Source of the DNA: Zunongwangia sp. ESRF-bin46
GTDB taxonomy: Bacteria; Bacteroidota; Bacteroidia; Flavobacteriales; Flavobacteriaceae
DNA length: 64,000 nucleotides
Direction: 5' to 3'
NCBI GenBank assembly: GCA_002631855.1
Contig: NTLF01000019.1
Coordinates: 248,001-312,000, forward strand
A program made the translations under genes and the position numbers. Each line of letters begins with the position of its first letter. The stretch's first letter is position 1. The notes below the pieces were generated by a model that ran no database searches, was not told the origin of the DNA, and worked only from the letters and a program-made list of their open reading frames with translations. This document shows positions 1 through 64,000 of the stretch, in pieces.

Positions 1-13
1 CGAAAAATATACG

Positions 14-883
14 TTGCCTGGCCTTTCCATTTTATTGGGTATTGCGCTAACTATACTGTGCCTTTGTTTGTTCATCTATTTTATCCATAACATTTCGCAA
101 AGCATTCAGATAAACAATATTTTAGATAAGATTTACGAGAAATCAAGAAAGCGAATGGAAAGCCTTTTAGAAAATGAAAAGGACGAGGATAAAAACGTTG
201 TAGAAAATTTTCCTTCAACCGATAATTGGTTTGAATATTCTACAAACGAAAGTGGCTACCTACAAAATATTTCATTTAAAAACATAACAGAAATCGCTGT
301 TAACGCTGAAACAAGGATACACATAACGACACCTAAAGGCTTTTTCGTTTTAAAAAATGCGTGTTTAATTAAATCTGAAAAAGAACTGGACGATTCAACC
401 TTAAAAAAGATCTTATCTAATATTAATTTTTCCAGAGGCGAACTGGTTGAAGATAATTACATATTAGCTTTTAAACAAGTAACCGAAATTGCTGTTAAAG
501 CCATGTCACCAGGTATAAATGACCCTGGAACAGCAATTAACGCAATAGACTATCTTACTGAACTTTTTGCCCTTAGAATGAAGAAAAGAGACAAAGGCAT
601 ATTAATTAAAGACGATAAAGCAATAGTGAAAATTGCTATTGTAAATTTTGAAGATTTACTCTACAATACTATGGCCGCTTTACGCACTTATTGCAAGCAC
701 GACCCTATTATCGTTCAAAAATTAATATGGATGCTTCGCTATTTAGAAAATATAAACGCCTATAAAGAAGAATACAAAACCGTTGTAAAAAAGGAATTAA
801 AAAACCTTGTAGAGGATGCACTAGCTAGTTTTGAGTCTGAACAAGATGCTCAAAAAATAAAAGCTCTGGCCTCTTTACAATAA
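14..883 (+). CDS. DUF2254-like predicted membrane protein, probably 5'-truncated by the window edge
   Basis: ORF with N-terminal TM segment and motif AVKAMSPGINDPGTAINAIDYL typical of DUF2254. Confidence 0.75.
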   Translation: MPGLSILLGIALTILCLCLFIYFIHNISQSIQINNILDKIYEKSRKRMESLLENEKDEDKNVVENFPSTDNWFEYSTNESGYLQNISFKNITEIAVNAETRIHITTPKGFFVLKNACLIKSEKELDDSTLKKILSNINFSRGELVEDNYILAFKQVTEIAVKAMSPGINDPGTAINAIDYLTELFALRMKKRDKGILIKDDKAIVKIAIVNFEDLLYNTMAALRTYCKHDPIIVQKLIWMLRYLENINAYKEEYKTVVKKELKNLVEDALASFESEQDAQKIKALASLQ

Positions 884-926
884 AAACCCAGTTGATGAAA
901 CCGGGCTTTGTTTGCTTTTTTTAAAC

Positions 927-1262
927 TTACTTAAGGCTCACCAAATTAACGGGCTGAATATAAACCATTCCTTCTTTTAGCTCACAGGTTACTGTTTTAT
1001 AATTTAGTCTCCTTTTAATGTAGTTTTCAATTTCTTTACGCTCTGTTTTTACAGACAAAACCACCAATTCGTGATTTTCATTTACTACAAATTTTACTGT
1101 CGCAAATGTATCTTCTTCAATTAAAAAACTAGGATCACTTAGAAGTCGAGAAATTTCTTTAACAGCAATTTTAGAGGGTTCATTTACATTAGTTACTGCT
1201 GCAATACTTGTAAAAGCCACAGTAACCAATAGTGCAAGAAACAATACTTTGATTTTTTTCAT
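927..1262 (-). CDS. small secreted hypothetical protein
   Basis: MKKIKVLFLALLVTVAFTSIAA signal peptide; the ORF track starts upstream at 1307 but the signal peptide starts at 1262. Confidence 0.7.
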   Translation of the reverse strand: MKKIKVLFLALLVTVAFTSIAAVTNVNEPSKIAVKEISRLLSDPSFLIEEDTFATVKFVVNENHELVVLSVKTERKEIENYIKRRLNYKTVTCELKEGMVYIQPVNLVSLK

Positions 1263-1358
1263 AACGGTTCGATTAAATGATTGATGTATAGTATAGACAG
1301 CTATCAATATAAATTGTTACGAAAAAATCAAAATATTAACTTTTATTTAACTAAAAAC

Positions 1359-1390
1359 AAAAACCTCTTGCGAAAAACAAGAGGTTTTAT
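1359..1390 (-). terminator. intrinsic terminator-like hairpin downstream of sucC
   Basis: AAACCTCTTG-CGAAAAA-CAAGAGGTTT perfect stem with A/T-rich flanks. Confidence 0.7.
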
Positions 1391-1411
1391 TAATTAAAAA
1401 AGTATGTTTTA

Positions 1412-2602
1412 TTAAGACAGTACTGCGTGTACTTTATCTGCAGCTTCTTGAAATTGTACTGCACTCTCCACAGCAAGACCACTGTTGTCTATCAATTCTT
1501 TTGCTTTATCAGCATTCGTTCCTTGTAAGCGTACAATAATAGGCACTTCAATATTACCCATATTTTTATAAGCATCTACAATACCTTGCGCAACGCGGTC
1601 ACAACGAACAATACCTCCAAATATATTTACCAAAATAGCTTTTACCGAAGGATCTTTAAGTATTAAATTAAACGCTGTCTCCACGCGTTCAGCATCGGCT
1701 GTACCACCAACATCCAAGAAGTTAGCGGGTTCTCCACCAGCTTGTTTAATAAGGTCCATCGTTGCCATTGCCAATCCAGCTCCGTTCACCATGCAACCTA
1801 CATTACCATCAAGATCTACATAGCTTAATCCAGCTTCACGTGCTTCTACCTCAACTGGGTTTTCTTCACGAATGTCACGCATTGCCGCATAATCTTTATG
1901 ACGGAACAACGCATTGTCATCCAATGTTACTTTTGCATCTACTGCAATGATTTTATCGTCACTTGTCTTTAAAACTGGGTTTATTTCAAATAAAGAAGAA
2001 TCAGATTCTGTATAAGCTTTGTATAATGCTGTAACAAACTTTGTCATTTGTTTAAAAGCTTTTCCGCTTAACCCTAAGTTAAATGCAACACGGCGTGCTT
2101 GGAATGGCATTAAACCTAAAGAAGGGTCTACTTCTTCGTTGAAAATCAAGTGAGGGGTTTCTTCAGCAACAGTTTCAATATCCATTCCACCTTCAGTAGA
2201 ATACATAATCATATTTTTACCAGTTGCACGGTTTAACAACACGCTCATGTAATATTCTTCCGGCTCACTATCACCAGGATAGTAAACATCTTCAGTAATC
2301 AATACTTGGTTTACTTTTTTTCCTTCCTTGCTAGTTTGTGGCGTTACTAAATTCATCCCAATGATGTCACCTGCAATTTCTTCTACCTCTTTAAGGTTTT
2401 TGGCCAATTTCACACCGCCACCTTTACCACGGCCACCAGCATGAACTTGTGCTTTGATAACGTGCCAACCGGTTCCGGTTTCTTCGGTTAATTTTTTTGC
2501 AGCTTCTACAGCTTCCGCTGGGGTTTGCGCAACGATTCCTCGTTGTATTTCAACTCCAAAACTGTTTAATATTTCTTTTCCTTGATATTCGTGTAAATTC
2601 AT
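1412..2602 (-). CDS. sucC: succinate--CoA ligase (ADP-forming) subunit beta
   Basis: MNLHEYQGKEIL start, ATP-grasp, GGIVRCDRVAQGIV; full length 396 aa. Confidence 0.97.
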   Translation of the reverse strand: MNLHEYQGKEILNSFGVEIQRGIVAQTPAEAVEAAKKLTEETGTGWHVIKAQVHAGGRGKGGGVKLAKNLKEVEEIAGDIIGMNLVTPQTSKEGKKVNQVLITEDVYYPGDSEPEEYYMSVLLNRATGKNMIMYSTEGGMDIETVAEETPHLIFNEEVDPSLGLMPFQARRVAFNLGLSGKAFKQMTKFVTALYKAYTESDSSLFEINPVLKTSDDKIIAVDAKVTLDDNALFRHKDYAAMRDIREENPVEVEAREAGLSYVDLDGNVGCMVNGAGLAMATMDLIKQAGGEPANFLDVGGTADAERVETAFNLILKDPSVKAILVNIFGGIVRCDRVAQGIVDAYKNMGNIEVPIIVRLQGTNADKAKELIDNSGLAVESAVQFQEAADKVHAVLS

Positions 2603-2634
2603 AATAGCGTTTTATGGCTTAATTTTCAGATGCA

Positions 2635-2642
2635 CAAAAGTA
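2635..2642 (-). promoter_or_regulatory. Bacteroidota -7 element (TACTTTTG) for sucC
   Basis: minus-strand TACTTTTG, TAnnTTTG consensus, ~35 bp upstream of the start codon. Confidence 0.5.
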
Positions 2643-2785
2643 ATAATTTTGCTAGTATTTTCAGGTTGTCTTTCATCTTATTTTTATGAGAAGTATCTTT
2701 TAGGTATTTTAAAAATTTACTGAATTTTTAAAAAAGAAACTTAAGAAGTTTAAGTATATTTAATTGGTTATCAAAACACAAGAAA

Positions 2786-3280
2786 ATGAAAAATTTTGAT
2801 TGGACTCAATTTACAAGAAAAGTGGCGATACAAGCCCCCAAGCAAAAGTTATATGATGCTTGGACAAAGCCCGAAGAGCTGGAAAAATGGTTTTTAAGTA
2901 ATGCTGAATTTTACACTTCGGAAAAAGAAAAAATTAAAAAAAGTCAATCTATTAAAGAAGGACAATCATATGACTGGCAATGGTATTTATACTCTGTCAC
3001 TGAATCTGGCAAAGTTACCAAAGCTAATGGCAGTGATTTTCTACAGTTTACTTTTGCTGGTGATTGCTTGGTTGACGTTAGCTTTGAACCCTTTAAAAAT
3101 GGGACTATTGTTACTCTAACTCAAAAAAATATTCCAACTGATGATGAAAACAAAGTTAATGTTCGTTTGGGCTGCGACAAAGGATGGTCTTTTTATTTAG
3201 TAAACTTAAAATCGGTTTATGAAGGCGGATTAGATTTAAGAAATAAAGATCCTGAACTAAAACCCATGCTCAATAATTAA
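2786..3280 (+). CDS. SRPBCC / AHSA1-type domain protein
   Basis: WTQFTRKVAIQAPKQKLYDAWTKPEELEKWF pattern. Confidence 0.8.
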   Translation: MKNFDWTQFTRKVAIQAPKQKLYDAWTKPEELEKWFLSNAEFYTSEKEKIKKSQSIKEGQSYDWQWYLYSVTESGKVTKANGSDFLQFTFAGDCLVDVSFEPFKNGTIVTLTQKNIPTDDENKVNVRLGCDKGWSFYLVNLKSVYEGGLDLRNKDPELKPMLNN

Positions 3281-3350
3281 AATTTTAATAATAGTTTAAA
3301 TTACCCTCTTTAGTTATATATTAAGCACTAAATTTTAAAACAAGAAAGGT

Positions 3351-3878
3351 ATGTCCCTCGATCATTTTTTTAAAAACCTAACAGAAATTCCCGAAGTATT
3401 TATTGGGACTACGTGTATTTTTTTACTCATCATTTTATACACAAGAATCTTTGGTTTAAAAAGCTTCAGTAAAATGACGGGGTTTGATTTTGTGATAACC
3501 GTAGCCATAGGTAATATTATTGCTATGACAGTAAACACAGGCAATCCCTCTGTATTGGTGGGGGCAATCTTACTGCTTATTCTGTATGTTCTTAATTATT
3601 TAATCACATATATACGGTACAAAAGTAAATCTGTTGAAAATTTGATTGAAAATAAACCCATTATGATCATGCGAGATGGTAAAGTTTTAAAGGATAATTT
3701 GAAAAAGTCTAAAGTAACAGAATCTGAACTGCAATCTAAATTACGTGAAGCAAACGTAATCACCCTTAGCCAAGTAAAAGCTGTAATCCTTGAAACGACC
3801 GGTGATGTATCTGTTTTACATACCGACAAAGAAAATATTGAAGTAGCTGATTATTTATTGGAAGGAATAAAAGTTTAA
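3351..3878 (+). CDS. DUF421 (YetF-like) membrane protein
   Basis: FGLKSFSKMTGFDFVITVAIGNIIA and downstream NKPIMIMRDGKVLKDNL motif. Confidence 0.85.
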   Translation: MSLDHFFKNLTEIPEVFIGTTCIFLLIILYTRIFGLKSFSKMTGFDFVITVAIGNIIAMTVNTGNPSVLVGAILLLILYVLNYLITYIRYKSKSVENLIENKPIMIMRDGKVLKDNLKKSKVTESELQSKLREANVITLSQVKAVILETTGDVSVLHTDKENIEVADYLLEGIKV

Positions 3879-4816
3879 AGTTTAGAAACTTCGTCTTTGG
3901 CCGATTTAAATTCTGCGATCATCTCTTCAACAATTTTTGCAGCTGGTTTAATATCGTGTATTAACCCAGATATTTGACCAATCTCAAGCTCGCCTTCTTC
4001 TAAATCACCTTCAAACATTCCTTTTTTGGCTCTTGCTCTTCCCAAAAGTTCAATTAGCTCTTCCTTTTCTGGGTTTTTGGTATAAAGCTCCATAACATCA
4101 TTAAAGAACTTATTCTTTAACATTCTAACCGGGGCCAACTCTTTTAAAGTAAGCATGGTATCACCCTCTTTGGCTTCGACCACCATTTTTTTAAAAGCCT
4201 GGTGCGAACTTGATTCTTCACTTGCTACAAAACGACTCCCCACCTGCACGGCATCTGCTCCCAAAACCATTGCTGCCAACATTCCTTTACCTGTGGCAAT
4301 ACCACCGGCTGCGATTAAAGGAATATCAATTTTTTCTTTTACCATGGGTATCAAAGTAAATGTAGTGGTTTCATCTCTTCCATTATGCCCCCCAGCTTCA
4401 AAACCTTCGGCAACAACAGCATCCACACCAGCTTCTTGCGCTTTTAAAGCAAATTTTACACTACTTACAACGTGAACCACAGTTATACCATTATCCTTTA
4501 GTTTTGATGTATAAGTTTTCGGGTTTCCTGCTGAAGTAAACACGATTTTTACTCCTTCAGAAATGATTATATCAATAATCTTATCAATATCTGGATAAAG
4601 CATGGGTACATTAACCCCAAAGGGTTTATCGGTAGCTTTTTTACATTTTTGAATATGTTCTAAAAGCACTTCAGGATACATAGAGCCTGCACCTATAATG
4701 CCAAGACCACCTGCATTACTTACAGCACTTGCCAAACGCCAACCGCTGTTCCAGATCATTCCGGCTTGAATTAATGGATATTTTATATTGAAAAGATTGG
4801 TAATCCTATTCTGCAC
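3875..4816 (-). CDS. NAD(P)H-dependent flavin oxidoreductase / nitronate monooxygenase family
   Basis: IKYPLIQAGMIWNSGWRLASAVSNAGGLGIIG ... EGFEAGGHNGRDE ... GADAVQVGSRF. Confidence 0.88.
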   Translation of the reverse strand: MQNRITNLFNIKYPLIQAGMIWNSGWRLASAVSNAGGLGIIGAGSMYPEVLLEHIQKCKKATDKPFGVNVPMLYPDIDKIIDIIISEGVKIVFTSAGNPKTYTSKLKDNGITVVHVVSSVKFALKAQEAGVDAVVAEGFEAGGHNGRDETTTFTLIPMVKEKIDIPLIAAGGIATGKGMLAAMVLGADAVQVGSRFVASEESSSHQAFKKMVVEAKEGDTMLTLKELAPVRMLKNKFFNDVMELYTKNPEKEELIELLGRARAKKGMFEGDLEEGELEIGQISGLIHDIKPAAKIVEEMIAEFKSAKDEVSKL

Positions 4817-4822
4817 GTATTG

Positions 4823-6442
4823 TTACTTTTTAATTAATTTGAAAGAAGTTTTTTTGTTTCCAGATTGAATAGTCGCAATATAAACCCCCGAAGACATATA
4901 AGATACATCTACTTGGTTGTTTTGACTTGAAATGCGAGACTGTTTCACCTGCTCACCCAACACATTGTATATTGTAAAAATTGCTTCAGAATAATCTTTA
5001 GGAAATGAAATGTTCACTTGGGTGGTAACGGGATTGGGGTATATTGCAAAATTATTTTCCAGCATTTCATCTTCAATACTCAATTCTATCAATGCATTGT
5101 ATGCGTCTTCAAAATTTGGAATTCCGTAGCCCATTTTATCTGTAGGATTATCAAACATAGAAGCAGACTCCCTAATTATTTGCATAACCGTACTATTTGG
5201 TGTTTGTGGCCTTGCTTGCCAAAAAGAAGCAACTGATCCTGCAATAATAGGTGAACTAAATGAAGTTCCGTTACTAAAAGTAACACCCCCAAATTGGTCT
5301 ACAATGGCAGCAAATTCTCCTTGTGCTACAACATCTGGCTTAACACGGCCGTCTACAGTTGGCCCAAAAGAGCTGAAATCTGCCGGGTTACCATTAGAAT
5401 CTACCGCTCCAATCGTTAACATCCCAGGGGAATCACCAGGGGTACCAACAAATCCAAAATCAGAAGGTCTACCATCGTTACCAGCAGAAGTAACCAGTAT
5501 CATTCCCTTATCAAAAGCATGATTTGCACCGCGAGCCCCAATAGTGGTCTGCCCATCCAAATCTTCATAGCTGTGGTCGTAACGTGGATCATTAAAATCT
5601 TGATACCCTAAAGAAGTGTTTACAACATCTACACCTAAACTATCAGCTCTTTCTAAAGCCTCCACCCAAAGGGCTTCTTCAAGCGGGGTTTCGTCATTAC
5701 CATCTTCAGTTACATACAAATAATAGGATGCATCTGGTGCTGTACCTACAAACTGACCGTCTAAAAACGCAGCAGCATCACTAAAAGTAACAGATCCGTG
5801 ACTTCCTGTACCTTCAAACCCTTGTTCTCTTTCTACAAAATCATATCCCCCTAACAATCTACCTTCATTTCTAAGAGTAGCATAAGCTGGATTTGACATT
5901 ACATTTGGATATCCATTATCCATAAAAGCAACAACCATTCCTTCACCAGTAAAATCGTTTTCATGTAAAAAATCTACTGCAAGCATCTCGGTTTGATTGG
6001 CAGCATCTCCATAATTGTATTCCACTCGTGATTGAGTTTCCATTTCGAATTTATCTGATGTTCTACCTAATGGCTTTGTAAAGTTTAGATCTTTATCGGC
6101 AAACTCAACTTCGGTTACAAATTCTAAATTCAACAGATTATTGATGTTACTTAAAGAACCTCTTACATAAACTGCGTTCATCCATTTAGATTTAGCAAAA
6201 ACAGTTATACCTGTACTATTATTTACTTGCGATTTATAGTTTTCATTAAGAGGAACATCTCTTTCATCTATTGGTGTCCCGTGCATTTGTTTTCTGTCAA
6301 TGGCATCTTGCGTTAATATGGTAAGTGGATTTGCGAGTGCATCGGCAACATTTTCCTTGTCTGCAAAGAAAACAAGTGCGTCTTCTTGTGCTATACTTAT
6401 TTGAGCAATAAATAATATAAGTAGTAAAAGTATTTTTTTCAT
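4823..6442 (-). CDS. S8 family serine peptidase with T9SS type A C-terminal sorting domain
   Basis: signal peptide; FMDNG / GSHGS / NGTSFSSPI catalytic motifs; C-term FAIYPNPVTTQVNISFP...IYNVLGEQV...GVYIATI...KLIKK. Confidence 0.93.
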   Translation of the reverse strand: MKKILLLLILFIAQISIAQEDALVFFADKENVADALANPLTILTQDAIDRKQMHGTPIDERDVPLNENYKSQVNNSTGITVFAKSKWMNAVYVRGSLSNINNLLNLEFVTEVEFADKDLNFTKPLGRTSDKFEMETQSRVEYNYGDAANQTEMLAVDFLHENDFTGEGMVVAFMDNGYPNVMSNPAYATLRNEGRLLGGYDFVEREQGFEGTGSHGSVTFSDAAAFLDGQFVGTAPDASYYLYVTEDGNDETPLEEALWVEALERADSLGVDVVNTSLGYQDFNDPRYDHSYEDLDGQTTIGARGANHAFDKGMILVTSAGNDGRPSDFGFVGTPGDSPGMLTIGAVDSNGNPADFSSFGPTVDGRVKPDVVAQGEFAAIVDQFGGVTFSNGTSFSSPIIAGSVASFWQARPQTPNSTVMQIIRESASMFDNPTDKMGYGIPNFEDAYNALIELSIEDEMLENNFAIYPNPVTTQVNISFPKDYSEAIFTIYNVLGEQVKQSRISSQNNQVDVSYMSSGVYIATIQSGNKKTSFKLIKK

Positions 6443-6462
6443 TATTTTATTTTTTTAATCAT

Positions 6463-7659
6463 TTAAGAAATAACACCACTGCCTAGCAATTCACCCTTAT
6501 CATACCATGCAACAAACTGTCCTTCGGTAATGGCAGATTGTGGGTTTTCAAAAATTACATATAGTCCAGAAACGGTTTGGTGCAAAGTAGCTTTTTCCAA
6601 TTCCTGTCTATAGCGTATTCTAGCCATAACGTTTTTGGTTTCATCTTCCTGTAACCGTAAATCTTCCCGAATCCAGTGAACTTCTTCATTTTTAACGAAA
6701 AGCCCTCGACGGTATAACCCAGGGTGATCTTTACCTTGCCCTGTATAAATTACATTCTGCTTAACATCGGTATCGATAACAAAAAGTGGTTCTTTAGTCC
6801 CCCCAACAGCCAATCCCTTACGTTGGCCTTTAGTAAAAAAGTGGGCACCTTGATGTTTTCCTACTTCTGTTCCATCAGTAATCGTGTATTTATTTTTTTC
6901 TGAAAGATACTGAAGCCTGTCTTCTTCAGAAGTAAATTCAGGTTCTACTTTATTATAGTTTGAATATCCCGATGGTACTTCGATAATCACTCCTTCCTTA
7001 GGTGCTAATTGTTGTTGTAAAAATTCAGGTAGTCTTACTTTACCAATAAAACACAAGCCTTGTGAATCTCTTTTTTCAGCAGTGATTAATGCTTGTTCTG
7101 AAGCTATTTTACGCACATCTGGTTTTAAAATTTCACCTATTGGAAATAATGTTTTTGAAAGCTGTTCTTGTGATAATTGGCACAAGAAATAAGATTGGTC
7201 TTTATTGCGATCTTTTCCTGAAAGTAATTGGTAAATAGTTTCACCATCTTTTTCAATTGTACCTTTTCGGCAATAATGACCAGTTGCCACATAATCTGCA
7301 CCCAGTTCCATTGCTATTTTTAAAAATACATCAAATTTAATTTCGCGGTTGCATAAAACATCTGGGTTTGGGGTTCGCCCCATTTTATATTCTTTAAACA
7401 TATAGTCGACTATACGTTCTTTGTATTGTTCGCTTAAATCGACTGTTTGAAATGGAATACCTAGTTTTTGTGCTACCAACATGGCATCGTTACTATCTTC
7501 TAGCCATGGGCATTCATTAGATATGGTTACGGTATCATCGTGCCAGTTTTTCATAAACAAACCGATAACTTCATACCCTTGTTCTTTCAACAAATAGGCC
7601 GCTACACTGGAATCCACTCCGCCACTTAACCCAACAACAACTCTTTTTTGTGCATTCAT
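6463..7659 (-). CDS. mnmA: tRNA-specific 2-thiouridylase MnmA
   Basis: [33 protein letters not shown]; likely start is internal Met at 7659 (track start 7710). Confidence 0.96.
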
Positions 7660-7689
7660 TTTTTGTAATCTATAGCTGATTTTTGATTG

Positions 7690-7697
7690 CAAAGATA
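7690..7697 (-). promoter_or_regulatory. Bacteroidota -7 element (TATCTTTG) for mnmA
   Basis: TATCTTTG on the minus strand ~30 bp upstream of the predicted start. Confidence 0.5.
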
Positions 7698-7791
7698 CAA
7701 TTTTTAGCAAGGCTTTTTTACAAGGCCGATCTATTGAATCTATAGTAATTACAGCAAAATTTATACCGTACTAAAGTCAAAAAAATATATT

Positions 7792-8487
7792 CTATTGTTT
7801 TTCTGGGTTTTTTGGTTTTGGGTAAGTCTCTTCCATTTCCACTTCCCCGTTTTTATAGTACTGCCAAAGTCCGTTTTTCTTACCTTCTTTATAATAACCC
7901 TTGATTGTCACAGTACCGTTAGCATCATAATAAACAGCTTCACCACTAAGTTTATCGTCTACATATTGTAGTTTTTTTAGTAATATACCTTCTGGGGAAT
8001 AGTAGTTATTCTCTCCTTGTTTTAAGCCGTTTTGATAATGGGTTTCTTCTGTTTTAGTACCATCGGGGTAATATGTAGTTTTTACCCCCTCTAATTTTCC
8101 ATTTTTATAATGTTCCCGGGTCATTACCTTATTAGACTTTTCATGGTAATACACCCATTCTCCTACCCTATCTTTTCCTTCCATCTCACCTTCACTTACT
8201 AACTTTCCTTTAATGGTAAAGTATTGTACAGAAGCTTTATTTCCATTGGAAGAAAAATCTTTGATTGCCATGGGCTGATCTTTGCAAGTTTCACAATAAA
8301 ACTTAAAAATACCTGTTTCTTTTCCGTGATCGAATTGCCCTGTATACCTCAGCTGTTTCGTAACGGGATAGTATTTTTTCCAAATCCCATCACGCTTACC
8401 GTTTGCATCAAACTGGTTTATTTTTTCTTGTGCAACTAGTTGTAGACTAAATATTATTCCGAAGAAAAAAGGAAAATACTTTTTCAT
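7792..8487 (-). CDS. YwqK/MORN-repeat variant secreted protein
   Basis: repeated YYxxGxxKxExxY units, signal peptide MKKYFPFFFGIIFSLQLVAQ. Confidence 0.8.
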   Translation of the reverse strand: MKKYFPFFFGIIFSLQLVAQEKINQFDANGKRDGIWKKYYPVTKQLRYTGQFDHGKETGIFKFYCETCKDQPMAIKDFSSNGNKASVQYFTIKGKLVSEGEMEGKDRVGEWVYYHEKSNKVMTREHYKNGKLEGVKTTYYPDGTKTEETHYQNGLKQGENNYYSPEGILLKKLQYVDDKLSGEAVYYDANGTVTIKGYYKEGKKNGLWQYYKNGEVEMEETYPKPKNPEKQ

Positions 8488-8552
8488 AGTAAGGTATATT
8501 TTCAATTTAAAACGTTGAAATAAAAGGTAAAGTATAAATTCTAATAATTGAA

Positions 8553-8582
8553 AAAAAAGCCCCCTGATTAGAGGAGGCTTTA
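8553..8582 (-). terminator. terminator-like hairpin downstream of yidC
   Basis: AAGCCCCCT-gattag-AGGAGGCTT (one mismatch). Confidence 0.5.
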
Positions 8583-8584
8583 TG

Positions 8585-10468
8585 TTACTTTCTTTTCTGA
8601 GCTTTCTTTTGCTCTTCGGCCTGCTCCATCATTTCGGCCATTTTACGTTGAAAACGATTTTGTTTTTTAGGTTGCTTTTTCTTTTTCTGAATTTTAGCAT
8701 GAACCTTATCATCGTCGATTATGAAGTTTTTAATTACCAGCATAATACCAATGGTAATCATATTTGACGTAAAGTAATACAATGACAATCCACTTGCGTA
8801 ATTGTTGAAGAACACCAACATAAACAATGGCGATAAGTACATTATAAACTTCATATTAGGCATTCCTGGTTGTTGTTGCGCCTGCATAGTTTGGCCTGTT
8901 GTCATCATCATATAAATAAATATAGCGATAGACGCCAATATTGGAAACAAACTTACGTGATCACCATAAAAAGGGATATGAAACGGCAATTGCGCTATGG
9001 TATCATAACTTGAGAGATCGTCTGCCCATAAAAAGCTCTTCTGACGAAGATCAAATGCTGTTGGGAAAAAGGTAAACAGTGCATAGAAAACGGGTATTTG
9101 CAACAATGCCGGTAAACACCCTTTTAATGGACTAGCCCCTGCTGCATTTTGAAGTTTCATGGTTTCCTGCTGAATCTTCATTTTGTTATCGCCATACTTT
9201 TCACGGATTTCCTCAATCTCGGGACGCAGTATTTTCATTTTCGCCTGCGATAGGTACTGCTTGTATTGTACTGGGGACAACAATAACTTAATTAAAATAG
9301 TTAAGCAGATAATCGCAATTCCTGCAGGTAAAAAGCCACTTAAAAATCCAAATAACGGAATAATGATGTATTTATTAATCATTCCGAAAATACCCCATCC
9401 TAATGGCATGGCTTCGTCTAGGTTTCTTCCGTAGTCATTAAAAATTTGATAGTCTGTAGGACCGTAATACATATTCATGTTATATGAAAGTCCGCCAGCT
9501 TTAGGCTCCAATAACATTTTTGCACCATACTGTTTAGTGTAAACCGTATCCACCTCTTCATCTTCTACTAAGTCTACAGAACTTAGCGCTACTTCTTTAA
9601 AAGGCGTATCTGTCAACAACATAGAGCTAAAGAAGTGTTGACGGAAGTTCATCCACGTTACGTCTTTTTCTAATTCTTCATCCTCACCAGAAGGCGAAAG
9701 CTTATCGTGGTCTTCATCTTCATATTCGTATGTTAAGCGTGTGTACCTATTCTCGTAAGTAATGCTTTTTGCATGACGATACCCCTTTAAACGCCAGTCT
9801 AAGTAGATAGGTTGGGTAGTATTAATTACACCGTCTAATCCTTGCGATTGAACGCTAAAATTGAGCATGTATTCATTTGGCAATAGCTCATAACGATATT
9901 CAATAAAAGCATTTTCTGAAGTTTTCAACTTCATGGATAGTACTTTATTATCGCCATTGGTACTAATTGAAGGTTCAAAGAACAGGTCTTTGGAATTTAA
10001 CAGCCTATTTTCAGAAGAAAATTGCAAGTTTAAACTACTATTGCCATCTTTAATAAGACTTACCTGAAGGGAATCGTACGTAGTGTGTTTTTTTAAACGA
10101 GCTTCGGTAATATAACCTCCTTTATTGCTAACTTCTAAGTATAGTACTTCGTTTTCTAATACAGTGGTGTTCTCTTTCGCTGATGGAAGCGTTCCGGAAT
10201 AAGCAAAAGAACCTAATTTGTTTTTAAGTTTTTCAAAAGCAAGTGAATCTTGTGCATTGGCAACGGCCATTTCTTCGGTAGCTTGCTCAAGTGTGGTGTC
10301 TTCTTGATTCTCTTTTTCAGTTGCTTCTTTTGCAGCAGCTTCGGTTTTGGCTTTTTCTGCCTGTACTGCATCTTCAGAAGGTTCCTGCATATACAGCATC
10401 CATACCAATATACCTCCTATTAATACAAACCCTATGAGGGAATTAACGTCAAAATTCTTTTTTTCCAT
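8585..10468 (-). CDS. yidC: membrane protein insertase YidC
   Basis: periplasmic domain plus YKQYLSQAKMKILRPEIEEIREKYGDNKMKIQQETMKLQNAAGASPLKGCLPALLQIPVFYALF. Confidence 0.97.
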   Translation of the reverse strand: MEKKNFDVNSLIGFVLIGGILVWMLYMQEPSEDAVQAEKAKTEAAAKEATEKENQEDTTLEQATEEMAVANAQDSLAFEKLKNKLGSFAYSGTLPSAKENTTVLENEVLYLEVSNKGGYITEARLKKHTTYDSLQVSLIKDGNSSLNLQFSSENRLLNSKDLFFEPSISTNGDNKVLSMKLKTSENAFIEYRYELLPNEYMLNFSVQSQGLDGVINTTQPIYLDWRLKGYRHAKSITYENRYTRLTYEYEDEDHDKLSPSGEDEELEKDVTWMNFRQHFFSSMLLTDTPFKEVALSSVDLVEDEEVDTVYTKQYGAKMLLEPKAGGLSYNMNMYYGPTDYQIFNDYGRNLDEAMPLGWGIFGMINKYIIIPLFGFLSGFLPAGIAIICLTILIKLLLSPVQYKQYLSQAKMKILRPEIEEIREKYGDNKMKIQQETMKLQNAAGASPLKGCLPALLQIPVFYALFTFFPTAFDLRQKSFLWADDLSSYDTIAQLPFHIPFYGDHVSLFPILASIAIFIYMMMTTGQTMQAQQQPGMPNMKFIMYLSPLFMLVFFNNYASGLSLYYFTSNMITIGIMLVIKNFIIDDDKVHAKIQKKKKQPKKQNRFQRKMAEMMEQAEEQKKAQKRK

Positions 10469-10622
10469 GTAAGCTGAATTGTTTCAAAAAATGTCCGTTA
10501 TACGAACTATCTTATATTTATATGTTTCTGAAGTGTGGTGTTTCAGAAAAATTTCTTCTTAATAATTTAAATGCATAAAGCAAATATCCCGCCCCAATAT
10601 CGAACCACGCCAAATTGTCGGT

Positions 10623-12248
<1,626 letters not shown>

Positions 12249-12272
12249 TTACTGAGTTAATTATACGGGATG

Positions 12273-12280
12273 CAAAGGTA
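12273..12280 (-). promoter_or_regulatory. Bacteroidota -7 element (TACCTTTG) for pyrG
   Basis: perfect TAnnTTTG on the minus strand ~34 bp upstream of pyrG ATG. Confidence 0.6.
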
Positions 12281-12383
12281 GCGAAATATTGTTGAAGGCA
12301 ACAATTAAATCGCAAATATCAAAAAAGTATATCGCAATAATTAGAAATGTGGGTTTTATGAACAGTTAAAACAAAAAGCTCCT

Positions 12384-12767
12384 TTACCCAAGAATCTTTG
12401 TTCTTTCTGGATGTAAAGTTATGTGCTTGAGCAATAGCTTTATAGACATAACAAGGTTAAGAATTAAAAAGCCCGAACCAATAAACAGTAATTTTTGAGC
12501 AGAGACAGTAAATGCTGAAAACTCTGATAATTCAGAAAACAGGGCAAGAAACATATATAGGTTTAAAATAATAAGAAGTGAAGCCAAAAAGACTCCGATT
12601 CCTTTTTTATTGAAAATTAGTTGTGACACTACAAGAACTAACAAGATAAAAGCTATAGGGTTTAAAAGTGTGGCTGTTGAAACCCAATAAAAGAGAATGG
12701 CCAACACAAGGTATAATTCTGGCATCCAATAGAGTAAAGGCTTAATATATTTTAACGTAATCCCCAT
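12384..12767 (-). CDS. small hypothetical multi-TM membrane protein
   Basis: 127 aa, four hydrophobic segments. Confidence 0.6.
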   Translation of the reverse strand: MGITLKYIKPLLYWMPELYLVLAILFYWVSTATLLNPIAFILLVLVVSQLIFNKKGIGVFLASLLIILNLYMFLALFSELSEFSAFTVSAQKLLFIGSGFLILNLVMSIKLLLKHITLHPERTKILG

Positions 12768-12888
12768 GTCGTTTATATTACCATATAATAGATGGGTACT
12801 TGACAGGATGGTTGCGTAGTATTTAGCCTAAATTTTTAAGAATATTTAGGATAAAAACACAAAAAACTAACTATTAAACAGTTATGGT

Positions 12889-13119
12889 TTATCTTTTTAT
12901 TAATTTCTTTAATAATCCTTCCAGACCGTTTAATTTGATTTCATACATCTCTTGCATTAAATTACCTAACTTTCCTTGTGGAAACCCTTTCTGTTTAAAC
13001 CAAACGTAATAAGGTTCAGGGATGTTGACCAAGTACTGGTCTTTATATTTACCGAAGGGCATTTTATAGTTTGCCAATTCTTCTAAGTGTTTGGGGTCTG
13101 GGTTATTTCCAGCGTTCAT
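12889..13119 (-). CDS. DUF3820 family protein
   Basis: YKMPFGKYKDQYLVNIPEPYYVWFKQKGFPQGKLGNLM. Confidence 0.85.
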   Translation of the reverse strand: MNAGNNPDPKHLEELANYKMPFGKYKDQYLVNIPEPYYVWFKQKGFPQGKLGNLMQEMYEIKLNGLEGLLKKLIKR

Positions 13120-13639
13120 AGGCTTTTAATTGATTGGCTATATGCTGTCGCCAGCGGTATTCTTCTTTTTTGTTCTTAGAGTGATCGCTTTCCAAATCAT
13201 ATTGATTTTGAAGGTTTTGTCGTTCTAATTCTGTTTTTTGGTACAGCGCCCCTATTTCTTCTTTTATATTTTTTGAAAATTCAGCTTTAGCAATGCGTTT
13301 TCGTAGGATGCGGGCGTGCAGTTCTGAAATATCAAAATGGGTCTGCTCGTGTTTTAAAATATATTCTGAAACTTTTCCGGGTTTAAACCAAGATTGTTCA
13401 GGGTAAAAATTACAAGTTACACTGTGCTGCATAGCACGTTTTCCATTTTTTTCAGTGTAAGAAAATGAAAAAGACATTCCGCTGTTGGTACTGGCTACAA
13501 AATTAGCCCCAGGTTTAGGGGTTCCTCTAAAGTCCTCCCAGGTAAGTTGCCTGGTTTCATTCCAAGCGATTTTCTCCTTATTTTCTCCTGAAGTAAAAAA
13601 GGAAAGCGTAAACAATAAAATTATGGTAAAGAGTTTCAT
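13103..13639 (-). CDS. DUF922-like secreted protein with HExxH motif
   Basis: LTWEDFRGTPKPGANFVASTNSGMSFSF ... ILKHEQTHFDISELHARILRKRI. Confidence 0.8.
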   Translation of the reverse strand: MKLFTIILLFTLSFFTSGENKEKIAWNETRQLTWEDFRGTPKPGANFVASTNSGMSFSFSYTEKNGKRAMQHSVTCNFYPEQSWFKPGKVSEYILKHEQTHFDISELHARILRKRIAKAEFSKNIKEEIGALYQKTELERQNLQNQYDLESDHSKNKKEEYRWRQHIANQLKAYERWK

Positions 13640-13689
13640 AAAGATTGAAACGCAAAAATCTTGCCTTTATTGAATTAATGCAAAACTGA

Positions 13690-14094
13690 TTACCCCCAAT
13701 TAAAGGTAACAACCTTTTCAATATCTGGATGTAAACTGTAATGCACCGGACAGGTACTTGCTGTTTTTTCCAATATCTTTTTATGCTTTTCTTCTAAAAT
13801 ACTAGGTAAGTTAAAAACCACTTCAATTTTTGAAATACGCCGTGGGTTGCTGGCCATGGTTTTGGTAACGGTTGCTGTGCTCCCTTTTAAATCTATTTGT
13901 AGGTCGTTTGCCTTGATGTCCATAACGGTTAGCATACAGTTGGCCAAACCAGTTGCTACGGTATCGGTTGGTGAAAAAGCTTCTCCTTTACCATGATTGT
14001 CTGTCGGCGCATCGGTTATATATTTGTTACCCGATTTTAGGTGTTCACATTCTGTACGAAGGTCCCCAAGGTACGTTACTCTTGCTGTGCTCAT
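13690..14094 (-). CDS. OsmC family protein
   Basis: TVATGLANCMLTVMDIKA ... STCPVHYSLHPDIE. Confidence 0.9.
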   Translation of the reverse strand: MSTARVTYLGDLRTECEHLKSGNKYITDAPTDNHGKGEAFSPTDTVATGLANCMLTVMDIKANDLQIDLKGSTATVTKTMASNPRRISKIEVVFNLPSILEEKHKKILEKTASTCPVHYSLHPDIEKVVTFNWG

Positions 14095-15998
14095 TCTGCT
14101 TCTTTAAACTGAAGGTCTTCATCGTAGTTTACAATATAAACGGCATTGTTCTGGTATCCGGAAAGCAATTTGTTGGTGTACTGAAATTTGTTTTCTATAT
14201 ACTCGGTAACAAAGTTGTTTTCACTGGCTTTATACATATCATCTGCAGAAGCTAATCGCAACAACACATCATACATAATATCAAATCCTCTAACTGCATA
14301 ACGGTTGGGCAATACACCGTATTCATTTTTATAACTGATTAAAAACGGATCTTTTTCGTTGAAATCATAGTTTTTATTAACCGATGGAAACGTAAACTTT
14401 AACTTTGCCAAGTGCATGTTCGATACATCATGATAATCATAGGCCTTATTTTTATCAAGCGCTAACAGACGCAATCTATGACTCTTAGGCATTCCGTTTA
14501 GAAGCCCAACTACATTACTGACCAAAACCGGGTCACTGGAGGCCAGCACAACCCAGTTTTCACGTTCTGTATCTACTTTTGCAGCAATATCACGCTGATA
14601 TAAATAACCACCTTCACGTGGCGAAACTGTCTTTGCAGTAGGTATTTGCGATGTGATTTTCTGCTTTTCGGCACTGTGCTTCGCATCGCTAATGATGATT
14701 AGGTTTTTCCCTGCTGATTTTTCAACTAAATAATCCATCATCCTTGCACGAAGCATATCATCTGTAGGTAACGTTTGAAAAAGATTAGGGTACATTCTAA
14801 TCTCTTTGTTGCTTAAAGGTGAAAATACTGGAATGTTATTGCTTCGTAAAGTAGCAGCTGCTTTGTCAACATTTTTACTTAACAAGGGTCCAATAACCGC
14901 ATCCATATTTTTAAAATTATTCCCTGCAATTATATTTCCTACTTTCGTGGCACTACGTTCAGTATCATACACTTGAAGGTTAACAGAAATACCTTTGTCT
15001 TTAGCAAATTCGGCTGCCATTAACACACCGCTGTAAAAATCGAGCGCAATGCGTAAAACTGAGTTAGACTTCAACAAATCTTCATTGGCCTTTGTAGAGT
15101 CTGAAACCACCTCTCGAAGTTCAAAAGGTAACAACACAGCAACATTCTTTTCAGATTTATTTGATATATAGTTTTCTAGATTAACCGGAGTCGCTTTTTC
15201 AGAAACACCAACTAAATTTTCTTTTGGGATCTTCAAAATCATACCGTCCTTTAAGCCTTCTTTAGCATACGGGTTCAGGGCAATAATTTCTTCTTCTGAA
15301 AGACCTAATTTTACTTTTAATCGGTAAAAACCTTCTTTGGGCTGTACTTCGTATAAGTCGTATTTTTCGTTATCAATGCTAGCAGACTCTGTTGTAGAAA
15401 TATCTGGAACATTCAAAACAGTACCGATTGCAATATTTTTATCAAGACCGGGATTAAGTTTTTTCAATTCGGCAATAGTGGTATTATACTTTCTAGCAAT
15501 ACCGTAAATAGTTTCTTTGGGAGCTACTTTATGCGTGTTGGTTTCAGTATTTTCTGTAGTTTCAGAAACAGTTGTTGTTGGAGTTACTTTTTCTGAAATA
15601 GGAATACGGATTTTCTCGCCTTTTTTAAGCTGTCTTGAATATAACTCCTTATTATATTTCTTTATATCATCTTGTGAAACATTGTACTCTTGCGAAATGC
15701 TAAAAAGAGTTTCCTTTCGTTTAACACGATGCTCTTTGAAAGTGACACTTGTTGCTCCAGAGTTTGAAATTACATTTGAAGAACGAGGCAAAATAATAAT
15801 TGTATTTGCACCAATACCATTTTTAGCATCAGGATTTAATCGATAAATGGCGCTTTCTGTAGTGCCATATTTTTGGGCAATACTATAAATTGTCTCTCCT
15901 GCTTTTACTTTATGGCTTCTATACTGCTGCTGTTGGGTTGCAATACCACAGCCCATGTTAAGCGTGCATATTAAAAAAAGGTATATAAAATGCTTCAA
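14091..15998 (-). CDS. LysM-repeat protein with C-terminal periplasmic-binding (ABC substrate-binding-like) domain
   Basis: four LysM-like repeats (YRSHKVKAGETIYSIAQKYGTT etc.) then NVAVLLPFELRE...DFYSGVLMAAEFAK. Confidence 0.88.
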   Translation of the reverse strand: MKHFIYLFLICTLNMGCGIATQQQQYRSHKVKAGETIYSIAQKYGTTESAIYRLNPDAKNGIGANTIIILPRSSNVISNSGATSVTFKEHRVKRKETLFSISQEYNVSQDDIKKYNKELYSRQLKKGEKIRIPISEKVTPTTTVSETTENTETNTHKVAPKETIYGIARKYNTTIAELKKLNPGLDKNIAIGTVLNVPDISTTESASIDNEKYDLYEVQPKEGFYRLKVKLGLSEEEIIALNPYAKEGLKDGMILKIPKENLVGVSEKATPVNLENYISNKSEKNVAVLLPFELREVVSDSTKANEDLLKSNSVLRIALDFYSGVLMAAEFAKDKGISVNLQVYDTERSATKVGNIIAGNNFKNMDAVIGPLLSKNVDKAAATLRSNNIPVFSPLSNKEIRMYPNLFQTLPTDDMLRARMMDYLVEKSAGKNLIIISDAKHSAEKQKITSQIPTAKTVSPREGGYLYQRDIAAKVDTERENWVVLASSDPVLVSNVVGLLNGMPKSHRLRLLALDKNKAYDYHDVSNMHLAKLKFTFPSVNKNYDFNEKDPFLISYKNEYGVLPNRYAVRGFDIMYDVLLRLASADDMYKASENNFVTEYIENKFQYTNKLLSGYQNNAVYIVNYDEDLQFKEAE

Positions 15999-16026
15999 AA
16001 TATGTATTTAAGTTAAATAATGAACC

Positions 16027-17562
16027 TTACTCCCATTCAATGGTCGCTGGCGGCTTGGAACTAATATCGTATACTACTCTATTAACGCCTTTTACTCGGT
16101 TTATTATATGATTACTGGTTTCTTGCAAAAACTCATAAGGTAAATTCACCCAGTCTGCCGTCATTCCATCGGTAGATTCTACCGCTCTTAATGCTACTAC
16201 TTTTTCGTATGTTCGTTCATCTCCCATCACTCCAACACTCTGTACTGGAAGCAATATGGCTCCAGCTTGCCATACTTTATCGTATAAATCCCATTTTCTA
16301 AGTCCGTCGATAAAAATAGCATCTACTTCTTGTAATATACGAACTTTTTCAGCGGTAATATCACCTAAAATACGAATGGCCAATCCAGGCCCCGGAAATG
16401 GATGTCTTCCTAAAAGCTTCTTATCTATTCCCATTTCGGCCCCTACGCGTCGTACTTCATCTTTAAAAAGCATACGTAATGGCTCTACCACTTTCAGTTT
16501 CATAAAATCTGGCAAACCACCTACGTTGTGATGTGATTTAATAGTTACCGAAGGACCATTAACTGAAACACTTTCAATAACATCCGGATAAATAGTCCCC
16601 TGTGCCAACCAATCTACATTCTGTACTTGGTGGGCTTCATCATCAAACACTTCAATAAAAGCATTACCAATGGCTTTCCGTTTTAATTCAGGGTCGCTTA
16701 TATCTTTTAGAGCTTCCAAAAAGCGTACCGAAGCGTCTACACCTTTTACATTTAAGCCCATATCTTTATATTGTGATAGTACATCACTAAATTCATTTTT
16801 CCGAAGCAATCCGTTATTAACGAAAATACAATAGAGGTTCTTACCTATCGCTTTGTGTAACAGAATAGCAGCTACAGTAGAATCTACACCACCGCTTAAC
16901 CCTAATACTACTTTGTCATCCCCTAATTGCTCTTTAAGCGCATCAACTGTCGTGTCTACAAAAGCAGCAGGTGTCCAACTTTGCTCAACACCAGCAATAT
17001 GCACTAAAAAGTTTTCTAGCAATTGCTTCCCGTCTGTTGTATGATATACTTCTGGGTGAAATTGAATCGCATAAATTTTTTCGCCTTCAATATGGTATGC
17101 TGCATTGAGCACATCTGGTGTGCTTGCCAAACGAACACCGTTTTCAGGAAGTTGAGCAATGGTATCACTATGGCTCATCCAAACCTGTGTTCCTTCTGAA
17201 ATACCTTTAAAAAGAGAAGCATCAGCCTTAATCATAGAAAGTTTGGCTCTACCATATTCCCGAATATTCGAGGGCTCTACACTACCGCCGTTAAAATGAG
17301 CGATATATTGAGCTCCATAACAAACCGCCAGCATAGGCAATTTACCTTTTATACGGGATAAATCTGGGTGTGGCGCATCTTCGGCACGAACCGAAAACGG
17401 ACTTCCCGATAGGATTACGGCTTTAAACTCATCTAAGCTTTCTGGAATATTGTGATAGGGGTGGATTTCGCAGTAAATGTTCAGCTCTCGCACACGTCGT
17501 GCTATTAGCTGTGTGTACTGCGAACCAAAATCTAAAATAAGGACGTTGTTTTGCATAGGCAA
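16027..17562 (-). CDS. guaA: GMP synthase (glutamine-hydrolysing)
   Basis: [36 protein letters not shown]-term KPPATIEWE. Confidence 0.98.
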
Positions 17563-17631
17563 AAATAATTGAAAAATAAGGTTAGGAAAACCTTATCCTG
17601 CTTTTTTTATAAATTTTTATGTTTTCGTTTT

Positions 17632-18657
17632 TCATTCCCATCCCATTGTTGCACTTACAGGATAATGATCTGAAAACGATTTTTCCATTGTATTAAATTT
17701 CAGAACTCCAAAATCTTCTGAAGCCAATATATAATCAATCCGCATAGGGTAAAAATCAAATTTAAAGGTAGTACCAATACCGTTCCCCCTTTTTAAAAAG
17801 GCGTCTTGCATTGTGGTTGTCATACTTTTATAAACATATGAAAATGAGGTGTTATTAAAATCCCCCATAACTAAAGTTCTATAAGGGCTTTTCTCATTGT
17901 GTTCTTTAATCTTGGCCACTTGTCCCTCTTGTTTTACAAAAGCATCGGTGATTCGCCTTCGCAATCTGGTTTTATCATTTTCTTGCAAGTAACTCACTCT
18001 AGGCTTAATGCCCATAGACTGTAAATGCACATTATAAACCCTTAGTGTATCCTCACCTTTAACAATATCTGCGTAAATGGTATTGTTTGATGTTTCAGAA
18101 AAGTTGAAAGCTCCTTTATTTACAATAGGGTATTTTGAAAAAATAGCGTGTCCTAATTTATTTTTTTCTTTAAAGTTGATATGTTGATATGGGTATTCAG
18201 AAAAATCTACCTTATTTTCAATATAATATTCTTGCACTGAAATTACATCAGGTTTTTCTTCATTTATAATTTCTGAAAATGTTTTTGATACTTTTTCTGA
18301 AGCGGGGTTATCTTCGTAAGCATTAAATAATCGTACATTATATGAAAGCACACGGATAGTTTTTTTATACTCAGAAGTATCTTCTTCCGAAGAAATCTCA
18401 AAAAAAGGATTGAAATAAAAATAAGCAATCACTAAAATTATGGTGGAAACTAAAAATTGCCTTTTCATCCTTACAAGCCAATAGATAGCAAAAAGAATAT
18501 TCAATAAAATTAATGGTGATACCAATAAGCTAAGCAAGGATAATGTTGGGAATTTTGACGGCGGCAAATACGGTAACACGAATGAAAGTAATAGCAAAAA
18601 CGCCACCAGCGAATTGCACCAGAATAAAACTTTAGATATCAGCCCCCCTTTTTTCAC
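17632..18657 (-). CDS. endonuclease/exonuclease/phosphatase family membrane protein
   Basis: TM N-terminus; VLSYNVRLFN, SVQEYY, VMGDFNNT, RIDYILAS, SDHYPVSA. Confidence 0.9.
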   Translation of the reverse strand: MKKGGLISKVLFWCNSLVAFLLLLSFVLPYLPPSKFPTLSLLSLLVSPLILLNILFAIYWLVRMKRQFLVSTIILVIAYFYFNPFFEISSEEDTSEYKKTIRVLSYNVRLFNAYEDNPASEKVSKTFSEIINEEKPDVISVQEYYIENKVDFSEYPYQHINFKEKNKLGHAIFSKYPIVNKGAFNFSETSNNTIYADIVKGEDTLRVYNVHLQSMGIKPRVSYLQENDKTRLRRRITDAFVKQEGQVAKIKEHNEKSPYRTLVMGDFNNTSFSYVYKSMTTTMQDAFLKRGNGIGTTFKFDFYPMRIDYILASEDFGVLKFNTMEKSFSDHYPVSATMGWE

Positions 18658-18659
18658 TG

Positions 18660-19532
18660 TTAATCGTCTTTTCCAGCTTTAAATAAAAAGTCTTTTTCGG
18701 CTTTCGTTAAACTATCATAGCCACTTTTACCAATTTTGTCTAAAATTTCATCAATCTTTTTCTGATTGTCATTTTTAGCATCGGTAGTTGTTCTTTTTGC
18801 AGCTGTTTTTTTATTACGGTGTACTTTGGTAAATGGCTTCTTTTTTCGGGGTTTAAACAAGTTTTCTACCCAATCGATTAAGTTTTCAAACCACTCACCT
18901 ATATCGTTCCCTTTCTGAAGCTGTCGTGCATATACAAAACCGAATATAGCCCCACCAATATGTGCTAAACGGCCACCAGCATTACCACTACTTGGTAACA
19001 GAATCAAATCGAGCAACACTAAAACCAAAGCAATTTGCCATAATTTAATTCGGAACCTAAAAATCATCACTTCTGCATTGGGTGTATATGTTGCGATAAA
19101 CACCATAATAGCAGTTACCGCACCTGAAGCACCTATTAACCCAGCAGTACTCCCTATTAAAGCAGGAAAAACGTTATGAGTAATTAGGTACAATAATCCG
19201 CCAAACAAGGCTCCTAACAAGTAAATCGTCAGAAATCGTTTTTCGTCAAAAAGGTTTAATACAAAACGTCCAAACCAATAGAGCCATAGCATATTAAAGA
19301 GAATATGGAAAAACCCAAAATGTAAAAAGGAATACGTTAACAAAGACCAAGGCTGCAATAAAACGCTGCCAAAACTTTCTGGTAGCACAAACCATTGTAC
19401 CAATTGTCCCGGTCCCATGCCCATAAAAAACGCTAACAAACGCACAGCCAAAAAAATGACTGCATTGATAGCAATCAGTTTGATGATGATGCTTGAGGTT
19501 TTAAATTGATATTTTAAACTGTTCGTATCCAT
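18660..19532 (-). CDS. rhomboid family intramembrane serine protease
   Basis: GSTAGLIGASGAVTAIM and RLAHIGGAIFGFVYA; C-terminal extension LDKIGKSGYDSLTKAEKDFLF. Confidence 0.92.
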   Translation of the reverse strand: MDTNSLKYQFKTSSIIIKLIAINAVIFLAVRLLAFFMGMGPGQLVQWFVLPESFGSVLLQPWSLLTYSFLHFGFFHILFNMLWLYWFGRFVLNLFDEKRFLTIYLLGALFGGLLYLITHNVFPALIGSTAGLIGASGAVTAIMVFIATYTPNAEVMIFRFRIKLWQIALVLVLLDLILLPSSGNAGGRLAHIGGAIFGFVYARQLQKGNDIGEWFENLIDWVENLFKPRKKKPFTKVHRNKKTAAKRTTTDAKNDNQKKIDEILDKIGKSGYDSLTKAEKDFLFKAGKDD

Positions 19533-19534
19533 TG

Positions 19535-20269
19535 TTAATTCCAGCGATGTGAATCAAAACTATTTTTTTTCCAATAGTAGGCCATAATAAAACCAAATAT
19601 AGCCCCACCAATATGTGCCCAATGTGCAATACCAAATGGTGATCCCGTAATTCCGAAGAACAAGTCTCCGGCAATAATCAGAGGGATAAAGTATTTTGCT
19701 TTTATAGGAATTGGTAGAAATATAAGCATCAATTCTATATTTGGGAACATTAATCCAAATGCTACCAATATTCCATAAATTGCACCTGAAGCACCAACGG
19801 CGGGTGTATTAAAGTTATTGTACAATGTTTGAATGGTTTCCTTTGAAACACTTTCCAATATTCCTGTATTATACTGTCCAGTTTCCAGCAAAGTCATTAT
19901 TTGCGATTGGTCCATTCCTGCTGCCATCAAAGCATCGTAACCACTATGTATTTGGTAATAATTAACCAAAGTGTGAATTAATGCGGCTCCAAAACCTGCC
20001 GAAAAATAGAAAAACAAGAACTTTTTCTGTCCCCAGCGCATTTCCAAAGGTGAACCAAATGCCCATAAAGCATACATGTTGAAAAGAATATGCATAAAGT
20101 TACCATGCATAAACATATGCGTAAGTGGTTGCCAAATTTGGAAGCTTGGGTTCTCAAAATAAAAAAGTGAAAACAACTTGTACGCTAAATCGCCTGAAAC
20201 TAAAGTTCCAATAAAACAAATAACGTTTATAATGATTAAAACCTTAACGGTTTCGGTTATTCTTCCCAT
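19535..20269 (-). CDS. rhomboid family intramembrane serine protease
   Basis: AVGASGAIYGILVAFG and IAHWAHIGGAIFGF. Confidence 0.92.
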   Translation of the reverse strand: MGRITETVKVLIIINVICFIGTLVSGDLAYKLFSLFYFENPSFQIWQPLTHMFMHGNFMHILFNMYALWAFGSPLEMRWGQKKFLFFYFSAGFGAALIHTLVNYYQIHSGYDALMAAGMDQSQIMTLLETGQYNTGILESVSKETIQTLYNNFNTPAVGASGAIYGILVAFGLMFPNIELMLIFLPIPIKAKYFIPLIIAGDLFFGITGSPFGIAHWAHIGGAIFGFIMAYYWKKNSFDSHRWN

Positions 20270-22120
20270 TTACATAAATTTTTTATCGAAGTCATTGGCG
20301 TCTAACGTTACCAAAACCGGTCGATTGTTTGGCGACACACTAGGTTCTTTACAAGCAAACAATTGATGCACCAAATGCAATTGTGCCTCTTGCTTTAAAG
20401 GTGTTCCCGTTTTTACCGCCATATTTTTTGCCATACTCTTTGCCAATAAATCATTTTGGCTAAAACCAGCATCTGGCACTTCTTCTTTTATATCTTTTAC
20501 TAATTGCGTTAGTACAGTTTCTACTTGGCTTTCAGCTATTGAAACCGGGATACCGCTAATTTCAACCGTTTCATCTTTTATTTCTGAAAAAACAAAACCC
20601 GTATGCTCCAATTGCTCTTTTAAATCTTCTAAAAACACCAAATCAGGGTTTGAAAAATTGAGTTGCAACGGAAATAACAATTGCTGACTCACGGCTTCCT
20701 GTACAGTAATATTCTTCAGTAATTCTTCATATAAAATACGTTGGTGCGCTAAATGTTGATGCACCACCAACATCCCATTTTTAATGGGGCTGATAATGTA
20801 TTTGTTTTGAAGCTGAAACGTGACCCGTAAATTTTCTTCTTGATCGGTTTCAAAAAGACTTCCAGAAACTTCTTCGCTTTCAAACTCGATGCTATCGTCT
20901 TGATCTACAACTGTAGTTTCATCATTTAAGCCTGTATATAGCGATTCCCAAGAAGCTGGTGTTTTTTTCTCCCGTTTAAAAGGAAATGAGATATTTTTTT
21001 GTTTTGGCTCACCCTTAAAAGGATTAAAATCCCTATCTACATCAATAGTAGGTGCAACCGGTGATTTTTTACTGTATTCATAGGGCGTATCAAAACCGGT
21101 GTCTTTATCAAAATCAAGTACTGGCGCAATACTGAATTGTCCTAAACTATGTTTAATAGTCGCCCGAAGCATCGCATAAATAGCATGCTCATCGTCAAAC
21201 TTAATTTCAGTTTTGGTAGGATGAATGTTTATATCGATGCTTTTGGTATCAACTTCCAAAAACAAAAAATACCCTGGGTTGGCTCCGTCTTTTAATAGGC
21301 CTTCAAAAGCAGCATTGACTGCGTGGTGCAAATACGCACTTTTTATAAAACGGTTGTTTACAAAGAAGAACTGTTCGCCCCTACTCTTTTTTGCGTATTC
21401 GGGCTTTATCACAAAGCCGTTTATTTTTAGCATTTCGGTTTCTTCGGAAACGGGAACGAGTTTTTCATTCATTTTATTTCCGAAGATATTTACAATGCGT
21501 TGTCTTTCATTGCTAGAGGGAAGATTAAACACATCACTCCCATTGTGGAACATTAAAAATTCTATTTGTGGATGCGCCAAAGCAACCCGATGAAACTCAT
21601 CGATAATATGACGGGTTTCTACATTGTTACTTTTTAAAAAATTGCGGCGCGCAGGAATGTTATAAAACAGATTTTTTACTGAAATAGTCGTGCCCTTGGC
21701 TACCACTTCGGGTTCTTGCTCGGTCACTTCACTGCCTTCAATCGTAATTTTAGTGCCAATTTCAGAAGCTTCGGTTTTTGTTTTTAATTCTACGTGGGCA
21801 ATTGCAGCAATAGATGCCAAGGCTTCGCCACGGAATCCTTTAGTATGCAGATTAAAAAGATCGTCTGCAGATTTTATTTTTGAAGTTGCGTGCCGTTCAA
21901 AACTTAATCGGGCATCGGTCGTGCTCATCCCAATACCATTGTCAATTACTTGGATGAGTGTTTTACCGGCATCTTTTACCACTAACTTTATGGAAGTTGC
22001 TTGTGCATCAATCGCATTTTCTAACAATTCCTTTACTACAGAGGCTGGGCGCTGTACCACTTCTCCCGCTGCTATTTGATTGGCGACGTGATCCGGTAAA
22101 AGTTGAATGATGTCGGTCAT
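20270..22120 (-). CDS. mutL: DNA mismatch repair protein MutL
   Basis: IIQLLPDHVANQIAAGEVVQRPASVVKELLENAIDA. Confidence 0.97.
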   Translation of the reverse strand: MTDIIQLLPDHVANQIAAGEVVQRPASVVKELLENAIDAQATSIKLVVKDAGKTLIQVIDNGIGMSTTDARLSFERHATSKIKSADDLFNLHTKGFRGEALASIAAIAHVELKTKTEASEIGTKITIEGSEVTEQEPEVVAKGTTISVKNLFYNIPARRNFLKSNNVETRHIIDEFHRVALAHPQIEFLMFHNGSDVFNLPSSNERQRIVNIFGNKMNEKLVPVSEETEMLKINGFVIKPEYAKKSRGEQFFFVNNRFIKSAYLHHAVNAAFEGLLKDGANPGYFLFLEVDTKSIDINIHPTKTEIKFDDEHAIYAMLRATIKHSLGQFSIAPVLDFDKDTGFDTPYEYSKKSPVAPTIDVDRDFNPFKGEPKQKNISFPFKREKKTPASWESLYTGLNDETTVVDQDDSIEFESEEVSGSLFETDQEENLRVTFQLQNKYIISPIKNGMLVVHQHLAHQRILYEELLKNITVQEAVSQQLLFPLQLNFSNPDLVFLEDLKEQLEHTGFVFSEIKDETVEISGIPVSIAESQVETVLTQLVKDIKEEVPDAGFSQNDLLAKSMAKNMAVKTGTPLKQEAQLHLVHQLFACKEPSVSPNNRPVLVTLDANDFDKKFM

Positions 22121-22125
22121 TGGCT

Positions 22126-22407
22126 TTAATAGAAAATTGACAGGTCAAAATCGATTATGTAGAGGAAAATAAAGATTAAAATAGCGACAATTAAAATGAT
22201 TGTTCGGTTAGCACGACGATCTTTTGACTGCTTAAGGTCTTCCCAAGCTGTATTTAACTTGCTCTTTAAACCAGAGTTACCGCCAACAGTGGTTCGATGT
22301 TCGTCAAATTTATGTTTAATGCTATAAGGACTTCCTTCCCCATCGTTCTTGTAATAACGTGGGCTATAATCGAATTTCTTGTTCTTTCGTGACTTTAATA
22401 TTCCCAT
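22126..22407 (-). CDS. small conserved flavobacterial membrane protein, single C-terminal TM
   Basis: 93 aa, basic N-terminus, C-term TIILIVAILIFIFLYIIDFDLSIFY; family often labelled 'riboflavin synthase subunit beta'. Confidence 0.7.
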   Translation of the reverse strand: MGILKSRKNKKFDYSPRYYKNDGEGSPYSIKHKFDEHRTTVGGNSGLKSKLNTAWEDLKQSKDRRANRTIILIVAILIFIFLYIIDFDLSIFY

Positions 22408-22552
22408 AATCCTTGTGTTTCAAATGTACTTAAAATACTGCAGTTTTTGGAGTGATTTGCAGTGGTTTCTTTTCAGATTACAATAACCATTCCGAAAGAA
22501 TAAATAGGTTTAAGGAATTTTCGGAAGATAACTTTCGAAGCGTGGTTTGGGT

Positions 22553-23050
22553 TTAAAATTTCGCGTCCTTACGCAATTGCGCCATTTTTATAGCAGCTAT
22601 AGCAGCTTCACTTCCTTTATTGCCGTGTTTACCACCGCTACGGTCTATGGATTGTTGTATATTGTTATCGGTAAGAACACAGAAAATAACGGGAATGTCG
22701 CTTTGCACATTAAGGTCTTTAATACCTTGGGTTACGCCATCGCATACAAAATCAAAGTGTTTTGTTTCGCCTTGTATTACGCTGCCTATGGCAATGACAG
22801 CATCGAGCATATCGTAGCTTTGTTGCATTTTTTTACAACCATAAATTAACTCGAAACTTCCGGGAACGTTCCAACGGACAATGTTTTCTTTAACCCCGCC
22901 ACAATCTAAAATAGCATCGAAAGCCCCTTGAAATAAGCCTTCGGTTATATTGTCATTCCATTCTGAAACAACAATCCCAAACCGAAAGTTTTTCGCGTTT
23001 GGGATTGTTGCTTTATCGTATTGTGATAAATTTTTATTTGCTGTTGCCAT
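22553..23050 (-). CDS. ribH: 6,7-dimethyl-8-ribityllumazine synthase
   Basis: FGIVVSEWND...VPGSFELIYGCKKM...AVIAIGSVIQGETKHFDFVC. Confidence 0.96.
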   Translation of the reverse strand: MATANKNLSQYDKATIPNAKNFRFGIVVSEWNDNITEGLFQGAFDAILDCGGVKENIVRWNVPGSFELIYGCKKMQQSYDMLDAVIAIGSVIQGETKHFDFVCDGVTQGIKDLNVQSDIPVIFCVLTDNNIQQSIDRSGGKHGNKGSEAAIAAIKMAQLRKDAKF

Positions 23051-23051
23051 A

Positions 23052-23816
23052 CTACTGCATTGGTTCAGCTTGCCCTATGTAAAGGTCAGCTTTTTTTGCT
23101 TCTTGTGAATTAGGGTACTCTTCAGTAATTTTTTTGAAATGCTTTAACGCCGCATCCTGCTTGCCTATTTGCAATGCCGTAATACCTGCTTTTAAAAGAA
23201 AACGAGGTGTCGTCAATTCGTTTTCACGCATATTAGCTGCTTCTTCATAGTACTTAAGCGCTTCATCGTTTTGCTCCAATTGTACAAAAGCATCACCAAT
23301 AGCTCCTTTTGAGATAGGCGCCAACATATCATCATCACTGCTAAAGTTATCTAAATGGTCGATAGCTTCTTGATATTTTTGAGTATTCAAATAAGCCATT
23401 CCTGCATAATAGTTAGCAAGGTTTCCAGCATCTGTGCTTCCGTAGTTATCGATTATATCAATAAAACCGTACTTACCTTCACCACCATTTAAGGCTAGGT
23501 TATAAAGTGAATCTTTAGATTCTGCAGTAAGTGCCATCTCGTAATAAGACTGTGCTTGGAACATTTCGTTCATCGCTTCAGCCTCTTTTGGTTTTTGGAT
23601 AAATTGCTCATACGCAAGGTAACCAAGCACACAAATTGCGATTGCCCCTACTATACCTAAAATATAATTTTGATTTTTCTCTACCCAAGCTTCGGTTCTT
23701 GAAGCTCCCGCGTCTAAGGTACTAAATACCTCTGCAGTTGTGCTTTCATCTTCAATTGCTTCTTGCTTTTCAGCTTTGTTCTTGGGTTTGTATCCACGTT
23801 TTTTGTACGTTGCCAT
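23052..23816 (-). CDS. TPR-containing membrane-anchored protein (YfgM-like topology)
   Basis: single TM after charged N-terminus, TPR units in C-terminal part. Confidence 0.8.
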   Translation of the reverse strand: MATYKKRGYKPKNKAEKQEAIEDESTTAEVFSTLDAGASRTEAWVEKNQNYILGIVGAIAICVLGYLAYEQFIQKPKEAEAMNEMFQAQSYYEMALTAESKDSLYNLALNGGEGKYGFIDIIDNYGSTDAGNLANYYAGMAYLNTQKYQEAIDHLDNFSSDDDMLAPISKGAIGDAFVQLEQNDEALKYYEEAANMRENELTTPRFLLKAGITALQIGKQDAALKHFKKITEEYPNSQEAKKADLYIGQAEPMQ

Positions 23817-23966
23817 AGTCTTGGTTTAATGATGGGCAAAAATAAAATTTTTAATGGAATTTAAAAGGGAATTTATTTAGTATTTTATAATATTTTGTGT
23901 TAGTTTTTTCAGAATTTTGTTGAAGAACGCTCAAGTTATACAAAAATACGCAACTTGTTCATATCT

Positions 23967-25046
23967 ATGGTTTTAGAAACACTTTCCTTACTCAATTATA
24001 AAAATTTTGATGCTATCACATTTCAGATGGACCCAAAAATCAACTGTTTTACGGGTCATAATGGGGTGGGAAAGACAAATGTGCTTGATGCAATTTATCA
24101 TCTTTCCTTCGGAAAAAGCTATTTTAACCCTATTACCAGCCAAAACATAAAACACAATGCCGATTTCTTTGTAGTTGAAGGAAATTATGAGAAAAACGAC
24201 CGTCCAGAAAAAATAATCGTGAGTGCCAAGCAAGGCCAGAAGAAAATGATAAAACGCAATGGAAAGGCCTATGAAAAATTCAGTGAACATATTGGGTTTT
24301 TACCGTTGGTTATCATTTCGCCGGCAGATCGTGACCTTATTATAGAAGGTAGCAGCACCAGAAGAAAGTTTATGGACGGGGTGATTTCGCAAGGTGATTC
24401 GCAATACCTCAATACCTTATTAAAGTATAACAAAACATTGGCGCAGCGTAATTCGCTTTTAAAATATTTTGCCGCCAACAATACGTTTAATCAGGACACA
24501 CTTTCCATTTACAATGAACAACTCCACGAGTTTGGGACGCTTATCTTCGGAAAGCGAGCTGCTTTTTTAGAAGAGTTCACCCCTATTTTCCTAAATCGAT
24601 ACAAATCAATAAGCAGCGGAAACGAAACGGTAGGATTGGAATATAAGAGTCAACTAAAAGAAAATGACCTTTTAACTTTACTGAAAGAAAACATCACCAA
24701 AGATAAAATTACACAATACACTAATTTCGGAATCCATAAAGACGACCTTGTTTTTGAAATTGATGGTCATCCCATTAAGAAGTTCGGTTCGCAAGGGCAA
24801 CAAAAATCGTATTTGATTGCTTTAAAGTTAGCGCAATTCGATTTTATAAAAGCACAAAGTAATGTAAATCCTATTTTGTTACTGGATGATATTTTTGATA
24901 AACTAGATGAGCAACGTGTTGAACACATTATAAAATTGGTTGACGATGAAAATTTCGGTCAATTATTTATTAGTGACACCCATGCAGACCGAACGGAAAA
25001 AGTAATTAAAAAAGTGCACCAGACCTATAAGATGTTTGCGTTGTAA
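23967..25046 (+). CDS. recF: DNA replication and repair protein RecF
   Basis: [40 protein letters not shown]; likely start 23967. Confidence 0.96.
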
Positions 25047-25062
25047 TTAAATTTCAGAAAAT

Positions 25063-25485
25063 ATGTTGAAAAAAACCGTATTCATATTACTTACTGTTTT
25101 TATTGTAGCGTGTTCACAACAATCACCAGATGAGCAACTACAAAACCTTCCCGGTTATTGGGAAATTGAATCAGTAGAATTCCCTGACGGAACTGAAAAA
25201 GAATACAACATAAGCACAACTATCGATTTTATTGAAGTAAATGGCACGGAAGGGATGCGAAAAAAAGTGAATCCACAATTAGATGGTACTTTTAAAGTAA
25301 GCAAAGATGCTGAAGCTTTTACCCCTAAAATAGAGCAAGATAGCTTACAGTTATATTACAAAACTCCTTTCGATACTTGGAAAGAAACTGTTTTATTAGC
25401 TAAAGACAGCACATTACACGTGTTAAACAAGGACGGAAACATCTATAAGTATAAAAAGTTCAGTACCTTTAATTTTAGCGAATAA
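25063..25485 (+). CDS. hypothetical lipoprotein
   Basis: lipobox TVFIVAC, 140 aa. Confidence 0.7.
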   Translation: MLKKTVFILLTVFIVACSQQSPDEQLQNLPGYWEIESVEFPDGTEKEYNISTTIDFIEVNGTEGMRKKVNPQLDGTFKVSKDAEAFTPKIEQDSLQLYYKTPFDTWKETVLLAKDSTLHVLNKDGNIYKYKKFSTFNFSE

Positions 25486-25504
25486 CCCACAAAAAAGACC
25501 AATT

Positions 25505-25801
25505 TTGGCTAGAAGAAATAAAGAAGAAAGCACGTTAGGTGATGTAATAAAGGATTTTATAGAAGCCAATAGATTACAGAAAGGATTGGATAAAATTTCG
25601 GTTAAGGAAGCTTGGCATGCAGTTATGGGTAGTGCTATTTCAAACTATACAACTGCTATAAAATTAGATAGAGAAGTTTTATATGTGCAGTTAAGCTCTT
25701 CGGTATTACGAGAAGAATTAAGTTATGGCAAAGAAAAAATAATAAAACTGGTCAATGAAGAATTAGGGAAAGACCTCATTAAAAAGATAGTATTACGATA
25801 A
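25505..25801 (+). CDS. DUF721 / DciA-like protein
   Basis: 98 aa, LGDVIKDFIEANRLQKGLDKISVKEAWHAVMG ... LREELSYGKEKIIKLVNEELG. Confidence 0.85.
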   Translation: MARRNKEESTLGDVIKDFIEANRLQKGLDKISVKEAWHAVMGSAISNYTTAIKLDREVLYVQLSSSVLREELSYGKEKIIKLVNEELGKDLIKKIVLR

Positions 25802-25803
25802 AA

Positions 25804-25827
25804 AAAAGCCGCTTTTCAGCGGCTTTT
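25804..25827. terminator. bidirectional terminator between convergent dciA-like and ndk
   Basis: AAAAGCCGCT-TTTC-AGCGGCTTTT perfect 10-bp stem. Confidence 0.8.
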
Positions 25828-25848
25828 GCAATTAAATAAAGTTACCAA

Positions 25849-26268
25849 TTAAAAAATCTCTCTTCCCGCAAAGTGGAATTGACTTTCAATTTCAGCATTT
25901 TCATCGCTATCACTTCCGTGAACGGCGTTTTCGCCAATAGAAGCGGCGTATAATTTACGGATAGTTCCTTCAGCAGCATCTTCTGGATTTGTTGCTCCAA
26001 TCAACGTACGGAAATCTTCTACAGCATTTTCTTTTTCTAATACAGCAGAAACAATAGGACCGCGCGTCATATATTCAACCAATTCACCAAAGAAAGGACG
26101 TTCTTTGTGAATAGCGTAAAATTCCTCAGCATCAGCTGTAGTCATTTGTGTTAATTTCATCGCTACGATTTTAAAACCAGAAGCGGTTATTTTTTCAAGA
26201 ATAGCCCCAATGTGTCCTTTTTCCACACTATCAGGCTTTAACATAGTAAACGTTCTATCTGTTCTCAT
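25849..26268 (-). CDS. ndk: nucleoside diphosphate kinase
   Basis: [35 protein letters not shown]. Confidence 0.97.
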
Positions 26269-26287
26269 GGTGTTTTTAAATTTTGTG

Positions 26288-26295
26288 CAAAAGTA
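26288..26295 (-). promoter_or_regulatory. Bacteroidota -7 element (TACTTTTG) for ndk
   Basis: minus-strand TACTTTTG 20 bp upstream of ndk ATG. Confidence 0.5.
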
Positions 26296-26332
26296 GCTAA
26301 ATACAACATAAAAACAAGTAATTTACAATAGT

Positions 26333-27370
26333 TTAATATTGCTGAATAAATTCTTCATATAAAACATTGTTTTCACCCCTTATTTGGTAAGTAACCTTCT
26401 CATTAGCAAAGTCAAAATTTAACACCCCAAAGTTTAATTGCTTGGTTCCTTCCCCTACTCTATACGGGTTATTGTCCATAGGTGTTCCCGGCCATGTGTG
26501 TGTTAATCCACTACTTGTAAAATCGACCAATGGATCTTCTAAACCGGGTACTTTTATTACAGAAACTTCGGCATGATGGCGATCGCCACTAAGTATTAAA
26601 ATATTTTTGGCTTTTGCATTTTTTAAAGTTTTGTACATTTTTTTTACTTCAGAAGGATGATTAGCCCATTTTTCAAATCCATGTTTGTCACTTAAAAACT
26701 GTATGCTACTTACAATTACGGTAAAATCGGCCGCGTCATCTTTCAGTTCATTTTCAAACCATTTCCATTGTTCGGCTCCTAAAATGCTTCCTCCCTCGCC
26801 TTCTTGCCAAGGTACATAGCGTTCATATTCATTTTTAGGATTGGGGTTAACCTTCAAAGGTCCACGAAAGTAGCGCGTATCTAACAAAATTACTTTTATG
26901 CTTCCAGCATCGGTTGTAAAGGTTTGCGCATGGTAAACTCCGTCTTTTTTTCTTCTTGGATCATCTTTCGGAAGGTTTAAAAAGTCTAAAAAAACTTGTT
27001 GTGCTTCTTCTTTTTTAAACCATTCTTTCCCTGCATCATTTTTTCCGTAATCATGATCATCCCATGTTCCTATTATATCTGTATTTTTTGCTAACTCTTG
27101 ATAGCCAGGGTTGGTTTTTTGCTTCTCATAATCTGAAGCCATTTTTTCCATATCATCGGTATCGGAATAGACGTTATCTCCTCCCCAAATAAATAAGTCA
27201 GGCTGAGTATTTATAATAGGTTGCCAAAGAGGTTGTTCTCGATCTTGATCGCTACAACTTGCAAAAATCATGGTAAAGGGTTCGTTGTTTTTTTCTGAAG
27301 AAACAACTTGCTCAGTTTCTTTACAACTCGCAATTATTAAAAGTGACAGTATAAAAAGTATCTTTTTCAT
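26333..27370 (-). CDS. PhoD-like alkaline phosphatase D family lipoprotein
   Basis: lipobox LLIIASC; IWGGDNVYSD, GTWDDHDYGKNDAG, LSGDRHHAEV; start corrected to 27370. Confidence 0.9.
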   Translation of the reverse strand: MKKILFILSLLIIASCKETEQVVSSEKNNEPFTMIFASCSDQDREQPLWQPIINTQPDLFIWGGDNVYSDTDDMEKMASDYEKQKTNPGYQELAKNTDIIGTWDDHDYGKNDAGKEWFKKEEAQQVFLDFLNLPKDDPRRKKDGVYHAQTFTTDAGSIKVILLDTRYFRGPLKVNPNPKNEYERYVPWQEGEGGSILGAEQWKWFENELKDDAADFTVIVSSIQFLSDKHGFEKWANHPSEVKKMYKTLKNAKAKNILILSGDRHHAEVSVIKVPGLEDPLVDFTSSGLTHTWPGTPMDNNPYRVGEGTKQLNFGVLNFDFANEKVTYQIRGENNVLYEEFIQQY

Positions 27371-27445
27371 CGTAGAAGTTATTTGAGGTTCAAAAATAAA
27401 GAAACTATTAAAGTTACATGTTATTAAATTGTATCTTCGCAGGAT

Positions 27446-28468
27446 ATGAACACCGAAATTACCGAACAAGTAAAAAAACTACTTGCCTCACCACAAAAAA
27501 TTGTTGTTGTTGGCCATAAAAACCCCGACGGAGATGCGATTGGTTCTTGCTTAGGTTTATCTTTTTTCTTAAACAGATTAGGCCATAAAGCAGACGTGAT
27601 TATGCCCAATGATTTTCCTGATTTTCTTAAATGGCTTCCCGGCTGTGATGATATTATTATACACGATAAGGACACAGATAAAAGCATAGAGGCTATAAAC
27701 AACGCAAGTTTAATCTTTACCTTAGATTTTAATGCGTTAAACCGCACTGGAAACATGGAACAGTTTCTGGAAGACTGCGATGCCAAATTTATTATGATTG
27801 ACCATCATCAAGAACCTGATGACTATGCACTTGTAACTTATAGCGATCCTTCCATGAGTTCTACAAGCGAAATGGTCTATCATTTTATAGATGCTATGGA
27901 CGAGTTAGGAGCTCTTTGTTTAGAAGTTTCTACACATTTATACACCGGAATTATGACCGATACCGGTTCGTTTCGATTTCCATCTACCACTGCCAAAACG
28001 CATCGTGTAATTGCTCATTTGATAGAAGTGGGTGCTAATAACTCGCAAATACATCAAAACATTTATGATGTAAACAGCCCTGACCGTATGAAGTTATTGG
28101 GGGTAGCCTTAAAAAATTTGAACATTTTGCCAGACTACAATACGGCATACATTACACTTTCTCAAAAAGAGCTAGACAAACACAACTTTAAAAAAGGCGA
28201 TACCGAAGGATTTGTAAATTATGCACTATCCATAAAAGGAGTAAAATTTGCCGTTATATTTATTGAAAATAAGCAAGATAAAATTATAAAGATGTCTTTA
28301 CGAAGTAAAGGTGATTTTTCGGTAAATACATTAGCTCGCGAACATTACAACGGTGGCGGACATACAAATGCAGCTGGTGGTAGAAGTACGCTTTCCTTAT
28401 CTAAAACCATTAGTGAATTTATTAGTATATTGTCTCAATATAAAATTGAACTTACAGATGCTTCATAA
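27446..28468 (+). CDS. nrnA: DHH/DHHA1 family phosphoesterase (bifunctional oligoribonuclease/PAP phosphatase NrnA-like)
   Basis: GHKNPDGDAIGSCLGL, DHH motif MIDHHQEPDDYA, GGGHTNAAGG. Confidence 0.88.
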   Translation: MNTEITEQVKKLLASPQKIVVVGHKNPDGDAIGSCLGLSFFLNRLGHKADVIMPNDFPDFLKWLPGCDDIIIHDKDTDKSIEAINNASLIFTLDFNALNRTGNMEQFLEDCDAKFIMIDHHQEPDDYALVTYSDPSMSSTSEMVYHFIDAMDELGALCLEVSTHLYTGIMTDTGSFRFPSTTAKTHRVIAHLIEVGANNSQIHQNIYDVNSPDRMKLLGVALKNLNILPDYNTAYITLSQKELDKHNFKKGDTEGFVNYALSIKGVKFAVIFIENKQDKIIKMSLRSKGDFSVNTLAREHYNGGGHTNAAGGRSTLSLSKTISEFISILSQYKIELTDAS

Positions 28469-29012
28469 ATTAGCTTCTTTATTTATTATTTTAATTGCAA
28501 TTATTTCTTGTAAAGGGCCAGAAGCCCGAAGACCAGTTCAACAATCTTCCGGTACTTTTATACAAGAATCTGCACAACGCAACAAAGCGTTATATGATGA
28601 AGAGAAAGAACACATCCAAAAAATAATTGATGCCGATACTACAAAGGACTATATCTCATCAGACACCGGTTTTTGGTATTATTACAATATAAAAGATAGT
28701 ATTGCTTCGCCTAAACCTGATTATGGAGATGAAATCACTTTTACATACAATGTTAAGGAGTTAAATGGGAAAACAATTCTTTCAAAAGAAGAAACCGGAT
28801 TACAGCATTATAAAGTAGACCAGACCAATCAAGATTTAATTTCTGGTATTCGAGATGGAATAAAACTTATGCAAGTAGGTGAAACGGTAACCTTTATATT
28901 TCCATCCTATAAAGCATTTGGATATTATGGTATAGAAAATAAACTAGGAACCAACATTCCTATTAAAAGTACAGTAACCTTAAAAACAATCAAACAAAAC
29001 CAAGAAAATTAA
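28458..29012 (+). CDS. gldI: gliding motility-associated lipoprotein peptidyl-prolyl isomerase GldI
   Basis: lipobox IAIISC; FKBP domain; overlaps end of the DHH gene; start corrected from 28353. Confidence 0.9.
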   Translation: MLHKLASLFIILIAIISCKGPEARRPVQQSSGTFIQESAQRNKALYDEEKEHIQKIIDADTTKDYISSDTGFWYYYNIKDSIASPKPDYGDEITFTYNVKELNGKTILSKEETGLQHYKVDQTNQDLISGIRDGIKLMQVGETVTFIFPSYKAFGYYGIENKLGTNIPIKSTVTLKTIKQNQEN

Positions 29013-29020
29013 AAGTAACC

Positions 29021-30127
29021 ATGAAAAAAATCACGCTATTATTTTTATTAATATCATTAACTTTTGTAGCCTGTAAAAGTAAATATCCCGATTTAAAAGA
29101 TGGTGTTTATGCAGAATTTGTGACCAATAAGGGAACCTTTGTTGCAAAATTACACAACGAACAAACACCTTTAACCGTTGCCAATTTTGTTTCTTTAGCA
29201 GAAGGTACTAATGGTATGGTAGATTCTATCTATAAAGGAAAAAAATTCTATAATGGATTAACATTTCACCGTATAATCAAAGACTTTATGATTCAAGGTG
29301 GAGACCCAGAAGGTACCGGTCAAGGGAACCCTGGTTACCGTTTTCCTGATGAAATTGTAGATTCATTAAAACATGACAAAAAAGGGATTTTGTCTATGGC
29401 CAACTCTGGTCCTGCTACTAACGGAAGCCAATTTTTCATCACATTAAAACCAACCCCATGGTTAGACGGTCGTCATACTGTTTTTGGTGAAATTGTAAAA
29501 GGGCAAGAAGTAGTAGATTCCATTGGTAATGTGGAAACCACTAAACCCGGTGATAAGCCAACAGACTCCATCTTTATGAAAGAAGTAAATATCATTAATA
29601 AAGGCAATGCTAAAGTATCTCACTTTACAGAGCAAATGGAAGAGATTGAGCGTAAAAAGAGAGAGAAAGAAGAGCGTATTGCTAAAGTAGCCAAAGAGAA
29701 AGCACTGGAGTTTGACAAGCTTCGCGAAGAAGCAGAAGAACTTCCTTCTGGAATTAAAATTTATTATAACAATAAAGGTGAAGGTGAAAAACCTAAAGAA
29801 GGTAGTAAAGTATTAATGAACTATGCCGGCTATTTTGATGACGGTCGTTTATTTGATTCTAATATCCTAGAGGTTTCAGAACAATACGAAAATGTGGATG
29901 AAGCCCGTAAAGCGGCTCAACAATACAAACCTGTTGAAACACAATATAGCACTGAAGCTCGATTGGTTCCAGGCTTTAGAGAAGGTTTACTACAATTAAA
30001 TGTAGGTGATAAAGCTACGATATTTATTCCATCGCACTTAGGGTATGGACAACGAGGCTACCCACCGTTAATTCCTGGTAACGCCGATTTAATTTTTGAA
30101 TTGGAATTAGTAGATGTTGTAGAATAA
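29021..30127 (+). CDS. dual-domain PPIase: cyclophilin-type followed by FKBP-type, lipoprotein
   Basis: cyclophilin motifs FHRIIKDFMIQGGDPEGTGQGNPGY, ANSGPATNGSQFFITL; C-term FKBP VLMNYAGYFDDGRLFDSN...GYGQRGYPPLIPGNADLIFELELV. Confidence 0.93.
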   Translation: MKKITLLFLLISLTFVACKSKYPDLKDGVYAEFVTNKGTFVAKLHNEQTPLTVANFVSLAEGTNGMVDSIYKGKKFYNGLTFHRIIKDFMIQGGDPEGTGQGNPGYRFPDEIVDSLKHDKKGILSMANSGPATNGSQFFITLKPTPWLDGRHTVFGEIVKGQEVVDSIGNVETTKPGDKPTDSIFMKEVNIINKGNAKVSHFTEQMEEIERKKREKEERIAKVAKEKALEFDKLREEAEELPSGIKIYYNNKGEGEKPKEGSKVLMNYAGYFDDGRLFDSNILEVSEQYENVDEARKAAQQYKPVETQYSTEARLVPGFREGLLQLNVGDKATIFIPSHLGYGQRGYPPLIPGNADLIFELELVDVVE

Positions 30128-30146
30128 ACAACAATTTATAACACAC

Positions 30147-30182
30147 AAAAAAGCCTCTTGATGTATTTCAAGAGGCTTTTTT
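30147..30182. terminator. bidirectional terminator hairpin
   Basis: AAAAAAGCCTCTTG...CAAGAGGCTTTTTT perfect 14-bp stem. Confidence 0.85.
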
Positions 30183-30198
30183 ATAGTAAAAAGACGTT

Positions 30199-31656
30199 TT
30201 ATTTCTTCGGAATACGTTTCAATGCTTCCAATACAAACTTCCAGTATTTTTGTGCAGAAGAAATACTCGCTCGCTCATCTGGTGAGTGTGCTCCGCGAAT
30301 GGTAGGCCCAAACGAGATCATTTCCATTTCAGGATAATTTTGACCCAAAATACCACATTCCAATCCAGCGTGGCACGCAGCAACTTCAGCACGTTCGCCG
30401 TTCATTTCTTCATATAATGAATCTAATAACTTCACAATAGAACTTTCCATATTCGGTGCCCAACCTGGGTACTCGCCAGAAAATTTCACTTTAAAACCAG
30501 CCATTTCAAAAACAGCTTGTAAGGTATTAGCCAAATCATCTCTTGAAGATTCTACCGAAGAGCGTGTTAAACACAACACTTCAACTATTCCACCTTCTAC
30601 AGTGATTTTAGCAATGTTATTAGAAGTTTCAACTAAATCTTCAATCTCTGGACTCATTCTATACACACCATTATGCGCTGCGTAAATAGCTTGAATAAAT
30701 TCTTTTTGAGAATCACCATCCATCATCTTTTTAGATGCTTCGGAATTTTTTTCCGTAGTAACGCTTAATTCCGGTTCTAAGTTTTTATACTCTTCTTTTA
30801 TTTTATTGGTTACCGTTTCAACTTCAGCTTTAAACGCATCCATTTTATCTGAAGCAACTGCTACTACAGCAACACTTTCCCTAGGGATTGCATTACGCAA
30901 ACTACCCCCAGCAACTGAAGCTATATGAATAAAATCTTGTGCGGCATACAAAACACGATTCATTAATTTATTGGCATTCCCCAATCCTTTAATAATATCC
31001 ATTCCACTGTGACCGCCACGTAATCCTTTTACAGTAATAGTAACCATTTCAGTATTGGCAGGCGCTTCTTCTTCAGAATACGTTTTAGTAGCCGTAATAT
31101 CTACACCACCAGCACAGCCTACTCCTATTTCGTCGTCTTCTTCAGTATCTAAGTTTAAAAGGATATCACCTTGTAATATTCCACCTTTTAAGCCTTTGGC
31201 ACCGGTCATTCCGGTTTCTTCATCTATAGTAAATAAAGCTTCTAATGCAGGATGCTCAATAGTATTACTTTCTAAAATTGCCATAATCGTGGCAACTCCC
31301 AATCCATTATCGGCCCCAAGAGTTGTTCCTTTAGCACGAACCCAATCGCCGTCTACGTACATATCGATTCCCTGAGTATCAAAGTCAAACTCGGTATGGT
31401 TGTTTTTTTGATGTACCATATCTAAATGCGATTGCATAACGATTGGTTTTCTATCTTCCATTCCTTCAGTAGCAGGTTTACGGATAATCACATTCCCTAC
31501 TTCGTCTTCAATGGTTTCCAGATTTAATTTTTTACCGAAATCTTTCATAAAAGCGATAACACGTTCCTCTTTTTTTGAAGGTCGCGGTACGGCGTTTAAA
31601 TCGGCAAATTTGTTCCAAAGTTCTTTAGGCTCTAAGTCTCTTATTTCTTCGTTCAT
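30199..31656 (-). CDS. pepD: aminoacyl-histidine dipeptidase (beta-Ala-His dipeptidase, M20)
   Basis: VMQSHLDMVHQKN, LGADNGLGVA, DEETGMTGA, GGHSGMDI. Confidence 0.94.
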   Translation of the reverse strand: MNEEIRDLEPKELWNKFADLNAVPRPSKKEERVIAFMKDFGKKLNLETIEDEVGNVIIRKPATEGMEDRKPIVMQSHLDMVHQKNNHTEFDFDTQGIDMYVDGDWVRAKGTTLGADNGLGVATIMAILESNTIEHPALEALFTIDEETGMTGAKGLKGGILQGDILLNLDTEEDDEIGVGCAGGVDITATKTYSEEEAPANTEMVTITVKGLRGGHSGMDIIKGLGNANKLMNRVLYAAQDFIHIASVAGGSLRNAIPRESVAVVAVASDKMDAFKAEVETVTNKIKEEYKNLEPELSVTTEKNSEASKKMMDGDSQKEFIQAIYAAHNGVYRMSPEIEDLVETSNNIAKITVEGGIVEVLCLTRSSVESSRDDLANTLQAVFEMAGFKVKFSGEYPGWAPNMESSIVKLLDSLYEEMNGERAEVAACHAGLECGILGQNYPEMEMISFGPTIRGAHSPDERASISSAQKYWKFVLEALKRIPKK

Positions 31657-31745
31657 AGTAATTTCTGTGTTAAAAACGCAAAATTAAGGTTTTAGACTCG
31701 TATTAAAAATTATGCGGTAATCAATTTACTTTGTATGTTTGAGGG

Positions 31746-32816
31746 ATGCGGCAAAAACGGACACAGCTTATTCTAACTCTCCTATTATTGGTTCAGGTTT
31801 TTGCACTGCAACTACTGAAGTATTTCCCAGAATTTGTAGAAAAATATTACAGTTTAGGCATCTACCCTATTATTACAAAAACGTCTCGGTATCTATTTGG
31901 TTGGGTTCCATTTTCGGTCGGGGATTTGTTTTATGTATTAATTTCAATTGTAGCCTTACGTTGGCTCTTTCTAAATTTTAAAAGAATTTGGAAACAACCC
32001 CTTGGTTTCTTTTTGGATATAACGGCAACTATTTCGGTCATATATTTTATGTTCCACATGCTTTGGGGTTTTAATTATTACCGCTTACCGCTACACAAGT
32101 CTATTGGTATTGAAGCCGATTACACAACTGAAGAGTTAGTGGAAACCACCAAGCGTTTAATTGCAAAGTCGAACCAAATGCATCGCCAATTAGGCTATGC
32201 AGACAGTGTGAAAATCGACCTGCCGTTCACTCAACAAGAAGTGTTTGATATTTCAGATAATGGGTACAAAAACTTGGAAGCACAATTTCCGAAGTTAGAA
32301 TATTCACCAAAAAGCATTAAAAAAAGCGGCTGGAGTTTAGGTTTAACCTATATGGGGTATAGTGGTTATTTAAACCCTTTTTCAGGCGAAGCACAGGTAA
32401 ACAATCTCATTAAAACTTATAAGTTTCCAGTAGTGAGCTGCCACGAACAAGCTCACCAGATAGGCTATGCGGCTGAAAACGAAGCTAACTTTATCGCAAC
32501 CTTAGCCACCTTAAACAGCGATGACGAATTTATACAATATTCCGGGTATATTTTTGCTTTGCGATACTGTGTTAATGAAATTGCCCGAAGGGATATGGAT
32601 ACTTACAATAATTTACTTACAACCATCAATCCAGGCATTTTAGCCAGTTATAAAGAAATGCGTGATTTTTGGTCAAGCTACGAGAATCCGTTTGAGGTAT
32701 TTTCAAAACATTTCTACAATTACTTCCTTAAGGCTAATAATCAATCAAAAGGAATTATGAGTTACAGTTATATGGTAGCCTTAGTCGTAAATTATTTTGA
32801 AGACAAGCCATTTTAA
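31746..32816 (+). CDS. DUF3810 family membrane protein with HExxH motif
   Basis: multi-TM N-terminus; PVVSCHEQAHQIGYAAENEANFIA. Confidence 0.85.
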   Translation: MRQKRTQLILTLLLLVQVFALQLLKYFPEFVEKYYSLGIYPIITKTSRYLFGWVPFSVGDLFYVLISIVALRWLFLNFKRIWKQPLGFFLDITATISVIYFMFHMLWGFNYYRLPLHKSIGIEADYTTEELVETTKRLIAKSNQMHRQLGYADSVKIDLPFTQQEVFDISDNGYKNLEAQFPKLEYSPKSIKKSGWSLGLTYMGYSGYLNPFSGEAQVNNLIKTYKFPVVSCHEQAHQIGYAAENEANFIATLATLNSDDEFIQYSGYIFALRYCVNEIARRDMDTYNNLLTTINPGILASYKEMRDFWSSYENPFEVFSKHFYNYFLKANNQSKGIMSYSYMVALVVNYFEDKPF

Positions 32817-32909
32817 ATTTCTTAATGCTTTGTTAAAATTAAGTTTACGCCTATCAAAATGTAACCAGTACATATATCTTTAGAATTCTAAAATTAAAAA
32901 CGCACATTA

Positions 32910-35873
32910 ATGAGAAAAATTACGTTCCTCCTCCTTTGTTGCTTTTTTTCATCTCTTATTTTCGCTCAGGAATATTTTCCGAAAAATGATGGGGTTAAAG
33001 AACAAAACAACAACTACACGGCCTTTACAAATGCAACCTTGTTTGTAACTCCTACTGAAAAAATTAAAAACGGAACCCTACTTATTCAAAATGGAAAAGT
33101 AGTCGCTTCAGGGAAATCAATCGATATTCCTGAAAACTCCATTGTAATTGACTTAAAGGGAAAATATATTTATCCATCTTTTATTGATTCTTACACAAAT
33201 TTTGGGGTTAAAAAGCCTAAAAAGGCCGAAAGAAATGGTCGTTCTGCACAATACAAGCCATCTCGTGAAGGCTTCTATTGGAATGACCATATTAAACCAG
33301 AACAAGTCGCCATTGATGATTTTAAATATGATAAAAAACTTGCGAAAGAGTTGCGCAACTTGGGGTTTGGTACAGTAAACACACTACAAATGGATGGTAT
33401 AGCCCGAGGCTCAGGGGTTTTGGTGACTTTAAATGACGAGGAAGGCGATGCAAAACGAATTTTAGATGATGCCTTTGGACAGTATTTTTCTTTTGAAAAA
33501 AGTGTTGCAAGCCGTCAAAGTTACCCAACTTCGCTAATGGGAGCGATGGCATTGCTACGTCAAATGTATCATGATGCCGACTGGTATAGCAAAGGAAATA
33601 TTGCAACTAAAGACCGTTCCTTAGAAGCCTTGCTTGAAAACAAAGACAAAATTGCTTTTTTTGAAGCAGGTAGCAAAAGTAACAACCTACGCGCCGATAA
33701 AATTGGGGATGAATTTAATGCAAACTACATTATAGTTGGCGGTGGTGATGAGTATGAAATGATTTCTGAAACCAAAGCGACCCAATCAAAATTTATCATT
33801 CCAATAAATTTTCCTGAAGCTTACGATGTTAACAATCCCTATGCAGCAAAGTACATTTCTTTAGCCGATATGCGTGATTGGAACCAAGCACCTATGAACC
33901 CAAAAGTACTTTCAGAAAATGGTGTACAATTCGCATTGACAACCTACGAGTTGGAGAAACCAAAAGAATTTACAGAAAAACTTAAAAAAGCCTTTGAATA
34001 TGGGTTTAATAAAACAAAAGCCTTGGCTTCACTAACAACGGTTCCAGCAGAGTTGTTAGGTAAAAGTGACCAAATAGGTTCGCTTAAACCGGGCCGCTAC
34101 GCTAATTTTTTAATCACTTCTGGCGAAATTTTCGATGAAGAAACCAAACTTTATGAAAACTGGGTTCAAGGAAATAAAAATGTAATTAATACAAAAGATC
34201 AAAAAGATATTCGTGGTAACTACAAAATCACATCTGGTGGAAAAACGTACGATATTGTCATTACTGGTGATGTTTCAAAGCCTAAGGCCAAAGTAAAAGC
34301 TGGTGAAATAGAATATCCTTCAAAAATGGATTATTCTGAAAACTGGGTTACACTTTCTTTTACGGATGAAAAAACAAATGAAGTTTTTAGAACTACTGGG
34401 ATTGTCCCTAAACAAGGAGATGATTTTTCAGGAAAACTAGTTGCCCCAGACGGCAGCGAGTCCGATTTTACAGCGGTTAGACAAAAAGAAGATACTTCCG
34501 AAGAAGATTCAGAAAAGAAAAAAGACAAAACTGAAAAGCCAGAAATTGTGCCTCTTACCTATCCTAACATTGGGTATGGGTTTACAACCAAACCTAAGCA
34601 AGAAGATGTGCTTTTTAAAAATGCAACTGTTTGGACCAGCGAGGAAGAAGGTGTTCTAAAAAACACTGATGTTTTGGTAAAAAATGGTAAAATCGCTGAA
34701 ATAGGTACCGATTTACGAGCGGGCGGAGCCAAAACCGTCGATGCTACAGGTAAACACCTTACAGCAGGAATAATTGATGAGCATTCGCACCTTGCAGCAT
34801 TGGCTATTAACGAGGCTGGACAAAACTCTTCTGCCGAAGTAACCATTGAAGACGTTGTAGATCCAGAAGATGTTGGCATTTATAGAAACCTTGCCGGGGG
34901 TGTTACTTCCATTCAGATTTTGCACGGTTCTGCAAATCCCATCGGCGGACGTTCGGCTATTATTAAATTAAAATGGGGTGAAAATGCAGATGGTCTTATC
35001 TACGACAATTCACCAAAGTTTATAAAATTCGCTTTGGGGGAGAATGTAAAACAGTCTAACTGGCAAAGTTTTAACCGTTTTCCACAAACACGAATGGGAG
35101 TTGAGCAAGTATATACCAATTACTTTAACCGTGCTAAGGAATACGATACTAAAAAGAAAAGTGGACAAGCCGTTCGCTATGATGAAGAGTTAGAGGTTTT
35201 AGCTGAAATTTTAAATGGTGAACGTTTTATAAGTTGTCATTCCTACGTACAAAGTGAAATTAATATGCTGATGAAAGTTGCCGAAAAATTCGATTTCCGA
35301 ATAAATACTTTTACCCATATTCTTGAAGGCTATAAAGTAGCCGACAAAATGAAAGAACACGGTGTAGGAGGTTCTACTTTTAGCGATTGGTGGGCTTATA
35401 AGTATGAGGTAAATGATGCCATTCCGTACAATGCATCAATTATGAGCAGTCAAGGGGTTACCGTTGCCATTAACAGTGATGATGGCGAAATGAGCCGCCG
35501 TTTAAACCAAGAGGCCGCCAAAAGTGTAAAGTATGGTGGTATGAGCGAAGAAGAAGCTTGGAACATGGTTACCATTAACCCTGCAAAACTACTTCACTTA
35601 GACGATCGAACTGGTAGTATTAAAGAAGGAAAGGATGCTGATTTGGTGTTGTGGAGCGACAATCCCCTCTCAGTATATGCAAAAGCAGAGAAAACATTGA
35701 TTGAAGGTACTACCTATTTTGACCTTGAGAAAGACAAAGAAAAAAGAAATGCCATTAAAAAAGAACGCAATAAATTAGTGAAAATGATGCTCGCTGAAAA
35801 ACAGAACGGTGGAAAAACAAAGCCACCAAAAGGAAAAGATAAACGCGAATTTCATTGTGAAACCATAAACTAA
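32910..35873 (+). CDS. secreted amidohydrolase family protein with two tandem modules
   Basis: signal peptide; N-terminal urease-like fold lacking HxH; C-terminal module with HLTAGIIDEHSHLAAL and THILEGYKVAD, INSDDGE. Confidence 0.9.
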   Translation: MRKITFLLLCCFFSSLIFAQEYFPKNDGVKEQNNNYTAFTNATLFVTPTEKIKNGTLLIQNGKVVASGKSIDIPENSIVIDLKGKYIYPSFIDSYTNFGVKKPKKAERNGRSAQYKPSREGFYWNDHIKPEQVAIDDFKYDKKLAKELRNLGFGTVNTLQMDGIARGSGVLVTLNDEEGDAKRILDDAFGQYFSFEKSVASRQSYPTSLMGAMALLRQMYHDADWYSKGNIATKDRSLEALLENKDKIAFFEAGSKSNNLRADKIGDEFNANYIIVGGGDEYEMISETKATQSKFIIPINFPEAYDVNNPYAAKYISLADMRDWNQAPMNPKVLSENGVQFALTTYELEKPKEFTEKLKKAFEYGFNKTKALASLTTVPAELLGKSDQIGSLKPGRYANFLITSGEIFDEETKLYENWVQGNKNVINTKDQKDIRGNYKITSGGKTYDIVITGDVSKPKAKVKAGEIEYPSKMDYSENWVTLSFTDEKTNEVFRTTGIVPKQGDDFSGKLVAPDGSESDFTAVRQKEDTSEEDSEKKKDKTEKPEIVPLTYPNIGYGFTTKPKQEDVLFKNATVWTSEEEGVLKNTDVLVKNGKIAEIGTDLRAGGAKTVDATGKHLTAGIIDEHSHLAALAINEAGQNSSAEVTIEDVVDPEDVGIYRNLAGGVTSIQILHGSANPIGGRSAIIKLKWGENADGLIYDNSPKFIKFALGENVKQSNWQSFNRFPQTRMGVEQVYTNYFNRAKEYDTKKKSGQAVRYDEELEVLAEILNGERFISCHSYVQSEINMLMKVAEKFDFRINTFTHILEGYKVADKMKEHGVGGSTFSDWWAYKYEVNDAIPYNASIMSSQGVTVAINSDDGEMSRRLNQEAAKSVKYGGMSEEEAWNMVTINPAKLLHLDDRTGSIKEGKDADLVLWSDNPLSVYAKAEKTLIEGTTYFDLEKDKEKRNAIKKERNKLVKMMLAEKQNGGKTKPPKGKDKREFHCETIN

Positions 35874-35879
35874 GCAACC

Positions 35880-37172
35880 ATGAACGTATTACATAAAATA
35901 GCCACTCTTGTTGTTGTGTTAACTACTTCGGTAAGCTTTGCACAACAAACCCCGGCACCAAAACAAACACAGGCAATTACAATTAAAGGGGCAACCGCCC
36001 ATATTGGTAATGGTTCTATTATTGAAAACAGTACAATCGTTTTTGAAGACGGAAAAATACGTGACATAGGCACTAATATAGCTTCAAAAGGAAAAGTAAT
36101 TGACGCTTCAGGCAAGCATGTATATCCAGGTATCATCGCTCCCGTTTCCACTTTGGGACTTGGTGAAATTGATGCCGTACGCCCTACAATTGATGATGAT
36201 GAAATTGGCGAAATGATTCCGAATATCCGTAGTTTAATAGCCTATAATGCCGAAAGCAAGATAGTTGAAAGCATGCGCCCTAATGGCGTTCTTTTAGCGC
36301 AAGTTACACCACAAGGCGGACGTATTTCGGGAACTTCATCCATTGTTCATTTAGATGCTTGGAACTGGGAAGATGCAGCTGTTAAGACTGACGATGGCAT
36401 CCACATGAATTGGCCAAACAGCTTTCGTCGAGGTCGCTGGTGGTTAGGAGAGCCAAGAGGATACAAGCCTAACAAGGAGTATGCGAAAGATATTGATGAT
36501 GTGAGTAATTTTCTTGTTAATGCCAAAGCCTATAAAAACACAAAAGAACAACCAATAAATGAAGCTTTTAAGGCTATCAAAGGTTTATTTGATGGTTCAA
36601 AGACTTTGTTTATAAACGCTGACGGCGAAAAAGAAATGATCGACGCCGTTACAACCGCTAAGGAACAAGGCGTAAAAAATGTTGTTATTGTTGGCGGGTA
36701 CGAAGCCCATAAAATCACCAATTTTTTAAAGAAAAATGATATTTCAGTACTTGTAAGACGCGTCCATACCACCCCAGAACGAGAAGATGACGATTACGAT
36801 TTACCGTACAGACTGCCAAAGCTATTGGCCGATGCCGGCGTTATGGTTGCCTTACAAGCAAATGGGCAAATGGAACGTATGAACACCCGTAACTTGGCAT
36901 TTTACGCCGGGCACCTAGTAGGTCAAGGAATGGACAAAGAAAAAGCACTGCAGTTAATTACCGAAAATACCGCAAAAATATTAGGCATCGACGATTCCTA
37001 CGGAACATTGGAAAAAGGCAAAAGCGCTACATTGTTTATTTCAGAAGGCGATGCGCTGGATATGCGTACAAATATATTGACCCACGCTTTTATTGATGGG
37101 CGGGATGTTTCATTAAAAACTCACCAAACCGAACTTTGGAAACGGTATATGGAGAAGTATGAAGGGGAATAA
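35880..37172 (+). CDS. secreted amidohydrolase-like protein, lacks HxH
   Basis: signal peptide; KVIDASGKHVYPGIIAPVSTLGLGEIDAVRP; NTAKILGIDDSYGTLEKGKSATLFI. Confidence 0.88.
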   Translation: MNVLHKIATLVVVLTTSVSFAQQTPAPKQTQAITIKGATAHIGNGSIIENSTIVFEDGKIRDIGTNIASKGKVIDASGKHVYPGIIAPVSTLGLGEIDAVRPTIDDDEIGEMIPNIRSLIAYNAESKIVESMRPNGVLLAQVTPQGGRISGTSSIVHLDAWNWEDAAVKTDDGIHMNWPNSFRRGRWWLGEPRGYKPNKEYAKDIDDVSNFLVNAKAYKNTKEQPINEAFKAIKGLFDGSKTLFINADGEKEMIDAVTTAKEQGVKNVVIVGGYEAHKITNFLKKNDISVLVRRVHTTPEREDDDYDLPYRLPKLLADAGVMVALQANGQMERMNTRNLAFYAGHLVGQGMDKEKALQLITENTAKILGIDDSYGTLEKGKSATLFISEGDALDMRTNILTHAFIDGRDVSLKTHQTELWKRYMEKYEGE

Positions 37173-37341
37173 ATATAAGACCGTTTCGCTGTTAGATATT
37201 TGAGTATAGGTTTTAAAAAAATTCAGAAAACTCTATACTCTTTTCTCTTTCCTCTTTTTAAAACAGGATATTTCTCAACTTTAAGCACTAAACAATAATA
37301 TCGTTCATAAAAAGTTATATTTTTACCGAAAACTATCGTTA

Positions 37342-38892
37342 ATGAAGTATGTTTATGGATTGGCAATACTTGCTTGCCTCGTTTTATGGAGTTCATGCCG
37401 AAATGATTTTGAAAGTGTCCCTAGTACTGGAAACCTTGAGTTTTCAAGAGATACCGTCTATCTAGACACTGTTTTCACCAATATCGGCTCTAGCACGTAC
37501 AACCTAAAAGTATATAACCGAAGTGATGAAGACGTCAACATTCCAACTATTCAATTAGCCAATGGCGAGACCTCTAACTATCGTCTAAATGTAGATGGAA
37601 TCCCTGGAAAGTCCTTTCAAGATATACAGGTATTGGCCAAGGACAGTATTTTTATCTTTATTGAAACAACGGCCGATATTGGAACACTTCCAACCGATGA
37701 AACCAACTTTTTATATACAGACCAATTACAATTTGATACAGGTGGAAACCAACAAAATGTAGAGCTTGTTACTTTAATTCAAGATGCCGTGTTTCTGTTT
37801 CCCGAACAATTGGGTGATGGTATAGTTGAAACACTAAACTTAGGCACCGACGGAGAAGGAAATGATATTTTAATTGAGGGCTTCTTTTTGGATGATAACG
37901 AACTGACCTTCACCAACGAAAAACCTTACGTAATTTATGGATATGCAGCTGTTCCACCACAAAAAACACTCAATGTAGAAGCTGGTGCCCGTGTCCATTT
38001 TCACGCTAATAGCGGAATTTTAGTTGCTAATACTGGTTCCATTAAAGCAAATGGAGAACAAAGTAACGACCCAGAATTATTAGAAAACGAAATTATTTTT
38101 GAAGGCGACCGGCTAGAACCTGCTTTTGCAAATGTTCCTGGACAATGGGGTGCCATTTGGATGACATCGGGAAGTACCGACAACGAATTTAAATACACGA
38201 CCATTAAAAACGGAACTGTGGGGCTTTTAATGGATGATAATGACGGAGATGAAACCTTAAGACTTGAGAATGTCCAGATATATAACAGTTCCAATTACGG
38301 GTTATTGGCCCGAACCGGAAATGTGTACGGCGAAAATGTTGTTATAAACAACAGCGGACTTTCCTCACTATCAGCTTCACTTGGTGGAACCTATGAATTT
38401 AATCATTCAACATTCGCCAATTACTGGATCAATGATTTCCGTAGTTTTCCAGCCGTTTTAATCGACAACTTTTTTGAAACCGATACCGGAACCACAGCTT
38501 TTGACCTCGATATTTCTTTTAACAACTGTATTATCTTCGGAAACGAGCAACGTGAAATCGCCCTACTGAAAGATGACGGAGCACAGTTTACTTTCAATTT
38601 CAGTAACAGTTTGATACGTTTTGAAGACCCGAATGGCGAGTTTGAAGATAATCCATTGTACGACTTTAGCAACAATGCCTTATACACCAACTCTATATTT
38701 AACGAAGACCCTGTTTTTCAAAATACCGAAATGAACAATTTCAATATTGAAACCGGAACTTCAGCTGCAGATGGTATTGGGAATACCGTTACTGCACAAC
38801 AAGTTCCAGTAGATTTAAATGGTGAAAATAGAAATACAGGAGCTCCAGATGCTGGTGCATACGAAAGCACTGTTTTTCCAGAGGAGGAATAA
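37342..38892 (+). CDS. lipoprotein with right-handed beta-helix / choice-of-anchor-like C-terminus
   Basis: lipobox LVLWSSC; repeated parallel beta-helix-like segments; C-term VDLNGENRNTGAPDAGAYE. Confidence 0.8.
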   Translation: MKYVYGLAILACLVLWSSCRNDFESVPSTGNLEFSRDTVYLDTVFTNIGSSTYNLKVYNRSDEDVNIPTIQLANGETSNYRLNVDGIPGKSFQDIQVLAKDSIFIFIETTADIGTLPTDETNFLYTDQLQFDTGGNQQNVELVTLIQDAVFLFPEQLGDGIVETLNLGTDGEGNDILIEGFFLDDNELTFTNEKPYVIYGYAAVPPQKTLNVEAGARVHFHANSGILVANTGSIKANGEQSNDPELLENEIIFEGDRLEPAFANVPGQWGAIWMTSGSTDNEFKYTTIKNGTVGLLMDDNDGDETLRLENVQIYNSSNYGLLARTGNVYGENVVINNSGLSSLSASLGGTYEFNHSTFANYWINDFRSFPAVLIDNFFETDTGTTAFDLDISFNNCIIFGNEQREIALLKDDGAQFTFNFSNSLIRFEDPNGEFEDNPLYDFSNNALYTNSIFNEDPVFQNTEMNNFNIETGTSAADGIGNTVTAQQVPVDLNGENRNTGAPDAGAYESTVFPEEE

Positions 38893-38912
38893 AGATTAAA
38901 AACATACTATAT

Positions 38913-38942
38913 AAAAAGCCTCTCAAGCTTGAGAGGCTTTTT
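38913..38942. terminator. bidirectional terminator, perfect palindrome
   Basis: AAAAAGCCTCTCAAGCTTGAGAGGCTTTTT, between convergent genes. Confidence 0.85.
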
Positions 38943-38960
38943 GTTTTAATACTTTAAAAA

Positions 38961-39578
38961 TCAATTTAAAAAGTCATTGATATTTACATTCATTATTAAG
39001 TAAATACCTAATAAGTTAGATGATATTTCATCATTATATTTTAAAGTATTGTTTAAGGTATATGAAAATAACATTTCAATACCGATGTGTTTTTTAAAAT
39101 CTACACCATATCCAAAATTAGCCGCAATAGAGTTTTTAAATGCCGAACTTAAATCTATATTCTCTTTTTTAATTTTTGAATTAAGAAGAACCTCATACGA
39201 TAAACCTGTTTTTAAATAAAACCCTTTATTGTAATTACCATTGGTATCAAACTTTAATAATGGCGTTATACTTAAGTAATTAAATTTCACAAAATCTTCA
39301 TCTCCCTCAATATTAGTAAAAGGTGCTTCTAAAACATTTCTTGAATTAAAAGAAACATTACTAACAACTCCAAAATAATTGTTCAGCTTATAATTATAAA
39401 ACGCTGATATAAGAAAGCCAGGACCCTTGGGACTGCTAATAGTATTATACCTCTCTCTTTCCCCTCTTTCCATAAAAGAAGCGCTTGTTCCTATACTTAA
39501 ACCATAATGATTGGTTTGCGAATATGATATTTTAAAAATTGAAAGTAATAGAACTAATAGGAAAAGTTTTCTTGTCAT
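38961..39578 (-). CDS. outer membrane beta-barrel (porin-family-like) protein
   Basis: signal peptide MTRKLFLLVLLLSIFKISYS; alternating aromatic beta-strands. Confidence 0.7.
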   Translation of the reverse strand: MTRKLFLLVLLLSIFKISYSQTNHYGLSIGTSASFMERGERERYNTISSPKGPGFLISAFYNYKLNNYFGVVSNVSFNSRNVLEAPFTNIEGDEDFVKFNYLSITPLLKFDTNGNYNKGFYLKTGLSYEVLLNSKIKKENIDLSSAFKNSIAANFGYGVDFKKHIGIEMLFSYTLNNTLKYNDEISSNLLGIYLIMNVNINDFLN

Positions 39579-39643
39579 AGCTTGAAAAGTAAATACGTTT
39601 TGGTAGTTAATTTTATTTGAAACAAATATATTCATATGAAATA

Positions 39644-39672
39644 AAAAAGCCGCTCAAAATTGAGCGGCTTTC
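39644..39672 (-). terminator. terminator downstream of cold-shock gene
   Basis: AAAGCCGCTCA-aaat-TGAGCGGCTTT. Confidence 0.75.
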
Positions 39673-39695
39673 TGTTTTCTAAAAAATGAATTTAT

Positions 39696-39887
39696 TTATA
39701 GTACTCTTACGTTTACTGCGTTCAATCCTTTTTTTCCTTCTTTTAAATCAAATTCTACTTCGTCTTCTTCGCGGATCTCATCGATTAATCCTGTAACGTG
39801 TACGAAATGTTCTTTGTTTGTTCCTTCTTCAGTAATAAAACCAAATCCTTTTGATTCGTTGAAGAATTTTACTGTGCCTTTTTGCAT
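39696..39887 (-). CDS. cold-shock domain protein
   Basis: MQKGTVKFFNESKGFGFITEEGTNKEHFVHVTGL; 63 aa. Confidence 0.96.
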   Translation of the reverse strand: MQKGTVKFFNESKGFGFITEEGTNKEHFVHVTGLIDEIREEDEVEFDLKEGKKGLNAVNVRVL

Positions 39888-40024
39888 TGTAATAAAAATA
39901 ATTAATTAATAAAGTGCGAATGTACTGCATTAAAAGTTATAAAAATGCATTTTAACAAATTATATTTCAATTAATTACGAATGGTGGCAGAATCAGACTT
40001 TTACAAGCAACGTATTTTTAATGA

Positions 40025-40552
40025 TTATTTTTTCTTTAACCATTTTAACCGCAAACTTGCGTTTTTATCTTCAACTGGCTGAACAATTAACGTGTCACCT
40101 TGAAAAGAAAACCTTCTTTGAACTACTTTTCCCCAATCGCCCGGATTCGAATGCGAAAGCCGCGTATGCTCCACTATATTTTGATTTTCTAAAATCTTAT
40201 AGTTTCCTATGTAAATATACGAGCCGGTTAAATGCTTCAATGCTGCTTCAGAAATGGTATCGGTAAAGTTAGGAAAACGCAAATCGGTTTTTTCATAATC
40301 TTTTTTAAGTAAATGCAAGGCCATATTCTTGTCTCCGTCGTACAATAAATATCCTTGCATGCCCCCACGCCACTCGCTCCAGTTTCCTAATGAGTCTTTT
40401 TGCTCCATGGCTTGCAGTTTCCAAAGTCCCGGAAGTATTTCAACATCGCTTACGGTCGCTTTTTGAGTCTCTTTAGTTTCGGCTTCTTTACAAGACTGAC
40501 CAAAAATTAAAATTACGATTACTAATAAAAATAAATTATTATTCAACTTCAT
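40025..40552 (-). CDS. lipoprotein, lipocalin-like domain
   Basis: lipobox FGQSC; LPGLWKL N-terminus, beta-rich. Confidence 0.65.
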   Translation of the reverse strand: MKLNNNLFLLVIVILIFGQSCKEAETKETQKATVSDVEILPGLWKLQAMEQKDSLGNWSEWRGGMQGYLLYDGDKNMALHLLKKDYEKTDLRFPNFTDTISEAALKHLTGSYIYIGNYKILENQNIVEHTRLSHSNPGDWGKVVQRRFSFQGDTLIVQPVEDKNASLRLKWLKKK

Positions 40553-40666
40553 ATTTTTTGTTTAAACGGGAAGATCTATCCCGATGTTTTGGTTGATTAA
40601 GTGATTTTGACTCTTTTGATGTATGTTACAGAAACTGCTGGGTTGTTGTTTTTCAATTAAATATCA

Positions 40667-41935
40667 CTATTCATACCTCGTGATCCCCTTAAAAGTATAG
40701 AACTTAGGAAAATCTGGTAAACCACCAATATATGTTTTAGAGACATCACTAAAAGAGTCAACTACATCATAATCTCGTACAGTGACATCTTGAAATTCTA
40801 ATTTATCTGAAGCTATTGTTGGTGTGTTTGAAAAAATTGAATCAAAAAGAGTTTTTAATTTAAATGATGTGTTTTCTGAAAACTCGCCAAAAACACTGTA
40901 TCTCAAGTCCAAAATTGAATCTGTTATATCATGGGTATATAGCGCTTCAAAAAAACCATATTTACCCGTTGAAGTCATTGAAAAATTGTTGATTCCTGAA
41001 GAATTTATGGTAACGTCAAAATTTGGCAACGTAACAATATTTGTGATTTGCGGGGATTTTTCTAAATAAAAATAGACAGCAGAATTAGCTCTAAATCTTG
41101 TTGCGAATTCATAGTTATCGAAAAGATTTTCAGGAATATAAAATTGATTTGAAGTTGTTCCTGCAGTAAAGTTTGTTTTCAATAATGTATGTTTAATAAA
41201 CTTATCATCACTTTCATCTTCATCTCTATGGCCGGTTATAGTTAAATCTAACCTATAATTATCTGGAAACTGTGTTGTTATAGATTTTTCGGCAAACGGT
41301 AAGGACAACATATTAACTCCAATCGTTGAGTTTCCGGGAACATCTTCTCTCCAAAAATATCTAGGAAACTCTTCATCAGGCATTTTACCTAAAGCAAAAA
41401 AGTCACCTGGTGTCTCTTCAAGCAGCCCTTTTAAAAGAAAGGTACCTCCATTTTCATTAGTATAACTTACTTCGGCATAATCTCCTGTAATGCCAGTTAC
41501 ATAGAATTCAGGTACGGCATTGGTTATTTCTAAATTAACAGCCTCAAAATTAGGGTTTAGTTTAGGACGTAATTTTAAAGTGTAAATAGTGGGTTCAATA
41601 TTTAGAAATGTTTGTAACTCTCCATTAGAACCTGGGATGCCTCTCAATAAAGTTAAATCGTACTCATTATTTTCAAAATCAGCAATCAATATGGTTTTAT
41701 TAAAGGATGACAGTTTTTCTTCCGCTACAATAGTTCCATTTTTATCACTTAGGTATGCACGAATTTCAAAGTGTTGGCTAAAATAATCGTCAACAACATC
41801 AATAACTATGGCATTATCAAAGTCTATTTCAGAATCAACAGTTTCTTCATCTACAGGATTGTTATCGTCAATATTACATTGAACAAAAACCATAGAAGAA
41901 CAAAATAAAACCAATAAGAGCACTATCTTTTTCAT
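40667..41935 (-). CDS. hypothetical lipoprotein
   Basis: lipobox SMVFVQC, 422 aa. Confidence 0.7.
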   Translation of the reverse strand: MKKIVLLLVLFCSSMVFVQCNIDDNNPVDEETVDSEIDFDNAIVIDVVDDYFSQHFEIRAYLSDKNGTIVAEEKLSSFNKTILIADFENNEYDLTLLRGIPGSNGELQTFLNIEPTIYTLKLRPKLNPNFEAVNLEITNAVPEFYVTGITGDYAEVSYTNENGGTFLLKGLLEETPGDFFALGKMPDEEFPRYFWREDVPGNSTIGVNMLSLPFAEKSITTQFPDNYRLDLTITGHRDEDESDDKFIKHTLLKTNFTAGTTSNQFYIPENLFDNYEFATRFRANSAVYFYLEKSPQITNIVTLPNFDVTINSSGINNFSMTSTGKYGFFEALYTHDITDSILDLRYSVFGEFSENTSFKLKTLFDSIFSNTPTIASDKLEFQDVTVRDYDVVDSFSDVSKTYIGGLPDFPKFYTFKGITRYE

Positions 41936-41978
41936 AAAATATTTAGTTTATACAAGTATAGGTATTCTAGTGCAAATG

Positions 41979-42019
41979 AATAAAAACCTTCAAATTATAT
42001 ACTTTGAAAGTTTTTATTC
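41979..42019 (-). terminator. terminator-like hairpin downstream of glyA
   Basis: GAATAAAAACCTTCAAA...TTTGAAAGTTTTTATTC, 17-bp arms with one mismatch. Confidence 0.7.
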
Positions 42020-42032
42020 ATTTTAATTAACG

Positions 42033-43307
42033 CTACATTTTAAACAACGGCTTCCCTTCCATTAAGGAATTTACCTTTTTAGCTACATCCTTTAAGGTTT
42101 CTTCATCTTCAAAATTGGTAATTACTTCATCAATTAGGTCAACAATAGTTGGCATATCACTCTCAACCAAACCTCTAGTGGTTATTGCTGGTGTACCTAT
42201 ACGAATACCACTCGTTACAAATGGTGATTTATCATCAAATGGAACCATATTTTTGTTTACGGTAATATCTGCTTTTTCCAAAGCTTCTTCAGCATCTTTA
42301 CCTGAAACATTTTTATTGCGAAGATCAATCAACATCATATGGTTATCGGTTCCGTCACTAATTATTTTATAACCTTTATCTACAAAAGCTTGTGCCATTA
42401 CGGCTGCGTTCTTTTTTACTTGTACCATATAGTGCAAAAACTCATCAGTTAATGCCTCACCAAAAGCAATCGCTTTTGCTGCAATAATATGCTCTAATGG
42501 ACCGCCTTGATTACCAGGAAAAATTCCACTGTTTAACAAGGTCGACATTTTTTTTAGTTTGCCACTTTTCAGTTTTTGTCCAAAAGGGTTTTCAAAATCT
42601 TTCCCCATTACAATCATTCCGCCTCGTGGTCCGCGTAGTGTTTTATGTGTTGTAGTGGTACAAATATGACAGTGCGGTACTGGATCACTAATAATACCTT
42701 TTGCAATTAATCCGGCTGGGTGTGCCATATCGGCTACTAAAATAGCATTAACTTTATCGGCTATTTCACGAAATCGTTTGTAATCAATTTCACGAGAATA
42801 AGCAGAGGCGCCTGCAATAATCATTTTAGGTTTTTCAGCTACGGCAATTTTTTCAACTTCATCATAATCTATCAAACCAGTTTCTTCATCCACCCCATAG
42901 AAAACAGGGTTGTATAATTTACCCGAAAAATTCACGGGGCTTCCGTGTGTTAAATGTCCACCGTGAGAAAGGTCGAACCCTAAAAACGTATCGCCTGGTT
43001 TCATACATGTAGCAAAAACGGCTGTGTTGGCCTGAGACCCACTATGAGGTTGTACGTTTACATATTCAGCATTAAAAAGTGTTTTAGCTCGGTCTATGGC
43101 CAATTGTTCAACTTTATCAACCACTTCGCATCCCCCATAATACCTTTTGCCTGGATAGCCTTCTGCATATTTATTGGTTAGCACAGAACCAGCAGCTTCC
43201 ATTACTTGATCGCTTACAAAGTTTTCTGAAGCGATTAGTTCCAGTCCGTTTAATTGCCGCTTTTTTTCAGCTTCTATCAAGTCAAATATTTGAGTGTCTC
43301 TTTCCAT
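42033..43307 (-). CDS. glyA: serine hydroxymethyltransferase
   Basis: [55 protein letters not shown]. Confidence 0.98.
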
Positions 43308-43437
43308 ATCTTTTTGTAATAAAAAAACCTATTCAGTTATAACAGGCACAGTGATTTTTAAACTAATTCAACTAAGGGTATCGATTGATTTGATGGTGTT
43401 TCCGTTAAGGAAATTATAAAAAACCTCATCGAGATGG

Positions 43438-43445
43438 CAAAAGTA
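43438..43445 (-). promoter_or_regulatory. Bacteroidota -7 element (TACTTTTG), probable glyA promoter
   Basis: perfect TAnnTTTG on the minus strand, ~130 bp upstream of glyA ATG. Confidence 0.45.
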
Positions 43446-43518
43446 CAAAATGGTTGTGGTTAGTCCTTCAGAAATTATATATTTGATTACAATTTTTATA
43501 AACTACAAAAAAACGAAT

Positions 43519-44802
43519 ATGCCTTTACAAGCTAACGATCCATCTTATACATCCTGGCTGGAAGTGCCAAAGAACAGCGACTTCCCTATACAGAACATTC
43601 CTTTTGGTGTGTTTTTAACCCGCGACGATGTTATTACTATTGGTACCCGAATAGGCGATACTGCAATAGACTTAGGCGCTTTACATCAACTTGGCTATTT
43701 TGAAGGAATAGACCTTACCGATGATATTTTTCTACAAGATAGTTTAAACGACTTTATAGCCGATGGCCGTAAAACGTGGCGTTTGGTACGAAACCGTATT
43801 TCTGAAATTTTCAGGGAAGGAAGCAATACTGAGCTTAAAGATAACAACAAGCATAGAGATCAAATTTTATTCGACCTTGATGAAATTGAAATGCAATTGC
43901 CAGTAGACGTTGGTGATTATACCGACTTTTATGCGAGTAAAGAACACGCGACCAATGTAGGTTCGTTATTCCGTGACCCTGAAAACGCATTGTTACCTAA
44001 CTGGCTTCGCATACCTATTGGTTACCACGGGAGAAGTTCTTCTATTATTCCTTCTGGCACACCCATTAAGAGACCTATTGGACAACAAAAACCGGGTGAT
44101 GATGGAGTTCCAGGCTTTGGTCCTTCAAAATTAGTAGATTTTGAATTGGAAATGGCTTTTATCACTACAGCCGCCAACGATCTTGGAAAACGAATTTCAG
44201 TTGAAGATGCCGAAGAATATATTTTCGGTCTCGTTATGTTCAACGATTGGAGTGCCCGTGATATTCAAGCGTGGGAATATGTGCCGCTTGGCCCATTCTT
44301 AGGTAAGAGTTTTGCCTCTACCATTTCACCTTGGATTGTTACTCTAGATGCTTTAGAAGGTTTCCGTACGGATGGTCCAGATCAAGATCCTGAACCACTA
44401 CCCTACTTAAAACAAGGTCCAAAAAAGAATTTCGATATTAATTTGCAAGCGGTTATTCAGCCAGAAGGTGGCGAAGAAAATATTGTAGCCAACAGTAATT
44501 TTAAATATATGTACTGGTCTATGTCGCAACAATTGGCGCACCACACCGTAAACGGCTGTAACGTGCGTAGTGGCGATATGATGGGTAGCGGAACCATCTC
44601 TGGCCCTACAAAAGACAGCTATGGATCTATGTTAGAATTAACTTGGAAAGGTCAAAACCCTTTAAAACTTTCTGATGGGACAGAACGCAAGTTTATAAAC
44701 GATAATGACACTGTAATTTTAAGAGGATTCTGCCAAAATGATAAGGTGAGAATCGGCTTTGGAGATTGCAGCGGAAAAATTCTTCCTGCCGACCCGATGT
44801 AA
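43519..44802 (+). CDS. fahA: fumarylacetoacetase
   Basis: PIGYHGRSSSIIPSGTPIKRPIGQ; NDWSARDIQAWEYVPLGPFLGKSF; start corrected to 43519. Confidence 0.95.
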   Translation: MPLQANDPSYTSWLEVPKNSDFPIQNIPFGVFLTRDDVITIGTRIGDTAIDLGALHQLGYFEGIDLTDDIFLQDSLNDFIADGRKTWRLVRNRISEIFREGSNTELKDNNKHRDQILFDLDEIEMQLPVDVGDYTDFYASKEHATNVGSLFRDPENALLPNWLRIPIGYHGRSSSIIPSGTPIKRPIGQQKPGDDGVPGFGPSKLVDFELEMAFITTAANDLGKRISVEDAEEYIFGLVMFNDWSARDIQAWEYVPLGPFLGKSFASTISPWIVTLDALEGFRTDGPDQDPEPLPYLKQGPKKNFDINLQAVIQPEGGEENIVANSNFKYMYWSMSQQLAHHTVNGCNVRSGDMMGSGTISGPTKDSYGSMLELTWKGQNPLKLSDGTERKFINDNDTVILRGFCQNDKVRIGFGDCSGKILPADPM

Positions 44803-44851
44803 GTTTGGCATGACAATTGTATTTTAGCTCTCATAACCAAATTGAAATGTT

Positions 44852-46030
44852 ATGAGAGCTTTTTTATTTACTATCGTCGCAGTTTTAGTTTTATCAGCTT
44901 GTAGCAGTGTAAAACGAAATCAGAAATTTATAGCCGAAGGTGATTACGACCGTGCTATTGACCTTGCCGTAAAAAAACTTCAGAAAGATAAGTATGCCGA
45001 CAAAAACGACGAGCATATCATTCTTTTAGAAGAAGCGTATAAAAAAGCTGTTTCAGAAAACACCAGGCGCATCAACTTTTTAAAGAAAAGTAACGAACCG
45101 AATAAGTCTCGATCTATTTATTACTTATATAAGAAGCTAGAAGACAGACAGTTTCAAATACGTCCGTTACTGCCATTATACAGCAACAGTTTGGGCAGAA
45201 ATGTAAACTTTAAATTTCAAGATTACAGCAATGAAATTATAGCTGCTAAACAAGCTTATGTAGCCGATTTATACAACGAAGCACTTCGTTTAAAGAACAA
45301 TAACACTATTGAAGATTATAGAGAGTCGTACTACCTGCTTTGCGATATAGATGAGTTACATCCTAATTACAGGGAAGTAAATTCACTATTAGAAGAGACT
45401 CGCTTTTTAGGTACCGATTTTATATTTGTTTCATTAAACAACCGTACCAATCAAGTAATTCCGTTTCGTATGGAAAGAGAGTTGTTAGATTTCAACACCT
45501 ACGGATTAAATAATTTTTGGACTGAATTTCACAGCAAACGCGAAAATGGAATAGATTATAACTATGCAATTGTTTTAAACTTACGAAATATAGGAATTTC
45601 ACCAGAGCGTGTTTCAGAAAGAGAAGAGAGAAGGTCGCAACGCATAAAAGATGGATGGGAATATAAAAAGGACAGAAACGGAAACTTTGTATTAGATGAA
45701 AATGGTGATAAGATAAAAATTGACAAGTATAAAACTGTGAGTGCTCGAATGTTTATAACCACTCAAGTAAAGTCGGTTTTAGTAGCTGGAGATGTTGTTT
45801 ATAGGGATTTATTAAATAATCAAAATATAAATAGCTATCCGCTCAGTTCAGAGTTTGTATTTGAAAATGTTTTTGCCACTTTCCGTGGTGATAGAGGAGC
45901 GCTGACCAATGAGGATTTACGATTTATTCAAAACCGCTTTGTCCCCTTCCCTACCAACGAACAAATGGTTCTGGATGCCGGGGAAGACATAAAAATAAGG
46001 TTGAAAGAAATTTTAAAAAATAACTTTTAA
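44852..46030 (+). CDS. hypothetical lipoprotein
   Basis: lipobox VLVLSAC; 392 aa, helical repeats at N-terminus. Confidence 0.75.
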   Translation: MRAFLFTIVAVLVLSACSSVKRNQKFIAEGDYDRAIDLAVKKLQKDKYADKNDEHIILLEEAYKKAVSENTRRINFLKKSNEPNKSRSIYYLYKKLEDRQFQIRPLLPLYSNSLGRNVNFKFQDYSNEIIAAKQAYVADLYNEALRLKNNNTIEDYRESYYLLCDIDELHPNYREVNSLLEETRFLGTDFIFVSLNNRTNQVIPFRMERELLDFNTYGLNNFWTEFHSKRENGIDYNYAIVLNLRNIGISPERVSEREERRSQRIKDGWEYKKDRNGNFVLDENGDKIKIDKYKTVSARMFITTQVKSVLVAGDVVYRDLLNNQNINSYPLSSEFVFENVFATFRGDRGALTNEDLRFIQNRFVPFPTNEQMVLDAGEDIKIRLKEILKNNF

Positions 46031-46045
46031 CTGCAATTTTCAGGG

Positions 46046-46444
46046 TTAGGAAGCCAAACTTTTTAAGTGATTCGCATCAATCCCTTGGTGCGAATCATGG
46101 TGTATTACCTCACCATCTTTTAAAACTATCATTTGCGGGCTTTCGTGATGTACTTTAAAGCGAGCTGCAATTTCGTTCGAAATATCTCGGTTTTGCAATA
46201 AGTCAAGGAAATATAGTTTAAGTTGACTATCATCTAAATCGTAATTCTTTTCAAATTGCTTCAGCACCATTCGGCTAATTCCACAACGGGTGCTGTGCTT
46301 AAAAACAGCCACAGGCTTATTTTTAGATTCTTTTATAATTTCTTCTAATTGTTCCATAGTAGTAAGCACATGCCAAGGTGTTTCAACTATCTCTTCTTTA
46401 GCTATATCACGTTCTGTTTTCTTGAACAAATCTAAAAATCCCAT
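46046..46444 (-). CDS. ytxJ: YtxJ-like redox protein (bacillithiol system)
   Basis: VAVFKHSTRCGISRMVLKQFEKNYD; thioredoxin-like; start corrected to 46444. Confidence 0.88.
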   Translation of the reverse strand: MGFLDLFKKTERDIAKEEIVETPWHVLTTMEQLEEIIKESKNKPVAVFKHSTRCGISRMVLKQFEKNYDLDDSQLKLYFLDLLQNRDISNEIAARFKVHHESPQMIVLKDGEVIHHDSHQGIDANHLKSLAS

Positions 46445-46521
46445 AAGTTTAATTTTAAGCAAAGATACAATCTAACAAGTTGTTATTTCTGAAAATTATT
46501 ATAAAACAAATTTGCTAAAAC

Positions 46522-46567
46522 AGTCATAATGTCTGTTAAAAGCCGCTCTACAACAGACATTTTGTCT
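46522..46567 (+). promoter_or_regulatory. tandem palindromes upstream of clpB
   Basis: AGTCATAATGTCT (46522-46534) and AGACATTTTGTCT (46555-46567), centres 33 bp apart. Confidence 0.5.
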
Positions 46568-46662
46568 TAATTTTAAAGTGGCTCACCTTTTGAAATAGGA
46601 TATTTGAATTTAATTTAAAAAAACTCTTTGAAGCAGTTTGCTTCAGAAAACAATATATAAAA

Positions 46663-49269
46663 ATGAACTTTAATAATTTTACAATAAAAAGTCAAGAGGC
46701 CATACAGCAAGCGCAGCAAATAGCGCAAGGATTTGGTCATCAACAAATAGAAAACGAACACATTCTCAAAGCTATTTTTGAAGTAGATGAGAACGTAACC
46801 CCTTTTATCTTAAAAAAATTGAATGTAAACCTTCCTTTGCTTCAGCAAGTTTTAGACAAGCAATTAGAAAGTTTTTCAAAAGTAGAAGGCGGTGATATTA
46901 TGCTTTCTCGTGAAGCCGGTAAAACAGTAAACGAGGCAAGCATTATAGCTAAAAAAATGAACGATGAATATGTTTCCATCGAGCATTTGTTATTAGCTAT
47001 CTTGAAATCGAAAAGCAGTATTGCACAAAGCCTAAAAGACCAAGGTGTTACTGAAAAAGGATTAAAAGCTGCTATTGAAGATTTACGCAAAGGAGATCGT
47101 GTAACTTCTCAAAGTGCTGAAGACACCTATAATTCTTTGAACAAATACGCCCGTAACCTCAACCAGTTAGCGAAAGATGGAAAACTAGACCCCGTAATTG
47201 GTCGCGATGAAGAAATTAGACGGATACTTCAAATTCTATCACGCCGAACCAAAAATAACCCAATGTTGGTAGGTGAACCTGGTACTGGTAAAACGGCTAT
47301 TGCCGAAGGATTAGCACATCGAATTGTAGATGGCGACATTCCTGAAAACTTAAAAAGTAAACAGATTTTCTCTCTCGATATGGGTGCTCTAATTGCTGGA
47401 GCCAAGTTTAAAGGAGAATTTGAAGAACGCCTTAAAGCGGTTATCAAAGAAGTAACCACTAGTGATGGAGATATCGTTTTGTTTATCGATGAGATTCATA
47501 CATTAGTTGGTGCTGGTGGTGGACAAGGAGCTATGGATGCCGCTAACATTTTAAAACCAGCATTAGCCCGTGGTGAACTTCGTGCTATTGGAGCAACAAC
47601 CTTAGATGAATATCAAAAGTATTTTGAAAAAGACAAAGCCTTGGAGCGCCGTTTTCAGAAAGTGGTTGTGGATGAGCCAGACACTGAAAGTGCTATTTCT
47701 ATTCTTCGAGGGATTAAAGAAAAATACGAAACACACCATAAAGTCCGAATTAAAGACGAGGCTATTATAGCCGCCGTAGAACTTTCTGAACGGTACATTA
47801 CCAATAGGTTTTTACCAGATAAGGCAATCGACTTAATGGATGAGGCTGCTTCTAAAATTAGGATGGAGATCAATTCCAAACCAGAGGAGTTGGATGTTCT
47901 GGATAGAAAAATCATGCAGCTTGAAATTGAGATTGAAGCGATTAAGCGTGAAAAAGATGAAACCAAGTTAAAAACACTTCGATCAGATTTAGCTAATTTA
48001 AAGGAAGAACGGAACGAGCTGAACGCTAAATGGCAAAGTGAAAAAGAAGTAGTTGATAATGTTCAGAACCTTAAAAAAGAAATTGAAGATTTAAAACTAG
48101 AAGCCGAACGTGCAGAGCGCGAAGGTAACTTCGGAAAAGTAGCAGAATTACGCTACGGAAAAATAAAAGATGCCCAAGAAGCTTTAACGAAATTAGAGAA
48201 TGAGCTCGCTGAAAACCAAAGCGCTAGTTCTTTAATTAAAGAAGAAGTAACAAACGACGATATCGCCGAAGTAGTCGCAAAATGGACAGGCATTCCTGTT
48301 ACGAAAATGCTACAAAGCGAACGTGAAAAGTTGTTGAAACTAGAAGACCAACTACACAAACGCGTGGTGGGTCAAGAAGAAGCAATTGTTGCCGTTAGTG
48401 ACGCTATTAGACGAAGCCGGGCTGGGTTACAAGATGAGAAAAAGCCAATTGGTTCATTCTTATTTTTAGGTACAACCGGTGTAGGTAAAACTGAATTGGC
48501 CAAAGCATTGGCAGAGTATTTATTTGATGATGAAAACGCCATGACCCGCATCGATATGAGTGAATACCAAGAACGACACAGTGTAAGTCGTTTAGTTGGA
48601 GCGCCCCCTGGATATGTAGGTTATGATGAAGGTGGTCAATTAACCGAAGCTGTGCGCCGTAAGCCCTACTCTGTGGTCTTACTTGATGAGATTGAAAAAG
48701 CACATCCCGATACATTCAATATTTTATTGCAAGTATTAGATGAAGGTAGATTAACAGACAACAAAGGCCGTGTTGCAGATTTTAAAAACACGATAATCAT
48801 CATGACGAGTAATATGGGAAGTCATATTATTCAAGAGAAATTTGAAAGCGTGAAAGATCCAGACACAGCAATGGAAGGCGCTAAAGTAGAAGTATTAGGG
48901 TTATTAAAACAACAGGTTCGCCCTGAGTTTTTAAACCGGATTGATGATATTATTATGTTTACACCATTAACGCGAACTGACATTAAAGAGATTGTTGGAT
49001 TACAATTGAAAGGTGTTTCAAAAATGTTAGCAAAACAGAATATTACAATCGATGCTACCGAAGAAGCTATCACCTATTTAGCTGAAAAAGGTTTCGATCC
49101 ACAATTTGGTGCACGTCCTGTTAAGCGGGTGATTCAACGGGAAGTTTTAAATGAACTTTCAAAAGAGATTCTTTCAGGTAAAGTAACGACAGATAGCATT
49201 ATTTTAATCGACAGTTTTGAAGACGGGCTTGTTTTCCGAAATCAAACCGATCTAGTAGAGGACAACTGA
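46663..49269 (+). CDS. clpB: ATP-dependent chaperone ClpB
   Basis: two Walker A ([26 protein letters not shown]), Clp_N repeat, middle coiled coil. Confidence 0.98.
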
Positions 49270-49346
49270 ACTGGGCTGGAGCTTGCCTAATTTTTGAAGA
49301 ATTTTAAAAATAAAAAGCTTCGTTTCATAATTGGTTGGTTAGTTGA

Positions 49347-49378
49347 AAAAACACCCTTGCAAAATGCAAGGGTGTTTT
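49347..49378. terminator. bidirectional terminator hairpin between clpB and small secreted peptide gene
   Basis: AAAACACCCTTGCA-aaa-TGCAAGGGTGTTTT. Confidence 0.85.
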
Positions 49379-49401
49379 AATTTAGTTAGTTGAGTTTCAT
49401 A

Positions 49402-49620
49402 TTATCCGTCACAATCATTACAACATTCACCAATAGAATCACCATGGGCTAAATGAGCCGGCAAGGCGTTTTCACTAATTGTTATTGCATGTGTATTTGC
49501 AGGATTTCCTGGCGGTACATGACAAATAGTAATTTTTGGTTTTGGACCATTATTTACGGAAGCACTTCCGAATAGAAATAATCCAAAAACACAAGCGATA
49601 AGTAAAACTGTTTTTTTCAT
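49402..49620 (-). CDS. small secreted Cys-rich protein with CHVPPGNP...HLAHGD motif
   Basis: signal peptide; ITICHVPPGNPANTHAITISENALPAHLAHGDSIGECC. Confidence 0.8.
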   Translation of the reverse strand: MKKTVLLIACVFGLFLFGSASVNNGPKPKITICHVPPGNPANTHAITISENALPAHLAHGDSIGECCNDCDG

Positions 49621-49786
49621 AATTATTTAATTTAGTTATTTAAATTTAAAGTAATATGAAACAAATAATAAGCATTATCTTCACATTTAGACTAACTTAA
49701 TAATTCATCGATTAAATCATTAAAAATCAAAGAGTAAGTAAGTGGTTACACGTATATAAATTTACTTTTTATCAAAAAAAGGAAGA

Positions 49787-49809
49787 CCTCTCAACGCTAA
49801 ACTGAGAGG
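49787..49809 (-). terminator. terminator-like hairpin downstream of the 1011-aa gene
   Basis: CCTCTCA-acgctaaac-TGAGAGG followed by A/T-rich sequence. Confidence 0.5.
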
Positions 49810-49858
49810 CCTTTTCTGAAAAATTTGGTTAGTTAGTTTTTCAGAATTATTTAATCTT

Positions 49859-52800
49859 TTAACATTTCACAAAGGAATAACTGCCTCCCATCATTCCAAT
49901 TAGATTTTCTACTCCTGCCATTCCTGTTCCTACTGGGCCGAGCCCCATATACAGAATTTCTTTATAAATATTACAAGCCAAATCTTGTAATGCTTTTACA
50001 ACTTGATCGTTAAGACCTGAAGCATCCATTATAATAATAGCTTCTGAAGCGAAAGCATAGAGCTTGACCAATGTTACGCTATAAGCAGCGACCACTCCCA
50101 AGGCAAGACCTCCTCCCGCAGCCATCATACCAATGTTCATTCCAGCAACTATTTGTTCGTATTCCTTAACTACTGTTTGTAAGTTTTCTAATTGAGCCTC
50201 TATGTTTTCCCCTCCACCTCCGGTCATATCAGGTAGTATTCCATATAACTCGCCATAGTTATGATCAATACTCCAAAAAGCTTTCTTTTTTGCCGAGGCA
50301 TCAAAAAAATTGAGTGTTGCCCCCCTAAATAGATATTCTCTAAAGTACTTATAATCATCGTCCAACACTTTAGAAGAGTAGGCATCTGTATCTGGAAGGT
50401 TTTCACTACATACTAATTTCTCCCCACTTAATTGAGAATATGTACTAACTGGGAAGGCTTTTCCTTCTAGCAATGCCAATTGAGCGGTTTTTTGTGCATT
50501 GGCCCGTATCGAATCTTTTCCACTTCGGGTTAAAGTTCGGTATTGGGAAGTTCGTAAATAATCGAATGACAGTTTTGAGTTTTCTGAATATAATGCTGGT
50601 TTGAATTTTAAAATCCCCACTCGCATACCATTTACATATGTTGCAGATTCTTCATTAACCGATTCTTCCAAAGGCTGCATCATACTCAACAATACTGACG
50701 GGTAATAAAATCCTCCTTGCTGAAAATTTTCAATAGCTTTTTCGGTTTCACCTTTTAAATAAGGTTCCATCCAGTTACGGGTACTTAAAAGCGCTTTTAA
50801 GTATTCTGAAAGACGCACTGAAGTGGTAGCCCCAGCTTTTTCAAAAACTAAAGTCATATTACCCAATAACATTTCATGAACATCATTAGCCATTTGTTTA
50901 GTAGGTGCTTCGTAAGATCGAAGCGTTTTATTGTGCCCAGCCAAAATACGGCGTTTAACACCTTGGCTACCTACTTTTATATCAAGATACAGCCCAACTA
51001 TACGTTTTCCCACGGCGTTTTCACTTCCTTTCGGGAAGGTGTAGGTGTCATTTGCTTTTATGGATGTTTTAGAAAGCGATACATCAACTTGATGCTCTCC
51101 TTCTTTTTCAAAGGTGCTATAACTAAATACATAGGGTGCCAATTCTATTTCACCTAAAATTTTTTGTATCTCAACTATTGTCGCCTCTTGGTCTTCAGCA
51201 GGAATTATTTTTGCCGAAGTATTGGCGGCAACTTTATCTATGTATTTTTCTGCACCATCATAAACCGCCAAATAAACCGTTGGTGCCCCAGTTTTATATA
51301 TTTCCGCATAATCGGGGTTAAATTCATCGTTGTTATGGCCATCACTTGCATACAGCACAAGGTTTTTATTAGTTTGTGCTGCTTTTAAATGGGTTGTATA
51401 AATGTTAGACCCTGTTTCCATCAATTCTATATCTGCATTTGGGTATAGCTCACGTATAACTTCTTGTGTTTGTTGTAAAAACTTCTTAATTCCTTTTCCC
51501 CGGTATTTGCTTGGCATACTTATAGAAGTATCATAAATAAGCAAGATTTTTGGGGCTATGATATTTTTCCTCAAAATTCCTCTAACGACATTATTATTAT
51601 CTTCAATTCTAAAATTATTAGCCGAAAGTCCTTCTACAACGTCCCCTTCTGAGTTTATTGGTGTAAGTTCCAGCTCAACATTCGGGAACACTTTGGGATT
51701 GGCCTTAACTTTCATTGACACGACATCCTTGAGAGTTCCCGCAATTTTACCATGAGCTGTTTCTTCGGAAAAAAGAACTGCTTCTTCAAAAATATTCTCA
51801 CCACCCAAGGTAATAGGATCTCCCACGAAGGACCGTTCTTGCAAATATTCAGCGTCTTTGTCTAAATCCTGTAGCGCTATACTCGGAGTAAAGGTGTTGA
51901 TACTATTGATGCTTTGCGTAGCTTGTTCTTCAAACGTTAGGTTATTTAAAAACTGAAGCTTCAGTTGATTGCCTACCAATTCTGAAGCTTTATAGGTTGC
52001 AGAAAGTATTTCATTTTCTTTCCGCATGTCAAAAGAAGTAGTTGTTTTTATTGAAAAGGTAACATCATAATCTTTTTCTTTATACCCTTTAAGGTCATAG
52101 GCTTTTTGAGTTTCATTAGCTGGGTGCAGCTTTCCATATTCCACCGATGGATCGAATACGTGCAAAAAAACATCCTTTCCTTCTTGTTTAAAGGCTACCC
52201 CCGGAACAGTCCGGTTTAAAAAGTAAAATTTGCTTTCACTTCCTTCTTTTAGTTGTTCGGGCTTTGCCTTCTCTAAAAGGCTATTTGCTAATTCTTTTGC
52301 TTTTTCTACCACATCTTCCATTGGTTCAAAGCTTCCTTGTGCTTCACTTGCACCCAATTCTTTTTGCCATTTTCGATATTGGCTGCTGCTTACTGGTATG
52401 CTGAATTGTGGTTTGTTCTTTTTAAAAAGTATTTCTTTTGCTCTTTCTTCTGTGATATCTATGTTCTCATATATTGCCCTTGCTTCAAAACCTGCATCGA
52501 TGAGCATGTTTTTAAGAATTTCTACCTTCTCTCTTGGTGTGGCCATTCCGCAGCGTAAACCTTGTTCAAGACCATACATTGTACCTGAGCTAATTTGTCT
52601 TAAATACTGGTTATCGCTTGGTAACAACATCAGTTCTTCCCGCACAAAATTAAACATGGCCTTTGGGTCTTTTTGCTGAACCAACCTGTCCCGTTTTGCT
52701 ATAAAATTATCCGGGCTATAGGAAAGGGCATAACTCATTTCCTCCCAAGTTTTAAAAGGTGGCAACCCCTTCCCCGGTGGGATATCGATGGTTTTTCCAG

Positions 52801-52894
52801 AATCACAAGCATGGAACATAGGTAATAAATACACACCTGCACCGGCTAACATCATTTTTTGAAAAAACTCTCTTCTGGAAGGATCGTAATCCAT
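49859..52894 (-). CDS. Tat-exported protein with transglutaminase-like region and VWA domain
   Basis: SRREFFQKMMLAGAGVYLLPMFHAC Tat signal; RCGMATPREKVEILKNMLIDAGFEARAIYE; VWA MIDAS DTSIS with YASDGHNND. Confidence 0.75.
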   Translation of the reverse strand: MDYDPSRREFFQKMMLAGAGVYLLPMFHACDSGKTIDIPPGKGLPPFKTWEEMSYALSYSPDNFIAKRDRLVQQKDPKAMFNFVREELMLLPSDNQYLRQISSGTMYGLEQGLRCGMATPREKVEILKNMLIDAGFEARAIYENIDITEERAKEILFKKNKPQFSIPVSSSQYRKWQKELGASEAQGSFEPMEDVVEKAKELANSLLEKAKPEQLKEGSESKFYFLNRTVPGVAFKQEGKDVFLHVFDPSVEYGKLHPANETQKAYDLKGYKEKDYDVTFSIKTTTSFDMRKENEILSATYKASELVGNQLKLQFLNNLTFEEQATQSINSINTFTPSIALQDLDKDAEYLQERSFVGDPITLGGENIFEEAVLFSEETAHGKIAGTLKDVVSMKVKANPKVFPNVELELTPINSEGDVVEGLSANNFRIEDNNNVVRGILRKNIIAPKILLIYDTSISMPSKYRGKGIKKFLQQTQEVIRELYPNADIELMETGSNIYTTHLKAAQTNKNLVLYASDGHNNDEFNPDYAEIYKTGAPTVYLAVYDGAEKYIDKVAANTSAKIIPAEDQEATIVEIQKILGEIELAPYVFSYSTFEKEGEHQVDVSLSKTSIKANDTYTFPKGSENAVGKRIVGLYLDIKVGSQGVKRRILAGHNKTLRSYEAPTKQMANDVHEMLLGNMTLVFEKAGATTSVRLSEYLKALLSTRNWMEPYLKGETEKAIENFQQGGFYYPSVLLSMMQPLEESVNEESATYVNGMRVGILKFKPALYSENSKLSFDYLRTSQYRTLTRSGKDSIRANAQKTAQLALLEGKAFPVSTYSQLSGEKLVCSENLPDTDAYSSKVLDDDYKYFREYLFRGATLNFFDASAKKKAFWSIDHNYGELYGILPDMTGGGGENIEAQLENLQTVVKEYEQIVAGMNIGMMAAGGGLALGVVAAYSVTLVKLYAFASEAIIIMDASGLNDQVVKALQDLACNIYKEILYMGLGPVGTGMAGVENLIGMMGGSYSFVKC

Positions 52895-52906
52895 AATCTG
52901 TTGTTT

Positions 52907-53743
52907 TTAATGTTCTTTAAAAACCCATTTTACATCGTTTGGCAGCGATGTTTCTATGGTGTATTTTTTTGCTTTATAGTAAGGTACATTCCCTACCATT
53001 TGGTCTTCTTTTATTTCGTTTTTTACATAATTCCATCCTTGGCTAAAGGATAGGTCATAAACATCTGTAATGTCTATTTGTTTGGTTATTTCGGCATTAT
53101 CGGTTGCTTCAATATTTCTTTTACAAATAGTATATGCCCCCGTATTTGCTTCAGCAAACCAAAGCTGTAACCGATACCCAGGGTGCCCAAGATATTTACC
53201 AAATGGCGAGTTGTTATACACCTGTTGCTTAGAGGTTGCCAAACTGAGCAATCCTATTTCGTTTTCGTTTTTCCTTATACTGAAAAAAGCAGAAACCAAC
53301 CCAGTATTTGGTGCTTTATAATCTGTTTGAACAGTAGATGCAGTTCCTTCACATTTGAAATAATTAGAAATTGACCTATCCAAATTTACTGATGCAGGCA
53401 ACTTAAAATCGAACGATCCGTCTTCTTGCACCTCTCCTACTTTAACCTCTTCTTTATTGTTTCTTTTATAGGGTTGCGTTACCAAAAAAATACTTGCATT
53501 GCCATGTTTCCATGCTTCAAACTTTTTCTCGTTGGTATTGGAAATACTGTACTTTTTTAAATGCGCATCAGATTGGTTAACTTTAGTAATTTCATCATCA
53601 ATTTGCTTTTCACTATTATTTTCTGAAGTGTTTATGTTTGTTACCAGAGGTGCAATTCCGTTACTGACGGGGACTTCCTTATTATATGAATCCTTGCATC
53701 CAGAAAAGCACAACAGGATTAGCATTATTTTTAAAATTTTCAT
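52907..53743 (-). CDS. hypothetical lipoprotein
   Basis: lipobox LLCFSGC; 278 aa. Confidence 0.75.
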   Translation of the reverse strand: MKILKIMLILLCFSGCKDSYNKEVPVSNGIAPLVTNINTSENNSEKQIDDEITKVNQSDAHLKKYSISNTNEKKFEAWKHGNASIFLVTQPYKRNNKEEVKVGEVQEDGSFDFKLPASVNLDRSISNYFKCEGTASTVQTDYKAPNTGLVSAFFSIRKNENEIGLLSLATSKQQVYNNSPFGKYLGHPGYRLQLWFAEANTGAYTICKRNIEATDNAEITKQIDITDVYDLSFSQGWNYVKNEIKEDQMVGNVPYYKAKKYTIETSLPNDVKWVFKEH

Positions 53744-53821
53744 TATTCACGATTTTATCGTTAAAAACAATACTTGCGAAGTTTATAACCCGGGGAGTTA
53801 GTACTATCACAATTTATTTTT

Positions 53822-54187
53822 TTAGATGCTTTTAAACCATTCTTCAAATTTTTTACCGAAAAATGGTAGTGGCTTTTTCTTCTCGTTCATTGCATTTACC
53901 AACCCCATAATCCACATATAAAGAAGTAATAATGTTCCTAAAATACTTACGATCCAACCTAAAATAGGAATAAGCCCAACTACTCCCAGTGCAATTCCTG
54001 TTGCAGCCAAACCAACGGATTGGCGGATGTGGTATGCGCCAAACTCGGTTTTTTTGTCATTGTTCATCACATAAGCGATAATTAGACCGATAATAGTTAG
54101 GTAAGATATAACTGCAATGGTTTTTCCATCGTTACTATCTGTTGCTTTTTCAGTATTTGTAGCTGTGTTTGTCTGTGTGTTTTCCAT
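53822..54187 (-). CDS. DUF4870-like small membrane protein
   Basis: KTIAVISYLTIIGLIIAYVMNNDKKTEFGAYHIRQSVGLAATGIAL. Confidence 0.85.
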   Translation of the reverse strand: MENTQTNTATNTEKATDSNDGKTIAVISYLTIIGLIIAYVMNNDKKTEFGAYHIRQSVGLAATGIALGVVGLIPILGWIVSILGTLLLLYMWIMGLVNAMNEKKKPLPFFGKKFEEWFKSI

Positions 54188-54206
54188 AATTGTATTGATT
54201 AAAATT

Positions 54207-54327
54207 TAAAAACGATAACCGTCCTGCCCTGTTAACCTCACATATTATAAACAAGCTCCTCTTCCCATCTATAACATTGCTTAAAGTCCCTTATACTTTT
54301 TGAGAGACAGGACGTATTATCATTTTT
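54207..54327. repeat. imperfect long inverted repeat (~20-nt arms, ~82-nt spacer)
   Basis: arms AAAAACGATAACCGTCCTG and CAGGACGTATTATCATTTTT. Confidence 0.6.
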
Positions 54328-54356
54328 CCATATTCATTTAGTGTTTATTATTGTTT

Positions 54357-55178
54357 TTATAATCCTAGGGTTACCCATTTATCAATGACGAATGATTTTT
54401 TCTCTACCTCTTTATAATGTACTTTAATAGTTATGGGCTTCGTGTTATCACCTTCTTTTACAAGAAATTCGTTTGGCCTATTGTTTACCTTGGTTTCTTC
54501 AACAGCAGTTTTAAGGGCTTGGGTTACCGGCTCTATTCTTGTGATTGCCACTGGGGTTTTGGTTTTTGGGAAACTGTAAAAAATGTATTTGTTACCGTTA
54601 CGGGTCATACTACTATTGTCCGTTAGTGGCACTAGGGCACCAAGTAATTGTACAGTGGGTTCGTTTGCCAATGAGTTGATGGTAATTGTTGTTGCTTGTT
54701 CATCACCCTCAGCAACGTGAGTATAGCCTACCTTCATCTTTACATGTACTTTGCTTGCTTTGGGAGACGGGACCACCATTAGTGATTTGATACTCGCTTT
54801 AAACCCAATGGTATCGTACATTTTTTTCCATTGATCCGGTTGAATAAAAGCCTCTGTACGTGTTGAAAATCGATAGTGTCCTTCCTTTGCCAAGCGTTCT
54901 GTTTCTTCTTCATAGGCTTTTACTGCCTTTTCGTGTGCTTTTATCAAGTCCTTACCTGTATCATCCTTTAGTTCGAGTAATTCAGTATTTTTAGGATCTA
55001 TAGCCGAAAAACTTTCTGTCTGTACCCAAAAATCAACTTCAAACTTATTATCTGAAAACGTCTCACCAGGGATTTCTTTTTCCACTTCCAATCGAACGGT
55101 TTCCACTTTTTGAGAATATAGTTGGATGCTAAACAAGCTTATTACTACTAAGATTATATATGTATTTTTTATATTCAT
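54357..55178 (-). CDS. secreted hypothetical protein
   Basis: signal peptide MNIKNTYIILVVISLFSIQLYSQ; 273 aa. Confidence 0.7.
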   Translation of the reverse strand: MNIKNTYIILVVISLFSIQLYSQKVETVRLEVEKEIPGETFSDNKFEVDFWVQTESFSAIDPKNTELLELKDDTGKDLIKAHEKAVKAYEEETERLAKEGHYRFSTRTEAFIQPDQWKKMYDTIGFKASIKSLMVVPSPKASKVHVKMKVGYTHVAEGDEQATTITINSLANEPTVQLLGALVPLTDNSSMTRNGNKYIFYSFPKTKTPVAITRIEPVTQALKTAVEETKVNNRPNEFLVKEGDNTKPITIKVHYKEVEKKSFVIDKWVTLGL

Positions 55179-55188
55179 TTTTTAAAGT

Positions 55189-55986
55189 TTAATCACAAGG
55201 AAAGCTTTCTCGCATGGAGCTTATTTCACGTGATCTCTTAGTCATAAATTCTGGGGAAAGGAAGTAGGTGAAGTAATTCACAAAATAATTCCAACCGTCT
55301 AATTCAATTTCTTCGGAATCTGGATAAAGAAATACCATAATAAGTGTTTTTCTGTTAAATAAATCTTTTTCATATGGGTTTCCAAATTTATCAGAGGCAT
55401 ACTGAAATTTAAGAAATGCTTTTGCTAACTCCTTTAATTCTTCGTTAGTGTTTGACTCAAATACTTCGTCAATCATATCCTTTATTTCACTATATTCTAT
55501 ACTAGAATCATTATCAAATTCAATATCACCACCCCATAATATTAAAAACAATGGTCTAAAATATTCAGATATTTCTTTTCCATATTTAATATGGTCACTA
55601 TTAAATTCATCTGGGCAAAAAAACTTAGTTCCCCCAGAGAGTATAAGTAGGGCTTGGTACTCCAATAATTCTTTCTTTTTTTTACAATCTTTCGTTTTTT
55701 CAATTTGATCTTGAAGCTCTGCCAATTTATAAGCATGGTCTCCCATAACGTCAAGACATCTTCCCACCATGGGTTTATCGCCTGTATCTTTCATCCCTGT
55801 GGTTTCGCTAAAAAACTCTTGCATTCCTTCCGTGGCTTTAGCGTCTGCCTCTACTTCCGCGGCATCTGTGGCATCGCCCCGTTCTTTTTTGGCGTCTTCA
55901 ACAATATCGAAAACACTTATTTGTGCGTATGATGTAGTCGACATACTAAAGAAAAACAGTACTAGTGTTATATAAAGTGTTTTCAT
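55189..55986 (-). CDS. secreted hypothetical protein
   Basis: signal peptide MKTLYITLVLFFFSMSTTSYAQ; 265 aa. Confidence 0.7.
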   Translation of the reverse strand: MKTLYITLVLFFFSMSTTSYAQISVFDIVEDAKKERGDATDAAEVEADAKATEGMQEFFSETTGMKDTGDKPMVGRCLDVMGDHAYKLAELQDQIEKTKDCKKKKELLEYQALLILSGGTKFFCPDEFNSDHIKYGKEISEYFRPLFLILWGGDIEFDNDSSIEYSEIKDMIDEVFESNTNEELKELAKAFLKFQYASDKFGNPYEKDLFNRKTLIMVFLYPDSEEIELDGWNYFVNYFTYFLSPEFMTKRSREISSMRESFPCD

Positions 55987-56009
55987 GATTTATTTGGTTT
56001 GAACAAGTG

Positions 56010-56906
56010 TTACATTCCCCTATAATCTTCTTTATTTATAGTGAAAGGTGCTTTTTTAAGCGCTGTACATATCATATGTACATTATCTCTTTTGCGTTTG
56101 TTAGAGGTGTACTCCATTTCCATCATTAAAGAGTTTTTACTAAACGGAATGGGACTGGAGCTCATGCTTTTCTGCATTTTTTCAAGATTGGCGAACATAC
56201 CTACAAAGCTTACAGGTGCCTCGTCCGTAATGTAAATTTTACTGGTTCCTTCATCTTGTTTTACTAAATACCCTTTACAGCTATAGCCTAAAATGGTCTT
56301 ACCCGGTAAAGGTGTAATATTGGCTGTATTAGAGGCATTATTCTCGCCTTTTTGTGTTTTTTCAATCATTTCCTGCATTTTTTCTTCTAAAGGCATGCGC
56401 ATTTTCATCGCCATTTTTTGACCATTATTATCCATAAAGGTGACCATAGCTTGATTTTCTAAGTCATAAACCATCACAGCATTGGAGTTTTCGTTTGGCA
56501 TAGCGTTGCCAAAATAACTGGCGTTTGGTTCTATAAAATATTGTAAGGTCATCTCATCTTTTTTACCTGAAGAAAGTGTCATATCCATTACGTACTGAAA
56601 CTGGTATGAATCTGGTATACCTTCCATACCGCCTCCAAAAATGGACATGGCTCTTTTCTCTGCCTTTTCTTTTTCCTCTTTAGTAAGCTCTTTTGATTTA
56701 GTCTCTTCGTTTTTTCCATCACCTTTAATAACACCATCTATAGTTTTATCTGTTTCTTTGGATATTTCGCGATCTGTCTTATTGAGCACGGTTCGTTCTA
56801 CAGCATTTTCAGCTCTCTTCTTAAGTTTTTTAAAGAATTGTGCGTGGACTGTTCCACACATAGCCATCATTAAGAATATTGCGAGGAGGGTTTTAATGGG
56901 TTTCAT
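56010..56906 (-). CDS. DUF4412-like secreted protein
   Basis: signal peptide ending VHAQ; YQFQYVMDMTLSS...MTLQYFIEPNASYFG...MVYDLENQAMVTFMDNNGQKMAMKM. Confidence 0.8.
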   Translation of the reverse strand: MKPIKTLLAIFLMMAMCGTVHAQFFKKLKKRAENAVERTVLNKTDREISKETDKTIDGVIKGDGKNEETKSKELTKEEKEKAEKRAMSIFGGGMEGIPDSYQFQYVMDMTLSSGKKDEMTLQYFIEPNASYFGNAMPNENSNAVMVYDLENQAMVTFMDNNGQKMAMKMRMPLEEKMQEMIEKTQKGENNASNTANITPLPGKTILGYSCKGYLVKQDEGTSKIYITDEAPVSFVGMFANLEKMQKSMSSSPIPFSKNSLMMEMEYTSNKRKRDNVHMICTALKKAPFTINKEDYRGM

Positions 56907-56971
56907 AATTTAAGTTTTAAGGGTTACTTTATTTTTAATGTTTTAAAATTACTACTACATAGCTTTTTGAG

Positions 56972-57008
56972 ATGTAACATATGTAACAAAGTATTGCACG
57001 TATGTAAC
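56972..57008 (-). promoter_or_regulatory. three phased ATGTAAC (GTTACAT) repeats upstream of DUF4412-like gene
   Basis: ATGTAAC at 56972, 56981 and 57002 (spacing 9 and 21 bp). Confidence 0.5.
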
Positions 57009-57203
57009 ATGTACCAAAAACGCACTGTTTATGGTAGCTTATCAAAACCCATCACTATCAAAAAAGGGTTTACTACCACAGTAGCTATTACAAATGTAAA
57101 GTGGTGTTTATTTAAAAGCAGTAGGTGAAAACTTGATATTAAGTGAGGGTTTAACCCCCTTTTTTGTAGCGGAAAAAAATAGCTGAGTTTCTTTCAATCC
57201 ATA

Positions 57204-57240
57204 AAAAAATCCGCCTACAATATCTGTAAGCGGATTTTTT
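57204..57240 (-). terminator. terminator downstream of csbD-like gene
   Basis: AAAAAATCCGCCTACA-atatc-TGTAAGCGGATTTTTT, one mismatch. Confidence 0.75.
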
Positions 57241-57265
57241 ATTATCTACGGACAATAGGTTTTAT

Positions 57266-57451
57266 CTACCAGCTATCAATCTCTTTTTTAATATCTTCTT
57301 TTGCTTTACCGGTCTTTTCTTGAATTTTACCAACTACTTCATCAAACTTTCCTTCTGAAAAAGTTTCGTCATCATCCATTTCAACGCCATACTTTTGTTT
57401 AACGTTTCCTTTTATTTGGTTCCATTTCCCTTTTAACTGTTCTGAATTCAT
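57266..57451 (-). CDS. CsbD family protein
   Basis: MNSEQLKGKWNQIKGNVKQKYG ... GKIQEKTGKAKEDI; start corrected to 57451. Confidence 0.92.
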   Translation of the reverse strand: MNSEQLKGKWNQIKGNVKQKYGVEMDDDETFSEGKFDEVVGKIQEKTGKAKEDIKKEIDSW

Positions 57452-57633
57452 AATATTTATTTTTTTGTTTACATTAAAGATACTTTTCAGAAGAAGCAAA
57501 ATGCCATAAGGGTTTTATAAAATTTTATATCGTTTCGTTATTTTATTACTAAAGTTTCTTAAAAAGTGTTATTTTACTTTGATAGATGTTAGTATTGAGT
57601 ATTGAGATACGAGATTTTAAAGAAATAAAAAAC

Positions 57634-58158
57634 ATGAAAAAGCTATTTGCACTTTGCATTCTATCCGTTTTACTATTTTCCTGTGGTGATATGAAACGGC
57701 CTGAACCAAATACCACCATTCCAGAAATTACTACCTATTATTTAATCCGTCACGCTGAAAAAGACCGAAGCGACCCAGACAACAAAAATCCAGACCTTAA
57801 CGAAGAAGGGATTGCCCGTGCTGCTTTGTGGACGAAGATATTTCAGAAAATAAAATTTGATGAAATCTATTCTACTGAATATAACCGTACAAAACAGACA
57901 GTTTCGGCTATATCATTACAAAGTGATGTGAAGTTAACACCATATTCACCCGGCAACCTTTATAGTGAAGATTTTAAAATGAGAACACAGGGTAAAACGG
58001 TTTTAGTGGTTGGGCACAGTAATACCACACCTCAATTTGTGAATAAAATAATTGGAGAAGAAAAGTACCCTAATATGGATGACACCGATAATGGATCTTT
58101 ATATGTAGTTACCGTAGTTGGCACGAAGTCTAAAGTGCAAGAACTTACTATTGATTAA
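57634..58158 (+). CDS. histidine phosphatase / phosphoglycerate mutase family lipoprotein
   Basis: lipobox VLLFSC; YYLIRHAEKDRSD; VVGHSNTTP; start corrected to 57634. Confidence 0.88.
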   Translation: MKKLFALCILSVLLFSCGDMKRPEPNTTIPEITTYYLIRHAEKDRSDPDNKNPDLNEEGIARAALWTKIFQKIKFDEIYSTEYNRTKQTVSAISLQSDVKLTPYSPGNLYSEDFKMRTQGKTVLVVGHSNTTPQFVNKIIGEEKYPNMDDTDNGSLYVVTVVGTKSKVQELTID

Positions 58159-58924
58159 GTAGCTCTACTTCCACGTTTTCTGTTTCAATTTTGGAAAGCA
58201 AAGGCAATTTATGGGCCTCAAACAAATTATCAAGTTCTGATAGCGGCGTACTTAAATCTTCAGCTTTATAATTATTATAATTTACAAAACGGATTCCTTT
58301 AACAACCCGAGGATTATAGGCTTCGCGAAACCGAATACCACCTCCCTCAACGGCATAGCTGTACGCTAAATAATCTACTGTAAAATCTTTTTGGTGTATC
58401 CAATACATAAACTTATCGTCGTGATCAGTGCCGCCACCTTCTTTTTTAAAAGTAATTCTCACTTCGTAATAGGGTTGGTCTTTAATAGTATCGGTACCTA
58501 TTAATTCTTTTTGAACAGCAGGAGCATTTAGTCCATATGGCAATTGTGAAAAATAATGAACCGAATTTACACTATTACTTAATTTGAGCGCTGTAGTATC
58601 TGCCAATTGCAATACAATATCATTTACAGAACGTGTAAAACCTTCGTTTGTTAGTTCGTCGCGAATTATACCTGTAGAGTCGTTAGTTATTCTTTCTAGT
58701 ATATAAGCACCTTCTAAACGTTTACTCTTATATGCTTTGTCTCTAAAAGTAAATGATACTTCAGCGTGGTCGCAATTGCCATTGCAAGCCTTCTCGATAG
58801 CTTTGTCTACAATTGTTTGAGCTGTTAGGTTCACTTCGGAATTAGTCACGTCGCTTGTTTCGGTTTTTGAATCTTTACAAGAAACTATAATGATGAGCAG
58901 AAAAAGAAAGGCTAATTTTTTCAT
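58148..58924 (-). CDS. DUF6503-like lipoprotein
   Basis: lipobox LLIIIVSC; TFRDKAYKSKRLEGAYILERI. Confidence 0.75.
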   Translation of the reverse strand: MKKLAFLFLLIIIVSCKDSKTETSDVTNSEVNLTAQTIVDKAIEKACNGNCDHAEVSFTFRDKAYKSKRLEGAYILERITNDSTGIIRDELTNEGFTRSVNDIVLQLADTTALKLSNSVNSVHYFSQLPYGLNAPAVQKELIGTDTIKDQPYYEVRITFKKEGGGTDHDDKFMYWIHQKDFTVDYLAYSYAVEGGGIRFREAYNPRVVKGIRFVNYNNYKAEDLSTPLSELDNLFEAHKLPLLSKIETENVEVELLNQ

Positions 58925-59017
58925 CGGTTTATTTTAATATCAAAAATAAACAATCGCTTGCAAAAGTTATGATAGTTTTAAAAGGATAGTACGTTAAACT
59001 TGTTATTTTTGTTTTCT

Positions 59018-59482
59018 ATGACACTTCAGAAAAATGTAAATATAAAAAACCGTAAAGCTCGGTTTGAATATGAAATTTTAGACACTTACGTTGCTGGCAT
59101 TGTTTTGGCAGGCACCGAAATTAAAGCAATACGTGAGGGAAAAGCTTCAATTGCAGAGAGTTTTTGTGAATTTCAAGATGGTGAACTGTTTGTTATTAAT
59201 ATGACGGTTCAGGAATATTCGCATGCGACCAGTTTTAATCACAACCCAAAAAGTGAGCGTAAACTACTTTTAAACCGAAACGAGCTTAAAAAGCTAGAAA
59301 AAGAAGTGAGTAACACGGGGTTAACTATTATTCCGCTGAAAATGTTCACCAACGATCGTGGTTTGGCAAAACTACAGATTGCATTGTGTAAGGGTAAAAA
59401 ACAATACGACAAGCGGGAAGCCATTAAAAAGCGTGAAACCAAGCGAGACTTAAGCCGTATTAAGAAAGCGTTTAATAATTAA
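59018..59482 (+). CDS. smpB: SsrA-binding protein
   Basis: NRKARFEYEILDTYVAGIVLAGTEIKAIREGKASI; start corrected to 59018. Confidence 0.97.
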   Translation: MTLQKNVNIKNRKARFEYEILDTYVAGIVLAGTEIKAIREGKASIAESFCEFQDGELFVINMTVQEYSHATSFNHNPKSERKLLLNRNELKKLEKEVSNTGLTIIPLKMFTNDRGLAKLQIALCKGKKQYDKREAIKKRETKRDLSRIKKAFNN

Positions 59483-59525
59483 GATAATAGAACGCTTCGC
59501 TTTTAGGTGCGAATTGTCTACGATT

Positions 59526-60038
59526 ATGAAAAACATTTTACTAATCATAATATTTTGTTCATTTAGCGGGCTTTTCGCTCAAGAAAAAGTCGGACTTAAA
59601 GAAATTTATGTGGAAAATGATTTGGCGTATAAAGTTTCAAACGACCAATTATTTTCTGGACAAGCGCAAAAAGTTCGTAGAAACGGACATTTAGTTTACG
59701 AAGAGTATTATGAAAACGGAATTCCAATCAAATCAATCCTCTACTACAATGGAACGGAAAAACCGAAACCAGTTGAATTGATTGAGTTTTATGACAAAAC
59801 ATTTGATAAGAAAAAAGTAACTCGATACGGATTATCAAAACCAACGATTGAATATAAATATTACGCTCAAAACGGAAATAAAACTCTGATTGAAGAATAT
59901 GAAAATGACAAGCTTACTTATCGTTGCGAATATCAGAATGGCAAAAAGCACGGAATTGAATTCTGCTTTGATGATGACGGGAAAGAACTGAAAATTGAAT
60001 ATCGGAACGGCAAAAAGATAACGCAGAAAAAACTGTAG
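59526..60038 (+). CDS. YwqK/MORN-like secreted protein, cassette-like context
   Basis: MKNILLIIIFCSFSGLFAQ signal; repeated YxxNGxxxxIEEYENDKLTYRCEYQNGKKHGIEF; start at ATG 59526 rather than TTG 59514. Confidence 0.8.
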   Translation: MKNILLIIIFCSFSGLFAQEKVGLKEIYVENDLAYKVSNDQLFSGQAQKVRRNGHLVYEEYYENGIPIKSILYYNGTEKPKPVELIEFYDKTFDKKKVTRYGLSKPTIEYKYYAQNGNKTLIEEYENDKLTYRCEYQNGKKHGIEFCFDDDGKELKIEYRNGKKITQKKL

Positions 60039-60103
60039 ACAACAATGTATAACCGCAAAAGCAGAAAGGTTTGTGTATATTTATTCCATAACTGCGGTTA
60101 TAC
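60039..60103. repeat. attC-like stem-loop immediately after the stop codon
   Basis: GTATAACCGCA (60047-60057) / TGCGGTTATAC (60093-60103), 35-nt spacer, preceded by ACAAC. Confidence 0.5.
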
Positions 60104-60219
60104 GCAAATGATGATAGACTTGAGAAGAATTAAAAAATATACTATTACATAATTTTAAAGTTGGTACAAAACCGTAACAAAGCAATCAGTTTCTCGTCTT
60201 ACAAGAAAACCGTCTATCT

Positions 60220-62697
60220 ATGACAAGATTTGTACTCGCTATTGCCTTACTTTCAACAATCATATCGCAAGCCCAGATAGTTGGGAAGGTAACCGACACC
60301 AACGAAAATCCACTTCCATTTGTCAACATCTATTTAAAAGACTCTTACAAAGGCACGACGACAAACGACTCAGGTAATTATCGATTAGATGTTTCTGAAA
60401 CAACTGAATACGAAGTCATTTTTCAGTTTTTAGGGTACAAAACGCTTACTAAAACCATTGACGCCACTTCATTCCCTTACGTGTTAAATGTAACATTGGA
60501 AGAAGAATCGGTGAGTCTTGACGAAGTAGTTGTCTCTAATAACGAAGATCCTGCTTACCGAATTATCCGCGAGACGATTTCAAAACGCAAAATTAACCTT
60601 GAAAAAATTGCTGCTTATACCGCAGATTTCTATTCCCGTGGCATTTGGCGTGTGGAAGATCTACCTAAAAAAGTACTGGGACAAGAAATAGGCGACTTTG
60701 ACGGAGCGCTCGATTCTACAAGAACGGGAATCATTTATCTTTCTGAAACGATAAGCGAAATTGCTTACCAACAACCCGATGATTTCAAAGAAAAAATAAT
60801 CGCCAGTAAAGTTAGTGGCAACGATAATGGGTTTAGTTTTAACAGTGCGCAAGATGCTAATTTTTCGTTTTACGAAAACTCGATCGACCTTAACGCTTCC
60901 ATTGTTTCGCCCATTGCTGATAATGCTTTTAATTATTATCGGTATAAACTCGACGGAATTTTTTACGAAGGCGATAAGCTTATTAATAAAATAAAAGTAA
61001 CCCCAAAACGTCCAAAAGATCGAGTGTGGGAAGGATTTATTTATATTGTAGAAGACGATTGGCAACTCTACGGAACCGAACTTAACACTACGGGTTCGGC
61101 CATTCAAGTACCGATGGTCAACAAACTCTTATTTAAGCAAAACTTTAAATTTGATCCAAAAACTGACAGTTGGGTAAAACGATCGCAGACCATTGATTTT
61201 AGTTTTAAGTTTTTAGGTTTTCAGGGGGATGGACAGTTTATTGCCGTATACAGCAATTATGATTTTCAACCTCAATTTTCTGAAAAATCCTTTACAAACG
61301 AAGTACTTTCCTTTGCTGAAGAAGCCAACAAAAAAGATAGTCTTTTCTGGAAAGGAACACGACCCGTTCCTTTAACCGATGAAGAACTGAAAGATTACAT
61401 AAAGAAAGACAGCATACAAGAACTTCGGAAATCGAAGAAGTATTTAGACTCGGTTGATGCAGTTTCCAATAAACTGAAACCACTGGACATAATCACTGGT
61501 TATTCCTATAAAAATAGCTACGACAAATGGAGCGTGAGCTACGACGGAATTTTCCCAGGTATCAACTTCAACACCGTTCAAGGGTGGAATGCCAGTGCCG
61601 GACTTCGATATTTTAAGTGGTACGATGAAAACCAAACCGAATGGCTTTCCATTTACGGTGATGCGAATTATGGAATTTCAGAAGACAGATTGCGTTTTAC
61701 CGGTGGAATCACAAAGAATTTTAACCGCACCAATAGATTACGGTTGTCTCTTTTCGGCGGAAGTAAAGTACAACAGTTTAATGCCGAAGAACCTATTTCG
61801 CCTATTGTAAATACAGTTTCTACCCTTTTCTTTGAGCGAAATTATATGAAGCTGTACGAACTGAATTACGCCAAAGCAGCATATAGCCAAGAACTCTTTA
61901 ACGGGTTGCGTATTTTTACCAACTTTGGATACGAACAACGGAAACCACTATTTAATAACACCGATTATGTAACCATCCCTAATGATGATGTTTCATATAC
62001 TTCAAACAATCCAATAAATCCTTCAGACTTTGTTAATGCCGCGATTGATGAGCATGATATATATAAAACGGGTATTAGAGCTGATATTACCTTTGGTCAA
62101 AAATATATGACCTACCCAGATGGAAAGTATAATTTAGGAAACAATAAGTACCCGGCACTTTCCATAACTTTTGAAAACGGTTTAGGAGCTTCAAATGACG
62201 ACTATAATTACAGCCAGTTAAGGGCAAGTTTATATCAATCTATCAACACTGGAAATAAAGGTGAATTTGCCTACCGATTGAAAGGGGGAACGTTTTTTAA
62301 TAGTGACAACATTAGTTTTGTAGATTACCAACATTTCAACGGAAACCAAACTCGTATAGGTACTTCTTCAAACTACACCAATGTATTTAATTTACTTCCT
62401 TACTATCAATTAAGCACGAACAAAAGTTATTTTGAAGGGCATTTAGAACACGATTTTAAAGGATGGATTTTAGGTAAAATACCTGGTATTAATCAGTTGA
62501 ACTTTAATTTAGTGGCAGGAGCACATCTTTTAAGTATTGAAAACAACAAGCCGTACAGCGAATTTTCAGTAGGTATAGACAATCTTGGTATTGGAAACTT
62601 CCGTTTTTTAAGATTAGACTACGTTCGTTCGTATTATAACGGGACTAGCGATGGTGCTTTCGTTTTCGGGTTGAAATTTTTAGGATTTTTAGACTAA
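60220..62697 (+). CDS. DUF5686 protein with carboxypeptidase-like regulatory domain
   Basis: signal peptide; GKVTDTNENPLPFVNIYLKDSYKGTTTNDSGNYRL then long beta-barrel-like region. Confidence 0.9.
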   Translation: MTRFVLAIALLSTIISQAQIVGKVTDTNENPLPFVNIYLKDSYKGTTTNDSGNYRLDVSETTEYEVIFQFLGYKTLTKTIDATSFPYVLNVTLEEESVSLDEVVVSNNEDPAYRIIRETISKRKINLEKIAAYTADFYSRGIWRVEDLPKKVLGQEIGDFDGALDSTRTGIIYLSETISEIAYQQPDDFKEKIIASKVSGNDNGFSFNSAQDANFSFYENSIDLNASIVSPIADNAFNYYRYKLDGIFYEGDKLINKIKVTPKRPKDRVWEGFIYIVEDDWQLYGTELNTTGSAIQVPMVNKLLFKQNFKFDPKTDSWVKRSQTIDFSFKFLGFQGDGQFIAVYSNYDFQPQFSEKSFTNEVLSFAEEANKKDSLFWKGTRPVPLTDEELKDYIKKDSIQELRKSKKYLDSVDAVSNKLKPLDIITGYSYKNSYDKWSVSYDGIFPGINFNTVQGWNASAGLRYFKWYDENQTEWLSIYGDANYGISEDRLRFTGGITKNFNRTNRLRLSLFGGSKVQQFNAEEPISPIVNTVSTLFFERNYMKLYELNYAKAAYSQELFNGLRIFTNFGYEQRKPLFNNTDYVTIPNDDVSYTSNNPINPSDFVNAAIDEHDIYKTGIRADITFGQKYMTYPDGKYNLGNNKYPALSITFENGLGASNDDYNYSQLRASLYQSINTGNKGEFAYRLKGGTFFNSDNISFVDYQHFNGNQTRIGTSSNYTNVFNLLPYYQLSTNKSYFEGHLEHDFKGWILGKIPGINQLNFNLVAGAHLLSIENNKPYSEFSVGIDNLGIGNFRFLRLDYVRSYYNGTSDGAFVFGLKFLGFLD

Positions 62698-63335
62698 TTT
62701 TTATCCTCCAACAACGGTACAAATCGAAATTCACCATATTCATTTTTTTCAAACTCTTTTTCCGAAGTACGGGTAAAAACAGTCATAATCTGAACGTCCT
62801 CACCAACCGGAATAACGAGCTTCCCCCCTATTTTCAGTTGTGCCATGAGAGGTTTAGGAACAAATGGAGCCCCAGCTGTAACGACTATACCATCGTATGG
62901 GGCTTCTCCAGGTAAACCTTTGTAGCCATCCCCAAAAATTAATCGTTTGGGGCGATAGCCTAACTTTGGTAAAAAGCGTTTCGTTTTTTTAAAAAGTTCA
63001 TTTTGACGTTCTATTGAAAACACGGTGATTCCCATTTCTAACAAAACGGCGGTTTGATAGCCACTCCCTGTTCCTATTTCAAGTACTTTATCGCCTTTTG
63101 TAACTTCTAACAATTCAGTTTGTCTTGCTACCGTGTATGGTTGCGAAATAGTTTGATCTGCAGCAATGGGAAATGCTTTGTCTACATATGCATGCTCGAT
63201 AAAACTAGAATCCATAAACAAATGTCGTGGTATCGCATTCACAGCCTCTAAAACATTTTTATTTTCTATTCCTTTGGCTTTTAATGCTTCAACCAAACGT
63301 TTTCGCATTCCTTTATGTGTATAGGTATCTTTCAC
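62694..63335 (-). CDS. pcm: protein-L-isoaspartate O-methyltransferase
   Basis: VLEIGTGSGYQTAVLLEMG; PYDGIVVTAGAPFVPKPLMAQLKIGGKLVIPVG. Confidence 0.95.
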   Translation of the reverse strand: MKDTYTHKGMRKRLVEALKAKGIENKNVLEAVNAIPRHLFMDSSFIEHAYVDKAFPIAADQTISQPYTVARQTELLEVTKGDKVLEIGTGSGYQTAVLLEMGITVFSIERQNELFKKTKRFLPKLGYRPKRLIFGDGYKGLPGEAPYDGIVVTAGAPFVPKPLMAQLKIGGKLVIPVGEDVQIMTVFTRTSEKEFEKNEYGEFRFVPLLEDKN

Positions 63336-63522
63336 AGTAGTTAACTTTTAAGTTACAAAATAAAAAAACTTTTTAGTTAGAAATGGTAAAAAAGCGAGAT
63401 ATATCAACATAAATTCAATAATAAATAAGCGTTTCTTTTATATCTGAAAAAAGCGGCAGACAGTCAATTGTTTATGAAATTGTAAATCTTTATACAGCTT
63501 CGTAATTTACCTCGAAAACCGT

Positions 63523-63530
63523 TACCTTTG
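63523..63530 (+). promoter_or_regulatory. Bacteroidota -7 element (TACCTTTG)
   Basis: TACCTTTG 17 bp upstream of the final ORF. Confidence 0.5.
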
Positions 63531-63546
63531 CGAAAAACAGAAGCTG

Positions 63547-64000
63547 ATGCTAAAAGCCGGAGTAATAGGTGCCGGGCACCTTGGGAAAATTCATTTAAAA
63601 TTATTAAAACAATCTACTAAATATGAATTAGTAGGTTTTTACGATAAAGACAAAGAAGCTTCAGAAAAAGTAGCATCTGAATTTGGCTATAAAAGTTTCC
63701 CTTCCATGGAAGCTTTAATTGAGGCCTGTGATATGGTCGACGTGGTAACTCCAACGTTATATCATTTTGATACCGCAAAACAAGTAGTTGAAGCAGGTAA
63801 ACACTTGTTTATCGAAAAACCAATTACCCATACCGTTCCCGAAGCTGAAGTACTTTTGGAATTAGCAAAAATTCACAACGTCAAAGGACAAGTTGGGCAG
63901 GTGGAACGCTTTAACCCTGCGTTTATGTCGGTAAACCATAAGATTAAAAACCCTATGTTTATCGAATCGCACCGCTTGGCAGAATTTAATCCGCGCGGTA
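63547..64000 (+). CDS. Gfo/Idh/MocA family oxidoreductase, truncated by the window end
   Basis: translated by eye: MLKAGVIGAGHLGKIHLKLLKQSTKYELVGFYDKDKEAS ... HLFIEKPITHTVPEAEVLLELA. Confidence 0.9.
   Translation, partial: MLKAGVIGAGHLGKIHLKLLKQSTKYELVGFYDKDKEASEKVASEFGYKSFPSMEALIEACDMVDVVTPTLYHFDTAKQVVEAGKHLFIEKPITHTVPEAEVLLELAKIHNVKGQVGQVERFNPAFMSVNHKIKNPMFIESHRLAEFNPRG

Follow-up and report, generated by a model that had tools for sequence, protein, structure and literature searches.

Question raised by the locus

Between smpB and a DUF5686 gene, a small accessory gene is followed, with no intervening nucleotide, by a stem-loop. Does this stem-loop mark the 3′ end of a mobile gene cassette, as the attC sites of integrons do, or does it neighbor the gene by chance? 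The locus lies in a 64,000-nucleotide stretch of Zunongwangia sp. ESRF-bin46 (the window; its genome is G000 below). Directly 3′ of the TAG stop codon we read ACAACAAT, arm GTATAACCGCA, 35 nt, and arm TGCGGTTATAC; the positions given in the first-pass annotation for the stop codon, the two perfect 11-nt arms, and the 35-nt loop all hold exactly (Table 1). The flanking genes also bear the names given there, SmpB upstream (PF01668, 192 bits) and DUF5686 downstream (903 bits), and the window is, as claimed, free of an integrase; the same contig does encode a recombinase, at a distance of about 303 kb (G000:C2:3859-5034). One claim has to be corrected: GTATAAC/GTTATAC, which had been taken for the terminal boxes, form the inner (L-type) stem, and the true R boxes, NNNNNNNAAC/GTTNNNNNNN, lie at opposite ends of the cassette.

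Table 1. Features of the cassette and its site in the window
Feature	Position	Strand	Basis
Complete gene cassette (mobile unit), 597 bp	59514..60110	+	predicted from end complementarity
Cassette 5′ end: TTGTCTACG plus the A of the conserved A·C mismatch (R′ half of its own site)	59514..59523	+	
Cassette gene, 170 aa, signal-peptide-like start, weak MORN_2 repeats	59526..60038	+	
R″ box TGTAGAC-AAC, including the stop TAG	60034..60043	+	pairs with 59514-59522 of the same cassette
Stop codon TAG of the cassette gene	60036-60038	+	sequence
Unpaired central spacer, left side (AAT, A-rich)	60044..60046	+	conserved in ~60 G006 sites
Inner stem, left arm GTATAACCGCA, L″-type	60047..60057	+	perfect 11-bp inverted repeat
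Terminal loop (variable terminal structure), 35 nt	60058..60092	+	
Inner stem, right arm TGCGGTTATAC, L′-type	60093..60103	+	perfect 11-bp inverted repeat
Right spacer GCAAATG (consensus GAGACCG), crossover after 60110	60104..60110	+	aligned to array copies

As an isolated inverted repeat, the stem-loop is unremarkable and weak. Perfect inverted repeats with arms of 11 bp or more and loops of at most 60 nt number 11 in the window, compared with about 2.0 expected from first-order Markov shuffles, and the single-strand fold of the stem-loop has a z score of about −2.3 to −2.8. An Rfam scan of the window gave no match. A mere transcription terminator or dispersed palindromic repeat, with incidental linkage to the gene, would account for a stem-loop just after a stop codon, and many of the window's inverted repeats are terminator-like, but the T-tract that would follow the stem is missing. 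We judge the stem-loop to be real because it recurs, and not on account of the inverted repeat by itself.

The site recurs throughout the genome and the family

The left end of the site (AACAATGTATAACCG, at most one mismatch) occurs 21 times in its own genome, clustered on a small number of contigs. Most other copies are about 126 nt long and lie just 3′ of the stop codons of unrelated small genes; these longer copies read NNNNNNNAAC-AAT-GTATAACCG...CGGTTATAC-GAGACC-GTTNNNNNNN, and their inner arms are mostly separated by about 100 nt, compared with 35 nt in the window copy. In the window copy, the variable heptamer 5′ of the AAC (60041–60043) shares nucleotides with the stop codon. The right-hand CCG of this copy has decayed to ATG, with the cassette's right edge at 60110, and the corresponding spacer in the G002 copy is GCGAACG. 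Lacking CCG|TT at its right edge, the window copy may be inactive.

To census the family we used a degenerate pattern of one length class (the main one), with the pattern read backward as the control. It matched in 133 of 301 Flavobacteriaceae genomes, representing 116 of 237 genera, while the backward pattern gave 0 matches in the same 301 genomes. The element thus recurs throughout its own genome and across the family, a point on which the annotation had let its reading depend. Phage, plasmid, and IMG/VR viral collections contained no match to the site consensus and so give no evidence of phages or plasmids carrying this type of site, and no published sequence match to the repeat was found in the PMC open literature. 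A second, unrelated short repeat (~40 nt plus ~55 nt) has many copies in G000 and its congeners, including at L048:11930-12010 and in the G006 array.

Cassette ends are matched within a unit

Each unit obeys a simple rule: the heptamer that follows its starting GTT is reverse-complementary to the heptamer preceding AAC at the 3′ end of that same unit, and these heptamers differ between neighboring units. Complementarity was scored over 7 nt; position 8 is a conserved mismatch. Across array regions of the window's genome and its relatives, perfect 7/7 complementarity was reached by 39 of 60 pairs taken from the same cassette, compared with 2 of 79 taken from the same site and 1.3% of the other pairs. 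For the G006 array, the same-cassette complementarity sum was 223 of 245, compared with a maximum of 142 in 20,000 permutations. When the 3′ end meets its own start, as in the circular form, the outer R stem of 55 G006 cassettes is 85 to 100% Watson–Crick paired, whereas pairing at the variable positions is only 22 to 69% when the 3′ end meets the start of the next cassette, as in the array form. Beyond the outer stem comes an A·C mismatch in 50 of these 55 cassettes and then three more pairs. A test that makes no use of the consensus gave 71 complementary pairs in 298 kb downstream of 80 recombinases versus 17 in reversed sequence. Upstream of the recombinases the same test gave 12 pairs in 647 kb versus 18 in reversed sequence, and we rejected the existence of upstream arrays.

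The window cassette follows the rule, in that TTGTCTAC at its 5′ end is the reverse complement of GTAGACAA at its 3′ end, and it bears the family signature, an A as the eighth nucleotide after GTT. Elsewhere in the window (27511-29401), a lone GTTGGCCATA...TATGGCCAAC pair passes the 7-nt complementarity test without the A·C signature; it is probably due to chance.

Related genomes retain the empty site

We found that smpB adjoins the DUF5686 gene without an insert in three genomes of the same genus (G001, G003, and G004); the insert is also missing from G005 and G006. Gene and stem-loop are both present in G000 and in G002, which carries the same insert at 94%. They are jointly present or jointly absent between smpB and the DUF5686 gene, the pattern that the annotation had proposed looking for. 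Of 1050 junctions tested, none aligned without gaps to the G003 empty site as well as 59513|60111 (20/27; runner-up 17/27), which is exactly the pair predicted by the cassette rule. Homologues of the window gene from other genera (G061, G017, and G007; 41–46% identity) belong to cassettes too: they are located either where a cassette begins or between two cassette ends, and their heptamers differ. Together, the recurrence of the site and the empty site in relatives support the annotation's proposal of an integron-like, single-gene cassette inserted at this position. Two further off-array sites of G000, compared with congeners, yielded no second clean empty site; their cassettes recur in other contexts.

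Could each cassette instead be a transposon- or MITE-like element in its own right, bounded by terminal inverted repeats and mobilized by an unrelated transposase? Imperfect inverted ends on each unit and dispersed copies would fit such elements, but the ends are hypervariable between units and matched within a unit, no target-site duplication was found at 59513|60111 relative to the empty site of G003, the units have no transposase in common, and the arrays described below run head to tail in one orientation right after a recombinase. We consider this origin very improbable.

In G002 the cassette site is broken after GACAACAA at a contig break (end of L064, start of L199), and each side continues into new sequence, which looks like the insertion of a further element into the hairpin.

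Arrays follow the recombinase from an attI-like junction

The complete genome G006 carries about 60 sites in a 56-kb array (1247.6-1303.5 kb), directly downstream of a 397-aa tyrosine recombinase and on the same strand. Cassettes start at G|TT. Of 31 loci in which the first cassette could be delimited, 29 have a junction at G|TT between 31 and 313 nt past the recombinase stop; the loci come from Flavobacteriia, Cytophagia, Bacteroidales, and Sphingobacteriia and from one Spirochaetota MAG. From its position and sequence, this junction is a candidate attI, and we call it attI-like. A sense ORF is present in 32 of the 35 G006 cassettes examined, with its stop typically ~15 nt before the end of AAC. 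These arrays, the exact cassette edges, and the joint presence or absence of gene and element also bear on the terminator or palindromic-repeat reading of the stem-loop: the empty site and the array data refute it, and we give it almost no credence.

Recombinases of this family were found in 198 of 301 sampled Flavobacteriaceae genomes, about two thirds. Over these 301 genomes, 109 have both recombinase and sites, 89 the recombinase without sites, 24 sites without the recombinase, and 79 neither (Fisher p = 1.1e-7); the 24 genomes with sites but no recombinase at the cut-off, and the 89 with the reverse, count against the integron-like reading, although the pattern used for the sites is narrow and the repeats cause breaks in assemblies. 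At least three sites occur in 48 genomes with a recombinase versus 2 without.

Cassettes have also moved and been copied as exact units. Species G005 and G006 share a 604-bp cassette at 100% identity, bounded by CCG|TT edges, while the smpB of each is only ~82% identical to the smpB of the window. Duplicated cassettes with the same CCG|TT edges were found in Arenibacter (777 bp, 100%) and within G006 (865 bp, 99.8%). Cargo is mostly without known function, with Barstar, HEPN, GIY-YIG, TPR, and MORN_2 as singletons.

Two side observations concern the start of arrays. The first cassette after the G000 recombinase (L040:1995-3737) encodes a DNA C-5 cytosine methylase (PF00145, 328 bits) and a second ORF without a Pfam match, possibly a partner nuclease; the cassette is perhaps a restriction–modification system in cassette form. 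In the attI-like regions (L118, L120, L122, and G027), the junction often comes right after a perfect palindrome, for example AAACACACTAGTGTGTTT, which is perhaps a recombinase binding core.

The recombinase is closest to XerA in its catalytic domain, with a HARP-like N-terminal domain

The G000 recombinase gene (C2:3859-5034) lies next to an array and encodes a tyrosine recombinase catalytic domain (PF00589, 130 bits) whose residues R228, K253, H317, R320, H343, and Y352 are invariant in 56 homologues. Its best solved relative is XerA (5hxy, 224 bits), and no counterpart of VchIntIA residues 182-245, the I2 insertion, was found in it. The host's own Xer (~300 aa) has no N-terminal domain and belongs to a branch apart from this family, and the G000 recombinase falls in a different clade from that of its congener G006. 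Xer recombinases act on dif in chromosome resolution and are not associated with cassette arrays. The family shares with XerA/XerC/XerD a catalytic domain nearest to XerA and the absence of I2, but differs from the host Xer in its N-terminal domain and its branch.

These recombinases have an N-terminal extension of ~95 residues, predicted to fold as bbabba. Pfam HARP (PF07443) matches L180 above the cut-off (29.2 versus 25 bits, E 6.8e-7) and L148, L131, L132, L182, L152, and L175 below it, and the two best PDB fold matches of the domain (Foldseek) are to the HARP substrate-recognition domain of SMARCAL1 (E 0.22). In the G000 protein itself, HARP identity is a weak first-pass assignment from the structural match. 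The bbabba domain with its Pfam and Foldseek matches is what the two systems share; the SMARCAL1 copy belongs to a eukaryotic annealing helicase, and that of the Bacteroidota system is fused to a recombinase. ORFs of 460–615 aa (L132, L134, L152, L182, L190, and L141) apparently have at least two HARP-like N-terminal units in tandem.

Comparison with integrons

For comparison we used the integron attC features of AAC/GTT boxes, a hairpin R stem, an asymmetric spacer, an L stem, a variable tip, and a G beside the R′ box (PMC2727003). Like integrons such as the Vibrio cholerae superintegron, the Bacteroidota system has a tyrosine recombinase, an adjacent attI-like site, and an array of small, sense-oriented cassettes; its sites share the AAC/GTT boxes, the G|TT junction, the R stem, an asymmetric A-rich/GC-rich spacer, the L stem, a variable tip, and the G beside the R′ box. 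Measured against RYYYAAC/GTTRRRY, the sites have AAC/GTT, the stems, and the asymmetric spacer, and their boxes are hypervariable beyond AAC/GTT; no extrahelical G was identified in the hairpin. In integrons it is the single-stranded bottom strand of attC that recombines with attI; in the Bacteroidota system, folding was better for the bottom strand than for the top strand (z −6.6 versus −4.9). The R stem is longer and hypervariable (GTT+7, the conserved A·C mismatch, and ~3 more bp), the recombinase gene is directed toward the array and encodes a protein without the I2 insertion but with one or two HARP-like domains at its N terminus, and sites also occur singly around the chromosome.

Is this, then, a true integron, with a divergent IntI whose insertion was lost or reduced and with ordinary attC sites? 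The shared logic just described speaks for it, as do the 202 bits given by TIGR02249 (IntI), the NCBI name of a neighboring model that related proteins carry (NF040815, "site-specific tyrosine recombinase/integron integrase"), and the integrase co-directional with its array that is known in Treponema (PMC3607928). Against this, 202 bits is short of the cut-off of 265, the I2 residues are unmatched, the closest structure is XerA and not IntI, and the IntI compared lack the extra N-terminal domain. In a first-pass tree, the two IntI sampled group on a branch of their own (SH-aLRT 99), although with so few the tree is weak on depth. An integron definition given in PMC9668308, where it cites Messier and Roy, requires the IntI-specific additional domain; by that definition the system is not an integron because 0 of the 60 genomes searched have an IntI above the TIGR02249 cut-off. 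We regard the true-integron reading as unlikely. The Treponema denticola-type integrons, set beside the Bacteroidota system by their description, are reported as IntI with attC showing a protruding G (PMC3607928).

Proposed mechanism and significance

We conclude with high confidence that the stem-loop is an attC-like site at the 3′ end of a mobile gene cassette belonging to an integron-like system of Bacteroidota. The composition of that system is, we believe, very probably a tyrosine recombinase, an attI-like site 31–313 nt past its stop, and a co-directional array of mostly single-gene cassettes. The sequences directly show the G|TT boundaries, within-cassette end matching, attI-like first junction, and array architecture, together with the duplication and transfer of exact cassettes and the site without an insert in relatives. 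Judged by its sequences, the system works like an integron.

In our model, the recombinase would excise a cassette in circular form, and circularization would bring its two 7-nt ends together to complete the hairpin: a 10-bp outer R stem, the A·C mismatch, ~3 bp, the asymmetric A-rich/GC-rich spacer, the inner L stem, and the variable tip. G|TT would then be the point at which the recombinase joins the folded strand to its partner, which would be attI, a further site, or, on rare occasions, a target away from any array. The insertion of the window cassette between smpB and the DUF5686 gene would be of this last, off-array kind, and its right edge has since decayed. More speculatively, the N-terminal HARP-like domain or domains may recognize the hairpin instead of the I2 helix; we propose them as hairpin readers because the recombinase is without the I2 helix with which IntI grips folded single-stranded attC.

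A wider claim, for which we see about even chances, is that this is a second, independently evolved integron system, in which an Xer-like recombinase reads hairpins through N-terminal HARP-type domains and not I2, and which spans Bacteroidota and other phyla and is missed by finders that require IntI. The I2 helix is held to have enabled single-strand cassette recombination (PMC7790495); its standing as the innovation behind this reaction would come into question, and HARP-type recognition would become a testable alternative route. The IntegronFinder 2.0 survey of 2022 reported a complete integron in Bacteroidetes only in Salinibacter ruber (PMC9024848). The system matters because integrons are reported as nearly absent from Bacteroidetes, yet its recombinases and sites are this frequent among Flavobacteriaceae genomes, and it would enlarge the known pool of mobile genes by a large reservoir that has gone unseen. 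We found no prior description in the PMC open literature, a search outside which subscription papers and preprints fall; the system is apparently widespread in Bacteroidota and undescribed.

Recombinases of the same family also occur in Ca. Undinarchaeales, Nitrospirae, Halonatronum (Bacillota), and Spirochaetota (L175, L148, L166, and L180). Beyond Bacteroidota, the Bacteroidota-type cassette signature is borne by one Spirochaetota MAG (L180) and, less clearly, by L148.
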